A DNA stretch of 64,000 nucleotides from an uncultured Actinomycetes bacterium. Its GTDB lineage: Bacteria; Actinomycetota; Acidimicrobiia; Acidimicrobiales; RAAP-2. Shown piece by piece: positions 1 through 64,000 of this stretch (positions are counted from its first letter, which is position 1; the number at the start of each line of letters is the position of its first letter). The DNA lies in NCBI GenBank assembly GCA_903893745.1, contig CAITNF010000011.1:16408-80407 (forward strand). Direction: 5' to 3'. The notes beneath the pieces were generated by a model that did no database searches, had not been told where the DNA came from, and saw only the letters and a program-made list of their open reading frames with translations. The position numbers were made by a program, and so were the translations under genes.

Positions 1-836
1 ACGGCCATGCCGCGGGTACTCACGTCTTGCGAGAGATCGGGCGGGGCGCCACCCAAACTGTCTTGCACCATGCGCACAGTGACGTTGACCAGATCACGAA
101 TAGCATTATTTACTAAGTCCGCCGAGACCGAGACCTCGACCAGCGCGCCGGAATCGACGGTTCGAGCGGTGACCACTTCGAAACGTCCCGATGTTCGCCC
201 CAGCGCCGACGCGAGGGCCATCTTCAGTTGTTCGGCAGTCGTCGGTGAGACCACGACATTGAGCTGTTGGCGCAGTGCGGACGCAATGGCGTTATCGAGA
301 TTAATACCACCTTGTCGACGAGTACTCGTGGTCACGATTCCCCCGAGTGACAGCAATGCCGACTCGGAAGCTCCTCCTCCGAGCAACGTAACGGCCGAGC
401 CCACCGGATCTTGCACTGGGAGTCCCATGCCGATCGCGGCCGCAATCGGTGCTTCAATCAGGCTCACTTCACGCGCCCCCGCTTGAATCGCCGCTTGGCG
501 TAATGCTCGTCGCTCAATGGAAGTCGCCAGCGATGGCACACTCATTACCACGCGCACGCGACTGAACTTAGAGATGGAGGATCGCGCAAAGAGACCCGAT
601 AAGAGTCGCGCCGTGACGTCGAAATCAATGGTGGTTCCCTGGGAGAATGGTCGAAATGCCACCACGTGCCGTGACGTGTGCGCGACCATCTCGAGCGCTC
701 CGTAGCCAATCTCGGCAATCTCACCACTGCGAGTGTCGATTGCGGCGACCGTTGGCTCGTTAAAGAGAATGCCGTCGCTACTCGAAGCTAACCGAATGGA
801 CGAGGTTCCAATATCGAGAGCGAAATCACTGGCCAT
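1..836 (-). CDS. MreB/Mbl-like actin-fold protein, divergent; C-terminus runs off the left edge
   Basis: Absent from the ORF track because it is open at the window edge. Reverse complement from ATG at 836 reads MASDFALDIGTSSIRLASSSDGILFNEPTVAAIDTRSGEIAEIGYGALEMVAHTSRHVVAFRPFSQGTTIDFDVTARLLSGLF...SLIEAPIAAAIGMGLPVQDPVGSAVTLLGGGASESALLSLGGIV..., collinear with MreB. Confidence 0.8.
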   Translation of the reverse strand, partial: MASDFALDIGTSSIRLASSSDGILFNEPTVAAIDTRSGEIAEIGYGALEMVAHTSRHVVAFRPFSQGTTIDFDVTARLLSGLFARSSISKFSRVRVVMSVPSLATSIERRALRQAAIQAGAREVSLIEAPIAAAIGMGLPVQDPVGSAVTLLGGGASESALLSLGGIVTTSTRRQGGINLDNAIASALRQQLNVVVSPTTAEQLKMALASALGRTSGRFEVVTARTVDSGALVEVSVSADLVNNAIRDLVNVTVRMVQDSLGGAPPDLSQDVSTRGMA

Positions 837-899
837 AGACCTCGATGTTAGGCAAGCCCGACCGGTCTTTGGGAACCAGACTTACTAACCTTATGCATT

Positions 900-1982
900 G
901 TGAGTTGGCTGGACGTTTTCAGATCGTCGCGGCATTGGCGTCGAAAAGGGGGAGTTCCGCACGCCAGTGACCGAGCGTGGCTTCACCCCAGTGAATTGCC
1001 CAATTTCAACGATTTACCTAAGACCAGCGAACGACCCGCTTGGCGAATGCTCCGCATCACTGGTTCGTTATTGCTGCTCGGCGGAGTAGTGGGGTCAGCA
1101 GTTCTTGTCTCAAATCTGAAGTCCGCGCCCGTCAACCAGACGATGAGGCTTGACACGGTGAGTGGTATGAGTGGGCTACCGGCAAATGTCCGCGTGGTGG
1201 CGAATCATACGGTTGACCTGACGATTGCGACGCCCGGGCACATCGATACCGTCCCGGCAATGGTGCTCACGAATAATCTCGCCGTCACGACTGTCGCAAT
1301 TTCTCGCAAGGCACTTCTAAGTGGTTCGACTCCCACCAACCAACACTTCGCCGTTACCTGGTTGGGACGTGATCGAGCTATGGGCTTTACCATCATGCGT
1401 TTGGGCGTTGATGTACCCCCCCTCGCGCTCGGTCCACTACCCGATAATTCGACGGTCGTAGCGGTCGCTCCGGTCATCACCTCAGCCAGCCATCCCCCAT
1501 CGTTTGCGTGGGCGACGACCACGCTGGGTGATCCTCAGTTGAGGTCGCGCGGAATTGTTAGCTACCTGGCCACCTCGCCCAACAAACACCTCAACGGGTT
1601 CACCGACGCCATCGCGGTTACGAGCTCGGGCCGCGTCGTCGCCGTACTTTCGTTACAGCATCTCTGGTACTCGGCCGAGTTCGTTGCGCACGTGGCCGGA
1701 GTTCTTTCGCGTCAGCACGGCTGTCACGCCACCCTGGGAGTGAACGGCAGAAGTGCCCAAGGTGGAGGCGCTCTCGTGACCTCGCTCACTGTTCATAGCG
1801 GTGGCGATCAACTACTGCAGCGCGGTGACGTGATCACCCGCGTCGACGGACACGATATAAATTCGTGGGGCGATCTCACCACCTTGATCTATCTCGCGCC
1901 TCCCACCTTGCACGCGAGTGTCGAATTCATGCGAGGGTCCACCAGTCACCGGGGTGTCGTGACCCTGACGTGCATCCCCTAA
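900..1982 (+). CDS. Membrane-anchored PDZ protein with degenerate trypsin/HtrA-like domain
   Basis: One N-terminal TM segment, a VLTNNLAV strand resembling HtrA VLTNxHVV, and a C-terminal PDZ-like region (GGDQLLQRGDVITRVDGHDINSWGDLTTLI). Confidence 0.65.
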   Translation: MSWLDVFRSSRHWRRKGGVPHASDRAWLHPSELPNFNDLPKTSERPAWRMLRITGSLLLLGGVVGSAVLVSNLKSAPVNQTMRLDTVSGMSGLPANVRVVANHTVDLTIATPGHIDTVPAMVLTNNLAVTTVAISRKALLSGSTPTNQHFAVTWLGRDRAMGFTIMRLGVDVPPLALGPLPDNSTVVAVAPVITSASHPPSFAWATTTLGDPQLRSRGIVSYLATSPNKHLNGFTDAIAVTSSGRVVAVLSLQHLWYSAEFVAHVAGVLSRQHGCHATLGVNGRSAQGGGALVTSLTVHSGGDQLLQRGDVITRVDGHDINSWGDLTTLIYLAPPTLHASVEFMRGSTSHRGVVTLTCIP

Positions 1983-1991
1983 GTTGGCAAC

Positions 1992-3113
1992 GTGAGTGAA
2001 AGTCCCTTTGACGGTATGTTCGCCGACATATTCAAATTGATTAACCAGCAAGGTCCTAACGCCTGGTTTGACACGGCGACCCAACTCGCTCTGAACATTG
2101 CTCGCGGTAGCGATGGCGATCCCAATCCCCTACCAACTGAACGTCAACGCCTCGAGGAGTTAGCCCCGCTCGTGGGCCGCCACGTCGATGCTCTCTGGGG
2201 CGTACCAAGTGAACCGGTAATCACCGCCGTGAATCGATCCGAACTGACGGCGGCGGCGCTGGCCCAGTGGCGTCCCCTCATCGAGCCAATGGCACAAGCG
2301 ACGCCGGATCTTTCATCCAATCTCGATTTGGATACCAATCCAATGATGGGACAGCTCGCCGCCAGTATGGGGCCGCTCTTCACTGGTTTTCAAATGGGTT
2401 CGGTAGCGGGTCATTTCTCGGAACGGGCCTGGTCCCTTGCGATACTGCCATTGCCACGGATCGACACTCGACGACTTCTCGTCGTGAACAATCTGATGGC
2501 GTTCGCCGACGCCTGGTCGCTCGATCGCGATGAGGTGTACGTCTTTGCCCTCGCGCAAGAGTTCGTTGCAGCTCTCGTACTCAACCAACCGGGCACGGGC
2601 GACGCCCTACGGGCGCTGCTGCTTGACTCGGTTCACGAGGCGAAGGCTGCGCAAAGCAACCTCCTGGGTCGGTTGCAGTCGATGCTCAAACCAGAGGATC
2701 TTTCAACTTTTATGAGTAATCCTGAAGCGTTATTGGAGGGCATCGAACTACCAGACGAAACTCCGGTGACGCGCGCCATTAACGCGGCCGCCAGTGTTCT
2801 CAACGCCTTCTTTGACGCAGCCGCCAACGAGATTACGACGCTCCTGCTTGGTCCGCGTCCAGCTCTCACAGAGGCCTATCGCCGCCACCGACGAAGTGAC
2901 GCCCGAGGGGAAGATGCCGCGGCGGCGCTGTTCGGTATCGCTACACAAGGTGTGCACCACGACCAAGCTCACGACTTCGTCGCGACGCTGCAAAAGAAAT
3001 ACGGTTTAAGCATCTTTGACGCCATATTGCGCGTCGATGGACTACCGAGTGCCAATGAACTTACCGACCCCGAAACCTGGGTGCAGCGAGTGACGAACTC
3101 GCCGCTCGCCTAA
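1992..3113 (+). CDS. Zincin-like (DUF2342/putative hydrolase type) protein lacking an evident HExxH
   Basis: Overall layout resembles actinobacterial zinc-dependent metalloprotease / F420-biosynthesis-associated proteins; the region where HExxH is expected reads ALAQEFVAALVL. Confidence 0.55.
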   Translation: MSESPFDGMFADIFKLINQQGPNAWFDTATQLALNIARGSDGDPNPLPTERQRLEELAPLVGRHVDALWGVPSEPVITAVNRSELTAAALAQWRPLIEPMAQATPDLSSNLDLDTNPMMGQLAASMGPLFTGFQMGSVAGHFSERAWSLAILPLPRIDTRRLLVVNNLMAFADAWSLDRDEVYVFALAQEFVAALVLNQPGTGDALRALLLDSVHEAKAAQSNLLGRLQSMLKPEDLSTFMSNPEALLEGIELPDETPVTRAINAAASVLNAFFDAAANEITTLLLGPRPALTEAYRRHRRSDARGEDAAAALFGIATQGVHHDQAHDFVATLQKKYGLSIFDAILRVDGLPSANELTDPETWVQRVTNSPLA

Positions 3114-3388
3114 GCCTCTTCGTCGTAACCCAGGTTCCATTCAACCAGTAGGTTTTCGCGTTCGGCGTCACGATTCACCCGTTCACGATTACGTCGGAAC
3201 TGAGGATCGTGAGGTGGCAAAAGTCGCAGGCGAGCATCGATGCGGTCAACAAAGGCCTGAATCTGCTCCTCGTCACCAAAAACCATCCGGCACTCCCAGT
3301 GGGGTGCCACTGGTCCCAGATAGATGACCTGCACGTGCCCGACGGGGTCGGTGACCTCTACTGCTTCAGCGGTCGGAATCTGGCTCAC
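3110..3388 (-). CDS. Conserved hypothetical protein, about 92 aa
   Basis: GTG start at 3388 preceded by AAAGGAG; overlaps the stop of the convergent upstream gene. The longer ORF to 3862 would run antisense through whiB. Confidence 0.6.
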   Translation of the reverse strand: MSQIPTAEAVEVTDPVGHVQVIYLGPVAPHWECRMVFGDEEQIQAFVDRIDARLRLLPPHDPQFRRNRERVNRDAERENLLVEWNLGYDEEA

Positions 3389-3547
3389 GATGCTCCTTTG
3401 AGTCGCATTCTTACAAGAAGTCCATTCTACTGACTGAATTGCTAGGTAGTCCTCGGACGTAACTCTTTGCAAGATGTAACCCAGTCTTAAGGCTTTCCTT
3501 ACGAAGTACTGGCTACTGTGGAAATAGAAGCCACGTAAGGGGGCAGT

Positions 3548-3796
3548 ATGGGCACAGAGTGGATGGCCGATGGAAGTTGCCGCGCGTATCCTGCGGCTGT
3601 GTTCTTTCCGCGCGATGGACTCGGCGTTATTAAAGCGCAAAAGATTTGCGCTAACTGCCCCGTTCGTGAGCAGTGCCTGGAATACGCCCTCGTCGAACAC
3701 GTCGATCACGGCGTCTGGGGCGGCACGAGTGAGCGCGAGCGTCGACGTCTGACCAGGGCGCACCGGCGTCGACTGGCCAGCACCGACTTGCCCTAA
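3548..3796 (+). CDS. WhiB-family Fe-S transcriptional regulator
   Basis: C...CANCPVREQC cluster motif and GVWGGTSERERRRL turn plus basic tail. Confidence 0.92.
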   Translation: MGTEWMADGSCRAYPAAVFFPRDGLGVIKAQKICANCPVREQCLEYALVEHVDHGVWGGTSERERRRLTRAHRRRLASTDLP

Positions 3797-3805
3797 CGAA
3801 CCAGC

Positions 3806-4627
3806 ATGTTTGAATGCGTCATCAATATCTCTGAGGGACGCGACCTCGCGTTGTTGGACCAACTTTCAATCGCTAGTGGTGATTCCCTGCGCGATCGTCA
3901 CTACGACTGGTTCCACAATCGGACGGTGTTCACCCTCATTAATGAGGCCGCAACGTTGCGTGATGATCTACGGCGCCTCATCGCCCTCGCTTACCAATCT
4001 GTCGATCTGCGCACCCACGTTGGGGCCCATCCGCGCTTTGGCGTCGTCGACGTCGTGCCTTTTGTCGCGCTCGCTCCTGACCGGTCAAGTGAAGCGTGCG
4101 CGCTGCGTGACGAGACCGCCCACTGGTTATCGGCGACGTTCGACGTGCCGGTCTTTCTCTATGGTCCCCTCGACCACGAGGTCACGCGCTCGTTGCCCGA
4201 CGTTCGTCGACGAGCATTCGGAGATCTTGCACCCGACTACGGACCCCACACCGTCCCACCAGCGCGCGGGGCCGCCGCCGTGGGCTGTCGACCAATTCTG
4301 GTGGCGTGGAATCTGTGGCTCGAACATGTCACCTTGATCGAGGCTCGTCGCGTAGCTCGAGCGCTTCGCCAACCGGCGTTACGGACCTTGGCCTTTCAAC
4401 TCGGCGACGCGGTCCAGCTCAGTTGCAATCTGATCGACCAAAATGTCCTCACTTTGTCAACCATTTACGACAACGTGCTCGGTCAACTAGGGCCCAACGG
4501 GCGTATCGATCGCGCCGAGTTAGTAGGGCTGCTTCCCGCCAGTTTGTTAAACCAGGAGGATCCTCAACGTTGGGAGCAGCTCGGCCTTTCGAGTGACGCC
4601 ACCATTGAGGCTCGACTGAGGGCTTAA
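3806..4627 (+). CDS. Glutamate formimidoyltransferase (FtcD N-terminal type)
   Basis: MFECVINISEGRD..., HVGAHPRFGVVDVVPFVAL typical of FTCD formiminotransferase domains. Confidence 0.85.
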   Translation: MFECVINISEGRDLALLDQLSIASGDSLRDRHYDWFHNRTVFTLINEAATLRDDLRRLIALAYQSVDLRTHVGAHPRFGVVDVVPFVALAPDRSSEACALRDETAHWLSATFDVPVFLYGPLDHEVTRSLPDVRRRAFGDLAPDYGPHTVPPARGAAAVGCRPILVAWNLWLEHVTLIEARRVARALRQPALRTLAFQLGDAVQLSCNLIDQNVLTLSTIYDNVLGQLGPNGRIDRAELVGLLPASLLNQEDPQRWEQLGLSSDATIEARLRA

Positions 4628-4628
4628 G

Positions 4629-4904
4629 TTAACTGGCTTGGGCGCGGCGCTCAATTGCGCGAGCTCGACGCAAGCGGCGGCGCTCGCGCTCACTCATTCC
4701 ACCCCAAATGCCGAACTTCTCACCGTTGTCGAGGGCAAATTCGAGGCAGTCCTCGCGAACGACGCAGCCTCGACAGACTTCCTTGGCCTCACGGGTGGAG
4801 GCACCTCGTTCGGGGAAAAACAGGTCAGGGTCGACGCCCATGCAGTTTGCCCGTGCCTGCCAGCCCCGGTCTTCCATTCCGCTCATCAGATCAATGATTT
4901 CCAC
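4629..4904 (-). CDS. WhiB-family regulator (WhiB2/WhmD-like)
   Basis: ANCMGVDPDLFFPERG...CRGCVVREDCLEFAL...GIWGGMSERERRRLRR. Confidence 0.92.
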   Translation of the reverse strand: MEIIDLMSGMEDRGWQARANCMGVDPDLFFPERGASTREAKEVCRGCVVREDCLEFALDNGEKFGIWGGMSERERRRLRRARAIERRAQAS

Positions 4905-4937
4905 GATTTTGCTTCCCCCTTGGGTGGCACCCCATGC

Positions 4938-4949
4938 TTGTAATTACAA
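4938..4949. promoter_or_regulatory. 12-bp perfect palindrome TTGTAATTACAA upstream of whiB-like gene
   Basis: Located 34-45 bp upstream of the start at 4904. Confidence 0.4.
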
Positions 4950-5019
4950 CGATGTCATTGTGCCTAGATTTCCCAGAAAATGCAAATGGAGATTCTAATT
5001 ACCTGGTCAGGGTCTATTT

Positions 5020-7014
5020 TTAACTTGCCCGACGATTACGAACAAAGTCATCGAGCACGTAGGTACCAAGTTCATCAACTGAGGTGTAGAACGTCCGCCC
5101 ACCGTTAACCCGGCCAATCTGTTCCACGAAAGGAAACTGGCTACGTTCAATATCGAGCGCGAAGGTATTGATTGTGATGCCGGCCTTGGTGCACCGCAGT
5201 ACTTCAGCCATGGTCTTTTCTAGTGTCTCGTGCACTGGCGGCCACGAGAAAAATGGTTCGCCGTTCTCCATGAGGTGCGCCGTGGGTTCGCCGTCGGTCA
5301 CGACCACCACCTGGCGTTCGCCTCGTTCGCCGCGCATCAGGTGACGACTGAGAGCTAGTGCGTGTTGCAGATTCGTCCCATACTGGTAGTCAATAGTCAG
5401 AGCGGGAATATCCTCCACGCGTAACTCGTGCGCCGTTTCGCCAAAACCAACCACCGCGACAAAATCTCGGGGAAACTTTGAGCGAATCAGTTGCGTCAGG
5501 GCTAGCACCATTTTTTTAGCCGGGACGAGATTGCCTCGCATCGCCATCGACAGCGAGAGGTCAATAGCAAAGACGGTGGCTGAGCGTCTCGTGGCCTCAT
5601 ACTCTTCAACCTCAAAATCGTCGGGGTGCAGACGTACGGGTGTGCCCGGACCCTGACGAAAGATTGCGTTACGGAGGGTCCTAGGTAGATGGAGCGAGAC
5701 GGGTTGACCGGGCTCCCACTTCTTGGAGCTCTCTTCACGATCATCGCCACGCGCCACGCTGGCTTCACGATGCGCACCAAGTGTGGGCGAATGAGCCAAC
5801 TGTCCGAATAACTCCTTAAGGGCCTGTTGACCAATCTGGCGCACGCCCTTGGCACTCAAGGTCAAGCGGTTACCATCCTTTTCGACAAATCCCGAGTCCT
5901 TCAGACTCTTCAGTGCTTTTTGGAGTCGAGCAACGTGGCGCGCCGCATCATCACCGAGATTGCGCCGCACTGCCTCCACGTCAACTTCGGGAAGTCCCTG
6001 GGCGGCATTGGCGCGACCGAGAAAATCCTCCAGACCCCGCAACGACCCCAACTGCTCGGCAATCGACGAGGCGTCGGCGAATGACGATGCCCCCTGACCA
6101 CGCATCCGATGAGCACGGTGCCAGTCAATATCGGGGGTGGCCTGGCGCAGGTTGGCCACGAGTCGGTTCATCGAGAAGTTGAGATCCATGTCGCCCATCA
6201 TCTGAGCGAACAGCGATCGCAGTTCGTTCTGCTGATCGCCCGACAGTGAATTAAACATGGCTTCAGCCGCCGCGGCTCGCTCCGCCATGGCGCGCACCAC
6301 GTCGTCAAGATTTTCCGCTCCCGGAAAGTAGTCGCCGAACTGTTCCATGAACTGTTCAAAGGAGGGATCGAGCGATTCGCCACGACGATCTTGCTCAATC
6401 ATCGTCGACAGACTGTCCATCATGTCGCGCAGTCGCGCCAGCTCCTCGGGGTCGGGGCTCGCGAGGAAATCTTTGCTCTGTTCAAAGTAGGTGTCGAGGA
6501 CATCTTGTTGCAGCTCCGCAACGAGCTGCTCGAACTGTTCACGTGCCTCGGAAGACACGAACTCGTAGTGCTGATAGGACGCTACCCGTTCGCCCAAACG
6601 ATCACTCATCAACTCTCGCTCAAGTCGCTTCTGCTCGACGAGGTCACGCGTGACCTCGAGTCGTCGTTCGTCACCCGACTCGTCAGCGTCGTCCAAGAGT
6701 TCCGCTAGTTCATCAGTCTCAAGATTTTCAATTTCGTCGAGCCAGTCCCGGTAGCGCTGCATCTCGCCTTCGGGGTCGGCCTGCTGTTCGAGTTCTCGGC
6801 GGCGCTGGCGAGTACGCTCCAGTAGTTCACGCAGACCCTCGACTCGTTCGCCCTCATCGGTGGTGTAACCATCGCGCAAGAGTCGGTCCATCGCCTCGTC
6901 AAGATCGCCACTTTCGAGAAAATCATCGCGCAGCATCGCCAGCAGCTCGTCGGCGTCGAGGTCGTTAAAGTCGTCGTCGTCACCAAACCGTCGAAAGCCG
7001 TAACGAACGGGCAC
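5020..7014 (-). CDS. VWA-domain protein, partner of the MoxR/ChlI-like AAA ATPase
   Basis: C-terminal VWA MIDAS DLSLSMAMRGN; start overlaps the upstream AAA gene stop. Confidence 0.85.
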   Translation of the reverse strand: MPVRYGFRRFGDDDDFNDLDADELLAMLRDDFLESGDLDEAMDRLLRDGYTTDEGERVEGLRELLERTRQRRRELEQQADPEGEMQRYRDWLDEIENLETDELAELLDDADESGDERRLEVTRDLVEQKRLERELMSDRLGERVASYQHYEFVSSEAREQFEQLVAELQQDVLDTYFEQSKDFLASPDPEELARLRDMMDSLSTMIEQDRRGESLDPSFEQFMEQFGDYFPGAENLDDVVRAMAERAAAAEAMFNSLSGDQQNELRSLFAQMMGDMDLNFSMNRLVANLRQATPDIDWHRAHRMRGQGASSFADASSIAEQLGSLRGLEDFLGRANAAQGLPEVDVEAVRRNLGDDAARHVARLQKALKSLKDSGFVEKDGNRLTLSAKGVRQIGQQALKELFGQLAHSPTLGAHREASVARGDDREESSKKWEPGQPVSLHLPRTLRNAIFRQGPGTPVRLHPDDFEVEEYEATRRSATVFAIDLSLSMAMRGNLVPAKKMVLALTQLIRSKFPRDFVAVVGFGETAHELRVEDIPALTIDYQYGTNLQHALALSRHLMRGERGERQVVVVTDGEPTAHLMENGEPFFSWPPVHETLEKTMAEVLRCTKAGITINTFALDIERSQFPFVEQIGRVNGGRTFYTSVDELGTYVLDDFVRNRRAS

Positions 7015-8438
7015 TACCGATTCCTAGAGCGGTAGAGGGCTCGAGCCCCCGACGCGTCCTTCGCCAGGCGCTTGGTCAGATACAGCCCCTCGAGGACGAA
7101 CTCGACGGCGGCGGCTAACTCGCCATCACTGGCCACGGGGCCGGCAACTCGACGCACGGGGCCGTCGAGTGAGGGCATGGCCTCGAGTACTTCGAGATAG
7201 TTACGCTCGGGCAGATCGTCACCGGTGTGGACCAGTGCCTCGCCCTCGAACTCATTCACGATCTCGCTCGCCTCGTCGAGCAACACGTGCTCGGTGAAGC
7301 ACTGTCGCACCGCCAAGGCGATCAGAGCGCCAATTACCTGGTCCGAGTCACTATCGTCCATAGTGTCAAACTCAATTTTGCCCTGCGTGGACTGCACCAT
7401 TGCGCTCAGATCGCTGATCCGCGGTACGACTGTGGCGTCATTGGTGCGAAGAGTCCGGCGCAGCGCGTTGGCCACGACGGTCTCGTAGTTCGCGATCGAA
7501 AGTCGCACCGACACCCCCGAGCGCTGACTGATGACGTGACTCTTTCGCGCCACGTGACTTACCCGAGCCACGACATCGTCAATAAACCAGGGAACCACGA
7601 TGGGCTTGGGCGAAGTGGGTAGCGACGCCTCTTGGTGTATAATGGCGATTTCAGTCGTCAGTTCGTAGGGGTAGTGCGTGCGAATCTGCGACCCAAAACG
7701 GTCCTTCAAGGGAGTAATAAGTCGACCACGATTGGTGTAGTCCTCGGGATTCGCCGTCGCAACCACCATGACGTCAAGTTCCAGGCGTACCAGGTGGCCA
7801 CGAATCTGCACGTCGCGCTCCTCGAGCACGTTTAAGAGACCCACCTGAATTCGCTCGGCCAAGTCCGGTAACTCATTCATGGCGAAAATTCCCCGATTCG
7901 ACTTTGGGACCAGCCCGTAAGAGAGTGCGCGAGGGTCGTCGAGAAAGAGCCCACCGGCCACCTTGATGGGGTCAACCTCGCCAATCAAGTCGGCCATTGA
8001 CGTGTCGGGCGAAGCGAGCTTCTCGGCAAAACGCTGACTGCGGTGCACCCACGTGATGGGGGTTTCGTCGCCCTTCTCGGCGACCAGGTCGATGCCGTAG
8101 GCCGAAATTGGTGCGAAGGGATCGTCGCGTACTTCGGAACCTGCGACAATCGGCAGCCACTCATTGAGCAGTTCGACGAGTGAGCGAATTATGCGCGTCT
8201 TGGCCTGACCACGTTCGCCCAACAGAATAATGTCGTGTCCCGCGAGCAGCGCGGTCTCGAGCTGGGGTAGCACGGAGTCTTCGTAACCGAGCACGGCCGA
8301 GGTAAGCGGACGACCCTCTTCGAGTCGACGTTCGAGATTGATCCGCATCTCTTCACGAACGGACAGGGGCTGATAGTTCGATGCGCGAAGGGCACCGAAC
8401 GTGGTGGGTAAATCGAGGGGGGCAGTGGGGCTACTCAT
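7014..8438 (-). CDS. AAA+ ATPase (MoxR/magnesium-chelatase-I-like)
   Basis: GERGQAKTR Walker A, VVATANPEDYTNRGRLITPLKDRFGSQI; coupled to the VWA gene. Confidence 0.87.
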   Translation of the reverse strand: MSSPTAPLDLPTTFGALRASNYQPLSVREEMRINLERRLEEGRPLTSAVLGYEDSVLPQLETALLAGHDIILLGERGQAKTRIIRSLVELLNEWLPIVAGSEVRDDPFAPISAYGIDLVAEKGDETPITWVHRSQRFAEKLASPDTSMADLIGEVDPIKVAGGLFLDDPRALSYGLVPKSNRGIFAMNELPDLAERIQVGLLNVLEERDVQIRGHLVRLELDVMVVATANPEDYTNRGRLITPLKDRFGSQIRTHYPYELTTEIAIIHQEASLPTSPKPIVVPWFIDDVVARVSHVARKSHVISQRSGVSVRLSIANYETVVANALRRTLRTNDATVVPRISDLSAMVQSTQGKIEFDTMDDSDSDQVIGALIALAVRQCFTEHVLLDEASEIVNEFEGEALVHTGDDLPERNYLEVLEAMPSLDGPVRRVAGPVASDGELAAAVEFVLEGLYLTKRLAKDASGARALYRSRNR

Positions 8439-8542
8439 ACCCGTACCTTATTGGACTCGCGACGAGACCTTCACGGCCCCGCCTCGCGGCCCACGTCGCA
8501 GCAAAATCTCCTGATCACACTGAGCTCAGCGGTATTCGAGCG

Positions 8543-9706
8543 CTAGTGCGGGGCGCTAAAAACTCGCTCAACGACCATGCCACCTGGTCGGTACGCGAGG
8601 TGCACCGCCCGAGGGGCGTTGAGCACGCAAAAGTCAGCGCGGGCGCCCACCGAGAGATGACCAATATCGTCGCGGCGTAACGCTTGTGCCCCGCCACAGG
8701 TGGCCGCCCACAGCGCTTCATCGAAAGTGGCACCCATCTCGCGCATGGCCAACATCAAAATGAGGGGCATGCTCGTCACGTAGGAACTTCCCGGATTGCA
8801 GTCGGTCGCGAGCGCCACGGTCACTCCCGCATCGAGAAAACGGCGCATCGACGGATACGGGGACTGGGTAAAGAATTCGGCACCGGGCAACAAGGTGGCC
8901 ACGGTGTTGGAGTTGCTTAACGCCTCCAGGTCCGCGTCATTCACGAAGGTGCAGTGATCGACGCTGGCCGCGTCGAGTTCGACCGCGAGTGCGACGCCCC
9001 CAGTATCGCCCAATTGATTACCGTGCAGTCGCAACTCAAGATCAGCGCGAAGCCCCGCTTCGAGCACGTGTCGAGCCTCGTCGACATCAAAGGCTCCACG
9101 GTCGCAGAACACGTCAATCCATCGAGCGTCGCGAGCACAGGCGTCGAGCATTGGCCCCGTCACTAATTCGAGGTACCTCCCTCGGTCGTTGACATACTCG
9201 GGAGCCAGACTGTGGGCCCCGAGAAAGGTCACTTCGTCACTGAACTCACGGGCCACACTCACCAGCCGGGCTTCGCCGTCAACGGTCAGATCGTAACCGG
9301 ACTTAATCTCCATGGTGGTCACGCCACTCGCTCGCAGCTCGCGCACACGGCGCAGCGTCGCTTCGTGCAGCACACCACGGTTGGCCTCGCGTGTCGCGGC
9401 TACGGTTCGACCAATTCCACCACCGTCGTACCGTTCGCCTCGCATTCGCGCTTCAAACTCGCTCGAGCGCTCACCGGCAAAAACAAGATGGGTGTGGCTA
9501 TCAACAAAACCGGGAATGACCGCTCCCCCGTCAGCGTCAAACTGCTCATCGGCGTCGGGCACCTGGTCGCCGGGACCGACCCAGAGCACGCGCTGGTCGT
9601 TAACGACCATGGCCGCGTTGCTCAGTCGGCCAAGCAGTGTTTCGTCACCCACCGTGGGATCGTTCGTAATGAGCTCACCGATGTTGACTATTGCGCGGGT
9701 GGTCAA
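8543..9706 (-). CDS. hutI: Imidazolonepropionase
   Basis: [42 protein letters not shown]; neighbours hutU/hutH. Confidence 0.95.
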
Positions 9707-11364
9707 TGTTCGCTCTCGCGCATTGGAATCCGCACACCACGCTGGTCAGCGGTCGCTTCGGCAATCTCGTAACCGGCGTCAACGTGACGAATTACTCCCA
9801 TACCCGGGTCGTTGGTCAACACGCGGCGCAACTTCTCGCCCGCGAGCGCGGTACCGTCGGCCACGCAGACCTGTCCGGCGTGAATTGATCGTCCGATACC
9901 TACACCCCCGCCGTGGTGAATGGACACCCACGTCGCCCCCGACGCGGTATTGACGAGGGCGTTCAGCAGTGGCCAGTCGGCAATCGCGTCCGAGCCGTCA
10001 AGCATCGACTCCGTTTCGCGATAGGGCGACGCCACCGAACCGCTGTCGAGATGGTCGCGGCCAATCACGATGGGCGCGGCGACCTCGCCGCGGGCCACCA
10101 GATTGTTAAAGGCCTCACCAGCCTGGTCACGTTCGCCGTAACCGAGCCAGCAGATTCGAGCCGGTAGACCCTGAAACGCGACGCGTTCTTGAGCCTTCGT
10201 GATCCAGCGGTGCAGCTTGTCGTTATCGGGGAATAGCTCCAGCACGGCGCGATCGGTGCGCACAATGTCCTTGGGGTCACCCGAGAGTGCGGCCCAGCGA
10301 AACGGCCCCTTGCCTTCACAAAACAGCGGGCGAATGTAGGCCGGCACAAAACCAGGAAACTCAAACGCCCGCGAGTAGCCAGCGAGTGCCGCCTCGCCAC
10401 GAATGGAGTTGCCGTAGTCAAAGACCTCCGCGCCCTGATCCATAAAACCAACCATGGCCTCCACTTGCTTAGCCATGGACGCGCGGGCTCGGTCAGTGAA
10501 CTCTTCTGGTTTTTTCTCCGCGTAGTCGTGCCAATCGGCGAGGTCGATCCCCTCGGGCAGATAACTCAGGGGGTCGTGCGCCGAGGTTTGGTCAGTCACA
10601 ATATCGACTTCCACTCCACGTCGCAGTAGTTCCGCGAAGATGGTGGCGGCGTTGCCCAGCAGACCCACGCTGAGAGCCTGGCGACTTTTCTTCGCCGCGA
10701 GCACTCGCACGAGCGCGGCGTCGAGGTCATTGGTCCACTCATCGAGGTAGCGATGCTCGACGCGACGTTGCAGTCGCGTTGGATCAATATCAACACAGAG
10801 ACAGACTCCGTCATTCATGGTGACCGCTAGGGGTTGGGCTCCACCCATTCCTCCGGCGCCGCCGGTCAGCGTCAACGTGCCCGCCAGCGTGCCCCCGAAG
10901 CGCTTCTCCGCAACGGCGGCGAACGTCTCGTACGTTCCTTGCAGAATGCCTTGGGTTCCTATGTAGATCCATGATCCGGCCGTCATCTGGCCGTACATCG
11001 TGAGACCTAACGCCTCGAGACGGCGAAACTCGGGCCAGTTGGCCCAGTCGCCAACCAAATTCGAGTTCGCAATTAACACTCGTGGCGCCCATTCGTGAGT
11101 CTGAAACACACCAACCGGGCGACCCGACTGCACGAGCATCGTCTCGTCACCCTTCAAGGTTTTGAGTGTTCGCACCAGCGCGTCAAAGCTGCGCCAGTCC
11201 CGAGCCGCACGGCCCGTGCCGCCGTAAACCACGAGGTCGTCGGGGCGCTCAGCAACTTCGGGGTCAAGGTTGTTCTGCAGCATCCGCAAGGCGGCTTCTT
11301 GAGGCCAGCCAAGCGTCGATAACGTTGCCCCCCGGTCTGCTCGAACTGGTCGCGAACCTTCCAT
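9703..11364 (-). CDS. hutU: Urocanate hydratase
   Basis: [59 protein letters not shown]. Start placed at ATG 11364 with upstream AAGGAG. Confidence 0.95.
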
Positions 11365-11374
11365 ATCCGTCTCC

Positions 11375-12910
11375 TTAGAACTGATCCAGCGTGACGAAGC
11401 GTGCCACGACGTCGACGAGCGCCCCGCTTCGCACGAGTGCACCCACGGCGGCAATTTCTGGCGCAAGCCAGCGGTCGTGGCCCGGTCCTCCGCTATGGGC
11501 GTTAATGAGATCACTCGCCGCACCGGTTGCCGGTGACGCAGTGAGGGGCGCTCGTAGTGCCAGCGCTCGCGAGCCCGCCAACAGTTCAATGGCCAGCACG
11601 TCCGCGAAGGCGTCAAGGGATCGACGAAGCTTTCGTGCGGCGTGCCAACCCATCGAGACGTGATCTTCTTGCATTCCCGATGAGGGTATTGAGTCAACAC
11701 TGGCGGGACTCGCCAGTCGCTTCATCTCACTCACGAGAGCGGCTTGTGAATACTGAGCAATCATCAGACCAGAGTCCACTCCCGCCTGGTGAGCCAGGAA
11801 CGGTGGGAGACCAAAACTACGATCAACGTCCAGCATTCGGTCGGTGCGCCGCTCGGACATTGAGGCGACGTCGGCGATTGCAATCGCGAGAAAGTCGAGC
11901 ACGTAGCCCACTGGTGCGCCATGAAAATTACCGTTTGATACCAGTGAGCCGTCACTCAGCACCGAGGGATTGTCAATAGCCGCACCGAGTTCGATCTCCG
12001 CGATTCGCGTAGCGTGACTCAAGGTGTCGCGAGCCGCCCCGTGCACCTGAGGGGCGCAGCGCAGGGAATAGGCGTCTTGAACCTGAGTCGAGTCCTCCAC
12101 GTGGGACTGCACGATCACCGAATTCTCTAAGAGCGCGGCTAAATTCGCGGCGCTCGTGCGCTGACCGGGGTGAGGGCGAAGTGCGTGGATTTCACTTAAG
12201 AAAACGCGGTCAGTGCCGCGCAGGGCTTGAATTGAAATTGCCGCGGCCAAGTCGGCAATCTGCAGTAGCTGTTCGGCATCACTGATCGCCATAATGAGCT
12301 GGCCGAGCATGCCGTCCGTTCCATTAATAAGTGCCAGGCCCTCCTTTTCGGCCAGCACCACTGGTTCTAATCCGGCGGCGGCCAGGGCCTGAGTGGCCAT
12401 CATGCGCGCACCGCCAGCGTCGCGTACGTCACCTTCGCCCATGAGCGCGAGCGCCACGTGCGCCAACGGAGCCAAGTCTCCGGAGCAGCCGAGTGACCCA
12501 AATTCGTGCACGACCGGGGTAATGGCGGCGTTGAGGAGTGCGGCGTACGCCTGCGCGGTAGATGCACGAACCCCCGATACGCCACTGCAGAGATTCGTCA
12601 AGCGCGACACCATCATCGCTCGAACGACTTCACCCTCTACTTCGTTGCCCACACCGGCCGCGTGCGAACGAATGAGCGAACGTTGTAAATCACGCCGTTG
12701 GTCGGGCGATATAAACGTCGTGGCGAGCGATCCAAATCCGGTAGAGAGACCGTAAACCGGCGTACCACTTTCCACCAAGGCGTCAATGGCTCGACGCTGT
12801 CGCTCTAGACGTTCGAGTACTGCCGAGCTCAGGCGGACCGGCTCGAATTCTCGGGCCACGGCCAGTACTTGACCACGCGTCAGCGGCTCGAGACCTATTT
12901 CGATGGTCAT
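11375..12910 (-). CDS. hutH: Histidine ammonia-lyase
   Basis: [28 protein letters not shown] (MIO region), EDHVSMG. Confidence 0.95.
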
Positions 12911-13833
12911 CTACTTCTCCTTCTCACGCCCGCAAGTACTTCGAGTACTAGAAGCGCCGCTAAGCGGACGGTTCGTTGATCAGCGCTATCACGCTCAACG
13001 TCGATTTCGGTTATATCAATCGTGTCGACCCGCGGGTCCGACGCCAGGTATCGGGCCGCCTGTCGTAGCTCGTCAGCGCTTAGCCCCCCAGGGGCGGCGG
13101 CCGGACAACCCGGTACGACCGATAGATCAGCCACGTCCATGTCAATGTCAACATAGATACGTCGTCCACCTTCTCCCGCAACGTCCAGGGCTTGAGCCAG
13201 GACGCTGTCAAGAGAACGCGCGCGAAGATCTGAGCGAGACAGCACCGTTATTCCAGCGTCACGAGCCCTCGCCGCGTACATGGCGGAGTTCGAAAAATCA
13301 GCAATACCAACCTGCACCACGTGTGCCCCGTCAAGTCCCGCATCGAGAAGTTGGCGCACCGGCGATCCGTTCGATTCCCCGTCTCGTAAGTCGTGGTGCG
13401 CATCGAGCGTGATTAAGCCAAAGTTGCTGAAGTCACCGTTCGCCAAACCAGCGAGGGTGAGCCAGGTCGCGGCGTTGTCGCCACCGAGAATGATTCGTGC
13501 GTCGAGTGAACTATCAAATTTCGCGACAGCTTCATGGACTCGTTCGCGTCCGCCCAGACCATTGGGATCAAAGACATCGCCGTAGTCAATCAGCGCGACC
13601 TCGCGGGCTAAATCAACGCCATCCCCGTATGACCAGGTTGAATAGCGTTCGAGTGCTTCGCGAATGGCTGAAGGAGTGCTGTGCCACGAACGAGGAGTCA
13701 GCGACGACGAATACGTCGACACGCCGAGTAACCCAACATTACGCAGTCCCACTACTGGAGCCGGTGTTATGAGCGAGGCCGCTGAAGGCCACAGAGAATC
13801 GTGCGTTGGTACCACATGGCCCATGCTACGCAC
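12907..13833 (-). CDS. hutG: Formimidoylglutamase-like ureohydrolase (HutG/arginase fold)
   Basis: GGDNAATW, LDAHHDLRDGE, YVDIDMDVADLSVVPGCPAAAPGG; first gene of the hut operon. Confidence 0.8.
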   Translation of the reverse strand: MRSMGHVVPTHDSLWPSAASLITPAPVVGLRNVGLLGVSTYSSSLTPRSWHSTPSAIREALERYSTWSYGDGVDLAREVALIDYGDVFDPNGLGGRERVHEAVAKFDSSLDARIILGGDNAATWLTLAGLANGDFSNFGLITLDAHHDLRDGESNGSPVRQLLDAGLDGAHVVQVGIADFSNSAMYAARARDAGITVLSRSDLRARSLDSVLAQALDVAGEGGRRIYVDIDMDVADLSVVPGCPAAAPGGLSADELRQAARYLASDPRVDTIDITEIDVERDSADQRTVRLAALLVLEVLAGVRRRSR

Positions 13834-13993
13834 AGCCCCAGGGAGCTAGAGGAAGACTCTTTTCGACGGTATCAACGTTGGTCGAACGAGAGTCGCCTAC
13901 CTCACTGCTCGTTTATCACCGTCTGGCCCCTAGGGCGCACTAAAGCACGCTGGGCAAAGTTGACTCGCGAAGAGAAGAAAGCGACGCCTGGCA

Positions 13994-15532
13994 CTAACGG
14001 GTGACGGTACGAACGCCGCCATCAGTCGGAACATCCACACTCGGCTCGATAAACGTCGGAACCTCTGTAGCCGCCAATTCGTGGTGAAGATCGTCGACGT
14101 AGACCGGCGAAGGGGTCGCCACGTATTCACCTTCAGCTGTTCGAGAGACGACGTTAGCGGTCTTACGCTTACCGCCACCCTTGAGCAACTGAATTTCCTT
14201 GGCAATCTTGTAGGTGATGGGGTACGCAATAAAGGGAGAAAGCACTACGAGTATTCGCATCGCCCACAGCACCGAATTGAGCGAGAGGTGAAAGAAGTTT
14301 GCAATAACGTCAGTCGAACTCGCAATAAACAGCATCAAGAGATTGGCCAGCAGGGCCACCCCAGCCGCCGTACGCTTCGGGCGATTACTTGGTCGATCAA
14401 GTAGATGATGCATTGCGTGGTCTTTGGTGAACTTGCGCTCTAGCGCTGGCCAGGCAAACGCCAAGTTGAATACCAATCCCGGGAACAACACTGCCGGGAT
14501 GGTCACCTCGAGTGGAATCGTGTAGCCAAAACCATGGAACGACCACGCAGGGAACACACGTAGTGCCCCGTCAAGGAAGCCCATGTACCAGTCCGGCTGC
14601 ACGGCGTAGGAGATACGAGCCGCGTCGTAGGGGCCAAACTGCCAAATGGGGTTGATCTGAGCAAAGGCGCCAAGCAGTGCGGTGACGCCCGCCACGATAA
14701 GGAGAAAGCCCGTGGTCTTGGCCATGAAGACGGGATACATGGGTGAACCCACGACGTTCTTTTCTGTTCGTCCCTCACCCGGAAACTGCGTGTGCTTTTG
14801 GCGAACGAGCAAAATTAGGTGGAAGGTCACGAGCCCCACGATGATGGCGGGAACTAGTAGGACGTGCAGCATGAAGAATCTCGGAATGATGGCGGTACCC
14901 GGAAAGTTCCCACCAAAAACCAAGAAGCCGAGGTAGGTACCCACCAACGGAATCGACAAGATGATTGAGTAGGCAATTCGGATACCCGTACCCGAGACCA
15001 AGTCGTCGGGCAGTGAGTAGCCCAAGAAACCGTTCACGATAGCCAAGATCAAGAGCGTGGTGCCAATTGTCCAGTTCAGTTCACGCGGCTTTCGAAATGC
15101 CCCCGTGAAGAAGACTCGGGCCATGTGCACAACAATGGCACCAACAAAAATGTCGCAGGCCCAGTGGTGCATCTGACGCATCAGTAGCCCCGCGCGAACG
15201 GCGAAGGAAAGGTCGACGGACGAGGCAAACGCCTCGGTGACTCGTTGACCGTCGAGAGGCAAGTAGGCGCCGTGGTACGTCACGATGGCTTGGCTGGGGA
15301 TGTAGTACAGCGTCAGAAAGATACCGGTCGCGAGCAATACGACAAACGAGTACAACGCAATTTCGCCGAGCATAAATGACCAGTGGTCGGGGAAAATCTT
15401 GTCAAGGAATGACCGACCACCCTTGGCGACGCCGAGGCGATCATCGAGTTCGCCCAGTACTTTGCCGACCGTGCCGTATGGCCCCATCGCCTGCTTCTTA
15501 GCCCGAGCGGTATTTACAACTTCAGTACTCAT
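13994..15532 (-). CDS. qcrB: Cytochrome bc1 complex cytochrome b subunit
   Basis: FPDHWSFMLGEIALYSFVVLLATGIFLTLYY, MRQMHHWACDIFVGAIVVHMARVFFTGAFRKPRELNW. Confidence 0.95.
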   Translation of the reverse strand: MSTEVVNTARAKKQAMGPYGTVGKVLGELDDRLGVAKGGRSFLDKIFPDHWSFMLGEIALYSFVVLLATGIFLTLYYIPSQAIVTYHGAYLPLDGQRVTEAFASSVDLSFAVRAGLLMRQMHHWACDIFVGAIVVHMARVFFTGAFRKPRELNWTIGTTLLILAIVNGFLGYSLPDDLVSGTGIRIAYSIILSIPLVGTYLGFLVFGGNFPGTAIIPRFFMLHVLLVPAIIVGLVTFHLILLVRQKHTQFPGEGRTEKNVVGSPMYPVFMAKTTGFLLIVAGVTALLGAFAQINPIWQFGPYDAARISYAVQPDWYMGFLDGALRVFPAWSFHGFGYTIPLEVTIPAVLFPGLVFNLAFAWPALERKFTKDHAMHHLLDRPSNRPKRTAAGVALLANLLMLFIASSTDVIANFFHLSLNSVLWAMRILVVLSPFIAYPITYKIAKEIQLLKGGGKRKTANVVSRTAEGEYVATPSPVYVDDLHHELAATEVPTFIEPSVDVPTDGGVRTVTR

Positions 15533-16467
15533 GAACGCTCCCAGAATCCAGGTCCAACGGGTTCGTGATAGTCGCTCTGTGACCGCAAGAAACCGTCGGC
15601 ATCAATGTACAACGGCAGCTGCGGCAGTGGTCGCGGCGCAGGTCCAAAGTTAGGCAGGGCCCCGTTGTGCACGTCGAACGACGACTGGTGACACGGACAG
15701 ACGAGAAGTTGCAACTGTTGTTCGTACAGACCTACCGGACAGCCCAGGTGCGTGCACAACTTTGAGTACGCGACGTAGCCGTTGGGTGCCCAGGACTCGC
15801 GCCCCTTCTTTGTCGTAAAGCTCTCATTCGAGACTCGGATCAAAACCGTCTGGTCAACAGCCTGTCCGCGGTCAGTATCTTGTGTCCCTTCGGGAAACAC
15901 CGTCAGGATTGAGCCAATTGCCAAGTCACCAACTTGCACGCGACGTCCAGTGATGTCCACCGCGAATGATCCTGCACGCCAGTCCGTGTGAAAGAGTGTG
16001 CCCTTCGGTAAAGGACCAAGGCTTCGTAGTAACGGGAATACTGCGACGACGCCAAAGATGCCCAGGCCACTACCGAGTAGTCCCCCCAGCACCTTGCGTC
16101 GTTTGATGACGCCACCACCGCGCTCAACAATCGCCGCGGCGAAAGCATTGCGATCATCGTCGGTATTCGCCAGCACGTGTCGCTCTTCGACGAAGGGGCC
16201 GCGCGGCATTAAGTACTTACCCCACGCGACTAGACCAATTCCCAAGAACGAGAGTCCAAGGCCCATGGTGGCACCCAGCGCCCACGGTGCGGCATCTACC
16301 CAGTAGCAGGCACCGAATCCGGCGACGCTCGCAATACCGGCGAGAAACGTCACCGCAATCACTCGTTCGACTAATTGAGGGTTGCGTGCGGCGGGCTGTA
16401 GGTGCGGATCGTTCTCAGTGAGGCCGTGCAGCGAGACTGGCGTTCGGTGCTCGTGTATCTCGCTCAC
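15529..16467 (-). CDS. qcrA: Cytochrome bc1 complex Rieske iron-sulfur subunit
   Basis: CTHLGCPVGLYEQQLQLLVCPCHQSSFD. Confidence 0.95.
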   Translation of the reverse strand: MSEIHEHRTPVSLHGLTENDPHLQPAARNPQLVERVIAVTFLAGIASVAGFGACYWVDAAPWALGATMGLGLSFLGIGLVAWGKYLMPRGPFVEERHVLANTDDDRNAFAAAIVERGGGVIKRRKVLGGLLGSGLGIFGVVAVFPLLRSLGPLPKGTLFHTDWRAGSFAVDITGRRVQVGDLAIGSILTVFPEGTQDTDRGQAVDQTVLIRVSNESFTTKKGRESWAPNGYVAYSKLCTHLGCPVGLYEQQLQLLVCPCHQSSFDVHNGALPNFGPAPRPLPQLPLYIDADGFLRSQSDYHEPVGPGFWERS

Positions 16468-17354
16468 TGTCGCTCACCTACCCAAAATCCGACGAGCGCA
16501 AGTAGTCCAACGCCAAGGGCCAAACCAATAAAACCTTCCGCCACTGGGCCGAGACCACCGAGGCCAAGACCACCGGGATTCTGCGGGTGCTCAATCTTGG
16601 TCGTCACGAACTTCACGATGTCACGTACTTGGTAGTCGCTGAGGTTACCGGTGAAGCGAGGCATATTTCCCGGCCCCGTGCGAATAGCTTCGGCGACCTG
16701 TGTCGCGGGAATATTACGTAGTGACGGCGCGTACGTTCCCAGAGCCAGCGCGTCGCCAGAGCCTTCAATCGTGTGGCAGGCCGCGCAGTTCAGCGCAAAG
16801 AGCGCCGCTCCATCGGCGACATTGCCACTGGTCAAATTGACTGAGGGCACACCGGGGTAGCTCGGCGACAGCGAATTAATCCACGCCGTTACCGCGAGCG
16901 CCTGATTATGGTTAAGTCGCGCGACGCGTCGAGCAGCCTGCACTGACCGAGGATTGGCGGCGGGCATTCGTCCAGACTCAATCCAAAAATCAATCGTTGC
17001 TGGTCCTAGCCCCACCAAGTTCGGATAGGCGCCCGACGTGCCATCAGCGGCGACTCCATCAGCCGCGTTGCCGTGGCACGATGCGCAGTTCTGCTGATAG
17101 AGCGCCTGCCCGAGTGCGGCCAACGCTGGTGACGGTGAGCTGTACATGATGGCGTCATTGCCGTAGCTCGTGATGCTGCCGGTGGTCGGGTCGACCGTAA
17201 CCTGCGACGAATTGGGAGTACCGGCATTTTTTCGGGTCGTCTGAAAAGGAGACTTGGTAGCGGCGTGCGCGCTGGACATAAACAGTACCAACGGACCCAT
17301 TGCGAAAAGTGCCACCAGCACCAGGGCGCTCGCTCGCTTAAAAGAAAGAGTCAT
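16464..17354 (-). CDS. qcrC: Cytochrome bc1 complex diheme cytochrome c subunit
   Basis: Two CXXCH motifs (CASCHG, CAACHT), N-terminal signal/TM, C-terminal TM. Confidence 0.93.
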   Translation of the reverse strand: MTLSFKRASALVLVALFAMGPLVLFMSSAHAATKSPFQTTRKNAGTPNSSQVTVDPTTGSITSYGNDAIMYSSPSPALAALGQALYQQNCASCHGNAADGVAADGTSGAYPNLVGLGPATIDFWIESGRMPAANPRSVQAARRVARLNHNQALAVTAWINSLSPSYPGVPSVNLTSGNVADGAALFALNCAACHTIEGSGDALALGTYAPSLRNIPATQVAEAIRTGPGNMPRFTGNLSDYQVRDIVKFVTTKIEHPQNPGGLGLGGLGPVAEGFIGLALGVGLLALVGFWVGERQ

Positions 17355-17362
17355 CGAACGAC

Positions 17363-17959
17363 CTACTTCAGCAAGAACAGAGCTGAGTAGAGCCCTATCC
17401 ACACCACGTCGACGAAGTGCCAGTAGTAACTGACACCTTGAAACGTTGATAACTCACCGGGGTCACCTTCGGTTCCTCGCATACGAAAGAGCACAAGGGC
17501 CATTGCCACGAGTCCGAGGAACACGTGTAGTCCATGAAGACCGGTGGTGATGAAGAAGACCGAACCGTAGGAGTTGGAGTACCAGCGGGTGGTGAGATTT
17601 ATCCACTCGTAGATCTGGTTTCCGACGAACACTGCGCCCATCACGATGGTGATAATGACCCAAACGCGCGCCTCTGCGCGACGACGGCGTTCAATGAGCC
17701 ATACAGCCCACTGCATCGTGCCCGACGACGCCACCAGAATTATCGTGAAGATACCCGACTGCAACACGTCAAGGTTCGTGCCGCGCGGCGGCCACGAAGC
17801 CAGGTGGGCTCGAATGGTAAATAATGCGGCGAAGAGTCCCGAGAAGAACATCAGCTCACTACCGAGCCAAATCATCACACCGATGGCCAGCATCGGCGGA
17901 CGATCGTGAACGATCTTCTCCGGCTTCGCCAGGCTATTGAGGGGAATCGCCTGACTCAC
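17363..17959 (-). CDS. ctaE: Cytochrome c oxidase subunit III
   Basis: MIWLGSELMFFSGLFAALF, GLHGLHVFLGLVAMA, YWHFVDVVWIGLYSALFL. GTG start 17959 after GAAAGG. Confidence 0.93.
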   Translation of the reverse strand: MSQAIPLNSLAKPEKIVHDRPPMLAIGVMIWLGSELMFFSGLFAALFTIRAHLASWPPRGTNLDVLQSGIFTIILVASSGTMQWAVWLIERRRRAEARVWVIITIVMGAVFVGNQIYEWINLTTRWYSNSYGSVFFITTGLHGLHVFLGLVAMALVLFRMRGTEGDPGELSTFQGVSYYWHFVDVVWIGLYSALFLLK

Positions 17960-18016
17960 GGCTACCTTTCTATCAAATCCCTCACACCCTATTGGTAACA
18001 ATCAGAAATTTGATCG

Positions 18017-20323
18017 CTACTGGATGGTGCTCGGGACTGGCTGGGTCGCCACCAGGGCGAGTCGTCTCGTGGGCCGCGTCATGGCTACGTAGAGCGTACG
18101 TAGTCCGCGCGGCGTGGTTTGGCCGGATTTTGTTGATCCTCGACTTGCAATCTGACCAGGCTCGATGACCACAACGGCATCAAATTCCAGTCCGTTGGCC
18201 CCTTCGGCCGCCAGCACCACCAAGTCGGCCGCGAGCCCACGAGAATCGGCGTCACCCGGGTCAATTGCGTCGAGCCCTCCTCCACGCAAGATCGCGACGA
18301 GTTCATCGACCCTCGAGCCAGCGGCAATCACAGCCACTCGGCCGGGGGCAACCGCCGTGCACTCTTCACGGGTTACCTCGACCAGTTTTGATGCGAACGC
18401 TGCGTCGTCAGTCTTAATAATTCGCGGCGATGCGCCCGCGCGGCGCACCGGGCGAGGTGGTGAGAGTTCGGGTGAAGCGGCTCGAAGTGTTGCGGCGGCA
18501 AAGTCGAGCACCTCTTCGGGCGTTCTGTAGCTGACCGAAAGGTCCACCCGCGTTGGTCGCCGACGTGGATCGAGCACCTCAAGCACCGTGTTCCACGAGG
18601 CTGATGATGCTGCGGTAGTGGCCTGTCCCATATCACCCACAATCGTCATCGATCCGGTCAGGTCGCGACGTCGCAACACTCGAAGTTCCATTGGCGAGAG
18701 GTCCTGGGCCTCATCAACGACAATGTGACCGTACGTAACGAACTCGGCTTCGTCGAGTTCCACCGATGCACTCACGGTCAGACGAGCCGCTTCACGCAAC
18801 GCGGCCGCTCGTACGTCGCCTTGATACGAGTCCAGATCGACACCGTCAAGAATGCCGCTCTCACCGGACTTGGCGACTGGCCTCGGTCGACGTCGTGGTC
18901 CGAGCAAAATTCGCGCTTCGTCAATCAAGGCGGCATCGGCCTTCGTCCACTCGATCTCTTCAAGTGACGTCGAGCGAGCCCGAAATAACATCACGCACTC
19001 ATCACTACTGAGCAAATTACGACCAGCCGCCGCGATAAGAGGTGGAGCACCAAATAAATCATGAAGAAGTTCTTGGCCCGAAAGTCGGGGCCAAATGCGT
19101 TGGAGCGCTTCTTTGAACTCACGAGTCTGGCGAATCTGCGTAGCGAAGTCTTCGACTGCGCTGCTTTCGTCATCAGCGTCACGTGCGAAGCGTTCACGGT
19201 ATTCATTGGCGAGACGATTGGCCAGCTCACGGCCCACGGCCGAACGGCGTTGATTGTGATTACCGGGGCGACGTCGTGCGCGCTCAATTACTTCTTTGGT
19301 GTACGAAGCTCGCAACACCACGCGAACTCGCCCGACGGGAATCTCAACGTCACTGCGAAGTGGGCGTTGGCGAGTTTGGAGCGCGCGCGCGATGAACTTG
19401 GTCATGCGAGTATCACCCTTCAGGCGGTCTACTTCGTCCTCATCGCGGCCCCGAATCGCTACGTTGGTCACCAGGCCCGAAATCGTTGACAGGGTGACCC
19501 CCGATTCGCCCAGCGAGGGCAGGACGTTTTCGATGTAGTTCAAAAAGAGTGGGTTGGGTCCGACCACCAAGACGCCCTGACGCTCGAGTGTGGCGCGATG
19601 CGTGAACAAAAGATAGGCCGCACGGTGCAGGGCTACTGCGGTCTTGCCAGTTCCGGGTCCACCTTGCACCAACAAGATTCCGGCCAATGGCGTTCGAATA
19701 ATTTGATCCTGCTCGCCTTGAATCGTGGCGACAATGTCGCCCATCCGACCCGTTCGGGCTCGACCAAGTGCGGCGAGCAGCGCTCCGGGGCCGCCGAGTG
19801 CCAGACCGCCGTCCACGAGACCTTCTTCGGTCGCGGCGCGCATTTCGTCGTCGGGCAGCGAGAGTTCGCCATTCTGGTCAGCGAAGTACTCGTCTTCGAC
19901 ACTCATCACTTCTCGTGCTCGAAGCGCCACGTGACGCCTACGGGCCAGACCCAGCGCCTCAACCCCGGTAGCTCGATAAAACGCTTCGGCAACCGGTGCT
20001 CGCCAGTCAACAACTAATGGGTTGAGTTGCTCGTCGGAGACGGCGAGACGACCAACGTGGTAGGAATCAGCCTTGCCATGTATATCTTGGGCGTAATCAA
20101 TTCGGCCAAAGAACAGGGCCTGGTCACCGATCGCGAGCTGGTCCAAACGATGCAGCGCCGTGCCCATCACTACGTCACGCTCGACTAAGTCGCCCGCACC
20201 ACGCATGTTGGCAACGGCGGCACTGTCACGAAGGGAGCGAGCCTCATCACGCATGTGATCGAGCGCCAGCAGAGCGACGTCGAGGAACGCCTGCTCTTCG
20301 GCAATCTCGCGCTCGTGTGCCAC
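18017..20323 (-). CDS. HelD-family (UvrD-like) RNA polymerase recycling ATPase
   Basis: EREIAEEQAFLDVAL coiled coil, FFGRIDY, VVDWRAPVAEAFYRA, Walker A GGPGTGKTAVALHRAAYLL, VDEAQDLSPMELRVL. GTG start 20323 with AGGAGG. Confidence 0.88.
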   Translation of the reverse strand: MAHEREIAEEQAFLDVALLALDHMRDEARSLRDSAAVANMRGAGDLVERDVVMGTALHRLDQLAIGDQALFFGRIDYAQDIHGKADSYHVGRLAVSDEQLNPLVVDWRAPVAEAFYRATGVEALGLARRRHVALRAREVMSVEDEYFADQNGELSLPDDEMRAATEEGLVDGGLALGGPGALLAALGRARTGRMGDIVATIQGEQDQIIRTPLAGILLVQGGPGTGKTAVALHRAAYLLFTHRATLERQGVLVVGPNPLFLNYIENVLPSLGESGVTLSTISGLVTNVAIRGRDEDEVDRLKGDTRMTKFIARALQTRQRPLRSDVEIPVGRVRVVLRASYTKEVIERARRRPGNHNQRRSAVGRELANRLANEYRERFARDADDESSAVEDFATQIRQTREFKEALQRIWPRLSGQELLHDLFGAPPLIAAAGRNLLSSDECVMLFRARSTSLEEIEWTKADAALIDEARILLGPRRRPRPVAKSGESGILDGVDLDSYQGDVRAAALREAARLTVSASVELDEAEFVTYGHIVVDEAQDLSPMELRVLRRRDLTGSMTIVGDMGQATTAASSASWNTVLEVLDPRRRPTRVDLSVSYRTPEEVLDFAAATLRAASPELSPPRPVRRAGASPRIIKTDDAAFASKLVEVTREECTAVAPGRVAVIAAGSRVDELVAILRGGGLDAIDPGDADSRGLAADLVVLAAEGANGLEFDAVVVIEPGQIASRGSTKSGQTTPRGLRTLYVAMTRPTRRLALVATQPVPSTIQ

Positions 20324-20435
20324 AGTGCCTCCTGATAACCCGAAATTGGGGTCTGGCAATTCTAATTGGTTTGTCAGTTGTGGAGTCGTGCCAGAACCGT
20401 TATGCCCCTAGATTGAAGGGGTCTAGAGGAGACCT

Positions 20436-21470
20436 GTGGAACCAGTATTCCTGCGAGCCTGTCGAGGTGAGTCGGTCGAACACGTCCCGGTATGGTTTAT
20501 GCGCCAGGCCGGCCGTTCGCTGCCCGAATACCGGGCCCTGCGCGGTACCGGATCGATTCTTGACGCCATTGCCGATCCGGCCCTCGCATGCGAAATAACG
20601 CTCCAGCCAGTTCGTCGTTACGGCGTGGACGCGGCGATTCTTTTTTCGGACATCGTCGTGCCGTATCACGCGATTGATTTCGGCGTTGACGTGGTGCCGG
20701 GCCGCGGTCCCGTCATCGCAGATCCCTTTACCAGTCGACGCGATCTCGAGCGACTCCGCGACCTGACCGTTGGCGATATCGCTCACGTCACCAACACCAT
20801 TGACCTGGTGGTGCGAGAACTGGCAACAACCAATACGCCCCTGATCGGATTCGCGGGTGCACCCTTCACCGTCGCGAGCTACCTCGTCGAGGGGGGGCCC
20901 ACGAGAGAGTTTGCCGTTATTAAAGGGCTCATGCACCGAGACCCCACGCTCTTTGACGAACTCTTAGATCGCCTGGTCGCAATCACGATTACATTTTTAC
21001 GAGCCCAAGTCGATCACGGTGCTCGCGCGATTCAACTTTTCGATTCGTGGGCTGGTGCGCTGACTCGTGACGAGTACCGACGCTTTGCTCTTCCCGCCAC
21101 ACAACGAGTGCTCGAGGCACTAGCGGACCTCAACGTGCCCACAATTCTGTTCGGGGTGGGCACGGGAGAACTATTGGACCTCATGAGCACCGCCGGTAGC
21201 TCCGTTATGGGCATTGACTGGCACGTCGATCTCGACGAAGGACGACGCCGTGTCGGCGAGCGACCGGTGCAGGGTAACCTCGACCCGGCTCGCTGTCTTA
21301 ATGGTGTCGAGCTTGGCGTGGCGGCCGCCCGCGAAGTTCTACAACGAGCCGGACGCGACGCGGGACATATTTTTAACCTCGGCCATGGCGTGTTACCCAC
21401 GACGGACCCCACGGTGCTCGAGGCAATTGTTCGAGTGGTACACGATGAAGGAAGGGCTGGTGTTCAATGA
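20436..21470 (+). CDS. hemE: Uroporphyrinogen decarboxylase
   Basis: VWFMRQAGRSLPEYRALR, DIVVPYHAIDFGVDVVPGRGPVI, GFAGAPFTVASYLVEGGP. Confidence 0.95.
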   Translation: MEPVFLRACRGESVEHVPVWFMRQAGRSLPEYRALRGTGSILDAIADPALACEITLQPVRRYGVDAAILFSDIVVPYHAIDFGVDVVPGRGPVIADPFTSRRDLERLRDLTVGDIAHVTNTIDLVVRELATTNTPLIGFAGAPFTVASYLVEGGPTREFAVIKGLMHRDPTLFDELLDRLVAITITFLRAQVDHGARAIQLFDSWAGALTRDEYRRFALPATQRVLEALADLNVPTILFGVGTGELLDLMSTAGSSVMGIDWHVDLDEGRRRVGERPVQGNLDPARCLNGVELGVAAAREVLQRAGRDAGHIFNLGHGVLPTTDPTVLEAIVRVVHDEGRAGVQ

Positions 21471-22378
21471 CACGCCTCGGAGTTCTACTAATGGCGTACG
21501 GCACGCCGACAACCCCCGCGGACGTTGAGCCGTACTACACGCGAATTCGCCACGGCCGAGCCCCGACGCCCGAGTTGCTGGCCGACCTTGTACGTCGCTA
21601 TAACGCGATCGGTGGAACGTCGCCCCTCGCCGAGCGCACCGCGGCTCAAGTAAGCGGTATTGCCAAGGCCCTGGAGGCCCTTGCCCCCGGAAAGTTTGAC
21701 GTGCGGTTCGGTTCAAAGTACGAGCCACCTCTACTCGAAGAGATTGCCGAAACCTTTCGAACCGACGGTATTACGGTCGTCATCGGTATGGCGCTGGCTC
21801 CACACTCGTCGTCGATGTCAACCGATCAATACATGGACCGAGCACGTGGCGCGCTGGGTGAGGGGATTGACTTTCGAGCAATTGGAGCCTGGTGGGATGC
21901 CCCGGGCTTTTTGGAACTCATTGCGCAGCGAGTCCGTGACGCTCTCGCGACGATTCCACCCGAGCGACTCGCCACGACCGAGGTGTTGTTTTCTGCGCAC
22001 TCGCTGCCCGAAAAGATTCTCGCCAACGGTGATACGTATCCGGTACAACTTCGCACCAGCGCGGAGCGAGCCGCCGCGCTGGCCAACGTGGAACGCTGGG
22101 ATATTGCCTGGCAGTCAGCGGGTCGCACGGCCGACCCTTGGATTGGCCCCGACATTCTCGAAGTTCTGCGCACCAAGCACGCCCAGGGCGTGACCGACAT
22201 CGTCTCGTGTCCGATTGGCTTTGTGGCCGATCACCTCGAAGTGCTCTTCGATATTGACATTGAAGCTCAGGGCGTCGCGGATGAACTTGGACTAAACCTG
22301 GTGCGCACTGCGTCACTCAACGCTGACCCGGCCTTTACCGATGTACTGGCGAACGTTATTCAATCAGTTTCGCTCTAA
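21467..22378 (+). CDS. hemH: Ferrochelatase (coproporphyrin III type likely)
   Basis: LLMAYGTPTTPADVEPYYTRIRHGR, FSAHSLPEKILANGDTYP, CPIGFVADHLEVLFDID. Confidence 0.92.
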   Translation: MTRLGVLLMAYGTPTTPADVEPYYTRIRHGRAPTPELLADLVRRYNAIGGTSPLAERTAAQVSGIAKALEALAPGKFDVRFGSKYEPPLLEEIAETFRTDGITVVIGMALAPHSSSMSTDQYMDRARGALGEGIDFRAIGAWWDAPGFLELIAQRVRDALATIPPERLATTEVLFSAHSLPEKILANGDTYPVQLRTSAERAAALANVERWDIAWQSAGRTADPWIGPDILEVLRTKHAQGVTDIVSCPIGFVADHLEVLFDIDIEAQGVADELGLNLVRTASLNADPAFTDVLANVIQSVSL

Positions 22379-23836
22379 ATGGCGCGTCGGTCGGTAGTAA
22401 TTATTGGTGGAGGGATTAGTGGTCTTTGTGCGGCCTGGGAGTTAAGTGGCGGCGCCGGTGGTCCGAGCGATGACGCACCACGTATTGAAATTATTGAGGC
22501 GTCACCGCGCTTTGGCGGAGCGATTGCCACGACTGAGTTTGCCGGACACACCATCGACCTCGGCGCAGACGGCTTCTTAGCTCGACGACCCGAAGCGACC
22601 TCATTGGTTAGCGAGTTGGGTTGGGCGTCGCGTCTCGAGGCCATTAGCGCCGCTGGGGCCAGTCTGTGGCTTCGTGGCGCACTGACCTCGCTACCCGCCG
22701 GACTGGCGCTTGGTGTCCCAACATCGGCCTCGTCCCTACGACGGGTGAAGGGTCTGTCGTGGAGCGCTCGTCGCCACGCTCGACGTGACGAACTCTTTGC
22801 GCACCGACTCGACGTTGGCGACGACGCGACGATAGGTGAGATTGTGCGAACCAAACTTGGCGATGAATTGGCGTACCAAGTAGTCGAGCCACTCATTGGT
22901 GGTATTCAAGCCGGACGGATTGACGAACTCTCGGCCAAATCAGTCTTCCCCGCCCTGCTCGATGCCGCTCGCTCCGGTGGCTCCTTGATGAAGGCCTTGC
23001 GCCCCAAGGGCCCCATCAACCCGGGTCCCCAAGCTCAGTCGGTTACCGATGGGCCCGCCTTCTACTCCCTGACCTCGGGGGTAGGTTCACTCGCCGACGA
23101 ACTGGTTACCCAGCTACGAGACCGTGGCGTCGTGCTGCGTCCATCAACCAAGGTGACCGCCGTGCGCGTCGCTCGCGGCGAGTATCGATGGGACGTTGAC
23201 TCCCTCTCCACGACGACGCCGGCCGACTTCGTGATTCTGGCCACCCCCGCGCCCGTCACGAGCACCCTGCTTAGTCAGTACCACCACGCGTTCGCCGCGC
23301 TCGTGGACGTCCCCTACGCGGGTGCCGCCATGGTGACGTTTCACGTCGCCACATCGCACATCACCCTGCCCCCGCACGGAACCGGGGTGCTCGTGCCGCT
23401 AGGGACCGCGTGGACGGGTAGCGACTCGCTGGTCACCACCGCGATTACTTTTCTTGATCGAAAGTGGCCCCATCTAGCGCGCGACGGTGGCGTGGTGCTG
23501 CGCGCCCACGTAGGCCGAAGTGACGACCAGCGGTGGCAGGACATGAGTGACGACGCCCTGCGCGAACGCGTGAGTGCCGAACTCACCTTTTTGTTACCCC
23601 GATTCAGCAAACCGGACGCCTCAATCGTGCAGCGCTGGCCCCACGCACTCCCGCAGTACCTCGTGGGCCACGATCGACTCGTGGAATCGGCCCGACTCGA
23701 GAGTCAGCGCTGTGGTGTCGCCCTCTGTGGCAGCGCCTACGACGGCGTAGGCATTCCGGCGTGCATTGGCTCTGGTCGTCAGGCGGCACGCGAAGCGCTC
23801 GCCAGCATCAAGCTGGCCGGTACCCCACTGTCGTAA
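22379..23836 (+). CDS. Protoporphyrinogen/coproporphyrinogen III oxidase (HemY/HemG type)
   Basis: VVIIGGGISGLCAAWEL, GADGFLARRPEATSLVSELG, VEPLIGGIQAGRIDELSAKSVFP. Confidence 0.92.
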   Translation: MARRSVVIIGGGISGLCAAWELSGGAGGPSDDAPRIEIIEASPRFGGAIATTEFAGHTIDLGADGFLARRPEATSLVSELGWASRLEAISAAGASLWLRGALTSLPAGLALGVPTSASSLRRVKGLSWSARRHARRDELFAHRLDVGDDATIGEIVRTKLGDELAYQVVEPLIGGIQAGRIDELSAKSVFPALLDAARSGGSLMKALRPKGPINPGPQAQSVTDGPAFYSLTSGVGSLADELVTQLRDRGVVLRPSTKVTAVRVARGEYRWDVDSLSTTTPADFVILATPAPVTSTLLSQYHHAFAALVDVPYAGAAMVTFHVATSHITLPPHGTGVLVPLGTAWTGSDSLVTTAITFLDRKWPHLARDGGVVLRAHVGRSDDQRWQDMSDDALRERVSAELTFLLPRFSKPDASIVQRWPHALPQYLVGHDRLVESARLESQRCGVALCGSAYDGVGIPACIGSGRQAAREALASIKLAGTPLS

Positions 23837-25097
23837 CGGCTCGAGGCTTGTGCAGCACGAGCTGCACGTCCGAAACGTGACGCTCCAAAAAGGCCGCCTC
23901 GCAGTAACCAAGGTAGAGATCCCACAGTCGAACGAAGCGGTCATCAAATCCCAGTGCCGCGACGGCGCCGGCTTGATCATGCACGGCGTCACGCCACGCC
24001 GAAAGTGTGCGGACGTAGTGCAGGCCAATATCTTCTAAATCAATTGGCTTGAGGTCAGTGGACCTCGTCACCGAATCGAGCATGGCCGTCACACTCGGCA
24101 GGCAGCCGCCGGGAAAGATCAAATCACGAATGAAGTCCTCTTGCATCTTGGCGCGGTCAAAGCTCTGGTCGGCAATGGTGATGGCCTGAATCACCATACG
24201 GCCGTTATCGTGCAAGAGCCGTGAGCAGGTTGAGAAAAACTCGTCGTAGCGACGCCAGTCCACCGCTTCAATCATTTCAACGGAAACCAAGGCGTCGTAT
24301 GAGCCGGTCAACTCCGCGTAGTGCTCGGTAAGTACCGTGACGCGATCATCTAGTCCCGCCGCACGAATCGCGGCCACGGCACCGTCACGCTGGTTCTCCG
24401 AAATTGTCGTCGTCGTGACGCGCGCACCGTACGTTCGAGCAGCGTGAATGGCAAAGCCGCCCCAACCAGTACCGATCTCGAGGACGTGATCATCGGGTCC
24501 CAGTCGCAACTTTCGACAGAGTCGGTCAAACTTTTCGACTTGCGCGTCGTGTAGTGACGTTGACTCATCAGCGAAGACCGCACACGAGTAAGCCATTGTC
24601 TCGTCGAGCATCAACGAAAAAAATTCGTTCGAGAGATCGTAATGAGCGTGAATATTTTCGCGATCCTGCTTTCGCGACGGACTCGCGCGATGCACCAACG
24701 AGAATAACCAGCCGTAGCGGCGAGCGATACGGTCCCATCGACGGCGATTGCGTTGCGTCGCACGAAATAACAGCCGCACGAGCTGCGTAATATCCGACGT
24801 CGACCATTGACCGTTCACAAAACTTCGACCGAGCCCCTTCGAACCTCCAAAGACCAGTGCCGAGTAGGCGGAACGATCGTGCACCGTCATACCGACGCGC
24901 GGTTCTCCTCGCCCGAGGTTGATTGCACGTGGTGGTTCGACGAACGCTTCGACCACCTGCAACGTGCCGTTGTCACCCAGATGGCGCGCGGCTACGAGTC
25001 GATGAAAGACCCATCGAGCCGCACGCGGAAAACGAACTGCGTGTACGGGCAAGAAACTATCGGGAGCAATGGTGTTGGTTGGCTCAGCGGACAACAT
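23808..25097 (-). CDS. Cyclopropane-fatty-acyl-phospholipid synthase family SAM methyltransferase
   Basis: HYDLSNEFFSLMLDETMAYSCAVF, VLEIGTGWGGFAIHAA. Confidence 0.92.
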   Translation of the reverse strand: MLSAEPTNTIAPDSFLPVHAVRFPRAARWVFHRLVAARHLGDNGTLQVVEAFVEPPRAINLGRGEPRVGMTVHDRSAYSALVFGGSKGLGRSFVNGQWSTSDITQLVRLLFRATQRNRRRWDRIARRYGWLFSLVHRASPSRKQDRENIHAHYDLSNEFFSLMLDETMAYSCAVFADESTSLHDAQVEKFDRLCRKLRLGPDDHVLEIGTGWGGFAIHAARTYGARVTTTTISENQRDGAVAAIRAAGLDDRVTVLTEHYAELTGSYDALVSVEMIEAVDWRRYDEFFSTCSRLLHDNGRMVIQAITIADQSFDRAKMQEDFIRDLIFPGGCLPSVTAMLDSVTRSTDLKPIDLEDIGLHYVRTLSAWRDAVHDQAGAVAALGFDDRFVRLWDLYLGYCEAAFLERHVSDVQLVLHKPRAVTTVGYRPA

Positions 25098-25908
25098 CGT
25101 GCGAGTCCTTCTCGGGTGTAGTGGGGTGGGCTACGTACTTCAGACCCTTAGAAAATAGTGCCCCCGCTTGGAGATAGATGCGTAGCGAGACCCGAAAAGC
25201 CATATCGGGGTAACGCCAGGCCATTGCTCGAAGGGTCGTCCGGCTTAATTCCCGGCGTTCAAGCGCCATGGTGGCGCTAAATCGTCGCGGCCCTTCGCTC
25301 TCGGGGCGCCCCTCGACGAGATCGTGCAGGGTCATTGAGAGGGCGAATCGTTCTCCCGGTTCGCTGTAGTGAAGCCGGTAGGTACCCGCCATTTCGAGAA
25401 AGGGTGAGACGTGATGCGCCTTGGCGAAGGTGCTGAGACCGGCGGGACCGAGTAGGTAGAGGTGTCGATCGCCCCATGGTGTGTTGGTCACTTCAGCGAC
25501 CGCTCGAACTAGTTCGTCACCACTGAAAAAGAAATAGACCGCTATTGGGTTGAAGTTCCATCCCAGCGAACGAAGATTCGCGAGTAGGAGTACCCGGCCC
25601 GGGGCTACTTGCTTCGTCTGATCGAAGTACATCGCACGAGCAGCTTCGTCGAGCGTCCCTCCGTATTGGGGCAAGAAATCGCCACGCCGCACGACGTAAC
25701 GACCGGGAACTAAGTTGCGCCAACGACGCCGAACATCATTATCGGTCACGTGACCCTCGAGTCGCAGGGCGGGAATCGATGTCGTCAACGAGTCGAGTTC
25801 ATCGAGGAAGAGTGCGAACATCATGACTCGATACGTGAACTGGTGTCGCCGAGGGAGGAACCGATGGTGCACAACTCGACCGTGGAAGATTGACGAGCGC
25901 TGGCTCAC
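25084..25908 (-). CDS. DUF1365 family protein
   Basis: SIFHGRVVHHRFLPRRHQFTYRVMMFALFLDELD, NFNPIAVYFFF. GTG start 25908 overlaps the upstream TGA. Confidence 0.88.
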   Translation of the reverse strand: MSQRSSIFHGRVVHHRFLPRRHQFTYRVMMFALFLDELDSLTTSIPALRLEGHVTDNDVRRRWRNLVPGRYVVRRGDFLPQYGGTLDEAARAMYFDQTKQVAPGRVLLLANLRSLGWNFNPIAVYFFFSGDELVRAVAEVTNTPWGDRHLYLLGPAGLSTFAKAHHVSPFLEMAGTYRLHYSEPGERFALSMTLHDLVEGRPESEGPRRFSATMALERRELSRTTLRAMAWRYPDMAFRVSLRIYLQAGALFSKGLKYVAHPTTPEKDSHDVVR

Positions 25909-27149
25909 CACGAAACCCCTAGCGCACCGCAGACCTCCAGGGCACTTCGCACCCCATCTTCGTGAAATCCAAACCCGAAGTACGCACCGCAAAATGACGT
26001 TCGTCCACCGTGCAACGTATGACGCAGCTGCTGCGCCGCGACGGTGACCTGATCGAGAACCGGATGGGCGTACTGAAGTTTCATGATGACGCGATTGGGA
26101 TCAATTAGCTCATTGGAGTTCAGTGAAACAAGATACTCGTGAGGTCCCTCAATCGATTGCAACGTGCTGATGTTGTAGGTCAACGTGGCGAGCGAACCAT
26201 CATCCACCCGCCGGTAGTTCCACGCCGCCCACGCACGACGCGACGCCGGCAGAATTGAAGTATCAGTGTGCAGCGTTACTTCGTTCTCCTGGTAGCGAAT
26301 TGCCCCCAAAACTTGCACTTCAGCGTCGGAGGGATCGATCAAGAGGGCCAGTGCTTGGTCACTATGGCAGGCCAAAATCACGTGATCGAAGGTGTCGACA
26401 CCACCGTCAACGGTGACGTCGACGTGGTCAGCAAAACGGCGCACCGATCGTACTGGTGTAGCAACGTGCACGACACCCCGGGCCCGGACGTGATCGGCAA
26501 TTCGTTGCACGTACTCACGTGACCCGCCCGTGATAGTGCGCCAGGTTGGCATGCCGCGAACCCGCAAGAGTCCGTGACGAGAGAAAAACTCCGCAAAGGT
26601 GCGTGCGGGAATATCCGTGAAGGTCTGCGGGTTGGCCGACCAAATAGCGGCCCCCATTGGCACCAAGTACCACTCCTGGAATCCTCGTCCCCATCGATTA
26701 GTCGCCAGAAGATCGCCCAGGGTCATGTGGGGATCGAGTTCACCTCGTAGTGCGCGACGCAGGGTTCGATTGAACGACACAATATCGAGCACCATCCGCA
26801 AGAAACGTGGTCGAAGGAGGTTGCGTCGCTGAGCGAACACCGAGTTCAGACTGCTGCCCTTCCATTCGAGTTTCGCCGCCTCGTCGGCGTAACTGAAACT
26901 CATCACACTCTCTTTTGTCGTCACTTCGAGACGTTCGAGCAGCTTGATGAAGTTCGGATAGGTTTCGTCGTTGTACACAAGAAAACCAGTGTCAACTGGA
27001 ATTGTCTGCGAACCTTCGCATACCTCAACCGTGTGCGCGTGACCGCCCAGACGATCGTCCGCTTCGAACAACGTGACCTCGTGCACGTCACTTAACAAGA
27101 ACGCGCACGTCAAACCACTCACTCCGGCACCCACGATGGCGATTCTCAC
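25905..27149 (-). CDS. FAD-dependent oxidoreductase of the cfa/DUF1365 cluster
   Basis: MRIAIVGAGVSGLTCAFLLSDVHEVTLFEADDRLGGHAHTVEV, GFLVYNDETYPNFIKL. Confidence 0.9.
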   Translation of the reverse strand: MRIAIVGAGVSGLTCAFLLSDVHEVTLFEADDRLGGHAHTVEVCEGSQTIPVDTGFLVYNDETYPNFIKLLERLEVTTKESVMSFSYADEAAKLEWKGSSLNSVFAQRRNLLRPRFLRMVLDIVSFNRTLRRALRGELDPHMTLGDLLATNRWGRGFQEWYLVPMGAAIWSANPQTFTDIPARTFAEFFSRHGLLRVRGMPTWRTITGGSREYVQRIADHVRARGVVHVATPVRSVRRFADHVDVTVDGGVDTFDHVILACHSDQALALLIDPSDAEVQVLGAIRYQENEVTLHTDTSILPASRRAWAAWNYRRVDDGSLATLTYNISTLQSIEGPHEYLVSLNSNELIDPNRVIMKLQYAHPVLDQVTVAAQQLRHTLHGGRTSFCGAYFGFGFHEDGVRSALEVCGALGVSW

Positions 27150-27220
27150 TCAGACTCCAGTGATTGATCGAGGCTTTTGTGACATCGAAAGCAGTCTAAA
27201 GGTGAACGAACGAAGAGTGA

Positions 27221-27721
27221 TTAGAGGTAGTAGCCCGAATGTATGTAGATACACGGTACGCCTTCACTGATGTACATTGCGTGGTTTTTTGGATCATCGT
27301 CAAGTGCCAAACGCAGATCGAAGCCGTGAGCGACGAGGTCGCGTACTGCACCACGCTTGAACTCATCGACACCGGAGTAGTCCCCGTACTCGCGCATAAT
27401 CAAAAGGTCCCAGCGCAATCCGTATCGACTTAGCCAAGCCAGTGTGTGGGGCTGCACCCGTCGAGGCCGACCGGTCAACAAAATAATTGTGAGGTCACTG
27501 TCTAAGAGTTCGAGGAGTCGCTCAATCTCCTCAATAACCGGATCGTCACCGCAGGCCTCAAAGAAACTCTTCCAGTCACCCCAATCGAGGTAGTGCTGAC
27601 GCCCGGCGGCGTCGGCCAGTACGCCGTCAATGTCAAAGATGACGGCTGAACCGCCCTCACCTGGAGCGTCGCGCCAGTGCCAGTTTTCTTGTCGATAGTC
27701 CGAAGTCATTAGCAGTTTCAT
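27221..27721 (-). CDS. HAD-superfamily phosphatase (polynucleotide kinase-phosphatase-like)
   Basis: AVIFDIDGVLADAAGRQ, IILLTGRPRR, LALDDDPKN. Confidence 0.78.
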   Translation of the reverse strand: MKLLMTSDYRQENWHWRDAPGEGGSAVIFDIDGVLADAAGRQHYLDWGDWKSFFEACGDDPVIEEIERLLELLDSDLTIILLTGRPRRVQPHTLAWLSRYGLRWDLLIMREYGDYSGVDEFKRGAVRDLVAHGFDLRLALDDDPKNHAMYISEGVPCIYIHSGYYL

Positions 27722-27737
27722 CCTCGCACACTCGTGG

Positions 27738-30700
27738 ATGATGTCTGCGAGACTAGACGCTGTGAATACTCAAGAACGTCTGACGTTGCCTATTCCCTAC
27801 GGTCAGCACGTCTACGTGGTCAGCGACCTGTCGCTCTCGCCCACCTCCGACCCCCGCAGTCGACCAATTCAAGAATTTGTGGCGCTCCTGAACGAAATCG
27901 ATGATGTGGCGACCGTGGTGGTCGCGGGCAACTTCTTTCGTCCTGATCCCACGTCGGACTTGACTCGGTTTCTCGAGGCAACGTTGCGAGTCCTGCCCGA
28001 ACTAAGAAGTGCAATCGAGCACTTCACCATGAAGGAAGGTCGTCGCTTCCTGGTGCTGCCCGGCACCGACGACGCGGAGCTCGCTGAACACGCCGTCAGT
28101 CAACTTGCGCTCGGCGCGCTCGGCATCACCGTCGCCAGTAGCCTCATCTTGCAATTGGCGACCGCGAGCGGTGTGCGCGAACTCGCCGTTGCAGCGGGAA
28201 CTTGCTCCATTGACGTGTCGCGGGCCGACCCCGCCGATCGTAGCGACGCCGACCGACTCGAGGACCCCCAGGCACTGCATCGCTTCGTGGCGTCTCGCGT
28301 GCTCTACCGGCGACTCGCCGGTTGGGTCTGGTTTCCCCTCGTCGCCATGGTCTGTTTTGATCTCTTTAACGTCGCCGCCTCGGTGCTCAACCACTTCACG
28401 CACAAACAACTGCGACTGCACACCCCCCACACTCAGAGTTTCTGGATCAACCTGGTCGTTAATCTGCTCGTCGTGGCTGGGCTCGAAGCCCTGGTGGCCG
28501 GTGTGGCCGGACTCTTAGTAAGGCGACGGTTTGCTCGCCAGGCGCGTGAAAGCTCGGCCTTTGCACACCGTGAACCACTCGTCTTGACCATGGTTGACGG
28601 TGTCGATGCGCTCGAGTTCGCTCGCCGTAATGCCGAGTTGGGTGGGGCGGGTGCGGTTGTCGGTGGTTCACCGCGACCGGCGCTGGCATTTCTCGACCGC
28701 GGCGTCTGTGCCGCACCGGGCCCCTCACGAACGGTCGTGGTTGAACGGCGAGGCCGACTCGGACTACCTCCGGTCTTTACGACCGTGGACCGCTTAGGGG
28801 TGATTGAGATTGAAGCTGCCGGCTCGGTGCAGGTTCGTCTCACGGCCGGTGAATCACCTGGTCAACGCGCCACTCTGCTCGAACGACTCGTTCGCGGAGC
28901 CCCACTCCAACTAGCCCCCGCACTCGCCACTTCCACCATTGGCTCGTGGCCGACTGGTGACCCCTTTCCACTCGCGCTCGACCGACTCGCCACACAGCGC
29001 GCGCAACGCTTCGTGCGCCGCCTCGCCAGCGGGCTGCTCTTTATTGATGGGGTAGTCAATATCGCCGTGACCGCGTCACCACCCCTGCGCAACCGTCTGC
29101 ACACCGTGCTGTCAATCTTGCCCCTCGGCGTGGCCCAAACGGCCGCGGCCGTCACGGCGCTCGCGGGGATTGGCCTCGTCATGATGGCTCGTGGCGTCCG
29201 ACGAGGTCAGCGCCGTGCTTGGTTCGTGGCCGTAACGGCGCTCGCGGTCACCATCGTGGCCCACCTGGCCCGAGGTGGTGGCGTGCGTCAGTCGCTACTC
29301 GCCATCGTCATTCTCGCCTTCCTCGTGGTACAACGAGCTAACTTCTCTGGCTCGACTGATCGCACCAGCGTGCGAGTGGCGCTGCCACGACTGGCCCTGG
29401 TGGCCCTCGTGGCGGTCGTGGCCGCGACCGTTGGTATTGAGGCGGCCAACGTGCACGGCCACCTACCCAACGTCGGCGTTGTCATCGTTGCGTGCGCTGA
29501 ACGATTGGTCGGCTTGGGACTAATTACGTTGCCGGACCGAGTCGGAGATTTTGCCAATCCGACGCTACTCAGCATTGGCCTCGCCCTCATTATTGTGACG
29601 CTCTATTTATTGACCCGCCCCGTGGTCGATCGTCGTCTCTCCCAGACGGGGTCCAGCGCCGAGCGACGCGTGGCGGAATTTCGCGCTCGTGAAATTGTGC
29701 GACGACACGGCCGCGGCACGCTTGACTACTTCGCACTTCGCGATGACAAGCAGTTCTTCTTCTACCGTGATTCGCTCGTGGCCTACGCAGTATTCGGAGG
29801 CGTAGCGCTGGTATCGCCTGACCCCATTGGACCGACGGCCGAGCGAGCCGAAGTATTCAGTACCTTTCGCGCCTACGTCGAGTCACGAGGTTGGACGCTT
29901 GGCATCATGGCGGCGGGCGAGGAGTGGATCGCGACGTACCACGCCGCCGGACTGCACGCGCTCTACGTGGGCGATGAAGCACTCATTAACTGTCAGACAT
30001 TTTCACTCGAGGGTGGCAAGATGAAGGGTCTACGTCAAGCGCAAACGCGTCTCGCGCGTTACGGCTACACCGTGGAGTTTCTCGATCCGGCCACCATCGA
30101 ACCCCGTCGCGTCGCTGACCTCGTGGCCCTGACCTCGATGTTGCGTCGAGGTGACGGTGAGCGGGGCTTTTCGATGGTGCTGGGGCGGCTCTTCAATCCC
30201 AAGGACAAGGGCCTACTCTTGACGATTGTGCACGGCCCCGATGGCTTGCCCGCGGCGATCTGCCAGTTCGTTCCGTCGCCGGCCATCAACGCCTACTCAC
30301 TCGACCTCATGCGTCGTGACCCGGGCGAGCACCCCAATGGGCTGATCGACTTTGCGCTGTGCTCAACCATTGACTACCTACGCACTCAGCACGTTCGAGA
30401 GCTCAGTCTCAACTTTGCGGCTTTTCGTTCGGTCCTCGAGAGCGACGAGGACGACAGCACGCTGACACGGGTGGAGCGCTGGGCGCTCAAGCGACTTTCG
30501 GGCGTGTTGCCCATTGAGTCGTTGTGGACCTTCAACGCGAAGTATCACCCGACTTGGCTTCCGCGTTACCTGGTCTATCCCGCCGTCGAAAGTTTCGTCC
30601 CGGTTGTCGCGGCCATCTTGCGCGCGGAGTCCTTCACGGAGATTCCGGTACTCGGACGATTTCTTACCAACGATCCAGCCAATCGGCCGGGTACGGTCGT

Positions 30701-30752
30701 GCCCGAAGACCTGCTCACCGTGGCACCTCAATCGAACGAGACCACGATTTAG
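27738..30752 (+). CDS. Fusion: degenerate metallophosphoesterase-like domain, TM region, MprF/DUF2156-like C-terminal domain
   Basis: N-term YVVSDLSLSPTSD...VVVAGNFFRPD...FLVLPGTDDAEL; several TM stretches; C-term DDKQFFFYRDSLVAYAVFGGVALVSPDPIGP...GRLFNPKDKGLL...LIDFALCSTIDYLR...LSLNFAAFRSVLES typical of phosphatidylglycerol lysyltransferase catalytic domains. Start may be GTG 27762. Confidence 0.75.
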   Translation: MMSARLDAVNTQERLTLPIPYGQHVYVVSDLSLSPTSDPRSRPIQEFVALLNEIDDVATVVVAGNFFRPDPTSDLTRFLEATLRVLPELRSAIEHFTMKEGRRFLVLPGTDDAELAEHAVSQLALGALGITVASSLILQLATASGVRELAVAAGTCSIDVSRADPADRSDADRLEDPQALHRFVASRVLYRRLAGWVWFPLVAMVCFDLFNVAASVLNHFTHKQLRLHTPHTQSFWINLVVNLLVVAGLEALVAGVAGLLVRRRFARQARESSAFAHREPLVLTMVDGVDALEFARRNAELGGAGAVVGGSPRPALAFLDRGVCAAPGPSRTVVVERRGRLGLPPVFTTVDRLGVIEIEAAGSVQVRLTAGESPGQRATLLERLVRGAPLQLAPALATSTIGSWPTGDPFPLALDRLATQRAQRFVRRLASGLLFIDGVVNIAVTASPPLRNRLHTVLSILPLGVAQTAAAVTALAGIGLVMMARGVRRGQRRAWFVAVTALAVTIVAHLARGGGVRQSLLAIVILAFLVVQRANFSGSTDRTSVRVALPRLALVALVAVVAATVGIEAANVHGHLPNVGVVIVACAERLVGLGLITLPDRVGDFANPTLLSIGLALIIVTLYLLTRPVVDRRLSQTGSSAERRVAEFRAREIVRRHGRGTLDYFALRDDKQFFFYRDSLVAYAVFGGVALVSPDPIGPTAERAEVFSTFRAYVESRGWTLGIMAAGEEWIATYHAAGLHALYVGDEALINCQTFSLEGGKMKGLRQAQTRLARYGYTVEFLDPATIEPRRVADLVALTSMLRRGDGERGFSMVLGRLFNPKDKGLLLTIVHGPDGLPAAICQFVPSPAINAYSLDLMRRDPGEHPNGLIDFALCSTIDYLRTQHVRELSLNFAAFRSVLESDEDDSTLTRVERWALKRLSGVLPIESLWTFNAKYHPTWLPRYLVYPAVESFVPVVAAILRAESFTEIPVLGRFLTNDPANRPGTVVPEDLLTVAPQSNETTI

Positions 30753-31591
30753 GCGAGTCGTCGAACGATTCCCTCGCTCAAACGCCGGGCCGCGTGCTCA
30801 TCAAATGAGAGGTACAACGACGGCTCAACTAGTTCCAGCTCCATCAACGCCCATCCGTCGTCGGTGAAGACGAGGTCCACACGCGCGTACAGCAGGTCGC
30901 CAAAACCACCTTCGTGGAGCAGGGCCTTGGCGACCTCGAGGGCCTCGGGTTCAGGTTGCGCCCGCGACATTTGTTCGCGACGATAGAGCGCGTTGCGATC
31001 GAGTGCCTGCACGTTGAGCATTGCGCCCTTGGTCATCGCGTGGCTAAACAATCCATCAATAAAGATCAGCGCTCGCTCCCCCACGGTATCGACGCTTTCC
31101 AGGTAGGGCTGAATAAGGACGTCGCGGTCACGAGCGTGCAAAGCGAGCACGTGAGCCCTCGCCCGCTCCTGCTCGTCAGCGCGGTAGCGTTCCACGTCCA
31201 TCGATCCAGCTCCGACGCAGGGCTTGACCACGAATTGATCGTCGGGAAAGATGGGGGTGTCGCCGACGTCGCAAAACTGTGAGGGGATGACTCGGTGACC
31301 ACGACGTGCCAGGTCCGCGAGGTAGTGCTTATCCGACGAGTACTCAATGACCTCGTAGGGATTAACCAGTTGCTCTCTATCGCGAGCCCACCGGAGAAAT
31401 TTGTCACGCCGAGCGGCGTAGTCCCAGGTCGAACGCACGACCACCAGGTCGAAGTTCGACCACGTGATTGTCGGGTCGTCCCAGATGCAGAGCGAAGCTT
31501 CCAGGCCGCAGTCCTCGAGAGCTCGAAGTAAGAGTGGCGAGTCCGGATCAACGTTCTCGCCCGCACACGTGACGACCGCCACGTGGCTCAC
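30749..31591 (-). CDS. ATP-grasp protein (RimK/DcsG-like)
   Basis: VVVRSTWDYAARRDKFLRWA, DDQFVVKPCVGAGSMDVERY, VLIQPYLESVDTVGERALIFIDGLFSHAMTKG. GTG start 31591 overlaps the nuoN stop. Confidence 0.78.
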   Translation of the reverse strand: MSHVAVVTCAGENVDPDSPLLLRALEDCGLEASLCIWDDPTITWSNFDLVVVRSTWDYAARRDKFLRWARDREQLVNPYEVIEYSSDKHYLADLARRGHRVIPSQFCDVGDTPIFPDDQFVVKPCVGAGSMDVERYRADEQERARAHVLALHARDRDVLIQPYLESVDTVGERALIFIDGLFSHAMTKGAMLNVQALDRNALYRREQMSRAQPEPEALEVAKALLHEGGFGDLLYARVDLVFTDDGWALMELELVEPSLYLSFDEHAARRLSEGIVRRLA

Positions 31592-33060
31592 GGCGTGAAC
31601 AGTACCGTGGCGTGTTGTGCGAGGGCCGCGAGAGGTCCCGGCCACAGACCAAAGAGCACCGTGATCACGACGCCGAGTCCAATGACCAGACCGGTCGCGC
31701 GTGGCACCTCAATCCGGGTGGCTTCAATGTCGTCATCGCTGTAGAGGGCCAGAATCCAGCGCAGGTAGAAGACTGCGGCAATCGCGGCGGCGAGTAACGC
31801 AATCAGCGCCAGCACCCCTGATCCGGCGTCGACCACGCTCGCGAGGACGGAGAACTTTGCGTAGAAACCACTCGTGAAGGGCGCACCGAGTTGGCTTAGC
31901 AGCAAGACCGCCAGCGCGCCACCCAGCCAAGGCTGGCGTCGAGCGAGACCGCGGTAGTGCTCAATGGCGTGCATGTCGTCACCCACTCCGCCAACCAGCG
32001 TCACCACCGCGAACGAGGCGACGACCGTGGGAACGTACGTCATCAGATAGAAAATAGTGGCGCCCACTCCACGTGAGGTACCCGCCCAGATTCCCAGCAG
32101 AATAAAACCGGCGTGGTTAATGGACGAGTACGCGAGCAGCCGCTTGACGTTGCGCTGTACTAGTCCCAGACTCGCCCCTACGACGGTGGTGAGCACGATG
32201 AGCACCCAGAGAATTGGTCGCCAGGTATTTAGCTGTGTCCCCAGAGCCGAGAGCACGACGCGTACCAGTCCCGCAAATGCGCCTACTTTCACGATTGAGG
32301 CCATAAATCCGGTGACCGGGGTAGGTGCCCCCTCGTACACGTCGGGCGACCAGAGGTGGAAAGGAACGGCCGCGACCTTGAAGGCGAAGCCCACGAGCAG
32401 CATCGCGCCGCCCGCGTAGAGCAGTCCCGGATGCACCAACACGTTCGAACCAAGGAAGTAGGCGATTGAGGTCAGATTCGTCGATCCGGTCGCCCCGTAG
32501 ACGAGTGCGGCGCCGTAGATGAAAATTGCGGACGCGAAGCCCCCCAGCAAGAAGTACTTCAACGCGGCTTCGGCGGACGTCGCACGGTGGCGATCTAGCA
32601 CGACGAGTACGTAGAGTCCAATCGAAAGAATTTCAAGACCAATAAAGAGAACTATGAGATCGTTCGCCTGCGTCATGATGAGCGCGCCCGACGCACTGGC
32701 CAGAGCCAGAATTTGATAGTCGGCGCCGCGAAGGCGCTCACGTATCGACCAGTCGTGCGCGACGAGCGTCGCCATCGCGAGGCCCACCGCAATGGTGCCC
32801 GAGGCCACTACGGAGAATCCGTCGAGCACGATAGCGTGCGCCACGGTTGTCGTGGCCCCGTGGTGCGCCACAAAGGACCACTGGAAGAAGGTGCTAACCA
32901 GAGCCCCTAGAGCCGCCAGTAGCGTGACTCCGTTAATGAGCCGTGTCGACATGGCGGCGCGAGTCAGGGCCGAGGCGACCAACAGGGCCAGCGAGGCCCC
33001 GAAGAGAATCAGCACGGGCGCCAGCGCTAAGTAGTGAATCTGAGGAATGGCGACGGTCAC
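31588..33060 (-). CDS. nuoN: NADH-quinone oxidoreductase subunit N
   Basis: Antiporter-like membrane protein at the 3' end of the nuo operon (LKYFLLGGFASAIFIYGAALVYGATGSTNL, LAYSSINHAGFIL). Confidence 0.95.
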   Translation of the reverse strand: MTVAIPQIHYLALAPVLILFGASLALLVASALTRAAMSTRLINGVTLLAALGALVSTFFQWSFVAHHGATTTVAHAIVLDGFSVVASGTIAVGLAMATLVAHDWSIRERLRGADYQILALASASGALIMTQANDLIVLFIGLEILSIGLYVLVVLDRHRATSAEAALKYFLLGGFASAIFIYGAALVYGATGSTNLTSIAYFLGSNVLVHPGLLYAGGAMLLVGFAFKVAAVPFHLWSPDVYEGAPTPVTGFMASIVKVGAFAGLVRVVLSALGTQLNTWRPILWVLIVLTTVVGASLGLVQRNVKRLLAYSSINHAGFILLGIWAGTSRGVGATIFYLMTYVPTVVASFAVVTLVGGVGDDMHAIEHYRGLARRQPWLGGALAVLLLSQLGAPFTSGFYAKFSVLASVVDAGSGVLALIALLAAAIAAVFYLRWILALYSDDDIEATRIEVPRATGLVIGLGVVITVLFGLWPGPLAALAQHATVLFTP

Positions 33061-34556
33061 TTGGACACTCCCGCTGGTGCGACGTGGGTCAGTAGCTGCT
33101 GGACCGACGGCGTAATGCGCTCAAGGACCGGTCGAGGAAAGACGCCCAACGCCACAATCAAGATGACGACGGGGACCAAGACCCAGCGCTCCTTCGTTGA
33201 TGCGTCGCTGATTTCACTGTTGGCGCCATCACTACGGCCGTGAAAGACCCGCTGATAAGCCCATAGGAGATAGAGCGCGGCGAGTACCACGCCGACCGCG
33301 GCCACCACCGCCCACCAAGCGTGCACGGAGAACGTACCGATCAAGATCAAATACTCACTCACGAAACCCGAGAGTCCTGGTAGTCCAATCGACGCCATCA
33401 TCGTCACGGTAAAGAGGGCGGCGAGCACCGGCGCCGGACCTTGTAGACCCTTTAGATCAGCAATCTGATAGCTCAAACGACGGCGTTCGATCATTCCAAT
33501 GATGAGGAAGAAGCCGAGCGTAATAATGCCGTGATTGAACATCAAGAGCACTGCGCCGGTCATGGCAATCTTGGATCCGGCCATGACGCCCAGCGTGACA
33601 AAACCCATCTGCGCCAGCGACGAGTACGCGACCATGCGCTTGAGGTCGGGTGTGACGCACGCTAGGGCCGAGCCGTAGAGAATGCCAATGACCGCGAGGG
33701 TCATCAGAATGGGACGCATGGTCGTAAAGGCCAGCGGAAATAGACCGACCGCGAATCGCAACAGACCGTAGGAACCGAGCTTGGCGAGGACTGCCGAAAG
33801 CTGCACCGAACCACCCGTAGGCGCTTCGGCGTAGGTCAAGGGCGACCAGGTATGGAATGGCCAAATCGGTGACTTCACCGCGAAGGCCACCGCGAAGGCC
33901 ACGAAGAGCCACACGGCAGTGCCGTGACTCATGCTCGTCGACGAAAGTGCCCCGTAGGCGAAGGTCAACGCGCCACCCGCTTGGTGCTGGTGCACGAAGC
34001 CTAAGTACAGCAGGCCCACAAAGAGTGAGGCCGAGCCGGTGAAGGTGTAGGTGAAGAATTTGAGTGCTGCGCGACTGCGCTGCGCCCCACCCCACTGCGA
34101 AATGATGAAGTAGCAAGGAATAAGTGTTAACTCGAAAAAGATAAAGAACTCGAGCACGTCGTGGGCCAGGAAACTTCCCATCGTGAACGAAGTAAGCAGC
34201 AACATCCACGCAACAAACGACGGTTCACGACGTTGCTCGCGAGCACCCCAGAGCGCCAATAAGAGTGAGATCGCGCTCAAGGCCACGAGGAATAACGAGA
34301 TGCCGTCGACCGCAACGTCGTAGGCCAGTCCGAACGGCGCGGCGACGACCCACCGGCCCGCGAAGTCAAAGGTCTGTGCTCCGGCAACGTGAGCGCTGTA
34401 GAGCACGACGACGACGATCGCGAGAGCGAGCTCGAGTACGGCGCTCACGATGGCTACCGTGTAGGAACGTCGGTCGTGACGACGCACGAGTGCGGCGAGT
34501 AGCGCACCAATGAGCGGTACGGTAATGAGGGCGCTAAGCCAAAGCGATGAGTGCAC
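33057..34556 (-). CDS. nuoM: NADH-quinone oxidoreductase subunit M
   Basis: FFIFFELTLIPCYFIISQWGG, PIWPFHTWSPLTYAEAPTGGSVQLSAVLAKLG, VAYSSLAQMGFVTLG. Confidence 0.95.
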   Translation of the reverse strand: MHSSLWLSALITVPLIGALLAALVRRHDRRSYTVAIVSAVLELALAIVVVVLYSAHVAGAQTFDFAGRWVVAAPFGLAYDVAVDGISLFLVALSAISLLLALWGAREQRREPSFVAWMLLLTSFTMGSFLAHDVLEFFIFFELTLIPCYFIISQWGGAQRSRAALKFFTYTFTGSASLFVGLLYLGFVHQHQAGGALTFAYGALSSTSMSHGTAVWLFVAFAVAFAVKSPIWPFHTWSPLTYAEAPTGGSVQLSAVLAKLGSYGLLRFAVGLFPLAFTTMRPILMTLAVIGILYGSALACVTPDLKRMVAYSSLAQMGFVTLGVMAGSKIAMTGAVLLMFNHGIITLGFFLIIGMIERRRLSYQIADLKGLQGPAPVLAALFTVTMMASIGLPGLSGFVSEYLILIGTFSVHAWWAVVAAVGVVLAALYLLWAYQRVFHGRSDGANSEISDASTKERWVLVPVVILIVALGVFPRPVLERITPSVQQLLTHVAPAGVSK

Positions 34557-34558
34557 GA

Positions 34559-36430
34559 TTAACCAACCCTCGCAACCAGATAGACCACAACGACTGCCAC
34601 GCCCAGCACGGTGGCGAGAGCGTACTGGCGTACAAAGCCCGACTGAACCTTGCGTAGACCCTGGGCACTTCGCAGCACCGCGATTGCCACGCCACCCACG
34701 GCTCCGTCGAGCACCTTAGGCTCGATCACGTCGTCGCTGTAGTGCGCGACCTGCGTCAGTGGGCGACCAATGGTTGCGTCATAGAAGTCATCCCATCGCC
34801 ACACTCGTTCTAGGAAGCTGGACTCAAAGCGCGACGATTCCGTGCGAGTACGCCAGATAGAGAAGGCCGCGATCAAGCCCAGCACCGCCGCGACGACGTC
34901 GACCCCTGCGAGACCAATCTGTGCACCGGTACTGAGGTGGGCATCGGCGGGGATGAAGCCAAAAGTGGGATTGAGAAAACCCGCGAGGGAGTTGTGATGT
35001 ACCCACGGAAGGTCCAGTACGCCACCGAGTACCGAAAGAACGGCCAAAGCGACGAGGGGCAACGTCATTACCCAGGGTGACTCGTGCGGCTCGTGACCCG
35101 ACATGGCCTCACGGAAGCGCTCGTTACCTCGAAACGTGAGCACGAACAGTCGACTCATGTAGTACGCGGTGAGTACTGCAGTGAGCACCCCGAGGACCCA
35201 CAGAATCTTGGAGTAGCCGTAGACGTTGGTGAGTACATCACCCTTGGACCAAAAACCTGCAAAGGGAGGAATCCCCGAGATGGTCAGCCAGCCAATGAGA
35301 AATGTGGGGAATGTCAAAGGCAGATATTTGGCCAGACCACCCATCTTGCGCATGTCTTGTTCACCGTGCAGTGCGTGAATGACCGAGCCCGAACCGAGAA
35401 AGAGCAGCGCCTTGAAGAACGCGTGGCTCACCATCAAGAAGATTGCGGCGGAGTAGGCACCCGCTCCAACGGCGAGCACCATGTAACCAATTTGCGACAC
35501 CGTCGAGAACGCCAAGACTTTCTTAATATCCTTCTGCGACGTCGCGATGGTCGCCGCCACGAAGGCCGTGACGCCACCGATAATCGCAATCGTGGTTCGC
35601 CCCGGCACCGACAGTGCCAAAACCGGACCCATGCGACACAGCAGGTAGACCCCCGCCGTCACCATGGTCGCGGCGTGGATCAAGGCCGACACGGGAGTCG
35701 GGCCCTCCATCGCGTCGGGCAACCAGTTGAAGAGAGGTATCTGGGCACTCTTGCCCGCCGCCGCCAGCAGTAGGGCCAGCACGCTCAGCGTCGCCACGGT
35801 TGGGCTCAACGACGCACCGTGCGCGAAAATCTGAAGATAGGTCAGCGTGCCGGTATGTGAGAAGAGCAAGAACATGGCCACCAGCAGCCCCACGTCACCC
35901 ACCCGGTTGTAGATGAAGGCCTTTTTCCCCGCTGACGCGGCGCTGTCTCGATCGAAGTAGTAACTCACGAGCCAGTAGGAACAGACCCCCACCCCTTCCC
36001 AGCCCACAAAGGTGAGCACGAGGTTGTTCGCGAGGACGAGCGTGAGCATAGAGAATACGAAGAGATTGAGGTAGAGGAAGAACTTGCGGTAGTCGCGTTC
36101 ACCGTGCATGTAGCCAATTGAGTACAGATGGATCAGCGTGGAGATGCCGGTCACGAAAAGACACATCGTGATGGAGAGTGGGTCAACTAGTAATGAGGCC
36201 GGTACGTGCAGCGTGCCCACGCTAATCCACGAAAACAGGTGAACGGTGACCTCACGTGACGTGTTATGCAACAGCAAGAAGAACGAGATTACGGTCAAAA
36301 CAAAACTCACGCCGACCGCGGAGGTGGCGACCGCGCCAATCTGCTTCTCGCTCATGCGAGCGCCGTTCAGGAGAACGAACAAGAAACCGGCCAGCGGTAA
36401 AAGTAGTACCAACGTCATGAAGTGTGCCAT
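34559..36430 (-). CDS. nuoL: NADH-quinone oxidoreductase subunit L
   Basis: FVGWEGVGVCSYWLVSYYF, GKSAQIPLFNWLPDAMEGPTPVSALIHAATMVTAGVYLLCR. Confidence 0.96.
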   Translation of the reverse strand: MAHFMTLVLLLPLAGFLFVLLNGARMSEKQIGAVATSAVGVSFVLTVISFFLLLHNTSREVTVHLFSWISVGTLHVPASLLVDPLSITMCLFVTGISTLIHLYSIGYMHGERDYRKFFLYLNLFVFSMLTLVLANNLVLTFVGWEGVGVCSYWLVSYYFDRDSAASAGKKAFIYNRVGDVGLLVAMFLLFSHTGTLTYLQIFAHGASLSPTVATLSVLALLLAAAGKSAQIPLFNWLPDAMEGPTPVSALIHAATMVTAGVYLLCRMGPVLALSVPGRTTIAIIGGVTAFVAATIATSQKDIKKVLAFSTVSQIGYMVLAVGAGAYSAAIFLMVSHAFFKALLFLGSGSVIHALHGEQDMRKMGGLAKYLPLTFPTFLIGWLTISGIPPFAGFWSKGDVLTNVYGYSKILWVLGVLTAVLTAYYMSRLFVLTFRGNERFREAMSGHEPHESPWVMTLPLVALAVLSVLGGVLDLPWVHHNSLAGFLNPTFGFIPADAHLSTGAQIGLAGVDVVAAVLGLIAAFSIWRTRTESSRFESSFLERVWRWDDFYDATIGRPLTQVAHYSDDVIEPKVLDGAVGGVAIAVLRSAQGLRKVQSGFVRQYALATVLGVAVVVVYLVARVG

Positions 36431-36431
36431 C

Positions 36432-36737
36432 TCAGCCCTTCATCTCAGAGAGTTCATCAACCGACGTCGAGGATCGGCGTCGAAAGACCGCCACCACAAT
36501 GCCGAGTCCCACCGTCACCTCGGCGGCCGCGACGACCATGACGAAGAACACCGTTGCCTGACCGCCAATGTCGCCCAACGTGCGTGCGAAGGTGACGAAG
36601 GTCAGGTTGACCGCATTAAGCATTAACTCCAAACACATAAACATGATCAGGGCACTGCGACGCGTCAATAGTCCGAAGGATCCAACACCAAATAAGACAG
36701 CGGCCAGTATGAGATACCACGCAGCGGGTACGTTCAT
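36432..36737 (-). CDS. nuoK: NADH-quinone oxidoreductase subunit K
   Basis: [35 protein letters not shown]. Confidence 0.95.
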
Positions 36738-37306
36738 GCGAGGCCTTCTTCCGGTGTCACACTTCGTTCGCGACGCGCGAGCAGGACCGCGCCGACGACC
36801 GCGATGATAAGGAGTCCTGCGGTCGCTTCAAAGGCGAAAAGATACGTCGTAAAAACTGCCGTTCCGAGCTCGCGAACATTGCCCGAGCCCGTCGACGCAG
36901 CCACACCACCCGACGAAACCGCCGGTGGACCGGTGACCCAGTGCGAGCGAGCCATCAGCGCAATAATGCCGGCAGTGGTAATGAACACCCCCACGCCCGC
37001 GAAGGCTCGCTGACCAACGAGTGGTTCGACTCGAACTGCCTCACGACGGTCGACGCCAAGAAACATGATGACGAACAAGAACAGAACGACAATTGCCCCG
37101 GCGTACACAATAATTTGTACGGCCGCGAGAAAGTCCGCCGACTGGGCCACGAAGGCCATCGCCACACCAAACAGAGTCATAATCAGACTCAACGCCGAGT
37201 GCACGGGGTTCTTCAACACGATTACGCCCACGGCGCCGACGAGCACGAGTAACGCCGACGTGGCGAAGACCAGAATGCTTGGTAGGGCGTAGGCAATCGC
37301 AATCAT
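36734..37306 (-). CDS. nuoJ: NADH-quinone oxidoreductase subunit J
   Basis: [52 protein letters not shown]. Confidence 0.95.
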
Positions 37307-38058
37307 GCACGCTCTCCTTGGGGGCGACGTCGCGGTGTCTTGGACCGGACAGTACGTAGCAATGCTGCCAGACCACGCTGGTCGAGCGGCACATCTTCGG
37401 GCTGTAAGTGTCGTGAAAAAGAGCTACGCAACTGCTTGGAGCCGGTTGCCTGGTCGTCGCGATGCTCAGACTGGCCGGCTTCGGCCGCCCGCACGCCAAA
37501 ACCGAGGTCCGCGCTCCACTGGACGACACCCTCGAACGACGCATCACCAGCAGGCGACGTCGCGCGCATCCAGCCACCGGTCATTTCGGCTTCACCCTCA
37601 CGCCAGTCTTCCCACGGCAGTCGCTGAGGAAAGCCATCGTCATCGACGACAAGTTCAGCCTTGGTGTAGATGGCGTCGGCCCGATTCGTGAACGAGAACT
37701 CAAACATCTTTGATTCAGTAATGGCTTGCGTCGGGCAAGCCTCGACACAGAGGTCGCAGTGAATGCAACGTAAGTAGTTGATTTCGTAGACGTAGCCGTA
37801 GCGCTCTCCGGGACTGACGGGATGATCTGGTGGATTATCCAGCCCGCGTACGTGAATACAGTTCACCGGGCAAACTCCCGCGCAGAGTTCACAGCCAATG
37901 CACTTTTCCATACCGTCTTCGTAACGATTCAGCACGTGACGGCCGTGTTGACGCGGTTGTTTGGGTCGCTTCACTGCGGGGTAGCTATTCGTGACGCGGG
38001 GTCGCGTGAGATGCGCAAAGGTCAGTCGAAGGCCACCAAAGAAATCGAGATCGCCCAT
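37303..38058 (-). CDS. nuoI: NADH-quinone oxidoreductase subunit I (2x[4Fe-4S])
   Basis: CIGCELCAGVCPVNCIHV and CIHCDLCVEACPTQAITES. Confidence 0.95.
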   Translation of the reverse strand: MGDLDFFGGLRLTFAHLTRPRVTNSYPAVKRPKQPRQHGRHVLNRYEDGMEKCIGCELCAGVCPVNCIHVRGLDNPPDHPVSPGERYGYVYEINYLRCIHCDLCVEACPTQAITESKMFEFSFTNRADAIYTKAELVVDDDGFPQRLPWEDWREGEAEMTGGWMRATSPAGDASFEGVVQWSADLGFGVRAAEAGQSEHRDDQATGSKQLRSSFSRHLQPEDVPLDQRGLAALLRTVRSKTPRRRPQGERA

Positions 38059-39293
38059 TACTGCTCCTCACCATCGGTCATTGCTCGAAGCACCGGTCCA
38101 GGGATGGGCCGTTCACCCACCGTCGCCAACACTGACGAGTCACTGGCGGCTCGTGTCGCTCCGAGGTCGAAGGCCCGCAGCAACAAGAACCAAGCGAAGA
38201 GCACCAGCGCACCCATCAAGAAGCCCCACGCTCGCGAGATTAAGAAACCCGCGACGAGGAGCATCCAACCGAGACTGAGCGGAATCAATCGCTTCCAGCC
38301 CAAGTCCATGAGTTGGTCGTAACGGAACCGCGGTAGCGAAGCTCGGAACCAGACGTACGAGAACGCGAAGATAGTGGTCTTAAGGAGGAACCAGATAATT
38401 GGAAAGACCCACTTGAAGTGCGGAATCGGTGGCGCCCAGCCGGCGGGTCCACCAAAGAAGAGGGTCACCATAATGGCGGACATCGTGATGGTGTTGATGT
38501 ACTCGGCTAAGTAGAAGATTGCGAAACGGAATGACGAGTATTCGGTCGCGAAACCACCGACCAGCTCACTCTCGGATTCCACCACGTCGAAGGGTGGGCG
38601 ATTAAGTTCCGCGGTAATGGCAATAAGGAACACCACAAAGGGCACGATGCCTAATCGAATAACGTTCCAGTGCCATATTCCGTGAGCCTGGGCGGTGACG
38701 ATGTCGTGCGTATTCAGCGAACCAGTCGCGAGCACGATAGTGACGATTGTCATTCCCAGGGCCGCCTCGTAACTAATCATTTGAGCGCTCGCTCGCACTG
38801 ATGAGATCAAGGGGTACTTCGAACCAGACGACCACCCGGCGAGCATTACGCCGTACACCGAAATTCCTGACATAGCCAACATCAAAAGAATGCCCATGGG
38901 CGGATCGGCCACCTGTAGTTGTACGGTGTGTCCCGCAATGGTCATGGTGCCCCCGACCGGCACGATGGCGAAGGTAATAAAGGCCGGCACTACGACGAGA
39001 TACGGTGCCAACTTGAACACAAATCGGTCGGCTTGGGCCGGAATTAGGTCTTCCTTGAAGATTAATTTGATACCGTCAGCGACTGTCTGCAAGAGCCCAA
39101 ATGGACCCCACCGTTCCGGGCCAATGCGACTTTGCATATCGGAAATTGTCTTTCGCTCAAACCAGATCATGAAAATGACCGCGGTCATCAACACGCCGAA
39201 GGCGATGAAAAGTCGTATCACCAAAATGATGAGTACAGCCCAGGAAACGCCGTGGGCGTAGAGCGGGTCGGCGGCAGCCATCCAAGAACTCAT
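38058..39293 (-). CDS. nuoH: NADH-quinone oxidoreductase subunit H
   Basis: MIWFERKTISDMQSRIGPERWGPFGLLQTVADGIKLIFKED. Confidence 0.96.
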   Translation of the reverse strand: MSSWMAAADPLYAHGVSWAVLIILVIRLFIAFGVLMTAVIFMIWFERKTISDMQSRIGPERWGPFGLLQTVADGIKLIFKEDLIPAQADRFVFKLAPYLVVVPAFITFAIVPVGGTMTIAGHTVQLQVADPPMGILLMLAMSGISVYGVMLAGWSSGSKYPLISSVRASAQMISYEAALGMTIVTIVLATGSLNTHDIVTAQAHGIWHWNVIRLGIVPFVVFLIAITAELNRPPFDVVESESELVGGFATEYSSFRFAIFYLAEYINTITMSAIMVTLFFGGPAGWAPPIPHFKWVFPIIWFLLKTTIFAFSYVWFRASLPRFRYDQLMDLGWKRLIPLSLGWMLLVAGFLISRAWGFLMGALVLFAWFLLLRAFDLGATRAASDSSVLATVGERPIPGPVLRAMTDGEEQ

Positions 39294-41887
39294 CGGGTCT
39301 CCAATCGAATCACCGTGACGTCACTACCGGCTTCGAGAATCGCGCGAACTGGGTCGCCTCCGCCACCGTCTAGAAGGTTGAAGGGGAGTTCCGCGACGCC
39401 ACTCGGCAGTTCGTCATCGGCCACCACGCTGAGTTGCAGCGAAGTCTTCGATCCCACCAGTACCACGACATCGCCGTCGCTGGCCGCTAAGCGATTGAGG
39501 TCAGCGCGAGCCACGCGCAACGAGACCTGGGGAACCAACGCCGCCAGGGCGGGTGAGCCCTGCATCGCAATCCCGCGATCATAGAGGCGTCGACTCGCGA
39601 GGATTCGAAGTGAGTACGCATCGAGTGGCGCAATGGTGATGCCCTGGCCGACCGTAACCTGTGACCACGTCGCCGCGGTGGTTGACGTGATAGCCGGAGT
39701 TGCGGCGACGTCGGTGGCACCGCTTCGAGCACCGAGTCCGACACTATCGACCGAACGAATTCCGGGATTGGCCATTGGATCAAGCGAACGACGAGCCGGC
39801 AACGTTTCGTGACGTCCGACCATCACACCATCGTTCGTCGAGCTACGCAAGACCGAACTAGAAGGGTAGCCAGTCATGGACTCAATCGTTGCGCTGGCCT
39901 GCTCAACGGTGTCGAGTCCCAGATGTTGACCAAACTGCGCAGCCAGCTCGGACGCGATGGCGAGGTCATTCCACGCCGATCCGGGGGCCACCAGTTTGGC
40001 CGCGACATTTGTAACGCGGCCCTCAAGGTTCGTGACCGTGCCAGCGCGTTCATGTTGAATGGCTGCAGGTAGCACGACATCGGCGTAGGCCAAGGTCGCT
40101 CCACCGTGACCCGTGACTACCACCACATCAGCGGCCGCCAAAGCCGAGGCGGCGTGTATCGAGTTGACCACGTTGCCGAGCAGACAGCCCCCGAGCAACA
40201 ACACTGCCTTTTGGGCACCGGTTCGCATCGCCTCGAGTTGGGCCAGGGTGTCACGACCAAATACCCCGCTGTAACCACGGCCCGGAGCCAGACCCGGAGC
40301 CAGACCCATATCTAAGGCGCCCATGACGTTGGCGCGACGGAGCGCGACCAGAAACTTGGCCTGAGGAAAGCGTTCAGTGAGTGTTCGAATAGCGGTCTCA
40401 ATAACGACAGCGCTTTCGCCAATATTGGGTCGACCCACCACGAAGACCACACCTTCGCCGGTCTCGCCCACCAGGCGCCGCGCCTCGTTGAGCTCCTCGG
40501 ATGAAAGAGCGAGATTTGGATCGGGTGCGCTGCCCGCGAGCGCGCGAGCAACTTCGTGTGCCTCTCCGGGGCGCACGGGCAGCGAAACCTTGGCGACGGA
40601 ACGCAGCGAACTCTTCGAGAAGGCGAATTCGACAATGGAGTTGTGCTTCTTTACCGCGCTCTCTCGCAGACGCAGATAGAGAATTGGTAACTCTTCGCGA
40701 AGATCGCCCGTAATCGTCACTACCGTGCACGCCGCGGCGGCTTCATCGATGGTTGCCTTGGGCAGGGCCTGCACCAAGACGGCATCGAGTCCGTCACCGT
40801 ACTGCGCGTCGATATTTTCACTACCCAGTACCCCGCGCACGAATCGCTCCCACGCAAATGCGGCCTCGTTCGTCAGGGCCGCACCACCGATTGCTCCGAC
40901 TCCATTCGTCACGGCGGCCCCGTCGCGCAGGATGGTGGCGGCTCGATCGAGTGCCTCGCCCCAGCTGACGGGAACTAACTCGCCGTCGCGCCGAATCAGG
41001 GGATCAGTTATTCGACTTCGCGCGTCAAGTGGATCCGTCATCAGCTCATTGCCGTCCACGGCATCGAGAGTAAAACGCCCCTTGTCACAGAGCCAACCGT
41101 GATTGACCGGTTCACTATCAATTCCGAGCACTCGAGTCAAGCGATTACCCGACGACTGCACCGCAATCCGACAGCCCACCGCACACGTCGTGCAGGTACT
41201 CTCGACCTGCTCAAGGTCCCAGGGACGAGCAGTAAACCGATACGGCTTGGCAGTAAGCGCGCCGACCGGACAGATTTGCACTGTGTTGCCCGAAAATACC
41301 GAGTCGAATGGTTCAACCGGTGACGGCGCTACTTCAATGAGGTCGCCGCGTCCCGCAAAGTCAATCTGCGCTTCACCGGCTACTTCACTCGCGAAGCGCG
41401 TGCATCGCGAGCACTGAATGCAGCGCTCGCGGTCGAGCAACACCAGGTCGCCAATTTCAATTGGCTTCGCGAAGTGACGTTTTTCCTCAATGAATCGAGT
41501 CTCACCCGAGCCGTGCGCCAACGTTTGATCTTGCAGCGGACACTCGCCACCCTTGTCACAGACCGGGCAGTCGAGCGGGTGGTTCGCCAGCAGAAACTCC
41601 AGCACCCCGTCTTGGGCTTTCTTCACTTTTTCTGAATCAGTTGTGACGACCATGCCCTCATTAACCTGCAGGAAACACGCTGGCTGCAACGTCGCGCCCC
41701 GAGGACCTTCGACCTCGACGAGGCACATTCGACAGTTCCCCACTGGTTCCATTCGGGGGTGGTAACAAAATCGTGGGACGTACGAACCCGCTCGCTCGGC
41801 GGCTTCAATCAAGAGCTCCCCCGGCTGGGCTTCAATTGTTCGACCATTGACGGTCAGCGAAACCGTGGTGCGTATGACGTCAGTCAT
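39290..41887 (-). CDS. nuoG: NADH-quinone oxidoreductase subunit G
   Basis: [2Fe-2S] CYHPRMEPVGNCRMCLVEVEG, CPVCDKGGECPLQD, RCIQCSRCTRFASEVAG, CTTCAVGC. Start ATG 41887 (MTDVIRTTVSLTVNG), overlapping the nuoF stop. Confidence 0.93.
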   Translation of the reverse strand: MTDVIRTTVSLTVNGRTIEAQPGELLIEAAERAGSYVPRFCYHPRMEPVGNCRMCLVEVEGPRGATLQPACFLQVNEGMVVTTDSEKVKKAQDGVLEFLLANHPLDCPVCDKGGECPLQDQTLAHGSGETRFIEEKRHFAKPIEIGDLVLLDRERCIQCSRCTRFASEVAGEAQIDFAGRGDLIEVAPSPVEPFDSVFSGNTVQICPVGALTAKPYRFTARPWDLEQVESTCTTCAVGCRIAVQSSGNRLTRVLGIDSEPVNHGWLCDKGRFTLDAVDGNELMTDPLDARSRITDPLIRRDGELVPVSWGEALDRAATILRDGAAVTNGVGAIGGAALTNEAAFAWERFVRGVLGSENIDAQYGDGLDAVLVQALPKATIDEAAAACTVVTITGDLREELPILYLRLRESAVKKHNSIVEFAFSKSSLRSVAKVSLPVRPGEAHEVARALAGSAPDPNLALSSEELNEARRLVGETGEGVVFVVGRPNIGESAVVIETAIRTLTERFPQAKFLVALRRANVMGALDMGLAPGLAPGRGYSGVFGRDTLAQLEAMRTGAQKAVLLLGGCLLGNVVNSIHAASALAAADVVVVTGHGGATLAYADVVLPAAIQHERAGTVTNLEGRVTNVAAKLVAPGSAWNDLAIASELAAQFGQHLGLDTVEQASATIESMTGYPSSSVLRSSTNDGVMVGRHETLPARRSLDPMANPGIRSVDSVGLGARSGATDVAATPAITSTTAATWSQVTVGQGITIAPLDAYSLRILASRRLYDRGIAMQGSPALAALVPQVSLRVARADLNRLAASDGDVVVLVGSKTSLQLSVVADDELPSGVAELPFNLLDGGGGDPVRAILEAGSDVTVIRLETR

Positions 41888-43184
41888 GCGGACATCCTCC
41901 ATGGTGGACGTGTTCAAGGAACTCGTCTTTAAACATCGTGATGGCCGAATTGATTGATGACGGGATTGAGGGTCCCAGCACGCAGATGGTGGTCTGCTGA
42001 GGTGGCCACGTGAGTCCGGGCGAAATATTGTCACTGAGGTCCAGCAAGAGGTCGAGGTCCTCGACCCGTCCACCACCGTGCTCGAGTCGGTATAAGACGC
42101 GCTCCAACCAGCCCGAACCTTCGCGACACGGTGTGCACTGCCCGCACGACTCTCGAGAGAAGAACTTCACGATGCGCCACGTTGCACGCACAGCGCACGA
42201 GGTCTCATCCATGACCACAATTGAACCTGAACCAAGCATCGAACCCTTTTCGGCAACTTCGTCTTGACCTAGTGGAAGGTCGAGCAGTTCGGGACCAAAC
42301 CAGGGTGCCGAAACACCGCCTGGAATGATGGCTTTGATTGCCCGATCACCGAGAATTCCTCCACCCAAGCGGGGGTCGTAGATCAAGTCACGAAACGTGT
42401 TCTTGACCATCTCAATTTCGAAGACGCCCGGATTCTTCACCCGGCCCGCCAGAGCGAACAAACGTGTTCCCGTTGATCGACCTCCACCAAGGGCGGCAAA
42501 CGCTGCGCCACCGTTGTTGACAATCCACGGCAGGTTTGACAACGTCTCGATGTTGTTCACCACGGTTGGTTCGCCGTAGAGACCAGTGACGGCTGGAAAG
42601 AATGGTGGCTTAATGCGGGGGAATCCTCGCTTACCTTCGAGCGCCTCAATGAGGGAGGTCTCTTCACCACAGATGTAGGCGCCGGCTCCGGGATGCACCA
42701 CGAGGTCGAGTGAGAAGGCTGAGCCAAATATCTTGGGTCCCAGCGCCCCGTGCGCGTAGGCGTCATTCACGGCCTGCTGCACTCGCTCGAGACCGAGGGC
42801 AAACTCACCGCGCAAGAAGATGAAGGCTTGGCTAACTTGCAGGGCGTACGCCGCAATGATGACGCCTTCAATGAGTTGATGAGGATCACGTTCGATGAGG
42901 TAGTGGTCCTTAAACGTTGCCGGCTCCGATTCATCACCGTTCACCACGAGATACGAAATCGGTGACTTTCGCAGCATTGACCACTTACGTCCAGCTGGAA
43001 AACCGGCACCGCCACGGCCCAGAAGTGATGCGGTGTCTACTTCACTCGCGACGGCCTCAGGAAACATGGTCAGCGCCTTCTTCAGCGCGACGTAGCCGCC
43101 AGTCGTTACGTAGCGCTCGAGCGTAAAGGAGTCGTCGAACTCTCGTCGTGAGGTAACAATGAGGGGCGCGTCGAGCGTAGCCAT
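41880..43184 (-). CDS. nuoF: NADH-quinone oxidoreductase subunit F
   Basis: LLGRGGAGFPAGRKWSMLRK, NGDESEPATFKD, GAGAYICGEETSLIEALEGKRGFPR, ESCGQCTPCREGSGW. Confidence 0.96.
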   Translation of the reverse strand: MATLDAPLIVTSRREFDDSFTLERYVTTGGYVALKKALTMFPEAVASEVDTASLLGRGGAGFPAGRKWSMLRKSPISYLVVNGDESEPATFKDHYLIERDPHQLIEGVIIAAYALQVSQAFIFLRGEFALGLERVQQAVNDAYAHGALGPKIFGSAFSLDLVVHPGAGAYICGEETSLIEALEGKRGFPRIKPPFFPAVTGLYGEPTVVNNIETLSNLPWIVNNGGAAFAALGGGRSTGTRLFALAGRVKNPGVFEIEMVKNTFRDLIYDPRLGGGILGDRAIKAIIPGGVSAPWFGPELLDLPLGQDEVAEKGSMLGSGSIVVMDETSCAVRATWRIVKFFSRESCGQCTPCREGSGWLERVLYRLEHGGGRVEDLDLLLDLSDNISPGLTWPPQQTTICVLGPSIPSSINSAITMFKDEFLEHVHHGGCPHD

Positions 43185-43804
43185 TACTTACTTTCCTGAC
43201 TGCTTCGCGCTTCTCGAGCAGACTTCGCAGTTGCCCGTTCGGCAATTATCTCATCGTGGTCAGCTCGAAGCCCGCCACTTCGCCGCACTCGGATTAGCGT
43301 GCCGTGCGGCGGAATCTCTTCACCACGACGACCCGCTCGCAGATCTTCCGCGACTTGGTCGAAGGTGTCGGGAGTAGTCGTGCGCACGTAGCGGTGATTG
43401 ATCTGCACTACCGGCGCGATATCGCAGTCGGCGAGACACTCGGTCTCTTCCAGGGTGAACAGACCGTCTTCGCTGGTACCGCCAACTGGGCAGCCCAAGG
43501 TGCGAGTGGCGTGTTCGAGTAATTCGTCACCGCCGACGAGCATGCAGGCGATATTCGTGCAGATGCCCACCACGTAACGTCCCACTGGCTCGAGGTGGAA
43601 CATGTCGTAGAACGACGCCGTACCTCGCACTTCGGCGATGGTCGTATTGGTCAGCCGAGCAACTTCGCCCATCCCCTCGTCAGTCAAGTAACCATCTTGC
43701 TCTTGAACCAGGTGCAACAGCGGCAACATGGCGGAGCGAACGCGGGGGTAGAGCGTCAGCAGTTCGTCCACTCGCGCCCGACGGTTGTCATCGAAATAAC
43801 TCAT
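43184..43804 (-). CDS. nuoE: NADH-quinone oxidoreductase subunit E
   Basis: GICTNIACMLVGGDELLEH, EECLADCDIAPVVQIN-type [2Fe-2S] ligands. Confidence 0.94.
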   Translation of the reverse strand: MSYFDDNRRARVDELLTLYPRVRSAMLPLLHLVQEQDGYLTDEGMGEVARLTNTTIAEVRGTASFYDMFHLEPVGRYVVGICTNIACMLVGGDELLEHATRTLGCPVGGTSEDGLFTLEETECLADCDIAPVVQINHRYVRTTTPDTFDQVAEDLRAGRRGEEIPPHGTLIRVRRSGGLRADHDEIIAERATAKSAREARSSQESK

Positions 43805-45153
43805 CGGTCCACTTCTCCCATCACCGGGTCAACCGTTGAAATAACCGTGATTGCATCCGACACCGTCCCGCCACGCATTAAGAGTGGAATCGCCTGCAGG
43901 TTCACGAAACTGGGAGCCCGTACGTGGATGCGGTAGGGCTTGGCGCCTCCATCGGCGACGAGGTAGCAACCCAATTCCCCGCGAGGTGATTCCACCGCCG
44001 AATAGACCTCACCCTCGGGGACTTGGAATCCCTCGGTGAAGAGTTTGAAGTGGTGAATCAATGCCTCCATCGACTCACCAATGCGTGCGCGTGGTGGTGG
44101 CGTCACCTTGGGGTCTTGGCTTCGGTAGTCACCACTGGGCATTTTCTCAATGCACTGGCGCACAATACGAATCGATTCGCGAATCTCATTGAGTCGAATG
44201 GCGTAACGGTCAAAATTGTCGCCGTACGTTCCCACGATGACGTCAAAGTCAACCTGGTCGTACGCGAGATACGGCATCGTGCGACGAAGGTCCCAGGGCA
44301 CGCCGGTGGAGCGAAGCAGGGGTCCGGTTAACCCGAGCGCTAGCGCCTCTTCAGCAGTAATCGGGGCCACACCAACCATGCGCTGGCGAAACAGTGGCTG
44401 TCCCGTGAGCAACTGGTCGTAGTCAAAGGTGCGGTCGTGAATCGTGTCACAAATAACGGTGACGTCATCTTGCCAACCATCGGCCAGGTCGGCGGCGACG
44501 CCGCCGGGTCGCACGTAGTTCAGATTCATTCGAAGACCGGCGGTCTTTTCAAAGAAAGCCAGGATGAGTTCGCGCTCGCGCAGTCCGTAGATCATCATCG
44601 AACTCGCTCCGAGGTCCATCCCGTTGGTCGCCATCCAGACCAAGTGTGAGCAGACTCGGTTGAGCTCACTCATGAGCATGCGAATCCAGACCGCGCGCTC
44701 GGGCACTTCAATACCGAGCAGCTTTTCCACCGCCATTGAGTACGAGAGTTCATTAATGACCGGACTGAGATAGTCCATGCGGGTCACGTTGGTGCCACCC
44801 TGAACGTAACTCAACTCCTCGCCCGTCTTTTCCATTCCCGTGTGGAGATAACCCACTACGGGCTTGGTGCGAAGCACAAACTCGCCATCAAGTTCCAGCA
44901 TGAGTCGCAGCACGCCGTGGGTTGATGGGTGTGCTGGTCCCATGTTGATGATCATCGTTTCGTCATCACGCACTTCGTAGTCAATCGACGAGGGGTCGAG
45001 AGTCTTGCCATCGAGGCGAAGAACCGCCCCTACTTCTCGGCGCAGCTGACCAGACGACGTAGACGCTCGTGACTGGAGACCCTGCTCACCTTCTGAGGTC
45101 TCGGCCGTCAGCAGATCGATGCGTTCGGCGACGCGAACGGTGTCGTCAATCAT
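43801..45153 (-). CDS. nuoD: NADH-quinone oxidoreductase subunit D
   Basis: MGPAHPSTHGVLRLMLELDGEFV, GYLHTGMEKTGEELSYVQG. Start ATG 45153 overlapping the nuoC stop (ATGA). Confidence 0.94.
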   Translation of the reverse strand: MIDDTVRVAERIDLLTAETSEGEQGLQSRASTSSGQLRREVGAVLRLDGKTLDPSSIDYEVRDDETMIINMGPAHPSTHGVLRLMLELDGEFVLRTKPVVGYLHTGMEKTGEELSYVQGGTNVTRMDYLSPVINELSYSMAVEKLLGIEVPERAVWIRMLMSELNRVCSHLVWMATNGMDLGASSMMIYGLRERELILAFFEKTAGLRMNLNYVRPGGVAADLADGWQDDVTVICDTIHDRTFDYDQLLTGQPLFRQRMVGVAPITAEEALALGLTGPLLRSTGVPWDLRRTMPYLAYDQVDFDVIVGTYGDNFDRYAIRLNEIRESIRIVRQCIEKMPSGDYRSQDPKVTPPPRARIGESMEALIHHFKLFTEGFQVPEGEVYSAVESPRGELGCYLVADGGAKPYRIHVRAPSFVNLQAIPLLMRGGTVSDAITVISTVDPVMGEVDR

Positions 45154-45644
45154 CGCGGCCCCGGCGTCTGTTTGAACTGCACGGGTATTCGGCCACTGCC
45201 GTAGTCCTTGCGTAGCGGGTGGCCCTCCCACTCTTCGGGCATCAAAATGCGCGTGAGGTCAGGGTGGTTAGTAAAGAGCACGCCAAACATGTCGAAAGCT
45301 TCACGTTCGAGAGCTTCAGTGCCGGGGTAGACGTCAAAGAGCGTGTCGACTTCGGGCTCATCGTCGCCGGCCTGAACTCGAATGCGCACTCGCTCGCGGC
45401 GAGAAAGACTCAGCAGATTCACTACGACTTCAAATCGTGTGGGGGTTACTCCGCTAGGCAACTGACGAGTGGGGAATTCGAGATAGTCGACACCACACAG
45501 GTCAACGCACATTTCAAAACCGTCGTTCTTAAACGCATCAACTAACGCGACGTACTGCTGCTTGGTAGGAAAGCAGCAGATCGCGGCGTCGTGACCATCA
45601 CTGGTCAGTACGCCTGGGGGGGCCAAGGGAGGAAGGGCGATCAC
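45150..45644 (-). CDS. nuoC: NADH-quinone oxidoreductase subunit C
   Basis: [39 protein letters not shown] 45644 overlaps the nuoB stop (GTGA). Confidence 0.92.
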
Positions 45645-46204
45645 TTCGGCGTTCCCACCCTTACCGCCACGGGAACTTCCGGAGTCCAAGAACTCTGGTC
45701 GTGAGCGAGATGCAGAGGTCGACCTTCGTCGCGACGCTTCAAGATGTCGCCCGTGCGAATGGTCTCGTGCAGCGTCAGGATTGCGTGCATCAACGTCTCG
45801 GGGCTTGGTGGGCAGCCCGGAGCGTACACATCAACGGGGACGATTTGGTCGACCCCTTGCACGATCGCGTAATTGTTAAACAGTCCACCCGTCGAAGCAC
45901 AGACGCCCATTGAAATAACCCACTTCGGTTCCATCATCTGGTCGTACACCTGACGCAGCACCGGAGCCATCTTCTGTGAAACCCGGCCCGCCACAATCAT
46001 CAAGTCGGCTTGACGAGGAGAGTTACGGAAAACTTCCATGCCGAAACGAGCAATATCAAAGTCCGCTCCGCCCGTGGCCATCATCTCAATGGCGCAACAG
46101 GCCAGACCGAATGAGGCCGGCCACACTGAGGCGCGACGAGCCCAACGAACTAAGTCTTCGATTCGTCCCGTAAGAAAATTGTGTTGGAGATCTTCTAGTG
46201 CCAC
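45641..46204 (-). CDS. nuoB: NADH-quinone oxidoreductase subunit B
   Basis: [42 protein letters not shown]. Confidence 0.95.
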
Positions 46205-46205
46205 G

Positions 46206-46655
46206 TCAGGCCGCCCGTTCTGGGTCAGCGCCAATTCGCACAATGGTCGACGAACTTGTCCGCGACGGCATTCCGCGAGTTAAGTGTTGTGCGGGACCCC
46301 ACGTGAGCGCCCCTTCACTAACCAAGAAGAGCAGCGCGGCGAACACGGTGACGGAGAAGGCGAGGATTTCGATGAGCCCAAAAGTACCCAGTTGACGGAA
46401 CACGACGGCGAAGGGGTACATAAAGACCACCTCAATATCGAAGATAACGAAAATCATCGCCACGAGGTAGAAGCGAACAGGAAACCTTTGCGGCGGTTCA
46501 ATTTCAGGGACAATCCCGCATTCGTAGGGTGCCAGTTTCGCGTCGGTTGGTCGCTTGCGCGGAGCCAACAGGGCTGACGCGACGAGCGAACCTGACGCGA
46601 ACAACACACCAAGAACGAGGAGTCCCAGTATCGGTAAGTACTGGTCCACGTCCAT
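46206..46655 (-). CDS. nuoA: NADH-quinone oxidoreductase subunit A
   Basis: [47 protein letters not shown]. Confidence 0.95.
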
Positions 46656-46723
46656 AAGTTCTACCAGAAACTGACCACCCCTTCGTTACATCAAGTTTGA
46701 GAAGAAGCCCCTAGGCTGTCGCC

Positions 46724-48055
46724 GTGCCTAGCCTCAATGAATCTGCGGTCGTGTCGACAATGTTTGATGCCGTCATCGTCGGCGGCGGTCCGAGTGGTTC
46801 AGCCTGCGCATTCTGGTTAGCGCAGGCTGGTTGGTCAGTCTGTCTGATCGAGAAGAAACACTTCCCCCGAGAGAAGACCTGTGGCGATGGTCTCACCCCT
46901 CGATCGGTCTACCAACTCGCCGAAATGGGCCTCGAGTCGGCGCTGGTGCAACACGGCCACCGCTACCACGGACTGCGCGCGTTCGGCTTTGGCGCCTCAC
47001 TCGAGATGAATTGGCCGGACCATCCGGTCTTCCCCAACTACGGCTACACGATTACCCGATACAACCTGGACGGACTCGTCGCCGAAAGTGCGGCGGCCAA
47101 GGGCGCCGTACTTCTGAATGGCACCGAAGCGGTAGCCCTGCTCGAACCCACCGAGCAACTCGACGGAGCCTTACGCGGGGCGAAAGGCGTCATCGTCAAA
47201 GACAAGGAGTCAGGTCTCACCAAAGAGATTCGCGGTCGCTACGTAATTGTGGCCGACGGACAGAACTCTCGGCTCGGACGCGAACTAGGAACTGCGCGTA
47301 ATCGTTCGTGGCCAATGGGTATGGCGCTACGCGGCTACTACACGAGTGATCGCCACGATGAACCGTGGATTGATTCGCACCTCGATATTCGCGACACCAG
47401 CGGGTCCGTCGTGCCCGGTTACGGCTGGATCTTTCCCCTCGGTGACGGTCGAGTCAACGTGGGAGTGGGACTCTTATCGACTGGCGGAGCCTGGAAGGGC
47501 GTCAACACCACAAAGCTGCAGGAGTACTTCGTGGCCCAAACGGCCGAGGCGTGGGGACTGTCCGACGAGACAAGTTGTGGTCCCGCGACCGGTGGCCGTC
47601 TACCTATGGGTATGGCGACGGGGCCCCACGTTGGACCAAACACCTTGACGATTGGTGATGCTGCGAGCACGGTCAACCCATTCAACGGCGAAGGTATTGC
47701 CTACGGCTACGAGTCGGGACGCCTCGCCGCGGGCGTCGTGGGTGAGGCGCTTCTCGCGAACGACCCCCGAGTGCTCGCTTTGTACGAAGAACGTCTGCAG
47801 CAGGCGTACGGCGACTACTACAAAGTGGCCCGAGCGTTCGTGCGTATTATCTCTGAACCACGAATCCTGGCCGCGTGTGTTGGTCTGGGACTGCGCATTG
47901 AGCCTCTCATGAAGGAGCTTTTAAACATTATGGCGAACCTGATGCAAAATAATTCAAAGGGCCCCGCCGAATTGGGCTACCGGGCACTCACGCGACTGGC
48001 TGACGCCATCCCCGAACGGGCCTACGACCTGCTGCTCGGTAATGGTGAAAAATAA
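46724..48055 (+). CDS. Geranylgeranyl reductase family FAD protein (menaquinone reductase MenJ-like)
   Basis: VIVGGGPSGSACAFWLAQAGWSVCLIEKKHFPREKTCGDGLTPRSV, IGDAASTVNPFNGEGIAYGYESGRLAA. Confidence 0.9.
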   Translation: MPSLNESAVVSTMFDAVIVGGGPSGSACAFWLAQAGWSVCLIEKKHFPREKTCGDGLTPRSVYQLAEMGLESALVQHGHRYHGLRAFGFGASLEMNWPDHPVFPNYGYTITRYNLDGLVAESAAAKGAVLLNGTEAVALLEPTEQLDGALRGAKGVIVKDKESGLTKEIRGRYVIVADGQNSRLGRELGTARNRSWPMGMALRGYYTSDRHDEPWIDSHLDIRDTSGSVVPGYGWIFPLGDGRVNVGVGLLSTGGAWKGVNTTKLQEYFVAQTAEAWGLSDETSCGPATGGRLPMGMATGPHVGPNTLTIGDAASTVNPFNGEGIAYGYESGRLAAGVVGEALLANDPRVLALYEERLQQAYGDYYKVARAFVRIISEPRILAACVGLGLRIEPLMKELLNIMANLMQNNSKGPAELGYRALTRLADAIPERAYDLLLGNGEK

Positions 48056-48088
48056 GTGCTCGCCACTGCGATGATGGCCCGCACGGCC

Positions 48089-48114
48089 TTCACCGTTAGC
48101 CTTAAGACCGTGAA
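48089..48114. promoter_or_regulatory. Inverted repeat TTCACCGT-N10-ACCGTGAA upstream of FTR1 permease
   Basis: Arms 48089-48096 and 48107-48114 with one mismatch; 27 bp upstream of ATG 48141. Confidence 0.35.
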
Positions 48115-48140
48115 CCCCCGAGGCATTGCCTGAGCCATAA

Positions 48141-49016
48141 ATGATTCCTACTTTCGTTATCTTTCTTCGCGAGGGCATTGAAGCCTCGATGATTGTGGCC
48201 ATTTTGCTCGCCTACCTCAAGCAGATTGGTCAACGCCGACACTTTCGCGATCTCTACATCGGGGTCGCCGCAGCCTTTGCGATTGACGGTGCGGGCGGAA
48301 TCGCCGCCTACCTCCTGATTAAGCACTACAGCGGATCCAACGTGCAGGCTTACTTTGAAACGGCCACGTACCTGATCGCGGCGGGTTCGTTAACGTTCAT
48401 GACGCTATGGATGCAGCGTCACGCTCGCACGATGGCCAAACAACTTCGCGCGCGCAGTGATGTCGCGCTCAGTCGAGGCAGCCGAGTCGGCATGGCCTTT
48501 CTCGCCTTTCAAGCCGTGTGGCGCGAGGGTCTCGAGACAATGGTCTTTACCCTGGCCATCCTCTTCGCTTCAACCAGTCAGGCACCCACGCCCGGTCGCG
48601 GTCATCTGCTGCTGCTGGGGGCTCTACTCGGAATCGTCGTCGCTTTGGTACTAGCCTTCGCGATCTACCGGTTGGGTGCCAAAATCAACCTCAAGTGGTT
48701 TTTCCGCATTCTCGGCGTCACCTTGATGTTCTTCGCCGCCGGGTTACTCGCGAACGCCATTGAGAATCTCCAACAACTCGGCTGGCTCCCCTTCGCCAAA
48801 CAGACTCTCTGGAATTCGAGTGGTGCCATCACCCAGTCGTCGAATCTTGGTGACGTGTTGCACTCGTTTATTGGTTACGCCGATCAACCGACCGCGCTGC
48901 AGGGTCTCGTCTGGATTGTCTATCTTGCGCTCACCATTTCGGCCTTCGTGATGATTGGACGAGTCAAGCCAAAACCATCACCGGTGCTCGCTGAGTCAAT
49001 TCCAGCCGAGCGCTAA
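48141..49016 (+). CDS. FTR1/EfeU-family iron permease
   Basis: Two REGxE motifs (LREGIEASM, WREGLETMV) in a multi-TM protein. Confidence 0.87.
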   Translation: MIPTFVIFLREGIEASMIVAILLAYLKQIGQRRHFRDLYIGVAAAFAIDGAGGIAAYLLIKHYSGSNVQAYFETATYLIAAGSLTFMTLWMQRHARTMAKQLRARSDVALSRGSRVGMAFLAFQAVWREGLETMVFTLAILFASTSQAPTPGRGHLLLLGALLGIVVALVLAFAIYRLGAKINLKWFFRILGVTLMFFAAGLLANAIENLQQLGWLPFAKQTLWNSSGAITQSSNLGDVLHSFIGYADQPTALQGLVWIVYLALTISAFVMIGRVKPKPSPVLAESIPAER

Positions 49017-50122
49017 ACCGACGATCCCGTCGACGAGGTCATGCGCGTCAGCAACGTGTTGACTTGACTCGCCAGGAACGCTTTGCTCTCGGGCCACGAC
49101 GCAACGATTGCCCCAAAGGTTGTCTCAAAGTGTCCACTCGCGGCAACCACCATCACCAAATAGAGCGGTGCGCTGACACCGGGCAGTGACAGTCGAGTCA
49201 CACCACCGCGCGACCAACCGTGCACAAACGTGGTCGGCTGCCAATTGGACACCGACGTGCCGTGCGAGAGTTTCCCCGAATATGACGAAAGGACGAGTGA
49301 GGCGTTGGAGTCAGAAAAACACGATCCAAACTTCGGCAGCGACATTTCGGCCACGTCGCGTTGCACCATTGTGGTTGTCGAGTAGTACTGAGTCGTCGAA
49401 CCTATTTCGATTCCCTTAAATGAAGTTGACGAAAAGATTTTTGACGAGACTTGATAGTCGGGCATCTGTCCCGCCGCACCGTAGATTCGATCTTTCTTTG
49501 GCGACACCCCAATACAGCGCTGAAACTCTGAGGAGATTTGGCGCCACAGCAACGACGCCGGCGACGTAGTTGGCGGAGCCGTCGTGGTCGTTGACGTCAC
49601 GACTTCAGTCGAGGGAGGAATGATGTATGAGAGAGCGGAGTTCGGCGTTACGTTCCAACCCGTTGGCAGATCACGCAACGTGAGATTCACCGACTGAGCC
49701 AACGCCAATTCCTGAGTGGCATTGCTACGGTGCTGCCACACAATGGCCGCGAGTCCTCCCGCGAATGACGAGAGCAGGACTACTCCGGCAACAATCCAGA
49801 CACTGGCCCGATTCGCTCGCCGAGTCACGTCGCCGCCCTGTTCGCGAATCACCGAGCGCCAAGCGTCGAAATCATCAGTTCGTGGGTGGCGCCAACAGTA
49901 GCGAACGCCGCCGGCGGTGCCAAAGAGGGCCATGCCTCGCGCAAAGCGCAACAGTTGCAAGTTGGTCAGTTCCGACCAGGGCGTTTGCCACGCGACGGCC
50001 GGTTCACCCGCGAGTTGGGTTAGTCCAGTTTCGTCCGCGAGCAGAGTTACCGGCGCAGTCGGTCCGTGGGGCACGAAGGCCGGCTGTACCGTCCATCCCT
50101 CACTACGTAGGGGGAGGGTCAT
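49013..50122 (-). CDS. Uncharacterised single-TM protein with PH-like N-terminal stretch
   Basis: Cytosolic N-term, TM WIVAGVVLLSSFAGGLAAIVW, Thr/Ser/Pro linker and C-terminal extracytoplasmic domain; coupled to hemL. Confidence 0.6.
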   Translation of the reverse strand: MTLPLRSEGWTVQPAFVPHGPTAPVTLLADETGLTQLAGEPAVAWQTPWSELTNLQLLRFARGMALFGTAGGVRYCWRHPRTDDFDAWRSVIREQGGDVTRRANRASVWIVAGVVLLSSFAGGLAAIVWQHRSNATQELALAQSVNLTLRDLPTGWNVTPNSALSYIIPPSTEVVTSTTTTAPPTTSPASLLWRQISSEFQRCIGVSPKKDRIYGAAGQMPDYQVSSKIFSSTSFKGIEIGSTTQYYSTTTMVQRDVAEMSLPKFGSCFSDSNASLVLSSYSGKLSHGTSVSNWQPTTFVHGWSRGGVTRLSLPGVSAPLYLVMVVAASGHFETTFGAIVASWPESKAFLASQVNTLLTRMTSSTGSSV

Positions 50123-51396
50123 GATTGGGCAGTCTCCTTCGCGGCCTCGGCGGCTCGCACCACAGTACGACGCAAATCTGCGTCAGTGTGCGCCATAGAG
50201 AGAAAAAGAATTTCGTAGGCACCCGGCGCCAGCGCAAAACCACGCAGCAGCATCGCGTGAAAGAAGTGTCGGTAGAGCCCGTTCTCACAGACCACCTTGG
50301 CCTCGTCGAAGTTCCGGGGTGGGGCAAAGGGCTCTCGCGAAAGGTAGAGACCCATCAGTGGTCCAACGACCGGCGTCTGGGCGTAAAGACCCGATGACTC
50401 AATCGCTTCGCGCAGCTGCTGGGCAAAATTCTGTACCCGATTGCTGAGCTCCACGTAGTGTTCGGGGCGCATGTGATTAAGCACCGCCACTCCCGCTGCC
50501 GTCGCGAGAGGATTTCCCGACAACGTGCCCGCTTGATAGACGGGTCCTAGCGGGGCGAGCGACTTCATCACCTCGCGCGATCCACCAAAAGCGCCGACGG
50601 GTAATCCCCCGCCAATGACCTTGCCAAAGCACCAGAGGTCGGGGATGACCGAGTAGAACTCACCAGCGCCGCCTGGCGCGAGGCGAAAACCGGTGATCAC
50701 CTCGTCGAAAATTAAGAGAGCGCCCACTCGATCACATTCGGCTCGCAGCCCCGCGAGAAACCCTTCGACCGGGGCCACCAAATTCATGTTCGCCGCAACT
50801 GGTTCTACCAAAACCGCGGCAATGGAGTCGTCCAGGGTGGGTACTTCGTTGTAGGGCGCCACGACCGTATCGCGCACGGCGCCTTCGGTAACGCCAGCCG
50901 AACCGGGTAATCCCATCTGCGCCACGCCACTTCCACCGGCTACCAACAGCGCATCGGAGTGACCGTGATAACAGCCGTCAAACTTCACGATTCGTTCTCG
51001 GCCCGTCGCGCCACGAGCGAGACGAACCGCACTCATGACCGCTTCAGTTCCCGACGAGACGAGACGAACCTGTTCGAGTCCCGGCACGCGGCTCGTTATG
51101 GCCTCAGCGAGTAGTACTTCGCCCGGCGTCGGGGCGCCAAACGTGGTGCCCTCACCCACGGCGTCACTGAGAACCCTCACGACGTCGGGATGGGCGTGAC
51201 CCAAGAGCGAGGCACCGTACGACTGGACGAAGTCCAAGTAGCGATGACCTTCCACGTCGTCAACGTAGGCGCCCGAACCGCGAACCACCGTGTAAGGAGT
51301 TCCCCCTACCGAACGAAATGAGCGCACCGGCGAGTCGACGCCTCCTGGGATCACCCGCAGCGCTCGCTCAAACCATTCAAGATTGGTCGGACTCAA
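50119..51396 (-). CDS. hemL: Glutamate-1-semialdehyde 2,1-aminomutase
   Basis: IPGGVDSPVRSFRSVGGTPYTVVRGSGAYVDDVEGHRYLDFVQSYGASLLGHAHP, IFDEVITGFRLAPGGAGE, FGKVIGGGLPVGAFGG. Confidence 0.96.
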   Translation of the reverse strand: MSPTNLEWFERALRVIPGGVDSPVRSFRSVGGTPYTVVRGSGAYVDDVEGHRYLDFVQSYGASLLGHAHPDVVRVLSDAVGEGTTFGAPTPGEVLLAEAITSRVPGLEQVRLVSSGTEAVMSAVRLARGATGRERIVKFDGCYHGHSDALLVAGGSGVAQMGLPGSAGVTEGAVRDTVVAPYNEVPTLDDSIAAVLVEPVAANMNLVAPVEGFLAGLRAECDRVGALLIFDEVITGFRLAPGGAGEFYSVIPDLWCFGKVIGGGLPVGAFGGSREVMKSLAPLGPVYQAGTLSGNPLATAAGVAVLNHMRPEHYVELSNRVQNFAQQLREAIESSGLYAQTPVVGPLMGLYLSREPFAPPRNFDEAKVVCENGLYRHFFHAMLLRGFALAPGAYEILFLSMAHTDADLRRTVVRAAEAAKETAQS

Positions 51397-52373
51397 CGTG
51401 ACAACTCTTCCGCCACTTCACCAGCGAAGTAGGTCAAGACAAAATCTGCTCCCGCTCGTCGCACCGCAGTTAACTGTTCTATCGCCACCGCTGCGCCGTC
51501 GATCCAACCTTGCTGCGCGGCGGCCTTCACCATGGCGTACTCGCCACTGACGTGATACGCGCACAGGGGTACGTCGAGCTCGCGTCGCAGGTCAGCCACA
51601 ATATCGAGGTAGGTCATCGCCGGCTTGACCATGATGATGTCCGCACCCTGCTCGACGTCCGCTCGTGCTTCTCGTAACGCTTCACGGCGATTGCGTGCGT
51701 CTTGTTGATAGGACCGACGGTCACCACCGTCGGCAATCTCGACTCCCACCGCGTCGCGGAAGGGTCCGTAGAGGGCGCTCGCGTACTTCGCCGCGTAGGC
51801 CAAAATCACTACGTCGCTAAAACCTTCGTCATCGAGAGCTTGACGAATCGCCCCTACTTGGCCGTCCATCATGCCGCTGGGGGCTACGACGGTGGCGCCG
51901 GCCCTGGCCTGGGCCACGGCGGTGCGGGCGTACAGCTCCAGCGTGGCATCGTTATCGACCGTGCCGTTGTCGCGCACCACGCCACAGTGACCATGGGTCG
52001 TGTACTCGTCCAAGCAGAGGTCGGCCATCACGACGAGTTCGTCACCGAATTCATCACGTAGGGAACGAAGCGCCACCTGCACGACTCCCTCGTCATGCCA
52101 GGCTCCACTGCCGAACTCATCTTTCAGTAGTGGCACTCCAAAGAGAATCACGCCCCCAACACCGGCCCGATGAAGTACTCGAACCTCTTCGTGCAACGAA
52201 TCCAAAGTATGTTGGGCGTGACCGGGTAGTGAGTGAATTGGTCGCGGACTACTCAGTCCTTCAGCCACAAAAAGTGGGGCTACGAGGTCCGCGGGGGCCA
52301 ACGATGTTTCGGCAACCAGTCGTCGCAACGCGGCGGTACGGCGAAGTCGGCGCGGTCGTTCGGCGGGAAACAC
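51393..52373 (-). CDS. hemB: Delta-aminolevulinic acid dehydratase
   Basis: DLCLDEYTTHGHCG, VAPSGMMDGQVGAIR, MVKPAMTYLDIV, AYHVSGEYAMVKAA. Confidence 0.95.
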   Translation of the reverse strand: MFPAERPRRLRRTAALRRLVAETSLAPADLVAPLFVAEGLSSPRPIHSLPGHAQHTLDSLHEEVRVLHRAGVGGVILFGVPLLKDEFGSGAWHDEGVVQVALRSLRDEFGDELVVMADLCLDEYTTHGHCGVVRDNGTVDNDATLELYARTAVAQARAGATVVAPSGMMDGQVGAIRQALDDEGFSDVVILAYAAKYASALYGPFRDAVGVEIADGGDRRSYQQDARNRREALREARADVEQGADIIMVKPAMTYLDIVADLRRELDVPLCAYHVSGEYAMVKAAAQQGWIDGAAVAIEQLTAVRRAGADFVLTYFAGEVAEELSR

Positions 52374-52406
52374 TTGACTAGCCTATTACCCCGTTCGCGC
52401 GGCTCT

Positions 52407-53093
52407 TCAGCGAGGTCGGGACTGGATTACTTCAAGGCGTGCACGTAGTGAAGGGCCCCACCCCTCGATAACGCGCTGGTGAACTTTTCTCACTTCGACG
52501 CTGGTCGTGTGGCCGGGAACTGCCACCCACGTCGCGTCGTCCACGAAGTCCTTGACTACTTCCCACGCGGATGGTGCCCCGATAAGCAGCACATCGGCCC
52601 CGCGCACTTCGCCAATCTGGTCGTTCGTCAGCGCCAGCGGGCGGGTCTCGTAACAGACAATCTTCACCACTTCAATGCCTCGCTCCGCCAGTAAGCGAGG
52701 TAACTCTTCGCGTTGCTGGTGAGCACCCAATAGCAGCACCCGACCATCAACAATGGACGTCGCCAGATCGAGCGCACCGCCCTGGGAAGTAACCGCGACG
52801 GTCACACCTTCAGCAAGTAATGCCGACGTCGTTGCTTCGCCAACGCTAACGACCTGGACTGGTGGGTGCAGTGAGTTCAACGCGAGCGCGGCGTAAGGAG
52901 CACTGCGCGCACTCGTGACGACGAGCGTGGTGCACGGCTGCGCACTCGCTTCACGAATTGATTGCGCGACGACGTCGCGATCAGCGTAGGACGTGGTGGT
53001 GAGTGGAATCTCGACCACACTCGCCTCGCTCGGAATCCACGCTCGCAGCGCATCATTTTGCCCGGTCTCTCGGGTCAAGACCACACGCAGCAC
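52407..53093 (-). CDS. hemD: Uroporphyrinogen-III synthase
   Basis: Position between hemC and hemB; VLTRETGQNDALRAW, VVTSARSAPYAAL, LLIGAPSAWEVV. Confidence 0.85.
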   Translation of the reverse strand: MLRVVLTRETGQNDALRAWIPSEASVVEIPLTTTSYADRDVVAQSIREASAQPCTTLVVTSARSAPYAALALNSLHPPVQVVSVGEATTSALLAEGVTVAVTSQGGALDLATSIVDGRVLLLGAHQQREELPRLLAERGIEVVKIVCYETRPLALTNDQIGEVRGADVLLIGAPSAWEVVKDFVDDATWVAVPGHTTSVEVRKVHQRVIEGWGPSLRARLEVIQSRPR

Positions 53094-53094
53094 G

Positions 53095-53991
53095 TTACGA
53101 CCATCCCGGCAACTGCGCGCCACCTTGCTCATCGCGTAAGTTGCGGGCCAACTCAATCCCTAACAACATTGGATCGGTGCCCGACACGACGTGTCGCACA
53201 CTGCTCGAACCGTCCACGGCAATCATGACGCCGCGCAGTTCACAGCGCCCCGACACAACATTCGCGTGCGCCCCAGCGGGAATCGAGCAGCCGGCGCCGA
53301 GTTCTTTTAGAAATGAGCGCTCCGCAATCAGGGCCATCATCGCGTCGTCAAGGTTGATACTGGCAACGGCGTGGAACGCTTGTTCATCATCGCTGCGTAC
53401 TTCAAGAGCAAGGGCACCCTGACCCACTTGTGGAATGAACCACTGCGGATCAAGTCGTTGCGCCACTCGAGCTGACTCTTCGAGTCGAGCCAGCGCGGCG
53501 GCGGCGGTAATTACCGCGTCAACACCACTACTCGCGGCTATTTCAAGGCGACGAGCCATATTGCCCCGCAGCTCAACTACGCGCAGATCCGGGCGGCGTT
53601 CGAGCAGCAGTGCTCGCCGTCGCGGTGATCCCGTCGCGACGGTGGCTCCCGGACCGAGCCCGGCCAATGAGCGACCCACCAGTACGTCAGCACCATCCAA
53701 CCGTTCTGGCACACTCGCGAGTACCAGCCCCTCGGGTGTCGTGCTGGGAAGATCTTTGGCGCTGTGTACTGCGACGTCAGCTTCACCGCGAAGAAGGGCC
53801 TGTTGCACTTCAACGGCGAAGACGCCTCGGCCACCAAGTTCAACCAGCGGTACGTCGAGCGCACGGTCGCCAACGGTTTCGACGGGCACCAGAGAACTTT
53901 CGATACCGACAGCTAGCAACCGCTCGCGCACTAACTCCGCTTGGCGCAGCGCGAGCGGGGAGCGTCGCGTCGCCAGGCGCAGACCACTCAT
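53095..53991 (-). CDS. hemC: Porphobilinogen deaminase
   Basis: LRLATRRSPLALRQAELV, VHSAKDLPSTTPEGL, GCSIPAGAHANV. Confidence 0.95.
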   Translation of the reverse strand: MSGLRLATRRSPLALRQAELVRERLLAVGIESSLVPVETVGDRALDVPLVELGGRGVFAVEVQQALLRGEADVAVHSAKDLPSTTPEGLVLASVPERLDGADVLVGRSLAGLGPGATVATGSPRRRALLLERRPDLRVVELRGNMARRLEIAASSGVDAVITAAAALARLEESARVAQRLDPQWFIPQVGQGALALEVRSDDEQAFHAVASINLDDAMMALIAERSFLKELGAGCSIPAGAHANVVSGRCELRGVMIAVDGSSSVRHVVSGTDPMLLGIELARNLRDEQGGAQLPGWS

Positions 53992-55250
53992 AGGTCGAAG
54001 AGATTTCGGGTGGCTTCGGTCAGACGTAGTCCTTGGTCACTGCCGGCCGCTTCCTTGAGGGCCATGGTGGGCCGATGAGCAATTTTGGCGACCACGGCAC
54101 GGACGAGTGAGGTGACCTGATCGCGCTGTTCGTCACTCATTGCGGCGAGTTCGTGAGCCCGCCGAGTCATTTCAACTTCAACCAGTTCATCAAATCGCTC
54201 ACGTAATTGGCGAACAATATTCGACGCACCGCGAGCACGTCGATCCTCGAGGTACCGTGCCACATCGTGTGTCACAAGTTCTTCGGCTTCGCCCAAAGCT
54301 TCACGACGGTTGCCCAGTGCTCGTTCCACGCGGACCCTCAAGTCATCAATGTCAACTCGCCGAATCGTTGCCAGATCACTTACGTCGCGCGCAACAGCAC
54401 GCGGGACTCCGAGGTCGACCAGGAATAGAGGTTCAGTTCGCATCGACAACTGCGCGACATTAATAAGAGGAGTCGTCACCTCCACCGCGGTTATCACGAG
54501 ACGCACTCGAGCGAGCTGCTCCGCGAGCTGCTCGCTGTCCACAACTCGAGCTCGAGGATCACCCAAAGTCGCACACATTGTTTCGGCGCGCGTCTTCGTG
54601 CGATTAATAAAGGTGAGCGTGGCGAGTCCGGGGGTGGCCGCGAGCAGGCTCTTCGCTACACCACCCGCGAGTCGCCCCGCCCCCACAATCAGGACCTCGG
54701 CATTGGTGAACTCGGGGCCGAGTTCCTCAATAGCAAACGATGCTGCCGCGTGCGCGAAACTCGTCGTGCCCCGGGCAATGGCAGTTTCATTGCGGACTCG
54801 TCGGCCCGAAGCCAAGGCTCGATGGAATAGCTCATCCATCTCTTCACCAGCCGTCTGCTCTTCGAGAGCCAAGTCCAGTGCCCGACGTAACTGCCCGAGA
54901 ACTTCAAACTCACCCGGCACGACGGACTTCAAACCGGCCGCCACACTAAACAAGTGGTCCGCAACTCCTCGATCGAAATGCACACTCAGGTGTGGGGTGA
55001 TCTCCGACGCTGGCAGGTCGGTGACCTCAGCTAAGACTGCGGTTATCTCATCGACGGCCCCGTGGAAGAGGTCAACCACCGCTACCACTTCAGTACGCAG
55101 ACAGGTTGAAACAAATACCGCTTCGTGAATGTTGCGATGGCTCACGAGTAGGCGGAGCACCTTAGGCCATTCGTGTTCGGGCACCGTGAGTCGCTCGAGT
55201 AAATCGAGCGAACTTCGCTCGTGGTCCACGCCAACTGAAATGAGGGTCAC
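53988..55250 (-). CDS. hemA: Glutamyl-tRNA reductase
   Basis: LISVGVDHERSSLDLLERL, STCLRTEVVAVV, LFHRALASGRRVRNETAI, EVLIVGAGRLAGGVAKSL. Confidence 0.94.
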   Translation of the reverse strand: MTLISVGVDHERSSLDLLERLTVPEHEWPKVLRLLVSHRNIHEAVFVSTCLRTEVVAVVDLFHGAVDEITAVLAEVTDLPASEITPHLSVHFDRGVADHLFSVAAGLKSVVPGEFEVLGQLRRALDLALEEQTAGEEMDELFHRALASGRRVRNETAIARGTTSFAHAAASFAIEELGPEFTNAEVLIVGAGRLAGGVAKSLLAATPGLATLTFINRTKTRAETMCATLGDPRARVVDSEQLAEQLARVRLVITAVEVTTPLINVAQLSMRTEPLFLVDLGVPRAVARDVSDLATIRRVDIDDLRVRVERALGNRREALGEAEELVTHDVARYLEDRRARGASNIVRQLRERFDELVEVEMTRRAHELAAMSDEQRDQVTSLVRAVVAKIAHRPTMALKEAAGSDQGLRLTEATRNLFDL

Positions 55251-55274
55251 TAGTTCTCCGCCGTCGGGGTCACT

Positions 55275-55976
55275 CTACGCCCCCCGGTGATTGGTCGCTG
55301 CGGCGATGCCTAGCGAGTGCAGCACCCCACCGCCCAAGGGGCCAGTCCCATTATTGAGGTGGTACATCAGAATCTGGAGTTCAATTGAAAAGTCCACGTA
55401 GTGCACTGCCGTACCCAGCGGCACGGTAAGTACTTGGGGGGCGAAGTTCAAAATCGCGTGGACGTTCGCCGCAACGAGTCGGTTGCAGGCCTCTTGAGCC
55501 TGATCGGCCGGTACGCAGAGCACACCCACCGTCGCGTTTGGTAGTGGCTCGCTGAACGAGCGAACCACTTGTCCACCAATTTCGGTGCCCACCACTTTGG
55601 AATCAACGTCGTACAGTGCCGCCAGAGTGGCTCCGCGTACCAGGAAGTTCGTCGAGTTAACGAGTGCGCGTCCGAGGTTGCCCATCCCCACGACGATTAC
55701 GTCGCAGTGAATACTTTGACCCAGGGCCTCCCCAATTCGTTCATTCAACACGGTGACGTCGTAACCCGCACCCCGTGTGCCGAGCGTGCCCAGCCCGGCT
55801 AAGTCACGACGCACCGTCGTCGCGGTCACGCCGGCCAACTCGCCAATCTGGCTCGAGTCGATTCGTTGCAGTCCTTGCGCCGCCCAACCTTCGACGATGC
55901 GCTGGTACACGGGAAGTCGCGAAATTGTTGGCTCTGAGAGTTTGCGGGAGCGAAGTCGAGCCGTCGCCATAGTCAC
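55275..55976 (-). CDS. rex: Redox-sensing transcriptional repressor Rex
   Basis: SEPTISRLPVYQRIVEGWAAQGLQRIDSSQIGELAGVTATTVRRDLAGLGTLGTRGAGYDV, VIVVGMGNLGRALVN. Start possibly ATG 55970. Confidence 0.93.
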   Translation of the reverse strand: MTMATARLRSRKLSEPTISRLPVYQRIVEGWAAQGLQRIDSSQIGELAGVTATTVRRDLAGLGTLGTRGAGYDVTVLNERIGEALGQSIHCDVIVVGMGNLGRALVNSTNFLVRGATLAALYDVDSKVVGTEIGGQVVRSFSEPLPNATVGVLCVPADQAQEACNRLVAANVHAILNFAPQVLTVPLGTAVHYVDFSIELQILMYHLNNGTGPLGGGVLHSLGIAAATNHRGA

Positions 55977-55977
55977 A

Positions 55978-55997
55978 CGCTAGTAAAGGTACTAGCG
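55978..55997. promoter_or_regulatory. Perfect inverted repeat CGCTAGTA-AAGG-TACTAGCG between proC and rex
   Basis: 8-bp arms, 4-nt spacer, overlapping the proC stop and the rex ribosome-binding region. Confidence 0.45.
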
Positions 55998-56798
55998 ACC
56001 TAACTGACGACTGCGCTCCGTGGCGGCAGCGACCGCTTCGAGAAAGGCCGCGCGCACGGCACGACTCTCCAGCATTCGCAGGCCGGCGGCAGTTGTGCCT
56101 CCGGGTGATGTCACTTGAGCGCGCAACTCTTCGGGTGATTGTCCCGACGAACTCAAAAGAGCGGCCGCCCCTTCGAAGGTACCCACAACTAATTGACGCG
56201 AGACGTCGTGCGACAGTCCTTGATGCACACCGGCGTCAATCATCGCTTCAATCACCAAGTAGAGATAGGCCGGTCCCGAACCAGATAGTCCAGTTACCGC
56301 ATCAATATTTTTCTCCGTGACGCGCACGACGGTGCCGACCGCCCCCAGCACCGCCTCGGCCCAGTCCAGGTCTTCCTTGGTGACGTGTGACCCTCCGGCG
56401 ATGGCACTGACACCCTTGCCCACTACCACCGGAGTGTTCGGCATTGCGCGCACGACAGCGACCGGACCAGGGAAGACTGCCTCGAGTCGCTGCGTTGAAA
56501 GCCCGGCGACCACCGAGAGCAGGCGCGTCGCGCCCGCTGCGGCCACGGTACGCGCAGCCCCCTCCGCGTGATCGGGCTTGACGCAGAGCACCACCCCACT
56601 TGACGCATCGACGTGTTCGAGCTCGAGCGACGCCAGTACCGCGACCCCAGCTAGGCGACTTTGGAGATCTTGACGCTGCTGGGCGACATGTTCAATGATG
56701 GCGAGTTCGCTTGGCGCACACCACTTGGCGTGCAGGAGTCCTTCGGCCAGGGCCGAGCCCATCCGTCCTCCGCCCACGATAATGAGTCGAAACGCCAT
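55992..56798 (-). CDS. proC: Pyrroline-5-carboxylate reductase
   Basis: IIVGGGRMGSALAEGLL, RAMPNTPVVVGKGVSAIAGG, GLSGSGPAYLYLVIEAMIDAGVHQGLS. Confidence 0.95.
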   Translation of the reverse strand: MAFRLIIVGGGRMGSALAEGLLHAKWCAPSELAIIEHVAQQRQDLQSRLAGVAVLASLELEHVDASSGVVLCVKPDHAEGAARTVAAAGATRLLSVVAGLSTQRLEAVFPGPVAVVRAMPNTPVVVGKGVSAIAGGSHVTKEDLDWAEAVLGAVGTVVRVTEKNIDAVTGLSGSGPAYLYLVIEAMIDAGVHQGLSHDVSRQLVVGTFEGAAALLSSSGQSPEELRAQVTSPGGTTAAGLRMLESRAVRAAFLEAVAAATERSRQLGR

Positions 56799-56811
56799 CC
56801 CACTAGGTTAC

Positions 56812-57297
56812 TCAGCGATTTCGGGGGCGCCGTCGGTAGTGCGACGCATGCCCCAGCGACATCGCCGTGGGAAAGATTTCATCAACGGAGGCCAGTACGG
56901 CCCCGAGAAGTTCGTCGAGTACGTCAGCGTCAACCTGACCTAGTGGCACGCTCGCTACTAGGTAGATCCCCGCTTCGGGACCTATGGCCAGTTGGACACC
57001 ACGAATCGAAAAATTCTTCACCAAGAGATATCGATACAGTTCGACGAGATTCTCTTCTGGCGCTGAGATGACTTCAGTTTCGAAATACACGGTGCGCTGG
57101 CGCAAAGTCAGCCAGACCGTAATCACGTCTTTCTCGTCACCACGTAGTCGAATCAACCAGTGCGAGTTTCCGGTGGCGTCAGTCTCAGGTTGGTGCTCAA
57201 TTTGGGGAGGCGCCGACTCGAGCTGCCACCCCTTCGCCCACTGTTCAATGGTGACGTTCAGAAGTTCGGCATCACCGGGTCCGCGTAAGGTCGACAC
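56812..57297 (-). CDS. YbjN-domain protein
   Basis: Small acidic protein next to mshA; LVELYRYLLVKNFSIRGVQLAIGPEAGIYLVASVPL. Confidence 0.8.
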   Translation of the reverse strand: MSTLRGPGDAELLNVTIEQWAKGWQLESAPPQIEHQPETDATGNSHWLIRLRGDEKDVITVWLTLRQRTVYFETEVISAPEENLVELYRYLLVKNFSIRGVQLAIGPEAGIYLVASVPLGQVDADVLDELLGAVLASVDEIFPTAMSLGHASHYRRRPRNR

Positions 57298-57299
57298 GC

Positions 57300-58517
57300 T
57301 TAGCAGCGAACGAGACCCGAAGTCATTAGCTCTTCGGTCAGCGCCGCGAGCGAGACCGCCGCCGATCGCCAGGTATAGGAACGAGCGAGCAGCACGGCTC
57401 CGGTCGAAAGTGAGGTAACTCGATCGGGCTCAATAAGTTCATCGACGGCGTCGGCCCAAACTTTTGGTTCGCGATCGTGAACTAAAAGTCCATTCACACC
57501 GGGCTCTACCAACGTCGTTAGTCCACCAACGGCGCTCGCCACTACTGGCGTGCCACAGGCCGATGACTCGAGTGCCACCAGTCCGAAACTCTCCGCCCTC
57601 GACGGCACAAGCGTGACGTCAGCGGCGCGCATCCACGACGACAACAGTTGATGGGCCTGGGGCGCCACAAAACTGACTTGATCGATTACGCCCGCTTCAG
57701 CTACTCGCTCATGCAGACGTGCCAACGTTGCTCGACCATCGGCACCCGAAGGACCACCAATAATGGCCAGAATGGCATCTCGATTCCTCTGGCGCATTTC
57801 AATCAGCGTTTCAAGTGCCAAATCGACACCTTTCAGCGTCTGAATACGACCAACGAACAGCAGCATCGTCACGTCTGGATCAATACCCAGAGCTCGTCGC
57901 GCCTGTGGACGAAAGCCCGGTGAAAAGAAGGCGTGTTCCACCCCGAGCGGTACTACGTGCACGCGTGACGGAGTGGCGTCATAGAAACGCACAATCTGTT
58001 CGGCTTCCACCTCACAACTCGCCAAGACCGCGTCGGCACACGCAAAGATTTGGGACTCTTGTTGTGATCGCTCCTCAGACTCTGCTTCGAAGGTGTCGGC
58101 CTTGACTCGTTCCAAGGTATGAAACGTCATGATGAGCGGAATATCGAGTTCGTGCTTCAAGCGGTGACCGGCGAGTCCACTTAACCAGTAGTTGGCATGA
58201 ATGACGTCGGGCACACCAGAGCAGCGAAAGCGTGTGGCGACTGAGTCGGTGAACTCGTCGACGTAACGAGGGAAGTCACCACGCTGCAGGGCTGTTGCTG
58301 GTCCCGCGGTCACGTGGTGGACTCGAAGTCCCGGTTCTACGAGGACCGTGTCGCGCACGAGAGGATTGTCACGACGGGTGTACACGTCAACCTCGTGACC
58401 AAGTCGAGCCAGTGCACTCGAGAGTTCGCGAACGTAGACATTCATGCCACCGCCATCACCAGTCCCGGGCTGGGCCAACGGTGAGGTGTGATACGAGAGA
58501 ACTGCCAGCCGTGCCAT
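57300..58517 (-). CDS. mshA: D-inositol-3-phosphate glycosyltransferase (mycothiol biosynthesis)
   Basis: LSYHTSPLAQPGTGDGGGMNVYVRELSSALARLGHEVDVYTRR, GT4 motif ESFGLVALESSACGTPVVASAVGGL. Confidence 0.9.
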   Translation of the reverse strand: MARLAVLSYHTSPLAQPGTGDGGGMNVYVRELSSALARLGHEVDVYTRRDNPLVRDTVLVEPGLRVHHVTAGPATALQRGDFPRYVDEFTDSVATRFRCSGVPDVIHANYWLSGLAGHRLKHELDIPLIMTFHTLERVKADTFEAESEERSQQESQIFACADAVLASCEVEAEQIVRFYDATPSRVHVVPLGVEHAFFSPGFRPQARRALGIDPDVTMLLFVGRIQTLKGVDLALETLIEMRQRNRDAILAIIGGPSGADGRATLARLHERVAEAGVIDQVSFVAPQAHQLLSSWMRAADVTLVPSRAESFGLVALESSACGTPVVASAVGGLTTLVEPGVNGLLVHDREPKVWADAVDELIEPDRVTSLSTGAVLLARSYTWRSAAVSLAALTEELMTSGLVRC

Positions 58518-58546
58518 ACACCAAGCCTACCGGCGCGCTCGGCACC

Positions 58547-58873
58547 TCATTCTGGCGGTAACGATGAAGCGGCGGATGACTTCAAAACCAGCCACCGAAC
58601 GTCGCGGCGCGCAACGAGTCCGAACTCACGAGAGTCCGTCGACATTGTGGGATTGTCACCGCGAAGGTCCAGCATCGAGCGCGTCCGAGCAACGCAGCGT
58701 TTCACTACCCACCGAGTCTGATTGCGAGGATCACGCGCCACCACCACGTCACCAACACGAATAGGGCGCCAAGGACGAACGGCAGTGAGCCGCTGGCCCG
58801 ATAAGTAGGTCGGGAGCATTGATGGCCCGTCAACCGTGACCCGTCGCAGAACGAGTTGTAGCAAGCGCGTCAC
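58547..58873 (-). CDS. S26-family signal peptidase, putative Ni-SOD leader peptidase (SodX-like)
   Basis: DGPSMLPTY (Ser), WVVKRCV (Lys), LRGDNPTMSTDSREFG; divergent from the Ni-SOD gene. Confidence 0.85.
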   Translation of the reverse strand: MTRLLQLVLRRVTVDGPSMLPTYLSGQRLTAVRPWRPIRVGDVVVARDPRNQTRWVVKRCVARTRSMLDLRGDNPTMSTDSREFGLVARRDVRWLVLKSSAASSLPPE

Positions 58874-58965
58874 GAGGATGAACGCTACCGGGCATTACTG
58901 ACTAACCTTCACTACAGAAATATGTTCTGCCTCAACCGCAGACGAATCAATTGAAAGGCGAAGCC

Positions 58966-59382
58966 ATGACACTTCTTTCCCGTATCAACGCAATACTCGA
59001 CGCCACCGCGTCATCAATCACCGCCTCGGCTCACTGCGACCTACCATGCGGCGTCTACGACCCCGCCCAGGCAAAGATCGAAGCGCAGTCGGTGAAGGCT
59101 TGCATGGAGAAGTACAACGCTTCAAGCGATGCCGACTTTAAAGTGCGCGCCACCATTATCAAAGAAGAGCGATGCGAGCTAGTGAAGCATCACCTCTGGG
59201 TTCTGTGGACTGACTACTTCAAGGTCGATCACCTCAAGCAGTATCCAAATCTTCACGACCTCTTCTGGATGGCCACCAAGACCGCGGGCGACGCCAAAAA
59301 GAGCAATGACGTCAACATCGCCGACCGACTCTTGAGCGAAGTCGACGCGATTGCTGAGATCTTCTGGGCAACCAAGAAATAA
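58966..59382 (+). CDS. sodN: Nickel superoxide dismutase precursor
   Basis: Leader MTLLSRINAILDATASSITASA followed by nickel hook HCDLPCGVYDP. Confidence 0.96.
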   Translation: MTLLSRINAILDATASSITASAHCDLPCGVYDPAQAKIEAQSVKACMEKYNASSDADFKVRATIIKEERCELVKHHLWVLWTDYFKVDHLKQYPNLHDLFWMATKTAGDAKKSNDVNIADRLLSEVDAIAEIFWATKK

Positions 59383-59388
59383 GTCGAG

Positions 59389-59441
59389 AAATTCCTACTC
59401 GAGATTCCGGCGTCGTTCGACACCGACTCGAGTAGGAATTT
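59389..59441. terminator. Candidate bidirectional terminator between convergent sodN and DksA-like gene
   Basis: Perfect 15-bp arms AAATTCCTACTCGAG (59389-59403) and CTCGAGTAGGAATTT (59427-59441); the 23-nt centre is itself partly self-complementary. Confidence 0.8.
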
Positions 59442-59442
59442 G

Positions 59443-59631
59443 CTAACTGAGTTCGGGGTGGGCGGGGCAGTTGGCGAGCAGCGGGTTCGCAATCAGTTCT
59501 TGATCAGTAATCGCTGTGCCACAGACCTGGCAGCTTCGATACGTTCCAGATCGCAGTCGTTCTAACGCGCGGTCGACGTCATTGAGCGTCGTTTCAATTG
59601 ACGTAACACTCTCGTTATTGAATTCGGACAT
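59443..59631 (-). CDS. DksA/TraR-type zinc-finger protein
   Basis: ALERLRSGTYRSCQVCGTAITDQELIANPLLANCPAH. Confidence 0.8.
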   Translation of the reverse strand: MSEFNNESVTSIETTLNDVDRALERLRSGTYRSCQVCGTAITDQELIANPLLANCPAHPELS

Positions 59632-59819
59632 GACCGCGAACTTAGTCGCCCCGGGCTACTTCTCGAGACGGCGGACGGTCACCTAGGTAATTTCCCTGCT
59701 CGCAACGAATCACCGTTGCTGACCGGCCCAACCAAACCGTATTCCTGCGCTCAGTGAGAACCGTGGTTCACCGCGATGTAGAAATCGACCGTGAATCTGA
59801 TCGCCGTTAGAGTCAACCC

Positions 59820-60260
59820 ATGAATCTGTCGCGGAATCTCATTGACAAGGGTTTCAAGTCACTTAATTTCTTACATCGCCAGGTGCTGTCGATGACCGGC
59901 TATCGGTACGGCGCCTCGGCCTTCGGCATGCCCATGGTGCAGCTGCACACGACGGGCCGTAAGTCCGGGATTGAGCGAACCGTAGTCCTCGCTTCCCCGG
60001 TAACGAAGGGATCAACCCTGGTGCTGGTGGCCTCGAAAGGTGGCGATGACCGTAATCCCGAGTGGTTTGAGAATTTAGTTGTCCATCCCGATGTCGAGAT
60101 CACCATTGGAAAGCTCCGACGACCAATGCGCGCTCGCGTGGCCAGTGCCGAGGAGGCATCCGAACTTTGGCCAGAGGTAATTGCGAGCTACCGACCTTAC
60201 GCCTCGTACCAACGCCGAGCCAAGCGCGAGATTCCTCTCGTGCTCTGCAGTCCACGCTGA
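59820..60260 (+). CDS. Deazaflavin (F420)-dependent nitroreductase-family protein (Ddn-like)
   Basis: MVQLHTTGRKSGIERTVVLASPV, LVLVASKGGDDRNPEWFENLVVHPDVEI. Confidence 0.88.
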   Translation: MNLSRNLIDKGFKSLNFLHRQVLSMTGYRYGASAFGMPMVQLHTTGRKSGIERTVVLASPVTKGSTLVLVASKGGDDRNPEWFENLVVHPDVEITIGKLRRPMRARVASAEEASELWPEVIASYRPYASYQRRAKREIPLVLCSPR

Positions 60261-60511
60261 AGTAGAACTCGAAGATTTCATTCCACACTCGTTAAAAGTT
60301 GTCAAAATAGTGCTTCTCGACCGTTACCAAATTGAGCGCTATGACCTCGCGCACGGTGACTCCTCAAATGATCGGGCGGCGCTGGAGTCACTGGCCAGCA
60401 CTGAAGAAACTCCTCCTGAATCAGGAACTCATTCTGCGCTGAACACGAAAAGTCCGCGGATAAGGTGGGCTAATCTTTAGAGTCCGGGAAGGCAGTACTC
60501 TTTCCTAACCC

Positions 60512-60587
60512 GGGCCGCTAGCTCATCGGGTAGAGCAGGGGACTTTTAATCCCAAGGTGCCGGGATCGAGACCCGGGCGGCCCACCA
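60512..60587 (+). tRNA. tRNA-Lys (anticodon UUU), CCA encoded
   Basis: GGGCCGC...GCGGCCC acceptor (60512 / 60577-60583), D-arm GCTCATCGGGTAGAGC, anticodon loop CTTTTAA, T-arm CCGGG-ATCGAGA-CCCGG, discriminator A plus CCA. Confidence 0.92.
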
Positions 60588-60683
60588 GTAAGACAAAGGG
60601 TTATGGAGCGATTTAGGACGCCAAGCCCAATGGTATCCCTAAATAATCCCTAACTTCTCCGAAAATTGAATAGCATGTGATCC

Positions 60684-61256
60684 GTGAGCGGAACTCTGCG
60701 AGAAAAGGAGCCTGGCGTCTGGGAGGTCAGGTTCATGGCCGGCCGCGATCCAGTCACTGGCAGGAATCGCCAGTTGAGTAAGACGGTTCGCGGCAGTAAG
60801 ACCCAAGCTCGCCAGAGGCTCAATGCCCTGGTTGCCGAGGCCCAGTCCGGTCGTTACGACGGCACGTCGGCGACCTTCGAGCAACTCGCCAACAAGTGGC
60901 TTGACCTCGTCGAAGACGATCTAAGCCCGACGACTCTTCGTGGTTATCGGAACAAGCTGAAGGTGAGGATCTTCCCGGCCATCGGAGATCGCCCGGTCAA
61001 TAAGATCACCACCGACGACCTGGATCAGCTCTATCGAGGACTCGTCAATCAGATCGGACTTTCGCCCACAACGGTGCGCCAAATCAACGCCATCATTAGA
61101 CGGGCGTTCCGTCAGGCCGTCATCTTGGGTTGGATAGCGACCAACCCCGCTGTCAACGTCACCCCGCCTCGGATGACCAAGCCCAACCATCTTGGGACCA
61201 CCCATTCGCCACGAGCATGGGACCACCTCGTCCCCATTCGTGCCGACCGGACTTGA
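60684..61256 (+). pseudogene. Truncated phage-type tyrosine integrase
   Basis: AP2-like and SAM-like core-binding domains (ATFEQLANKWLDLVEDDLSPTTLRGYRNKLKVRIFPAIGDRPVNKITTDDLDQLYRGL...NPAVNVTPPRMTKP) but no catalytic R...HxxR...Y; ends in an unrelated tail. Confidence 0.82.
61193..61241. repeat. Two direct copies of TGGGACCACC at the presumed IS/integrase junction
   Basis: TGGGACCACC at 61193-61202 and 61218-61227, each followed by CATTCG a few bases later. Confidence 0.5.
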
Positions 61257-61280
61257 TGCTTGCAGATCAACTCAGTTGTG

Positions 61281-62039
61281 TCAACCCGTGGGCCTTTGAC
61301 GGGTCCGAACCGGTTCTGATTCTGGTAGTCGCGACGTCAGTGGTTTCTGCCGCTTGCGGTAAGATTCGCCCTCGATGACGAGCACGTAGGCCGCGTTCTG
61401 GAGCCGGCCAACGGCCGACTAGGCGAAAAGCGGATCGGCCATCTGGGCGAGGAACTCAATGGGGTCTCGGTTCGACGTGAGTACCGTGGCGCCTTGTCGG
61501 TGCCTTTCGACGACCAACTCGTAAAACAGATTCGTGTCAGTGACGTCAAGCGGGTGCAGGGCGAAGGCGTCGATCACGAGTAAATCCACCGCGACGAGTT
61601 TTCGCATCTGGGCTTCGACACTCTGATCAAGTCGCACGGCCTTCATGCGTTTGAACAACTTGTCGGCGCGTTCAAAGTGCACCCGGTAACGACGCCGACA
61701 TCCAATGTGTCCGAGGATGAGCGCGTTGTAATTGTCATCGACGAAGCGCAGCGTAGTGAGCTCGTGCCACAAGACGTGGTCGAAGGTGACCGCTGCCATG
61801 TCGCCCCACGCTTCGGCGACCATCGATGGATCGAGGTGCACCGCCTTCGCGCGCACTTGGGCGGACCTCGCGTCGCGTCGAACTACTTCATCGGCGAGCA
61901 GCATCTCTAAGAAGTCCACGCGGCGCATCAAAGACTGGCGGGCCGTTATCAGTCGCTCGGGCAACTTGTCCATCATCTGGCCGAGCTTCAGTCGTGAGAG
62001 AAAGTTTCTCAGTTCCGAGGTGACGACGGGGATATCCAC
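61281..62039 (-). pseudogene. IstB-like IS21-family helper ATPase, inactivated
   Basis: LLADEVVRRDARSAQVRAKAVHLDPSMVAEAWGD..., DLLVIDAFALHPLD, LVVERHRQGATVLTSNRDPIEFLAQMADPLFA*SAVGRLQNAAYVLVIEGESYRKRQKP: no Walker A, in-frame TAG after DPLFA, homology continues to TGA at 61281. Confidence 0.87.
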
Positions 62040-62309
62040 GGTCTCCGACTGGCGGATTCAGACCTGGATCCGCTGAAACGTCCCCGATGAACGGTCCAAG
62101 GACCGACGGAGTTTTAGAGCAACCACGGCGGGACACGTGGCGTTGCCGTACTCGTTCGTTTGATACCTTCTAGGGCTACCTGTTGATCTCTCTAGGTTAA
62201 CTTTTCGTTTGTGAATCTCGAATATGGCAAGAAGACACTCGACCCATGGCAAGTTGATTCAAATGGTCCGTATCGCTAAAGCGTGTCCCAAATTTCAGAT
62301 AGGAATTAT

Positions 62310-63749
62310 TCAAGGTCTGGTATAACCAGTCTTCACAGTCGTATAAAATTCCGCGGCGTAACTTCCTTGCTCGCGTGGGCCATGACTTGAAGCCTTGCGA
62401 CCGCCAAAGGGAACGTGATAGTCGACGCCGGCCGTGGGCAAGTTGACCATCACCATTCCAGCCTGGCTCTCCCGTCTAAATGCAGACGCGTATTTCAAGG
62501 AGGTAGTGACGACCCCGGCGACAAGTCCAAATTGTGTGTCATTGGCAACTGTGAGCGACTCTTCAAAACTGGCTGCGCGAATGATTGTGACGATTGGTCC
62601 GAAGATCTCCTCACGTGCAACTCTCATATCGTTGTGTACGTCGGTGAATATCGCGGGCTCGAAATAATGTCCCCGCGTAATACGCACCAGTGGTCGACCG
62701 CCGTACAGGAGATTGGCGCCTTCTCCTTGCCCGATTTCGATGTAACGCAGATCTTGTTCGAATTGACTTTCATCAACCACGGGTCCGATATCGGTGTCGG
62801 GTTGGAGCGCGTCACCCACCGTGGCGCCCTTAACCCGTTCGACCAATGCCTCCACAAAGTGGTCGTGAATCCCTGGAGTTGCGATAATGCGCGACGTTGC
62901 CGTACAGCGTTGCCCGGTCTGCTCGAAGGAACCCTGATAGGCACATTCGACGGCAATGTCCAGATCCGCATCGTCCAAAATCACGAGCGGGTTCTTGCCG
63001 CCCATCTCCAATTGAAACTTCGCCATTCGTTCGACGGCGCTCATCGCGACGTGACGCCCGGTCTCGAGCGAACCGGTAAAGCTGATTCCGTTGATGCCCG
63101 GACTCTTGAGGATCGATTCTCCGACCACTGAGCCGCGGCCCATGACCAGGTTGAATACACCGGGCGGAGGATTGAAATCAGCAATTATACGAGCGAGCGC
63201 CCACGCCGTTGCCGGCACCAAGTCAGCGGGCTTGAAGACGACGGCATTGCCGTAAGCGAGGGCCGGTGCGATCTTCCACGCCGGAATCGCGATCGGGAAG
63301 TTCCACGGGGTGATTATGCCAACCACGCCGAGTGGTTCGCGCGATACCTCGACTTCAACCCCCGGTCGAACCGATGACAGTTTCTCGCCGCTCACCCGCA
63401 ACGCCTCGCCCGCAAAGAACTTGAATATCCGCCCTGCCCGAAGTACTTCGCCGACGCCATCACGCAGTACCTTCCCCTCCTCGCGAGTAAGGAGCGTGCC
63501 GAGCTCTTCTGAGCGACTGAGCAGCGCCGTGCCGATGCCATCGAGTAGGTCGAATCGATCTTGAATCGTCGAGTGGCCCCAGGCGACCGAAGCCTCCTTC
63601 GCCGCGGCGATGGCTCGCGTCGCTTGATCAGCGTCCGCGCGGTCATATTCACCGATGACATCGGACAAATCTGAAGGATTGACGTCGAGCGACGTGCTGG
63701 CGCCGGAAACCCATTCGCCGCCGATGTAGTTCTGGTGACTCTCCGTCAT
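62310..63749 (-). CDS. Aldehyde dehydrogenase (possibly 2-oxoglutarate semialdehyde dehydrogenase-like)
   Basis: GVVGIITPWNFPIAIPAWKIAPALAYGNAVVFKPADLVP, FTGSLETGRHVA, FQLEMGGKNPLVILDDADLD, GSFEQTGQRCTATSR. Start ATG 63749. Confidence 0.9.
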   Translation of the reverse strand: MTESHQNYIGGEWVSGASTSLDVNPSDLSDVIGEYDRADADQATRAIAAAKEASVAWGHSTIQDRFDLLDGIGTALLSRSEELGTLLTREEGKVLRDGVGEVLRAGRIFKFFAGEALRVSGEKLSSVRPGVEVEVSREPLGVVGIITPWNFPIAIPAWKIAPALAYGNAVVFKPADLVPATAWALARIIADFNPPPGVFNLVMGRGSVVGESILKSPGINGISFTGSLETGRHVAMSAVERMAKFQLEMGGKNPLVILDDADLDIAVECAYQGSFEQTGQRCTATSRIIATPGIHDHFVEALVERVKGATVGDALQPDTDIGPVVDESQFEQDLRYIEIGQGEGANLLYGGRPLVRITRGHYFEPAIFTDVHNDMRVAREEIFGPIVTIIRAASFEESLTVANDTQFGLVAGVVTTSLKYASAFRRESQAGMVMVNLPTAGVDYHVPFGGRKASSHGPREQGSYAAEFYTTVKTGYTRP

Positions 63750-63787
63750 GACTTTCAACTCCTCATTGTCCACTCCCGCAAACGCAG

Positions 63788-64000
63788 CTACTGCGTAAGG
63801 ATCACACCGGGATTCAGGATATTCTTCGGATCGAAGGCGGCCTTCAGCGCGTACATCGCCCGGATCTCTTCCGGCGTACGCGCGAGTTCCAGCCATTTCG
63901 TCTTCGCCCGTCCAATACCGTGTTCCGAGGCGATGTTGCCGCCCATCTCCGCGACGAGCCGCAGCACGAGATCGTCGATCTCCTCATCGTCTGGACTCAC
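63788..64000 (-). CDS. FAD-linked oxidase C-terminal region (GlcD/lactate dehydrogenase type), partial
   Basis: GGNIASEHGIGRAKTKWLELARTPEEIRAMYALKAAFDPKNILNPGVIL; runs off the right edge. Confidence 0.85.
   Translation of the reverse strand: MSPDDEEIDDLVLRLVAEMGGNIASEHGIGRAKTKWLELARTPEEIRAMYALKAAFDPKNILNPGVILTQ

Follow-up and report, generated by a model that had tools for sequence, protein, structure and literature searches.

A degenerate metallophosphoesterase-like domain fused to a LysX-type aminoacyl-lipid synthase domain in Acidimicrobiia

We analysed a stretch of 64,000 nucleotides, referred to here as the window, from an uncultured member of the Acidimicrobiia whose genome assembly measures 1.66 Mb and is 96% complete. 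The gene under study is a single uninterrupted open reading frame of 1004 codons with an ATG start (Table 1). The preliminary description of this DNA had proposed a fusion of a degenerate metallophosphoesterase (MPE) with an MprF-like synthase. It is clear that one frame occupies exactly the 1004-residue span that had been given and that both domains are supported. At each of the 18 homologous loci that extend far enough upstream, the same HAD_PNKP-type gene divergently adjoins the fusion gene; downstream, most loci have nuo genes and a conserved gene for a 298-aa protein, which resembles ATP-grasp by eye and has no Pfam match. This synteny suggests vertical inheritance and is no proof of a function shared with the HAD_PNKP-type neighbour. 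The three lipid-related genes on the other side of it were found together at some related loci (L005, L006 and L010) and were absent at others, as would be expected of an optional cassette for lipid modification. Elsewhere in the genome there are a second, shorter LPG_synthase_C/DUF2156 gene (358-codon frame, G000:C9:3809-4624), a separate LPG_synthase_TM frame of 356 codons and two frames with tRNA-synt_2, 592 and 475 codons long, tentatively taken by their size as AspRS and LysRS.

Table 1. Features of the fusion gene and its neighbours, in window coordinates
Feature	Position	Strand	Remarks
Cyclopropane-fatty-acid synthase-like, DUF1365 and FAD amine-oxidase-like genes	23808-27149	-	in a row, beside the fusion gene
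HAD_PNKP-type phosphatase-like protein	27221..27721	-	166 aa; divergent from the fusion gene, 16-bp gap
Whole fusion gene	27738..30752	+	1004 aa; pseudo-metallophosphoesterase / LysX-type aminoacyl-lipid synthase fusion; full-length homologues
First half of degenerate MPE fold	27777..28298	+	residues ~14-187; motif I SDLSL (D30, S32), II AGN (N65), III PGTDD (T110, D111), motif IV position A153
Membrane-helix pair within MPE fold	28323..28523	+	residues ~196-262; hydropathy, AF2 helices, LpxH insertion slot
Second half of MPE fold	28590..28952	+	residues ~285-405; GHTH replaced by GGSPRP (G310, P312); the CAAPGPSR and LPPVF blocks that follow are highly conserved
LysX-type membrane domain, six predicted helices	28989..29612	+	residues ~418-625; NCBIfam LysX/MprF alignment starts at 413-419, AF2 helices, hydropathy
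LPG_synthase_C (PF09924)	29691..30578	+	residues 652-947; aminoacyl-tRNA-dependent lipid aminoacyltransferase domain; Pfam

The DUF2156/MprF-type domain announced for the C-terminus was recovered by Pfam as LPG_synthase_C, scoring 209 bits where the cut-off is 27.5 (E 8e-62). NCBIfam alignments with LysX and MprF together cover residues 413-974, and the hydrophobic helices immediately N-terminal of the synthase domain were seen in the NCBIfam alignment, in the hydropathy profile and in the AF2 model. The LysX equivalog NF002821 aligned with residues 419-974 (E 3e-78) and scored 264 bits, far below its cut-off of 742 bits; the bifunctional MprF equivalog NF033480 scored 225 bits against 600, its alignment starting at profile position 309. 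The N-terminal flippase half of MprF was absent in the NCBIfam comparison, and there is no C-terminal LysRS domain, the polypeptide ending past the synthase domain. The PDB matches of this half were A-PGS, L-PGS and MprF structures, including 7f47, 9j8q and 7duw, and in a fold search of the PDB with the full-length model the first 50 matches were synthase-type and other GNAT-type structures only, for which reason the N-domain was also modelled by itself. The SLDLMR and FNAKYHPTWLPRYL blocks are common to the window protein and the solved A-PGS and L-PGS structures, and the SLDLMR and K.P.W.PRYL blocks are consistent with tRNA-dependent lipid aminoacylation.

Among known proteins, the bifunctional LysX of mycobacteria and corynebacteria, a lysyl-diacylglycerol synthase (PMC10580965), has the same membrane domain and LPG_synthase_C, but it carries a C-terminal LysRS domain and no MPE domain, whereas the window protein is the reverse on both counts. 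MprF, the lysyl- and alanyl-PG synthase-flippase, also combines the synthase domain with membrane helices, although it possesses N-terminal flippase helices that the window protein lacks. LysX2 (Rv1619) is likewise an actinobacterial MprF-domain protein without the classical layout; its membrane helices number four, its synthase domain is extracytoplasmic, and an MPE domain is not mentioned in its description (PMC8974105). Since LysX puts lysine onto diacylglycerol (PMC10580965) and the second half of the window protein is of that type, its acceptor is likely to be a glycerolipid. Both halves are known separately, and in the open-licence literature searched for the fusion or the pseudo-MPE no relevant description was found.

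The nature of the N-terminal half is less apparent. Neither Pfam nor NCBIfam recognises Metallophos when given the window protein alone, so that a reading based on domain names would have missed the MPE domain; Pfam gives a sub-threshold match to DNA_pol_E_B at residues 25-113 (E 0.006-0.02). DNA_pol_E_B is itself a family of the MPE fold. The relationship is barely visible from the sequence of this protein alone, and as a phmmer search of PDB sequences with an intact N-domain returned chance matches only, a comparison of folds was needed. An AF2 model of residues 1-416, built from an alignment of 20 degenerate proteins with no intact members, had a pLDDT of 84 and a pTM of 0.81. Foldseek against the PDB placed first the LpxH-lipid X complex 5k8k (E 2e-5, probability 1.00); the next matches included the B subunits of DNA polymerases delta, zeta, alpha and epsilon, Mre11, GpdQ, Vps29, Rv0805 and the lasso-peptide epimerase MslH. 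In a profile comparison, the degenerate clade matched an intact fused relative at 99.9% (E 1e-31, 351 columns). Domain-wise structure prediction, with LpxH as the top match and with homologues of the same architecture whose intact MPE domains pass the Metallophos cut-off, thus bore out the MPE fold proposed for the N-terminus, and residues ~14-405 are predicted to form a calcineurin-like double-beta-sandwich. The full-length model was weak (pTM 0.44; pLDDT 69 overall and 80-91 in most of the N-domain core), and domain-domain contacts cannot be read from it.

In the N-domain model the fold is split: strands up to ~153 and helices 165-197 are followed by the membrane pair and then by strands 305-404. 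The pair consists of AF2 helices 199-225 and 235-272, with hydropathy peaks at 199-217 and 243-261. The preliminary description had placed the membrane segments after the N-domain; the first pair, however, lies inside the MPE domain, and the second MPE half beyond it had been overlooked. LpxH holds the acyl chains of its lipid with a helical insertion between His114 and His195 (PMC5016852), and in the model the membrane pair occupies the slot of this insertion. The pair carries basic residues at its inner ends (RVLYRRL... and VRRRFARQ) and the number of helices before the synthase domain (six) is even, so we infer that the two halves of the MPE fold share one side of the membrane with the synthase domain. 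By analogy with LysX and MprF, whose synthase domains were found to be cytoplasmic by PhoA and LacZ fusions (PMC8974105), this would be the cytoplasmic side.

The motifs SDLSLS (S29-S34), AGNFF (63-67) and PGTDD (108-112), from which a loss of most metal ligands had been proposed, are all present as quoted. When the ligand positions were assigned by alignment to intact relatives, seven of the eight active-site residues proved to be replaced: D30 is kept, whereas H became S32, D became N65, N became T110, and the four remaining histidines became D111, A153, G310 and P312. Of the seven-ligand set D, H, D, N, H, H, H of MPE enzymes only D30 is left, and of the seven metal ligands given for LpxH (PMC5016852) the window protein likewise keeps one. 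In the clade of the window protein D30 and D112 are nearly invariant and C324 is invariant; the replaced ligand positions are only moderately conserved, which does not support a specific new binding site at the former metal centre.

The same architecture, which had been suggested as a search target, was found in other genomes. Relatives of the window protein occur at 21 other loci in public genomes with 46-75% identity, most of them full length and nearly all in metagenome-assembled genomes (MAGs) of Acidimicrobiia. A profile of the N-domain matched 93 of 120 sampled genomes of the family, nearly always in frames of ~1000 codons, and 45 of the 47 genomes listed for the genus. The number of full-length relatives and the length of these frames argue that the fusion is not a chance product. 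Fusions with the N-domain extend to further Acidimicrobiia and to other families of the phylum; stand-alone N-domain proteins of ~450-490 aa exist in several families. Two loci from records titled Acidobacteria bacterium (L001 and L015) have the fusion gene and the synteny of the Acidimicrobiia family, and their labels look like misnaming of MAGs.

An alignment of 79 proteins revealed a graded series of active sites. In the stand-alone relatives the site is complete, with its eight residues D, H, D, N, H, H, H, H (DxH, GD, GNHD, H, GHTH), except that in L099 the alignment stops short of the last motifs. All eight are also kept in five fused proteins (L095, L096, L047, L083 and L084), five in L085, four in L088 and three in L045, whereas the window protein and its relatives retain none to two. 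Metallophos exceeded the Pfam cut-off in those intact members that were run against Pfam; in L083 LPG_synthase_C did so as well, in the same frame. Most fused members without ligands have also lost ~25-30 residues after motif IV. Intact relatives of both kinds, together with this series, indicate that the degenerate phosphoesterase is real and that its degenerate state is derived. Four of the intact fusions, L083 (G381), L084 (G469), L095 (G223) and L096 (G212), unite a LysX-type synthase with an MPE that seems to be active and are candidate bifunctional lipid phosphoesterase/aminoacyltransferases. We also looked for separate neighbouring MPE and synthase genes around the stand-alone relatives, and no synthase was seen within ~9 kb, as far as the contigs reached.

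In a tree of the synthase half, the fused proteins formed one branch with a support of 100 against 20 unfused synthases, with L113 counted as fused because it carries the same fully degenerate N-domain; when L113 was labelled unfused, the fused group did not survive the AU test (p 0.03). The intact members lie near the base of the fused branch, outside a clade with a support of 97. The tree of the MPE domain was less clear in this respect, as a single clade of fused domains was neither shown nor rejected (AU p 0.59). As the fused forms are one clade in the synthase-half tree, a single fusion followed by erosion would be the simplest reading, and erosion probably occurred more than once, L085, L088 and L052 lying apart.

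The degenerate domain is under purifying selection: between close pairs dN/dS was 0.09-0.27 in the MPE part and 0.05-0.14 in the rest, rough values because several synonymous distances are high. The blocks conserved in the degenerate clade are DPxxxxRFxxSRxLYRRL ahead of the membrane pair and GGxPRPAL, CAxPGPSR and LPPVF past it.

LpxH, the UDP-2,3-diacylglucosamine pyrophosphohydrolase, is the best fold match and, like the window N-domain, has a lipid-facing insertion between motif IV and GHTH. In LpxH, however, the insertion is a four-helix lipid lid, while the window protein has a membrane-helix pair there. The LpxH equivalog PRK05340 had no match in the window protein, and the intact relatives scored 14 of 134 bits or nothing. 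They also read GNHD, where true LpxH has an Arg in place of the His that follows the motif III Asn, and therefore are not LpxH. On the score, the GNHD motif and the missing helical lid, we rejected membership of the LpxH family. The other close fold matches include the B subunits of DNA polymerases and Vps29, which are inactive scaffolds of the MPE fold. These, too, keep a calcineurin-like fold without the full metal centre in a larger machine, but they are soluble subunits, whereas the predicted fold in the window protein is inserted in the membrane and covalently fused to a lipid-modifying enzyme.

Taking all this together, we infer for the N-domain a function as a membrane-embedded pseudophosphoesterase at the cytoplasmic face that would bind lipid, regulate the aminoacyl-lipid synthase to which it is fused, or do both, a reading to which we assign a probability of roughly 0.6. 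The GNAT-like cytoplasmic domain of the synthase half would move an amino acid from aminoacyl-tRNA to a glycerolipid, for instance DAG or PG. A membrane-anchored phosphoesterase of the calcineurin type, similar to LpxH, would have become joined to the synthase N-terminus, and in the window lineage it would no longer hydrolyse phosphoesters and would be kept as a pseudoenzyme. Its former lipid crevice and the rewritten GHTH loop (GGxPRPALAFLD..CAAPGPSR) may bind lipid or the adjoining synthase domain, so that the pseudo-domain would present, sense or gate the acceptor lipid.

The main rival is that the domain is a structural remnant, a membrane anchor and a scaffold for folding or dimerisation with no ligand and no regulatory role, as in the polymerase B subunits. 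The loss of seven of the eight active-site residues, the deletion after motif IV, a dN/dS of the MPE part ~1.1-2.4 times that of the synthase half, and the inactive scaffolds of polymerases alpha, delta, epsilon and zeta and Vps29 among the structural neighbours all fit it. The near-invariant C324-A-x-P-G-P, LPPVF and DP..RF.xSR.LYRRL, however, exceed the conservation that a passive anchor needs, and we consider a remnant rather unlikely. It is much less probable still that the domain is a catalyst with a rewired site, acting on a lipid phosphate independently of metal or with one metal held by D30, D111, D112 and other residues. The invariance of C324, the near invariance of D30 and D112 and the strong purifying selection would agree with this, but no conserved set of residues at the ligand positions could replace the dinuclear centre, and in LpxH the single ligand change H10N already costs one metal, with no activity expected (PMC5016852). 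That an ordinary LysX/MprF protein has acquired an unrelated extension which resembles an MPE by chance, as the missing Metallophos call and the sub-threshold DNA_pol_E_B match would allow, is hardly credible: that family is itself of the MPE fold, the fold search and the profile comparison agree, and intact full-length homologues refute it unless the alignment is wrong.

Returning to the lipid-binding or regulatory pseudophosphoesterase, its intact fused relatives probably acted on a lipid phosphate of the same pathway, for example by making the acceptor. A lipid phosphate is a plausible substrate of the intact relatives from their LpxH-like layout, the membrane insertion, the fusion and, weakly, a glycosyltransferase neighbour. 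A gene resembling MGDG synthase (a DAG glycosyltransferase) was found near stand-alone intact relatives in 5 of 27 neighbourhoods, a minority pattern. At these loci (L097, L143, L146, L148 and L149) it lies near a stand-alone membrane-inserted MPE in varying orientation, which suggests a glycerolipid-related substrate. More tentatively, and with the odds somewhat against it, the family may have begun as a bifunctional protein in which an embedded phosphoesterase made or trimmed the acceptor for the tRNA-dependent transferase; in some lineages, including most of the Acidimicrobiia sampled, it would then have become a lipid-sensing pseudoenzyme that controls synthesis. If true, this would be a naturally occurring series within a single polypeptide, with an active enzyme at one end and a regulator at the other.

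MprF and LysX proteins set the surface charge of bacteria and their tolerance of antimicrobial peptides. How the supply of acceptor lipid is coupled to the activity of the synthase is poorly known, and in the present fusion the synthase and a phosphoesterase-like domain are parts of one molecule. With related species carrying this domain whole, partly eroded or dead, it becomes possible to ask which lipid phosphate the intact form cuts and what role the dead MPE has taken on.
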